From: Bacillota bacterium
Lineage (GTDB): Bacteria > Bacillota > Sulfobacillia > JAJZYS01 > JAJZLH01
Direction of reading: 5' to 3'
Assembly (NCBI GenBank): GCA_021850485.1
Contig: JAJZLY010000028.1
Coordinates: 1-8,689, forward strand
DNA length: 8,689 nt
Numbering within the stretch: position 1 is the stretch's first letter; each line of letters opens with the position of its first letter. The notes below the pieces were generated by a model. The model worked only from the letters and a program-made list of their open reading frames with translations, searched no databases and was not told the origin of the DNA. This document shows, piece by piece, positions 1 through 8,689 of this stretch. A program made the translations under genes and the position numbers.

Positions 1-417
1 AAGCGACAGCGTTGCAACCTCCACGGCCTGAACCAGACCCGCTCGCCTCGCCTCCACCGGACCACCGAAGCGGATCGCTCGAGAAAGGCACTCGTCGGCC
101 AGAGGGATAGAGAAACTCACCCGATACGAAGCGATGCGACCTTCTGAGAGCTTCTCCATGTCCTTCATGTGCCGAAGGCTCACCTGGACCTGCGTCAGTG
201 TTGGGCGTTCGTTGCCTTCAGCGGCCAGCAACACTGCGCTCTGGAGGTCGCAGATGGCCAGCGCCTTCCATTCCCCTTGGTCAGATAATCTGCAAATCTC
301 GACCGCAACCTCATCTGCGAGTGCTCCCGCCACGCTCCTGCGCCCTTTGGCCATGGCCTGGGATGTCTCAGCCAGCATGTCGTCGATCTCAGTCTTCACT
401 GCCGGCCCCCCATTCAT
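1..417 (-). CDS. Unrecognised element protein, partial (C-terminus beyond left edge)
   Basis: An open minus-strand frame runs from an ATG at 417 to the window edge without a stop, giving about 139 residues. It begins MNGGPAVKTEIDDMLAETSQ and continues as a mixed alpha-helical, soluble-looking protein (for example VSLRHMKDMEKLSEGRIASY around residues 83-102). I see no Walker motif, membrane segment or metal-binding cluster and do not recognise the family. Its ATG overlaps the TGA of the gene before it (ATGA, 414-417), a strong sign of coupled translation and of a real gene. There is no good Shine-Dalgarno before 417; a GTG at 399 follows a GGGGGG run and is an alternative start. Confidence 0.6.
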   Translation of the reverse strand, partial: MNGGPAVKTEIDDMLAETSQAMAKGRRSVAGALADEVAVEICRLSDQGEWKALAICDLQSAVLLAAEGNERPTLTQVQVSLRHMKDMEKLSEGRIASYRVSFSIPLADECLSRAIRFGGPVEARRAGLVQAVEVATLSL

Positions 418-884
418 CGCTCGTACCCGCGGTCGCGGTCCGGGGACCTGGCCGCCTCCGATCGCAGCACCCGGATGGTGCCTCTGGTGACCTGCGCCGG
501 CGTCAGGTTGGGGCAGCTAGTCGCCCCCTCGAGCAGGGCCTGGACGAAGAACGGCGGCAGGTGAGGCCGTTCTTCGCGGCTGTGTCCTTGCCTCAGCTTG
601 GCCTCCCGCACCTCGGCCAGCTTGACGGGTGCCTTGACCCGTTCCTCCCCAAGATCCCGGGCCCGGCTCAGCCGCACCCCGTAGTGCTCCATGCCGACGG
701 TCAGCACCACGTTGACCGGAGCTGCGGCCAGCACGGCCACCTCCTCCAATGTGTGCCGGTGCGCCTTCAGGCCCAGCAGCATGTCTTTGCCACCGTGGCT
801 GTCCACCCACTCCACGAACGCAGCCCGCCGGCGTTCGCTGGCCTCGTGGCGTGCCCGGTGCCCCAGCTCAGTAAAGGTCTGCAC
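414..884 (-). CDS. Unrecognised element protein, 156 aa
   Basis: A soluble, charged protein of about 156 residues that I cannot assign. An N-terminal helical part (HEASERRRAAFVEWVDSHGG) is followed by a hydrophobic stretch (EEVAVLAAAPVNVVLTVGME), an Arg/Glu/Lys-rich region and a basic C-terminus. There is no clear transmembrane helix or catalytic motif. I chose the GTG at 884: it follows GGGGGTGG (890-897), and its distance from the upstream hairpin (21 nt) matches that of the two preceding genes (23 and 25 nt). A TTG at 899 in the same frame is possible, but its only nearby purine run lies inside the hairpin stem. The stop overlaps the start of the next gene by four bases. Confidence 0.6.
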   Translation of the reverse strand: MQTFTELGHRARHEASERRRAAFVEWVDSHGGKDMLLGLKAHRHTLEEVAVLAAAPVNVVLTVGMEHYGVRLSRARDLGEERVKAPVKLAEVREAKLRQGHSREERPHLPPFFVQALLEGATSCPNLTPAQVTRGTIRVLRSEAARSPDRDRGYER

Positions 885-905
885 CACAACCACCCCCAAC
901 GAAGA

Positions 906-935
906 AGGCCCGACCCTCCGAAGAGAGCCGGGCCT
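906..935 (-). terminator. Intergenic hairpin with UUCG tetraloop
   Basis: On the minus strand this is a 13-bp stem (AGGCCCGGCTCTC against GAGGGTCGGGCCT, with two G-U pairs) closed by a C(UUCG)G tetraloop, one of the most stable RNA loops. It lies 13 nt after the stop of the helix-turn-helix gene and is followed by TCTTC, a poor U-tract. It resembles an intrinsic terminator, but no promoter fits between it and the next start, so it may be leaky or serve as an RNA processing or stability element. Two similar hairpins occur at 1728-1757 and 2133-2165. Confidence 0.6.
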
Positions 936-948
936 GGAGTCTCCAGCG

Positions 949-1704
949 TCATTCCCTGTCGTCGACCAGGATGCGCCGGCACAGGGCAGCCACCTGCCGG
1001 GCCAGCTGCGCCGACAGCATCTTCTCCGCCTCCGGAGACGGAGGGATTAGGATCAGGGTCTGCAGGGCCAGTCCGTGCAGATCGAGGGCTTGGGCTCGGG
1101 AGAGGAATGGCGTCGGCGACACGGCCGCAGGATGCTCGACCGGTTCTGCAACGAGTTCACTCAGATGGTTGGCTGGGGTCGTCAACTGAGTGCCCTCGGT
1201 TGGAGCTGCCTCTTCTCCCTGTACCCCTCCGGCTGGCACCAGGTGAGAGCGCCGCCCCGTGGCGACAACTACGGGCTCGGCGCCGTGGGCCAGCCCGTTC
1301 GCCTTGACGGCGACTGCACGCTCTGGTTTGACGGTCTTGTCGTGGTCGGCGCCTTCCGCCCTGGTCCATCCCTCCTGGACTTCCCAGCGCTTCCCGGTTG
1401 CCCAGGTCACGCCCAACTCCTTGCAGATCCTGCTCAGGGTGTAGCCTGCCGCGTACATGGTGCGGCCCTTCTCCCGCAGTTTGGCTGCCCTGTCTCCCAC
1501 GATGTGTGCTGCCACTCCTGACCCTCCTCGCCGCCTCACGATCTCTGCTGGGGCAGCCTCGTGACGGATCACCCGCTGGATCTCCTCGGGCGTCAGCCGG
1601 TAGGTCACCACCGGGCCCGTCTCCTCGAGGATCCGTGCGGCAAGCTGCACCCCCATCAGGTCTGGCTCGAAGCCGCTTCTGCGCAGCCCCTGCGGCAAGA
1701 TCAC
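949..1704 (-). CDS. Helix-turn-helix protein of the element, 251 aa
   Basis: The clearest domain is a helix-turn-helix at about residues 77-114: a basic helix (KLREKGRTMYAAGY), then TLSRICKELGVT and ATGKRWEVQEGW. This 'ICKELGV..xTxKRW..xxGW' pattern resembles resolvase-like HTH units and the N-terminal DNA-binding part of some phage small terminase subunits. A middle region rich in Ala, Gly, Pro and Thr (about 120-200) looks like a linker, and a predicted helical tail (SRAQALDLHGLAL to the C-terminus) could mediate oligomerisation. The GTG at 1704 follows GAGGGGG (1713-1719) with 8-nt spacing. The frame stays open further upstream but would run through a hairpin and the previous gene. A small-terminase role is possible; a regulator or replication-linked DNA binder is equally allowed. 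Confidence 0.65.
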   Translation of the reverse strand: MILPQGLRRSGFEPDLMGVQLAARILEETGPVVTYRLTPEEIQRVIRHEAAPAEIVRRRGGSGVAAHIVGDRAAKLREKGRTMYAAGYTLSRICKELGVTWATGKRWEVQEGWTRAEGADHDKTVKPERAVAVKANGLAHGAEPVVVATGRRSHLVPAGGVQGEEAAPTEGTQLTTPANHLSELVAEPVEHPAAVSPTPFLSRAQALDLHGLALQTLILIPPSPEAEKMLSAQLARQVAALCRRILVDDRE

Positions 1705-1727
1705 GATGCTCACCCCCTCGACAGAAA

Positions 1728-1757
1728 GGCCCCGACCGGAGTTGTCCGGCCGGGGCC
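1728..1757 (-). terminator. Intergenic hairpin followed by TTTCT
   Basis: Minus-strand 12-bp stem (GGCCCCGGCCGG against CCGGTCGGGGCC, one G-U pair) with a 6-nt loop ACAACT, followed by TTTCTGTC. It begins 5 nt past the stop at 1763 and ends 23 nt before the next GTG start at 1704. This is a good intrinsic-terminator shape, yet the next gene's SD sits directly after it. Confidence 0.65.
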
Positions 1758-1762
1758 CAATG

Positions 1763-2107
1763 TCAGCGATCGAGGTCGAAGACCGTCTCCGCCACCCTCG
1801 CCGTGGCGATCCGGCGGTGTCGGGCCAAGACCAGCGTCCAGTCCGCGTTCGCATACTCACGGACCGTCTCATCCATAGCTGCGTGATGCCGGCCACCCGG
1901 ATTCGAGTATGCACGGACGGTCTTCTGGGTCAGGGCCTTGAGCGTGCCGGCAGTGATCCCGACGTCGTGGAGCGTGTGGTCCTCAGCCCCGGGATCCTCG
2001 AGCCGGAGTCTCCACCGCCCCTTCTCCTGGCACGCGAACAGGCTCTGCTGCCGACCCTGGCCGTCCGTGATGGTCCCGATCAGCAGCGCATTGGCGCTCG
2101 GTACCAT
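1763..2107 (-). CDS. Unrecognised element protein, 114 aa
   Basis: A 114-residue protein of unknown function. The N-terminal half looks like a beta-rich small domain (MVPSANALLIGTITDGQGRQ, then SLFACQEKGRWRLRLEDPG). The C-terminal half holds two copies of a short motif, KTVRAYSNP and ETVREYANA, separated by a His-rich turn (GGRHHAAMD), then DWTLVLARHRRIATARVAET. The ATG at 2107 follows GGAGGTGGTGAG (GGAGG at 2119-2123); the spacing from GGAGG is 11 nt, slightly long. The open frame continues upstream to 2275, but that would cross the hairpin at 2133-2165 and part of the preceding gene, so the shorter form is preferred. There are hairpins on both sides. Confidence 0.6.
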   Translation of the reverse strand: MVPSANALLIGTITDGQGRQQSLFACQEKGRWRLRLEDPGAEDHTLHDVGITAGTLKALTQKTVRAYSNPGGRHHAAMDETVREYANADWTLVLARHRRIATARVAETVFDLDR

Positions 2108-2132
2108 GTCTCTCACCACCTCCAACAGAAAG

Positions 2133-2165
2133 AGGCCCCGACAGGGGATTGCCCCGCCGAGGCCT
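2133..2165 (-). terminator. Intergenic hairpin followed by CTTTCT
   Basis: Minus-strand 14-bp stem (AGGCCTCGGCGGGG against CCCTGTCGGGGCCT, with three G-U pairs) and a 5-nt loop CAATC, followed by CTTTCTG. It begins 4 nt after the stop at 2170 and ends 25 nt before the next ATG at 2107. Its 3' arm shares CGGGGCCT and the TTTCTGT tail with the hairpin at 1728-1757. Confidence 0.65.
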
Positions 2166-2169
2166 GCGG

Positions 2170-2454
2170 TCAACGGTGAAGATAGCGAGGCACCGGGGGG
2201 TGTCTCGCCGACCTGGCGCTCTTCGGCTCGCTGGATCCGCGCTTGATCTGAGTAATCAGCGCCTGGTCGAGCCATCTACGGAGCCGCAGGTCGCTCTTCG
2301 CCTCCTCGCGGTTTGAGTAGGCATAGCCACTGTGGCACTCCTCACCGAGGTCGCCACCGAGGATGAACCATGCTCCGGAGAGTCCGCCCTCCGCCTGGTC
2401 GTGCTCACAACGCACCAGCCTGAATCGGGAAGAGGACACACGCCCATCTGCCAT
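2170..2454 (-). CDS. Unrecognised small element protein, 94 aa
   Basis: First gene of the minus-strand series after the attachment site. The start region reads GGAGGTGATGATGATGGCA: four in-frame start codons (GTG 2463, ATG 2460, 2457, 2454) follow GGAGG at 2463-2467, and the ATG at 2454 has the best spacing (8 nt). The protein, MADGRVSSSRFRLVRCEHDQ onward, looks like a small alpha/beta domain (AWFILGGDLGEECHSGYAYS) followed by a helix (NREEAKSDLRLRRWLDQALI) and a basic, probably disordered tail rich in Arg, Ser and Pro. I do not recognise the family. The AYSN motif near the middle also occurs in the next gene. Confidence 0.6.
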   Translation of the reverse strand: MADGRVSSSRFRLVRCEHDQAEGGLSGAWFILGGDLGEECHSGYAYSNREEAKSDLRLRRWLDQALITQIKRGSSEPKSARSARHPPVPRYLHR

Positions 2455-2522
2455 CATCATCACCTCCAGGGTGCTGTCGCCATGTCGCCAAGCGTCGCTA
2501 CCGGTGCCGCGTCATCTGCGCT

Positions 2523-2552
2523 GTCATAGGTTGGCGCGAAAACTGGCGCGAA
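2523..2552. promoter_or_regulatory. Tandem 9-bp direct repeat, candidate integrase-arm or operator site
   Basis: TGGCGCGAA occurs at 2532-2540 and again at 2544-2552, a 12-bp period. It lies about 140 bp inside the proposed att core and 70-100 bp upstream of the first element gene. Tyrosine integrases often bind short direct repeats at such distances, so an arm-type site is one reading. The other is an operator: on the minus strand TATGAC (2523-2528) could be a -10, with TTCGCG (2547-2552) as a weak -35 at 18 bp. The rest of 2455-2689 holds no gene I can support; it contains a hairpin at 2585-2604 (GTC, one mismatch, CCCC stem with TCGC loop). Confidence 0.3.
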
Positions 2553-2689
2553 TCGCGGAGGGCAGACTGCACTTCAACGCAGTAGTCGCCCCTCGCGGGG
2601 AGACGGGAAATGCGCTATCTGAAGAGGGCTGGCGGCCATTCGCGGGGTGTGCTGACCTGACCCCAGGTATAATTCGCAATCAATAGGTC

Positions 2690-2717
2690 GGGGGTTCGAT
2701 TCCCCCCGCCTCCACCA
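2690..2717 (+). ncRNA. ssrA: 3' end fragment of tmRNA gene, proposed attachment site (attR)
   Basis: A complete T-arm is present: GGGGG (2690-2694), the seven-base loop TTCGATT, and CCCCC (2702-2706). It is followed by the 3' strand of an acceptor stem, CGCCTCC (2707-2713), discriminator A and encoded CCA (2715-2717). The ending GCCTCCACCA is typical of bacterial tmRNA. A tRNA 5' strand (GGAGGCG) is absent about 75 bases upstream, and no tmRNA-like 5' end or tag-coding region is seen in the 350 bases upstream. It is therefore a truncated copy, as left by integration into the gene's 3' end. A tRNA fragment is the less likely alternative. Confidence 0.7.
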
Positions 2718-3017
2718 GGTTTAAGTTGCCCAGATTGAGTTCAGAGTGTGCGGCTCCGATCACATGGTCGGGGCCACATTGCGTTGAGCAGACGATAGTC
2801 CGGAGCCGTGGCATGGAATAGTCGGCCGATCTGCTCGCAGCACCGTCAGACCGGCTCGGAACTCGGTTTGCGCTCGATCGGCCGTCCGATCGAATGCTGG
2901 TTGGTCTTTCCCGCCCGCTGCCGTCGTCCACTCCGGCGCTGATGGTCTGGCTATTTCCTCCATCAATGGTGTAACATTGCTTTCATGCTCCGAGATCCAA
3001 TTGGGGAGGCATCTGAA
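2718..3017. other. Chromosomal intergenic stretch with an inverted repeat
   Basis: No gene can be supported in these 300 bases. An 8-bp inverted repeat (TCGATCGG, loop CCGT, CCGATCGA) lies at 2874-2893. It has no T-run immediately after it, so a protein-binding palindrome or RNA hairpin is as likely as a terminator. A possible -10 (TAACAT, 2972-2977) lies upstream of the lysine-rich gene, but no convincing -35 accompanies it. Confidence 0.4.
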
Positions 3018-3197
3018 GTGGCAAAAACCACGGAGACCATGAAGCAGGGGATGAAGGACATGCACGAGACCGCTCAAGCTAAGGTCCAGCAGATGAAGAG
3101 GGTCCTCAACAAGAAGACGAAGGATGCCAAGAAGACGGTGGCTAAGGCCACCAAGACCGTGAAGAAACAGGTGGCAAAGATGGATCGGCCCGGCTAG
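3018..3197 (+). CDS. Lysine-rich histone-H1-like small protein, 59 aa
   Basis: A very basic 59-residue protein with 15 lysines. The first half is amphipathic and methionine/glutamine-rich (MKQGMKDMHETAQAKVQQMK). The second half is a run of Lys-Thr-Ala-Val units (KKTVAKATKTVKKQVAK) that repeats with a period of about seven: V41, V48 and M55 fall on one face. It resembles the tails of histone-H1-like bacterial proteins, so non-specific DNA or RNA binding is plausible. A coiled-coil stress or surface protein is the alternative. The GTG at 3018 has an excellent SD, GGGGAGG (3003-3009), at 8 nt. An in-frame ATG at 2985 would add 11 residues but lacks an SD. It is convergent with the C-S lyase gene. 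Confidence 0.7.
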   Translation: MAKTTETMKQGMKDMHETAQAKVQQMKRVLNKKTKDAKKTVAKATKTVKKQVAKMDRPG

Positions 3198-3211
3198 TTC
3201 GTGAACTAGCC
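3192..3211. terminator. Palindromic hairpin between convergent genes
   Basis: GGCTAGTT-CGTG-AACTAGCC forms a perfect 8-bp stem, with the stop codon of the lysine-rich gene inside the 5' arm. It lies between two converging genes and is symmetrical, so it may end transcription from both sides. No T-tract follows on either strand, so efficiency as an intrinsic terminator is uncertain. Confidence 0.45.
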
Positions 3212-3226
3212 TAGTCGGCCCAGCAA

Positions 3227-4432
3227 CTACCCATCGAGTCTGGGTGCGTGCATCCGGCTGGTCGGTCGATAGCGGATTGCGTGTTCCATCTTCTCGAGGG
3301 CAGCCAACAAGGTGCTCTTTGGCATTGCCGCGTTTAGCCGTAAGAAGCCGCTGCCGCCAGGCCCGAACTGGTGACCGCCGTCCAAACCTAGGCCAGCCTC
3401 TTGTACAAAAAACCGCTCCAGGGCGTCTCCTTCCATGGCCAGGGGCCGGCAATCGAGCCACATCAGATAAGTCGCGTCCGGCGGGCGCACTGTGATCTCT
3501 GGGATCTCGTTTTGGATGAACGAACAGGCCAGATCCACATTTTGCTTGAGGTAGGCAAGGAGCTGGTCGAGCCACTCCTCGCCGTGGTTGTATGCAGCCA
3601 CCAGAGCGGTCACAGCCAGCGGGTTCATGCCCCACAGGTGGTAGTCGTGGAGCCAGCGGTCATAGTCTTGGCGCAGGCGAGCATCTGGGATGATCGCCAC
3701 TGCCGTCTGCATGCCAGCTAAGTTAAATGTCTTACTGGGGGAAACGCAGGTCACGGAGTGATTGGCGAATTCCTCGGAAATGCTGGCAAACGGCACATGA
3801 GGCACGTCGCCCAAGACCAAATCGGCATGCACCTCGTCAGCGATTACCAAGACACCGTGGCGGATACAGATCTCTCCCAGGCGGGTCAGTTCCTCGCGGC
3901 TCCACACCTGGCCGATCGGGTTATGCGGATTGCACAAGAACAGCAATTTGGCCGAGCGCGCCTTTTCCTCGAGGTCGGCAAAATCCATGGTGTAACGCTC
4001 GCCATCGTACTGGAGGGGGTTGAACACCGTTTGCCGTCCCAGCGCCGTCAGCACAGCCTTGAACTGATGGTAGACAGGCGGCTGGATGATGACGCCGTCA
4101 CCCGGGCGAGTAAAGGCACTGACCATCAGGCTCAGACCGGCAACAACACCGGGGCTGTGACACAGCCACTCCGGACGCGGTGCGAATTTGTGCCGGCGCA
4201 TCTGCCAGGAGATTACCGCCTGCTGATAGTCCTCGCCCGTCTTTGTGTAGCCAAAGACGCCATGGCGGATCCGCTCGGCCAGTGCGTCGAGCACCGGCTG
4301 AGGGGCCGGAAAGTCCATGTCCGCCACCCACAGCGGGATGACATCCGCCGCCCCAAATCGGGCCAGCCGGCCATCCCATTTGATCGATCCGGTCCCCTCC
4401 CGGCTGATCGGGCGGTCAAAGTCATAGTGCAG
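3227..4432 (-). CDS. patB: PatB/MalY-type PLP-dependent C-S beta-lyase
   Basis: A fold-type I PLP enzyme of the aminotransferase class I/II, PatB/MalY branch, which cleaves the C-S bond of cystathionine or other cysteine conjugates to a thiol (homocysteine from cystathionine), pyruvate and ammonia; cytosolic. Family marks, numbered from the CTG start: HYDFDRPISREGTGSIKWD at the N-terminus, PLWVADMDFPAP, GVFGYT, CNPHNPIGQ (167-174 region), ADEVHAD (198-204) with the PLP-binding Asp, SPSKTFNLAG with Schiff-base Lys234, and the carboxylate-binding Arg365 in GFLRLNAA. The length of 401 aa is close to the family norm. The start is unusual: CTG at 4432 lies 8 nt after AAGGAGG and gives the usual family N-terminus. 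An ATG at 4504 would add 24 atypical residues with GGAGG 16 nt away. Homologues can also act as aminotransferases or cysteine desulfhydrases. Confidence 0.9.
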   Translation of the reverse strand: MHYDFDRPISREGTGSIKWDGRLARFGAADVIPLWVADMDFPAPQPVLDALAERIRHGVFGYTKTGEDYQQAVISWQMRRHKFAPRPEWLCHSPGVVAGLSLMVSAFTRPGDGVIIQPPVYHQFKAVLTALGRQTVFNPLQYDGERYTMDFADLEEKARSAKLLFLCNPHNPIGQVWSREELTRLGEICIRHGVLVIADEVHADLVLGDVPHVPFASISEEFANHSVTCVSPSKTFNLAGMQTAVAIIPDARLRQDYDRWLHDYHLWGMNPLAVTALVAAYNHGEEWLDQLLAYLKQNVDLACSFIQNEIPEITVRPPDATYLMWLDCRPLAMEGDALERFFVQEAGLGLDGGHQFGPGGSGFLRLNAAMPKSTLLAALEKMEHAIRYRPTSRMHAPRLDG

Positions 4433-4511
4433 TCGGCTCTCCTCCTTCGTCTGATCGCACGGCCTGCGGCCTTGGTCCAGGGTAAACGATGCGGAAAACT
4501 CCATCCATCAC
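4422..4511 (-). CDS. Possible 29-codon leader ORF overlapping the C-S lyase start
   Basis: A GTG at 4511 follows GGAGG (4521-4525) with 9-nt spacing and opens a short frame (VMDGVFRIVYPGPRPQAVRS, then DEGGEPTAL). Its TGA at 4422-4424 lies just past the lyase's proposed CTG start at 4432. The overlap would suit translational coupling to a weak start codon. There is no run of Met or Cys codons to suggest attenuation by amino-acid starvation. It may equally be chance. Confidence 0.3.
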   Translation of the reverse strand: MMDGVFRIVYPGPRPQAVRSDEGGEPTAL

Positions 4512-4538
4512 GATACGCCGCCTCCAGGCGGTCCCCTG

Positions 4539-4775
4539 TCAGTGCGGCGAGTTTAGCCTTGCCTGATCTTGGTGCAAGAGCCACCATTTGCGCAGGGCGA
4601 GCACGGCCCAAACGGCCTCCACCACGCCGAAGGGCCAGGTTCCGGCCAGCCAACCGTACAAAGACGACATGGCGCAGGCCATCGCGAACCAAAACGTGAA
4701 CCGCACGGCACGCGGTTCAAGGGCGTAAAACACCATCATCAAGAACACCGCGATTGCACCGTACACGGTCAACAC
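4539..4775 (-). CDS. Small three-helix membrane protein, 78 aa (CBU_0592-like)
   Basis: Three hydrophobic segments cover almost the whole protein: about residues 3-19 (VYGAIAVFLMMVFYAL), 26-43 (FTFWFAMACAMSSLYGWL) and 46-61 (TWPFGVVEAVWAVLAL). A basic, aromatic end follows (RKWWLLHQ). The turn 'GTWPFGVVEAVW' and the overall plan recall the short CBU_0592-like membrane proteins, whose role is unknown. GTG at 4775 follows GGAGG with 7-nt spacing and fixes the start. The frame remains open upstream to 4994, but that extension is Cys/His/Arg-rich, lacks an SD and looks like non-coding read-through. The gene is upstream of the C-S lyase on the same strand (106 nt gap), so co-transcription is possible. 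Confidence 0.7.
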   Translation of the reverse strand: MLTVYGAIAVFLMMVFYALEPRAVRFTFWFAMACAMSSLYGWLAGTWPFGVVEAVWAVLALRKWWLLHQDQARLNSPH

Positions 4776-5126
4776 GGCGCCACCTCCTGGGTCGTTTGCA
4801 TGTCCACGCCTTTGGCTGTGGTGGGATCCCTTTTGCTCTAGCCAGACCGACGCAGCATCGTCATCGACCGGCCAGTTAGCGGAAGCGACTTGGCACGGGC
4901 AGGCCGCATGTCCACACGGCTTCCGCCGAGTGCACTCCAGTAGATGGTACCCTTTCCCCGAGCCTTCGGTTTTATGGGCGAAGCCTGGGCCCAAAATTCA
5001 ATCCACGCCAACGCTAAGCCAGCGGATGGAGGACTGACGACCACGGCTCAGCACCCGGACGGCCAGGGTTCTCGTGGCCAGCCCTGAATTGCAGCTAGAA
5101 ATGCTCCCTTTTGAGGAGGCACGCGG
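4776..5126. other. Divergent intergenic region, no gene supported
   Basis: This roughly 350-base gap separates the divergent membrane-protein and SDR genes and should hold both promoters, but I see no convincing -35/-10 pair. Near the SDR gene two mutually exclusive small hairpins can form: GGCCA (5061-5065) with TGGCC (5075-5079), or AGGG (5065-5068) with CCCT (5081-5084). They are short, so a regulatory role is only a possibility. The SDR ribosome binding site (GGAGG, 5115-5119) closes the region. Confidence 0.4.
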
Positions 5127-5846
5127 ATGTCAACACCCTCAACCGTGATGATTGCCGGCGTCGGTCCAGGGCTCGGTGCTGCCCTCGCCCGCCGGTTCGC
5201 CCAGGCAGGTCACCCGACCGCCCTGGGCGCCAGGTCCAAGACCGCCCTCACGGAGATCACGAGCCAGGTCCGCCAAGCCGGTGGTCTGGCCCTTGCCGTT
5301 CCTTACGACGTGACGAACGACCAGGCAGTGGCGGCTGCCATCGGCCAGGTGCAATCGCAACTCGGTCCCATCACTACCTTCATTTATAACGCTGGCAATC
5401 AAGCCCGGGGCGGCGTCCAAGACCTTTCTCCTGACGCCTTCACCGCCGCCTGGCAAGTCGGCCCCTACGGCGCCTTCTTGCACGCCAAGCAGCTCCTGCC
5501 CAAGATGGCCGCCCAGGGCAACGGCGTCATGCTGTTCACCGGTGCCACCTCCTCGGTCCATGCGCCAGCCAAAAACCCCGCCTTTGCCTCGGCCAAGTTC
5601 GGCCTGCGCGGCCTGGCCATGTCCTTGATGCGCGAGTGGGGACCTAAGGGAGTTCACGTCGCCCATGTGTTGGTCGATGGCGTGATCCTCACCCCCCGCG
5701 TTCAGTCAGAAGTCGGCGACCAACCTGACTACCTGCGGACTGAAGACATCGCCGAGGCGTACTACCAGTTGGCGCTACAGCCACCGTCTGCCTGGACCTT
5801 CGAACTGGATCTGAGGCCGTTTACGGACGACTACTTCGAGAACTAG
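5127..5846 (+). CDS. Short-chain dehydrogenase/reductase-fold protein with Phe at the catalytic Tyr position
   Basis: A 239-residue Rossmann-fold protein of the SDR superfamily. The nucleotide-binding loop is GVGPGLG (11-17), the NAG motif is at 88-90, and the active-site Ser is in GATSS (142-143). The usual YxxxK reads FASAK, with Phe153 in place of Tyr and Lys157 kept. The following FGLRGLAMSLMREWGPKGVH and HVLVDGVI are typical of a group of unassigned bacterial SDRs that, as far as I recall, share this Phe, so it is probably a subfamily trait rather than a mutation. Without the Tyr, classical dehydrogenation is doubtful; another chemistry or a binding role is possible. The substrate is unknown. 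The ATG at 5127 follows GGAGG by 7 nt. Only a weak 4-bp hairpin lies between it and the converging gene. Confidence 0.85.
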   Translation: MSTPSTVMIAGVGPGLGAALARRFAQAGHPTALGARSKTALTEITSQVRQAGGLALAVPYDVTNDQAVAAAIGQVQSQLGPITTFIYNAGNQARGGVQDLSPDAFTAAWQVGPYGAFLHAKQLLPKMAAQGNGVMLFTGATSSVHAPAKNPAFASAKFGLRGLAMSLMREWGPKGVHVAHVLVDGVILTPRVQSEVGDQPDYLRTEDIAEAYYQLALQPPSAWTFELDLRPFTDDYFEN

Positions 5847-5879
5847 TCCGCCGCCCCGGCAGGGCTCCTCGTTGTTGCG

Positions 5880-6995
5880 CTACGGCAGGTGGATTTTCGG
5901 GAAATGCAGTTTCGGCCAGTGGATCGGCGGCAGGGTGATGCGCGGCACCACAGCCATCCAGCGCAGGGCAAGCGGGATGGCATCAAAGCGCACCACTTCG
6001 CCGCCGTTGAGCGTCTGGCCGGCCCAACTCCAACTTGATCCGGTGGTTGAGCGCACCGTCAGGGTGCCGGTCGCCTGCAAGACCGGCGTCGGCATCTGCA
6101 GTACGGCGACGCCCCCGGCCGACGCCACCGCTTGGATGTGGGCGGTCGGCGCGCTGAAGGACACTACCGAGGCTGGCGGCAGATGAAAGAGGCGAACGGT
6201 CGAGCCCGAAAACACGGCGAAATGCTTGAAAAACGCCTCATAGCGCATGTTGTCTGCCTGCACCTCTAGATACACCTGAAAGGGCGGTTGAATCGCCAGT
6301 TTGAGGCTGGTGGAGGCGAATACCAACTGGTGGTCCAGCCAATAGCGGGCGGTGGTGGTTCCGTTGGTCTGGATGGTCACGGTGTAAGGGACGCTTGCCG
6401 CAGTGAAGCGGGCTGCCCGGTGGTAAGAATAAGAGGCAGTCGAGGCGTTGGCGATGTAGCCATGGGCGTAGCCGACCAAGAATCGTGGTTGGTGGCCGTT
6501 ATACGCCAGTTCCGAAACAATCAGATAGTTGATCAATCCCGTACGTCCCGTAGACCCGGTCTGCACAGCCACCACCGTCTCTGCACTTTGGCCGTTCAGA
6601 GTGGCAGTAGTTAAGGGGTAGACCACGACCTGCACGTAGGAATTGGCCGGAAATTTCTGAGTGGTCACATAGAACAACCCGTGAAAAATAGGATTGTTGG
6701 CATCGTTGGTGCCAACGCCCAGCTTGCCCGGCGACCAAGACGTGAAGCGCAAGGCTGCTGGAGCACTGCCGCTGACCTCGTACTGTTTGGCGGAAGGCTT
6801 GTGTAAGAAGCCCGTGTCGACCAAGGTGCCGTTGGTTTTCACCGTCAGGGCGCCACCCTGTATACTGACCAGGCCCCAGCGCTGGCGCGCCTGCAGCGAA
6901 ACCAGGACCGCCACGACCACCAACACGCCGACGGCTAGTCTCTTCCAGAGTTTTCGCTTGCCCCGTTCACGACGGCTCGGCGGATCCCATCCCAT
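5880..6995 (-). CDS. Membrane-anchored extracytoplasmic beta-rich protein with Pro-His C-terminal repeat
   Basis: A 371-residue protein of unknown function. A short basic N-terminus (RRERGKRKLWKR) precedes one transmembrane helix (about 20-35, LAVGVLVVVAVLVSL) with no Cys lipobox or obvious cleavage site, so it is probably an anchored protein with the bulk outside the cell. The rest is rich in Thr, Ser, Val and Asn with many predicted beta strands (for example VQVVVYPLTTATLNGQ, VPYTVTIQTNGTTTARYW), like a secreted beta-sandwich of the lectin or carbohydrate-binding kind. This resemblance is by composition only. The C-terminus carries three Pro-x-[IL]-His-aromatic/Leu pentads. ATG 6995 follows GGGAGGAAGG by 9 nt; the longer open frame to 7139 would overlap the divergent gene's leader. 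It is divergent from the VOC gene across 142 bases. Confidence 0.75.
   Translation of the reverse strand: MGWDPPSRRERGKRKLWKRLAVGVLVVVAVLVSLQARQRWGLVSIQGGALTVKTNGTLVDTGFLHKPSAKQYEVSGSAPAALRFTSWSPGKLGVGTNDANNPIFHGLFYVTTQKFPANSYVQVVVYPLTTATLNGQSAETVVAVQTGSTGRTGLINYLIVSELAYNGHQPRFLVGYAHGYIANASTASYSYHRAARFTAASVPYTVTIQTNGTTTARYWLDHQLVFASTSLKLAIQPPFQVYLEVQADNMRYEAFFKHFAVFSGSTVRLFHLPPASVVSFSAPTAHIQAVASAGGVAVLQMPTPVLQATGTLTVRSTTGSSWSWAGQTLNGGEVVRFDAIPLALRWMAVVPRITLPPIHWPKLHFPKIHLP
5883..5930 (-). repeat. Coding repeat: three Pro-x-[IL]-His-[WFL] pentads
   Basis: The last 16 residues of the anchored protein read PPIHW, PKLHF, PKIHL and a final P (residues 356-371). The regular spacing of Pro every five and His every five residues gives a rigid, histidine-displaying tail, possibly for metal, cell-wall or self-interaction. 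The repeat is visible in the translation; the role is inference. Confidence 0.6.
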
Positions 6996-7137
6996 GGTTG
7001 ATGTCCTTCCTCCCACTGTCCGCACTTTCCTGTCTGCTCCGCATCTTGCAAGCCGCCAGCCCAGCCTGCCATGCCGTCCAGGGACCGCCGACGGTGATGG
7101 CGAAGGTGATTTCCCATCGACCGAAGGAGGCCTCGCC

Positions 7138-7515
7138 ATGGTGCTCGATCACATCGATCTGCGCGTCCGCGACCTCGATCAGGCCCGAGTTTTCTACCGG
7201 GCCTGGCTGCCCCTGCTGGGCCTGTCCGAGGGCGAAGCTGATGGCGACTGGGTAGAGTTTTCATCATCGGATCGGTTGGCCCCCTTCTTCGGCTTGAACC
7301 AAGACCGATCTCACCAGCCTGGGCACAGTCGCATCGCCTTTGGCGCCGTGTCTCGGGCGGCGGTGGATGTAGCGGCAACCGCAGCAGGCAGAGCCGGGGC
7401 GGTCGGGATGGAAGGCCCAGCCCTGTGCCCCGAGTACTCCCCCACCTACTACGCCGCCTTTTTCGCAGATCCCGATGGCAACTTGCTGGAGATCTGCCAT
7501 CGCCGAGATCGATAG
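7138..7515 (+). CDS. VOC superfamily (glyoxalase/bleomycin-resistance fold) protein
   Basis: A 125-residue single-domain protein with the paired beta-alpha-beta-beta-beta modules of the vicinal oxygen chelate fold. The start LDHIDLRVRDLDQARVFYRA is diagnostic, as is the end AAFFADPDGNLLEICH. Likely metal ligands are His5, His63 (GHSRIAFG) and Glu118 (NLLEICH). Such proteins act as dimers in isomerisation, dioxygenation or resistance; the substrate cannot be told from sequence. ATG 7138 has AAGGAGG (7124-7130) 7 nt upstream. Five bases separate its stop from the SRAP gene, indicating one transcript. The frame is open far upstream, opposite the divergent gene, but has no SD there. Confidence 0.9.
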   Translation: MVLDHIDLRVRDLDQARVFYRAWLPLLGLSEGEADGDWVEFSSSDRLAPFFGLNQDRSHQPGHSRIAFGAVSRAAVDVAATAAGRAGAVGMEGPALCPEYSPTYYAAFFADPDGNLLEICHRRDR

Positions 7516-7520
7516 CCGTC

Positions 7521-8204
7521 ATGTGCGGGCGTTATACGCTGACGGCCCCGGCTGAGGATCTCGCCCAACGTTTCTTGCTTGACCTCTCTGAGTTGCAAAC
7601 TCTCTACCAGCCCCGTTACAACATCGCGCCATCCCAGTCGGTCCTGGCCGTGACCGGCGACGGAGTCCACCTCGTGCCCCGCTGGCTGCGCTGGGGGCTG
7701 ACCCCGGCCTGGAGTCGCGACGGCGCAGCCGGGCCGATCAATGCCCGTAGCGAGACCGTCTTTGACCGCTCGATGTTTCGCCAAGCGATCCGCCAACGCC
7801 GCTGCCTGGTTCCGGCCGACGGCTTTTACGAGTGGGCTGGTAGCCCACCCCACCGCTCGCCTCGTCATTTTTCCCTGCAGTCCGGCCAGCTCTTCGGCTT
7901 GGCTGGCATCTGGGAAAGGTGGCAGAGCCCGAGCGGGGACCCACTGATCAGCGTCTGTTTGCTCACCACCACCCCTAACCCCCTGGTGGCGCCCATCCAC
8001 GACCGCATGCCGGTGATCTTGCGTCCGGAGCAAGAGAGCATCTGGCTGGACCCCGCCGTTACCGAGCATGCTGATCTGGCCAGCCTTTTCGCACCCTACC
8101 CCGCTGACCAGATGCGCATGCACGAAGTCTCGCCGGCCGTCAACGACCCCCGTCTGGACACGCCGGAGTGCATCCGGCCGCTGGCTGCTCCAGCTTCCGA
8201 TTAG
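7521..8204 (+). CDS. yedK: SRAP-domain abasic-site DNA-protein crosslink protein (YedK/HMCES family)
   Basis: A 227-residue SRAP protein, full length for the family. It protects abasic sites in single-stranded DNA by forming a covalent thiazolidine link through the N-terminal cysteine exposed after Met removal. All key residues are visible: MCGRYT with Cys2, NIAPSQ (34-39), LRWGLTPAW (56-64), NARSET with Asn74, GFYEW with Glu104, LAGIWERW, and PIHDRMPVIL with His160. The ATG at 7521 is fixed by the required Cys2. The SD is weak, so translation is probably coupled to the VOC gene 5 nt upstream. The stop lies two bases from that of the converging gene, leaving no space for a terminator. Confidence 0.95.
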   Translation: MCGRYTLTAPAEDLAQRFLLDLSELQTLYQPRYNIAPSQSVLAVTGDGVHLVPRWLRWGLTPAWSRDGAAGPINARSETVFDRSMFRQAIRQRRCLVPADGFYEWAGSPPHRSPRHFSLQSGQLFGLAGIWERWQSPSGDPLISVCLLTTTPNPLVAPIHDRMPVILRPEQESIWLDPAVTEHADLASLFAPYPADQMRMHEVSPAVNDPRLDTPECIRPLAAPASD

Positions 8205-8206
8205 GC

Positions 8207-8653
8207 TTAGGACTCGGCGTCGGTCAGGTAGTGATGGAATTCGGCCCAATCGTCCAAGGTGTTGAGTTCAACCATGGTCGTGGCCGGATGATCCGCAGGC
8301 AGGCCCAGCCGCTCGATGATCTCGGCCCGCCGCTCAGGCTTAGGTGCGAAACCCAAGATGGCGTCGTTGATCGTCGCCTTGGTGTGGTCGGAAATTGGGC
8401 CGACCTGCGATACCACCCAGGCCTCGAACTGCGGATAGGTCGGCATGTGGTCGGTCAGAAAAGTCACCACCGCCTCCCGATCCAGGCCCAAGCCCTCCAG
8501 CACAACACGGTCAAAGCCATTGCCGCAGGGATGATACCCATCTGGCAAAAGTCCCTTCGCATCGAGCAGCACCTTGGACCAAAGCCGCGGCAACTGCACC
8601 ACACCCAGCGGCCCCTTGCTGTCGACGGACGCGAGCGGAGGAATCTTCAGCAT
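8207..8653 (-). CDS. DUF5069 family protein
   Basis: A 148-residue soluble protein matching the DUF5069 pattern: a short start, then PLGVVQLPRLWSKVLLDAKG with the conserved L-P-R...K, GYHPCGNGFDRVVLEGLGLD with the GxGFD core, FLTDHM...EAWVV, a conserved Asn in TINDAILG, and a C-terminal WAEFHHYLTDAE. The function of the family is not known to me; no catalytic set is evident. ATG 8653 follows AGGGGA (8661-8666) by 7 nt. Only 36 bases upstream are visible, so the promoter is not assessed. It converges on the SRAP gene with a 2-bp gap between stop codons, so antisense read-through between them is likely. Confidence 0.85.
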   Translation of the reverse strand: MLKIPPLASVDSKGPLGVVQLPRLWSKVLLDAKGLLPDGYHPCGNGFDRVVLEGLGLDREAVVTFLTDHMPTYPQFEAWVVSQVGPISDHTKATINDAILGFAPKPERRAEIIERLGLPADHPATTMVELNTLDDWAEFHHYLTDAES

Positions 8654-8689
8654 GCGGTCATCCCCTATCTTGTAGATCAGATCAAATTT

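Follow-up and report, generated by a model that had tools for sequence, protein, structure and literature searches.

Conjugative plasmids and phages are known to place terminators between same-strand genes, and the locus described here, a real but fairly ordinary finding, is most likely a case of this kind, with the terminator-studded conjugation operons of pLS20 and Tn916 and the actinophage phiC31 as its nearest precedents. More than 20 terminators have been reported in the conjugation operon of pLS20 (PMC8955417), and terminators of conjugation operons serve both insulation and graded expression (PMC8955417, PMC11658703). In Tn916, which carries the terminators T1-T3, one terminator shields the genes of the element against transcription coming from the host (PMC11658703). 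In Cluster K mycobacteriophages, several genes carry the ESAS, an inverted repeat located directly upstream of a start-site motif (PMC3203893), and the mycobacterial I-shaped terminators are GC-rich hairpins that follow soon after the stop codon and possess a weak U tail or none (PMC12288462).

The window, i.e. the whole 8,689-nt stretch analysed, is an entire contig (C9) of a 1.61-Mb Bacillota genome that is 97% complete and assembled in 33 contigs. Among named genomes, Bacillota MAGs hold the closest relatives of its SigH. The sequence shows in the stretch 1-2672 the right end of an integrated element whose target was a tRNA-Ala gene, and an intact tRNA-Ala(CGC) with an adjacent tyrosine integrase gene is found in the same genome at C25:160203-161553. 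The element stretch contains five genes, all on the minus strand (Table 1), and none of the five had a match in Pfam or PHROG. The start of C9 has no sequence in common with the ends of any other contig, which makes position 1 an assembly dead end; for this reason the promoter region of the element is out of view, and most of the element is absent from the assembly. Phage, plasmid and viral collections and one scan of genome contigs yielded no relatives of the element. Just outside it, at 2985-3197, lies a small lysine-rich ORF of 70 aa (KKTKDAKKTVAKATKTVKK), histone-like or coiled.

Table 1. Coordinates of the genes, hairpins, ribosome-binding sequences and attachment repeat in the element stretch of the window.
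Feature	Position	Strand	Motif or tail	Basis or match
Element gene, 139+ aa, runs off contig	1..417	-		no Pfam/PHROG match
Element gene, 157 aa	414..887	-		codon score alone; no Pfam/PHROG match
SD-like sequence between hairpin 1 and 157-aa gene	890..897	-	GGGGGTGG	sequence
Hairpin 1, 13 pairs, UUCG loop, terminator-like	906..935	-	TCTTCGTT	
Element gene, 251 aa	949..1704	-		one weak partial homolog, sister species
SD-like sequence between hairpin 2 and 251-aa gene	1710..1717	-	GGGGGTGA	sequence
Hairpin 2, 14 pairs	1727..1758	-	TTCTGTCG	
Element gene, 114 aa	1763..2107	-		C23 homolog, 91% over the first 69 residues; a relic in G001
SD between hairpin 3 and 114-aa gene	2117..2123	-	GGAGGTG	sequence
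Hairpin 3, 14 pairs	2133..2165	-	CTTTCTGT	
Element gene, 94 aa	2170..2454	-		44-47% homologs on C17 (same genome) and in sister species
45-bp att repeat	2673..2717	+		equals 3' part of tRNA-Ala(CGC)

The three GC-rich minus-strand hairpins, described in the initial annotation as a regular module between consecutive element genes, are present where claimed, with stems of 13-14 pairs, and occupy gaps of 61, 58 and 62 nt (hairpins 1, 2 and 3). As also claimed, each begins 4-13 nt past a stop codon and is separated from the next start by an SD sequence: hairpin 1 lies 13 nt past the stop at 949 and 21 nt ahead of the GTG at 884 (18 nt if the GTG at 887 is used), hairpin 2 lies 4 nt past the stop at 1763 and 22-23 nt ahead of the GTG at 1704, and hairpin 3 lies 4 nt past the stop at 2170 and 25 nt ahead of the ATG at 2107. 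The distances of 25, 23 and 21 nt given earlier are correct as values but were listed in reverse, the coordinate order being 21, 23 and 25. At the fourth junction, the gene start at 417 overlaps the stop of the preceding gene at 414, leaving no gap and no hairpin. Folded as RNA with their flanks, hairpins 1, 2 and 3 reach -31.8, -31.6 and -30.5 kcal/mol, with z values of -2.4, -3.0 and -1.7 against shuffles, and stems as long as those observed arose in 98, 7 and 14 of 2000 dinucleotide shuffles of the respective gaps. A repeat family, D4, links hairpins 2 and 3 (1711-1739 and 2117-2145, 72% identity). Rfam gave no match in the window at the gathering score, and within 800-2500 only matches far below it.

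In the reading that we favour, with a probability of about two in three, each hairpin would be a compact intrinsic terminator of the preceding gene, at which transcription stops incompletely and continues by read-through. As RNA polymerase leaves a gene, the GC-rich hairpin would form, with the next ribosome-binding site beginning about 10 nt behind it; the short, C-interrupted U tail would make the stop incomplete, so that some polymerases enter the next gene, or all of them if modified by an antitermination system, should the element have one. The likely outcome would be a transcript that falls stepwise along the string of genes, and a likely added effect, while the element is integrated, would be insulation of its genes from stray and host transcription. 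Termination at the hairpins, the extent of their leakiness and the expression of downstream genes through them are what we infer from the sequence. At all three sites a stable GC-rich hairpin is found on the transcribed strand past the stop, and a generic terminator scan passes sites 1 and 3 (2 found, 0.8 expected). Three U directly after a G-C stem have been cited as critical for terminators (PMC8955417); UUU in this position is found only at hairpin 2, and the U tails are short at all three.

Two further observations bear on how the genes behind the hairpins could be reached. A scan of 1-2720 for sigma-70-like promoters, whose consensus promoters of GC-rich hosts can escape, found none, so expression of the downstream genes through the hairpins, by the read-through proposed earlier, can fairly be supposed. 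In addition, the Rho domains PF07498 and PF07497 gave no match in three genomes of the same genus (G000, G001 and G002, each 96-97% complete), while 9 of 14 control genomes scored; the apparent genus-wide loss of Rho implies that hairpins should carry termination. When an antiterminator gene was looked for, as had been proposed, a second NusG-domain gene of the RfaH/LoaP type was found in none of these three genomes, each having one NusG, and the phage Q-type family PF06530, the one Q family tried, had no match in them. At the level of sequence, the single NusG and the lack of PF06530 speak against RfaH/LoaP- and Q-type systems, but most of the element, where an RNA-based system such as canT or conAn2 would be sought, is missing from the assembly. 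Among the interpretations offered at the outset, leaky termination is hence the best fit, also since the hairpins resemble the host's own terminators, and antitermination has gained no positive support.

Comparable hairpins of the host were surveyed over nearly the whole genome, 1,612,044 bases, with genes called by a simple codon-plus-SD scorer, cruder than Prodigal, counting as hairpins those that are GC-rich, of at least 10 pairs and of -16 kcal/mol or better. Such hairpins occupy 24/76 convergent, 76/455 same-strand and 6/128 divergent gaps. The tails are short and enriched in T at positions 2-6, with T frequencies of 0.40-0.58 at the best positions as compared to 0.18 genome-wide. Concentrated after stops and few in divergent gaps, these hairpins thus behave like terminators in marking the ends of genes. 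Among same-strand gaps of 35-90 nt, 18 of 219 in the chromosome (element stretches excluded) hold a hairpin versus 3/3 in the window, a difference (Fisher p 7e-4) that is biased since the site was chosen for its hairpins. By a strict rule, which missed hairpin 3 as its upstream gene scores low, 19 compact stop-hairpin-SD-start modules were counted in the genome, 4 of them in element stretches of C9 and C25, and about 14 per 1.6 Mb belong to the chromosome, spread over other contigs. Thus, the module is not exclusive to the element, yet is much denser there. Its hairpin also starts closer to the stop: the five element sites lie at 4-13 nt as compared to a chromosomal median of 24 nt (Mann-Whitney p 0.004, for chromosomal hairpins within 100 nt of a stop and element sites that had been selected for their hairpins). 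The related arms and tails that had been taken to indicate one hairpin family are real insofar as two pairs of modules are related; as one special family they are borne out in part only, given the like modules in the chromosome, and a general hairpin repeat family was rejected, because beyond the layout most modules share no common sequence.

The proposed search of related elements found a homolog of hairpin 1 on contig C23 and hairpins in an element of the sister species G002, while most modules proved unrelated in sequence. The C23 hairpin (414-451) matches hairpin 1 with its flank at 82% identity across 51 bp (E 3e-6) and lies 21 nt ahead of the homolog of the 114-aa gene. With an integrase gene divergent upstream, it sits between divergent genes, no same-strand stop precedes it, and it could be a relic or a hairpin serving the downstream gene. 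The junction reads as hairpin 1 fused to the start of the 114-aa gene, with a common GTTGGRGGTG box at the seam, which suggests, from this one case, exchange at the boundary. A frameshifted relic of the 114-aa gene is also found at G001:C28:31248-31392, close to a tRNA-Ala(GGC) gene, where a related element was probably once integrated in G001 too.

The element of G002, with genes for a relaxase (TrwC) and a T4SS coupling protein, carries hairpins in 5/14 same-strand gaps of 35-200 nt versus 43/356 for the chromosome of the genome to which the window belongs (p=0.024). Since this element was chosen through protein homology, irrespective of its hairpins, it provides the sole enrichment test free of hairpin selection, and the enrichment in this sister-species conjugative element is modest. 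A small ORF adjoining its TrwC relaxase and T4SS coupling genes matches residues 20-76, in the N-terminal region, of the 251-aa protein (44%, E 1e-6). The 157-aa protein had a weak match in G023 (E 8e-4) that was set aside, as the region is 41% GC and lacks such hairpins. In two species, a homolog of the 94-aa gene (L030:1717-1980 and L116:3065-3301) appears to adjoin one and the same pair of chromosomal genes, so that the gene seems to have an ortholog in the chromosome as well as its copy in the element.

Two further modules occur in mobile-looking DNA at C25:173803-174270, beside ArdC-like and SpoVG genes, one of them reading stop, 4 nt, hairpin, TTTCTTGT, GGGGGTGATC and TTG. The SpoVG-domain gene there (L009:2473-2814, C25:174472-174813) adjoins the ArdC-like antirestriction gene, and an IS21-type pair borders. 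On the same contig, a defence-like island not far from the integrase (C25:166951-171769; L008:6952-8772, 10037-11770) comprises two genes for SMODS nucleotidyltransferases and one for an Eco57I-type methylase. A perfect hairpin of 21-22 bp with A/T flanks on both sides, located between a 260-aa gene and an excisionase-like HTH gene at C25:161860-161907, looks like a two-way terminator.

The main rival to leaky termination is RNA processing, a doubtful alternative in which the hairpins would be intercistronic processing or stability signals, with RNase III cleavage or an exonuclease block setting the half-life of each gene's mRNA and no termination involved; such a block would protect the upstream gene from 3' attack and the downstream gene from RNase J-type 5' attack. 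Very stable stems that lie 4-13 nt past one stop and directly ahead of the following SD would suit this role, RNase III is encoded in the genome, and the C23 hairpin heads a gene that has no same-strand gene before it. However, typical RNase III sites have longer stems than these 13-14 bp, and the T-enriched tails, the bias to follow stops and the scarcity in divergent gaps genome-wide are traits of terminators. A variant of termination itself, unlikely in our view, is that translating one gene permits transcription of the one behind it: a ribosome at the end of the upstream gene would sit on the 5' arm and keep the hairpin from folding. This is conceivable as the hairpins start only 4-13 nt past the stop, and is not rated higher because those of the sister-species element lie 14-39 nt past it. 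If true, it would represent a Rho-free operon polarity in a genus that has apparently lost Rho.

The C23 fusion is what mainly raises the quite unlikely alternative that hairpin and SD box together provide short homology for gene exchange, so that their spread would reflect recombination as well as gene control; there, a hairpin like hairpin 1 precedes the homolog of the 114-aa gene, which in the window is preceded by hairpin 3, and the seam falls at the shared box. It is, however, a single chimaera, most modules are alike in layout only, and termination as the main role stays compatible with such exchange. Very unlikely is a control of translation in which sequence ahead of the hairpin masks the SD across the stem, allowing the next gene to be translated only if the upstream gene is. 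On C23, the GGAGG of the hairpin copy has a potential partner in CCUCC, and the SD is nearly all paired (SD unpaired probability 0.01-0.16), and at hairpin 1 CUCC faces GGGGG and is partly paired; hairpins 2 and 3, however, lack such pairing, with SD unpaired probabilities of 0.39-0.76, and hence SD masking cannot explain the set and its sequestration was rejected as a general rule. That the hairpins, being inverted repeats in a mobile element, are DNA-level sites without an RNA role (protein-binding palindromes, recombination or replication sites) is scarcely credible, since the arms vary between sites with pairing kept, the order of stop, hairpin and SD is constant on the coding strand, and no common palindrome sequence exists.

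Among the described systems, pLS20 resembles the leaky termination proposed here in that its intrinsic terminators, too, separate genes of one strand in the mobile DNA of a Firmicute. In the pLS20 operon, T-tailed hairpins were found in 7/17 gaps, one of them 28 nt ahead of the next start. The pLS20 terminators are, however, AT-richer with true T-runs, whereas the hairpins of the window are GC-rich; conAn processive antitermination is proven there, and none was found here, where most of the element is unassembled; and a conjugation domain is absent in the genes of the window, while the TrwC-relaxase element of G002 carries similar hairpins. Tn916 likewise has terminators within an integrated element, but three named sites per whole element as compared to one per short gap here, together with the canT antiterminator RNA, which was not identified in the assembled part of this element. 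The phage phiC31 shares the high GC content and GC-rich hairpins in same-strand gaps, present in 10/27 such gaps of at least 35 nt, two of which leave 14 and 19 nt between hairpin end and following start, although the hairpin sequences are other ones and the phage is unrelated. Some phiC31 terminators reportedly work without poly-U tails, as Ingham et al. are said to have described in 1995.

The ESAS is similar in layout, with an inverted repeat ahead of a start, but its repeats have a shared consensus and there is little support for an mRNA hairpin; membership was rejected, since the 13-bp SAS GGGATAGGAGCCC gave 5 matches at 3 mismatches where 4.1 were expected, none at the junctions. The I-shaped terminators share a GC-rich hairpin soon after the stop and a weak tail, but belong to another phylum, whose mycobacterial hosts rely largely on Rho, which is apparently absent in this genus. 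As an isolated sequence observation the locus carries modest weight; should leakiness or gating by translation be borne out, the terminators would provide a simple setting of expression per gene without promoters. Beside these systems, it adds an unstudied, apparently Rho-less Bacillota lineage to the mobile elements with terminators between same-strand genes.
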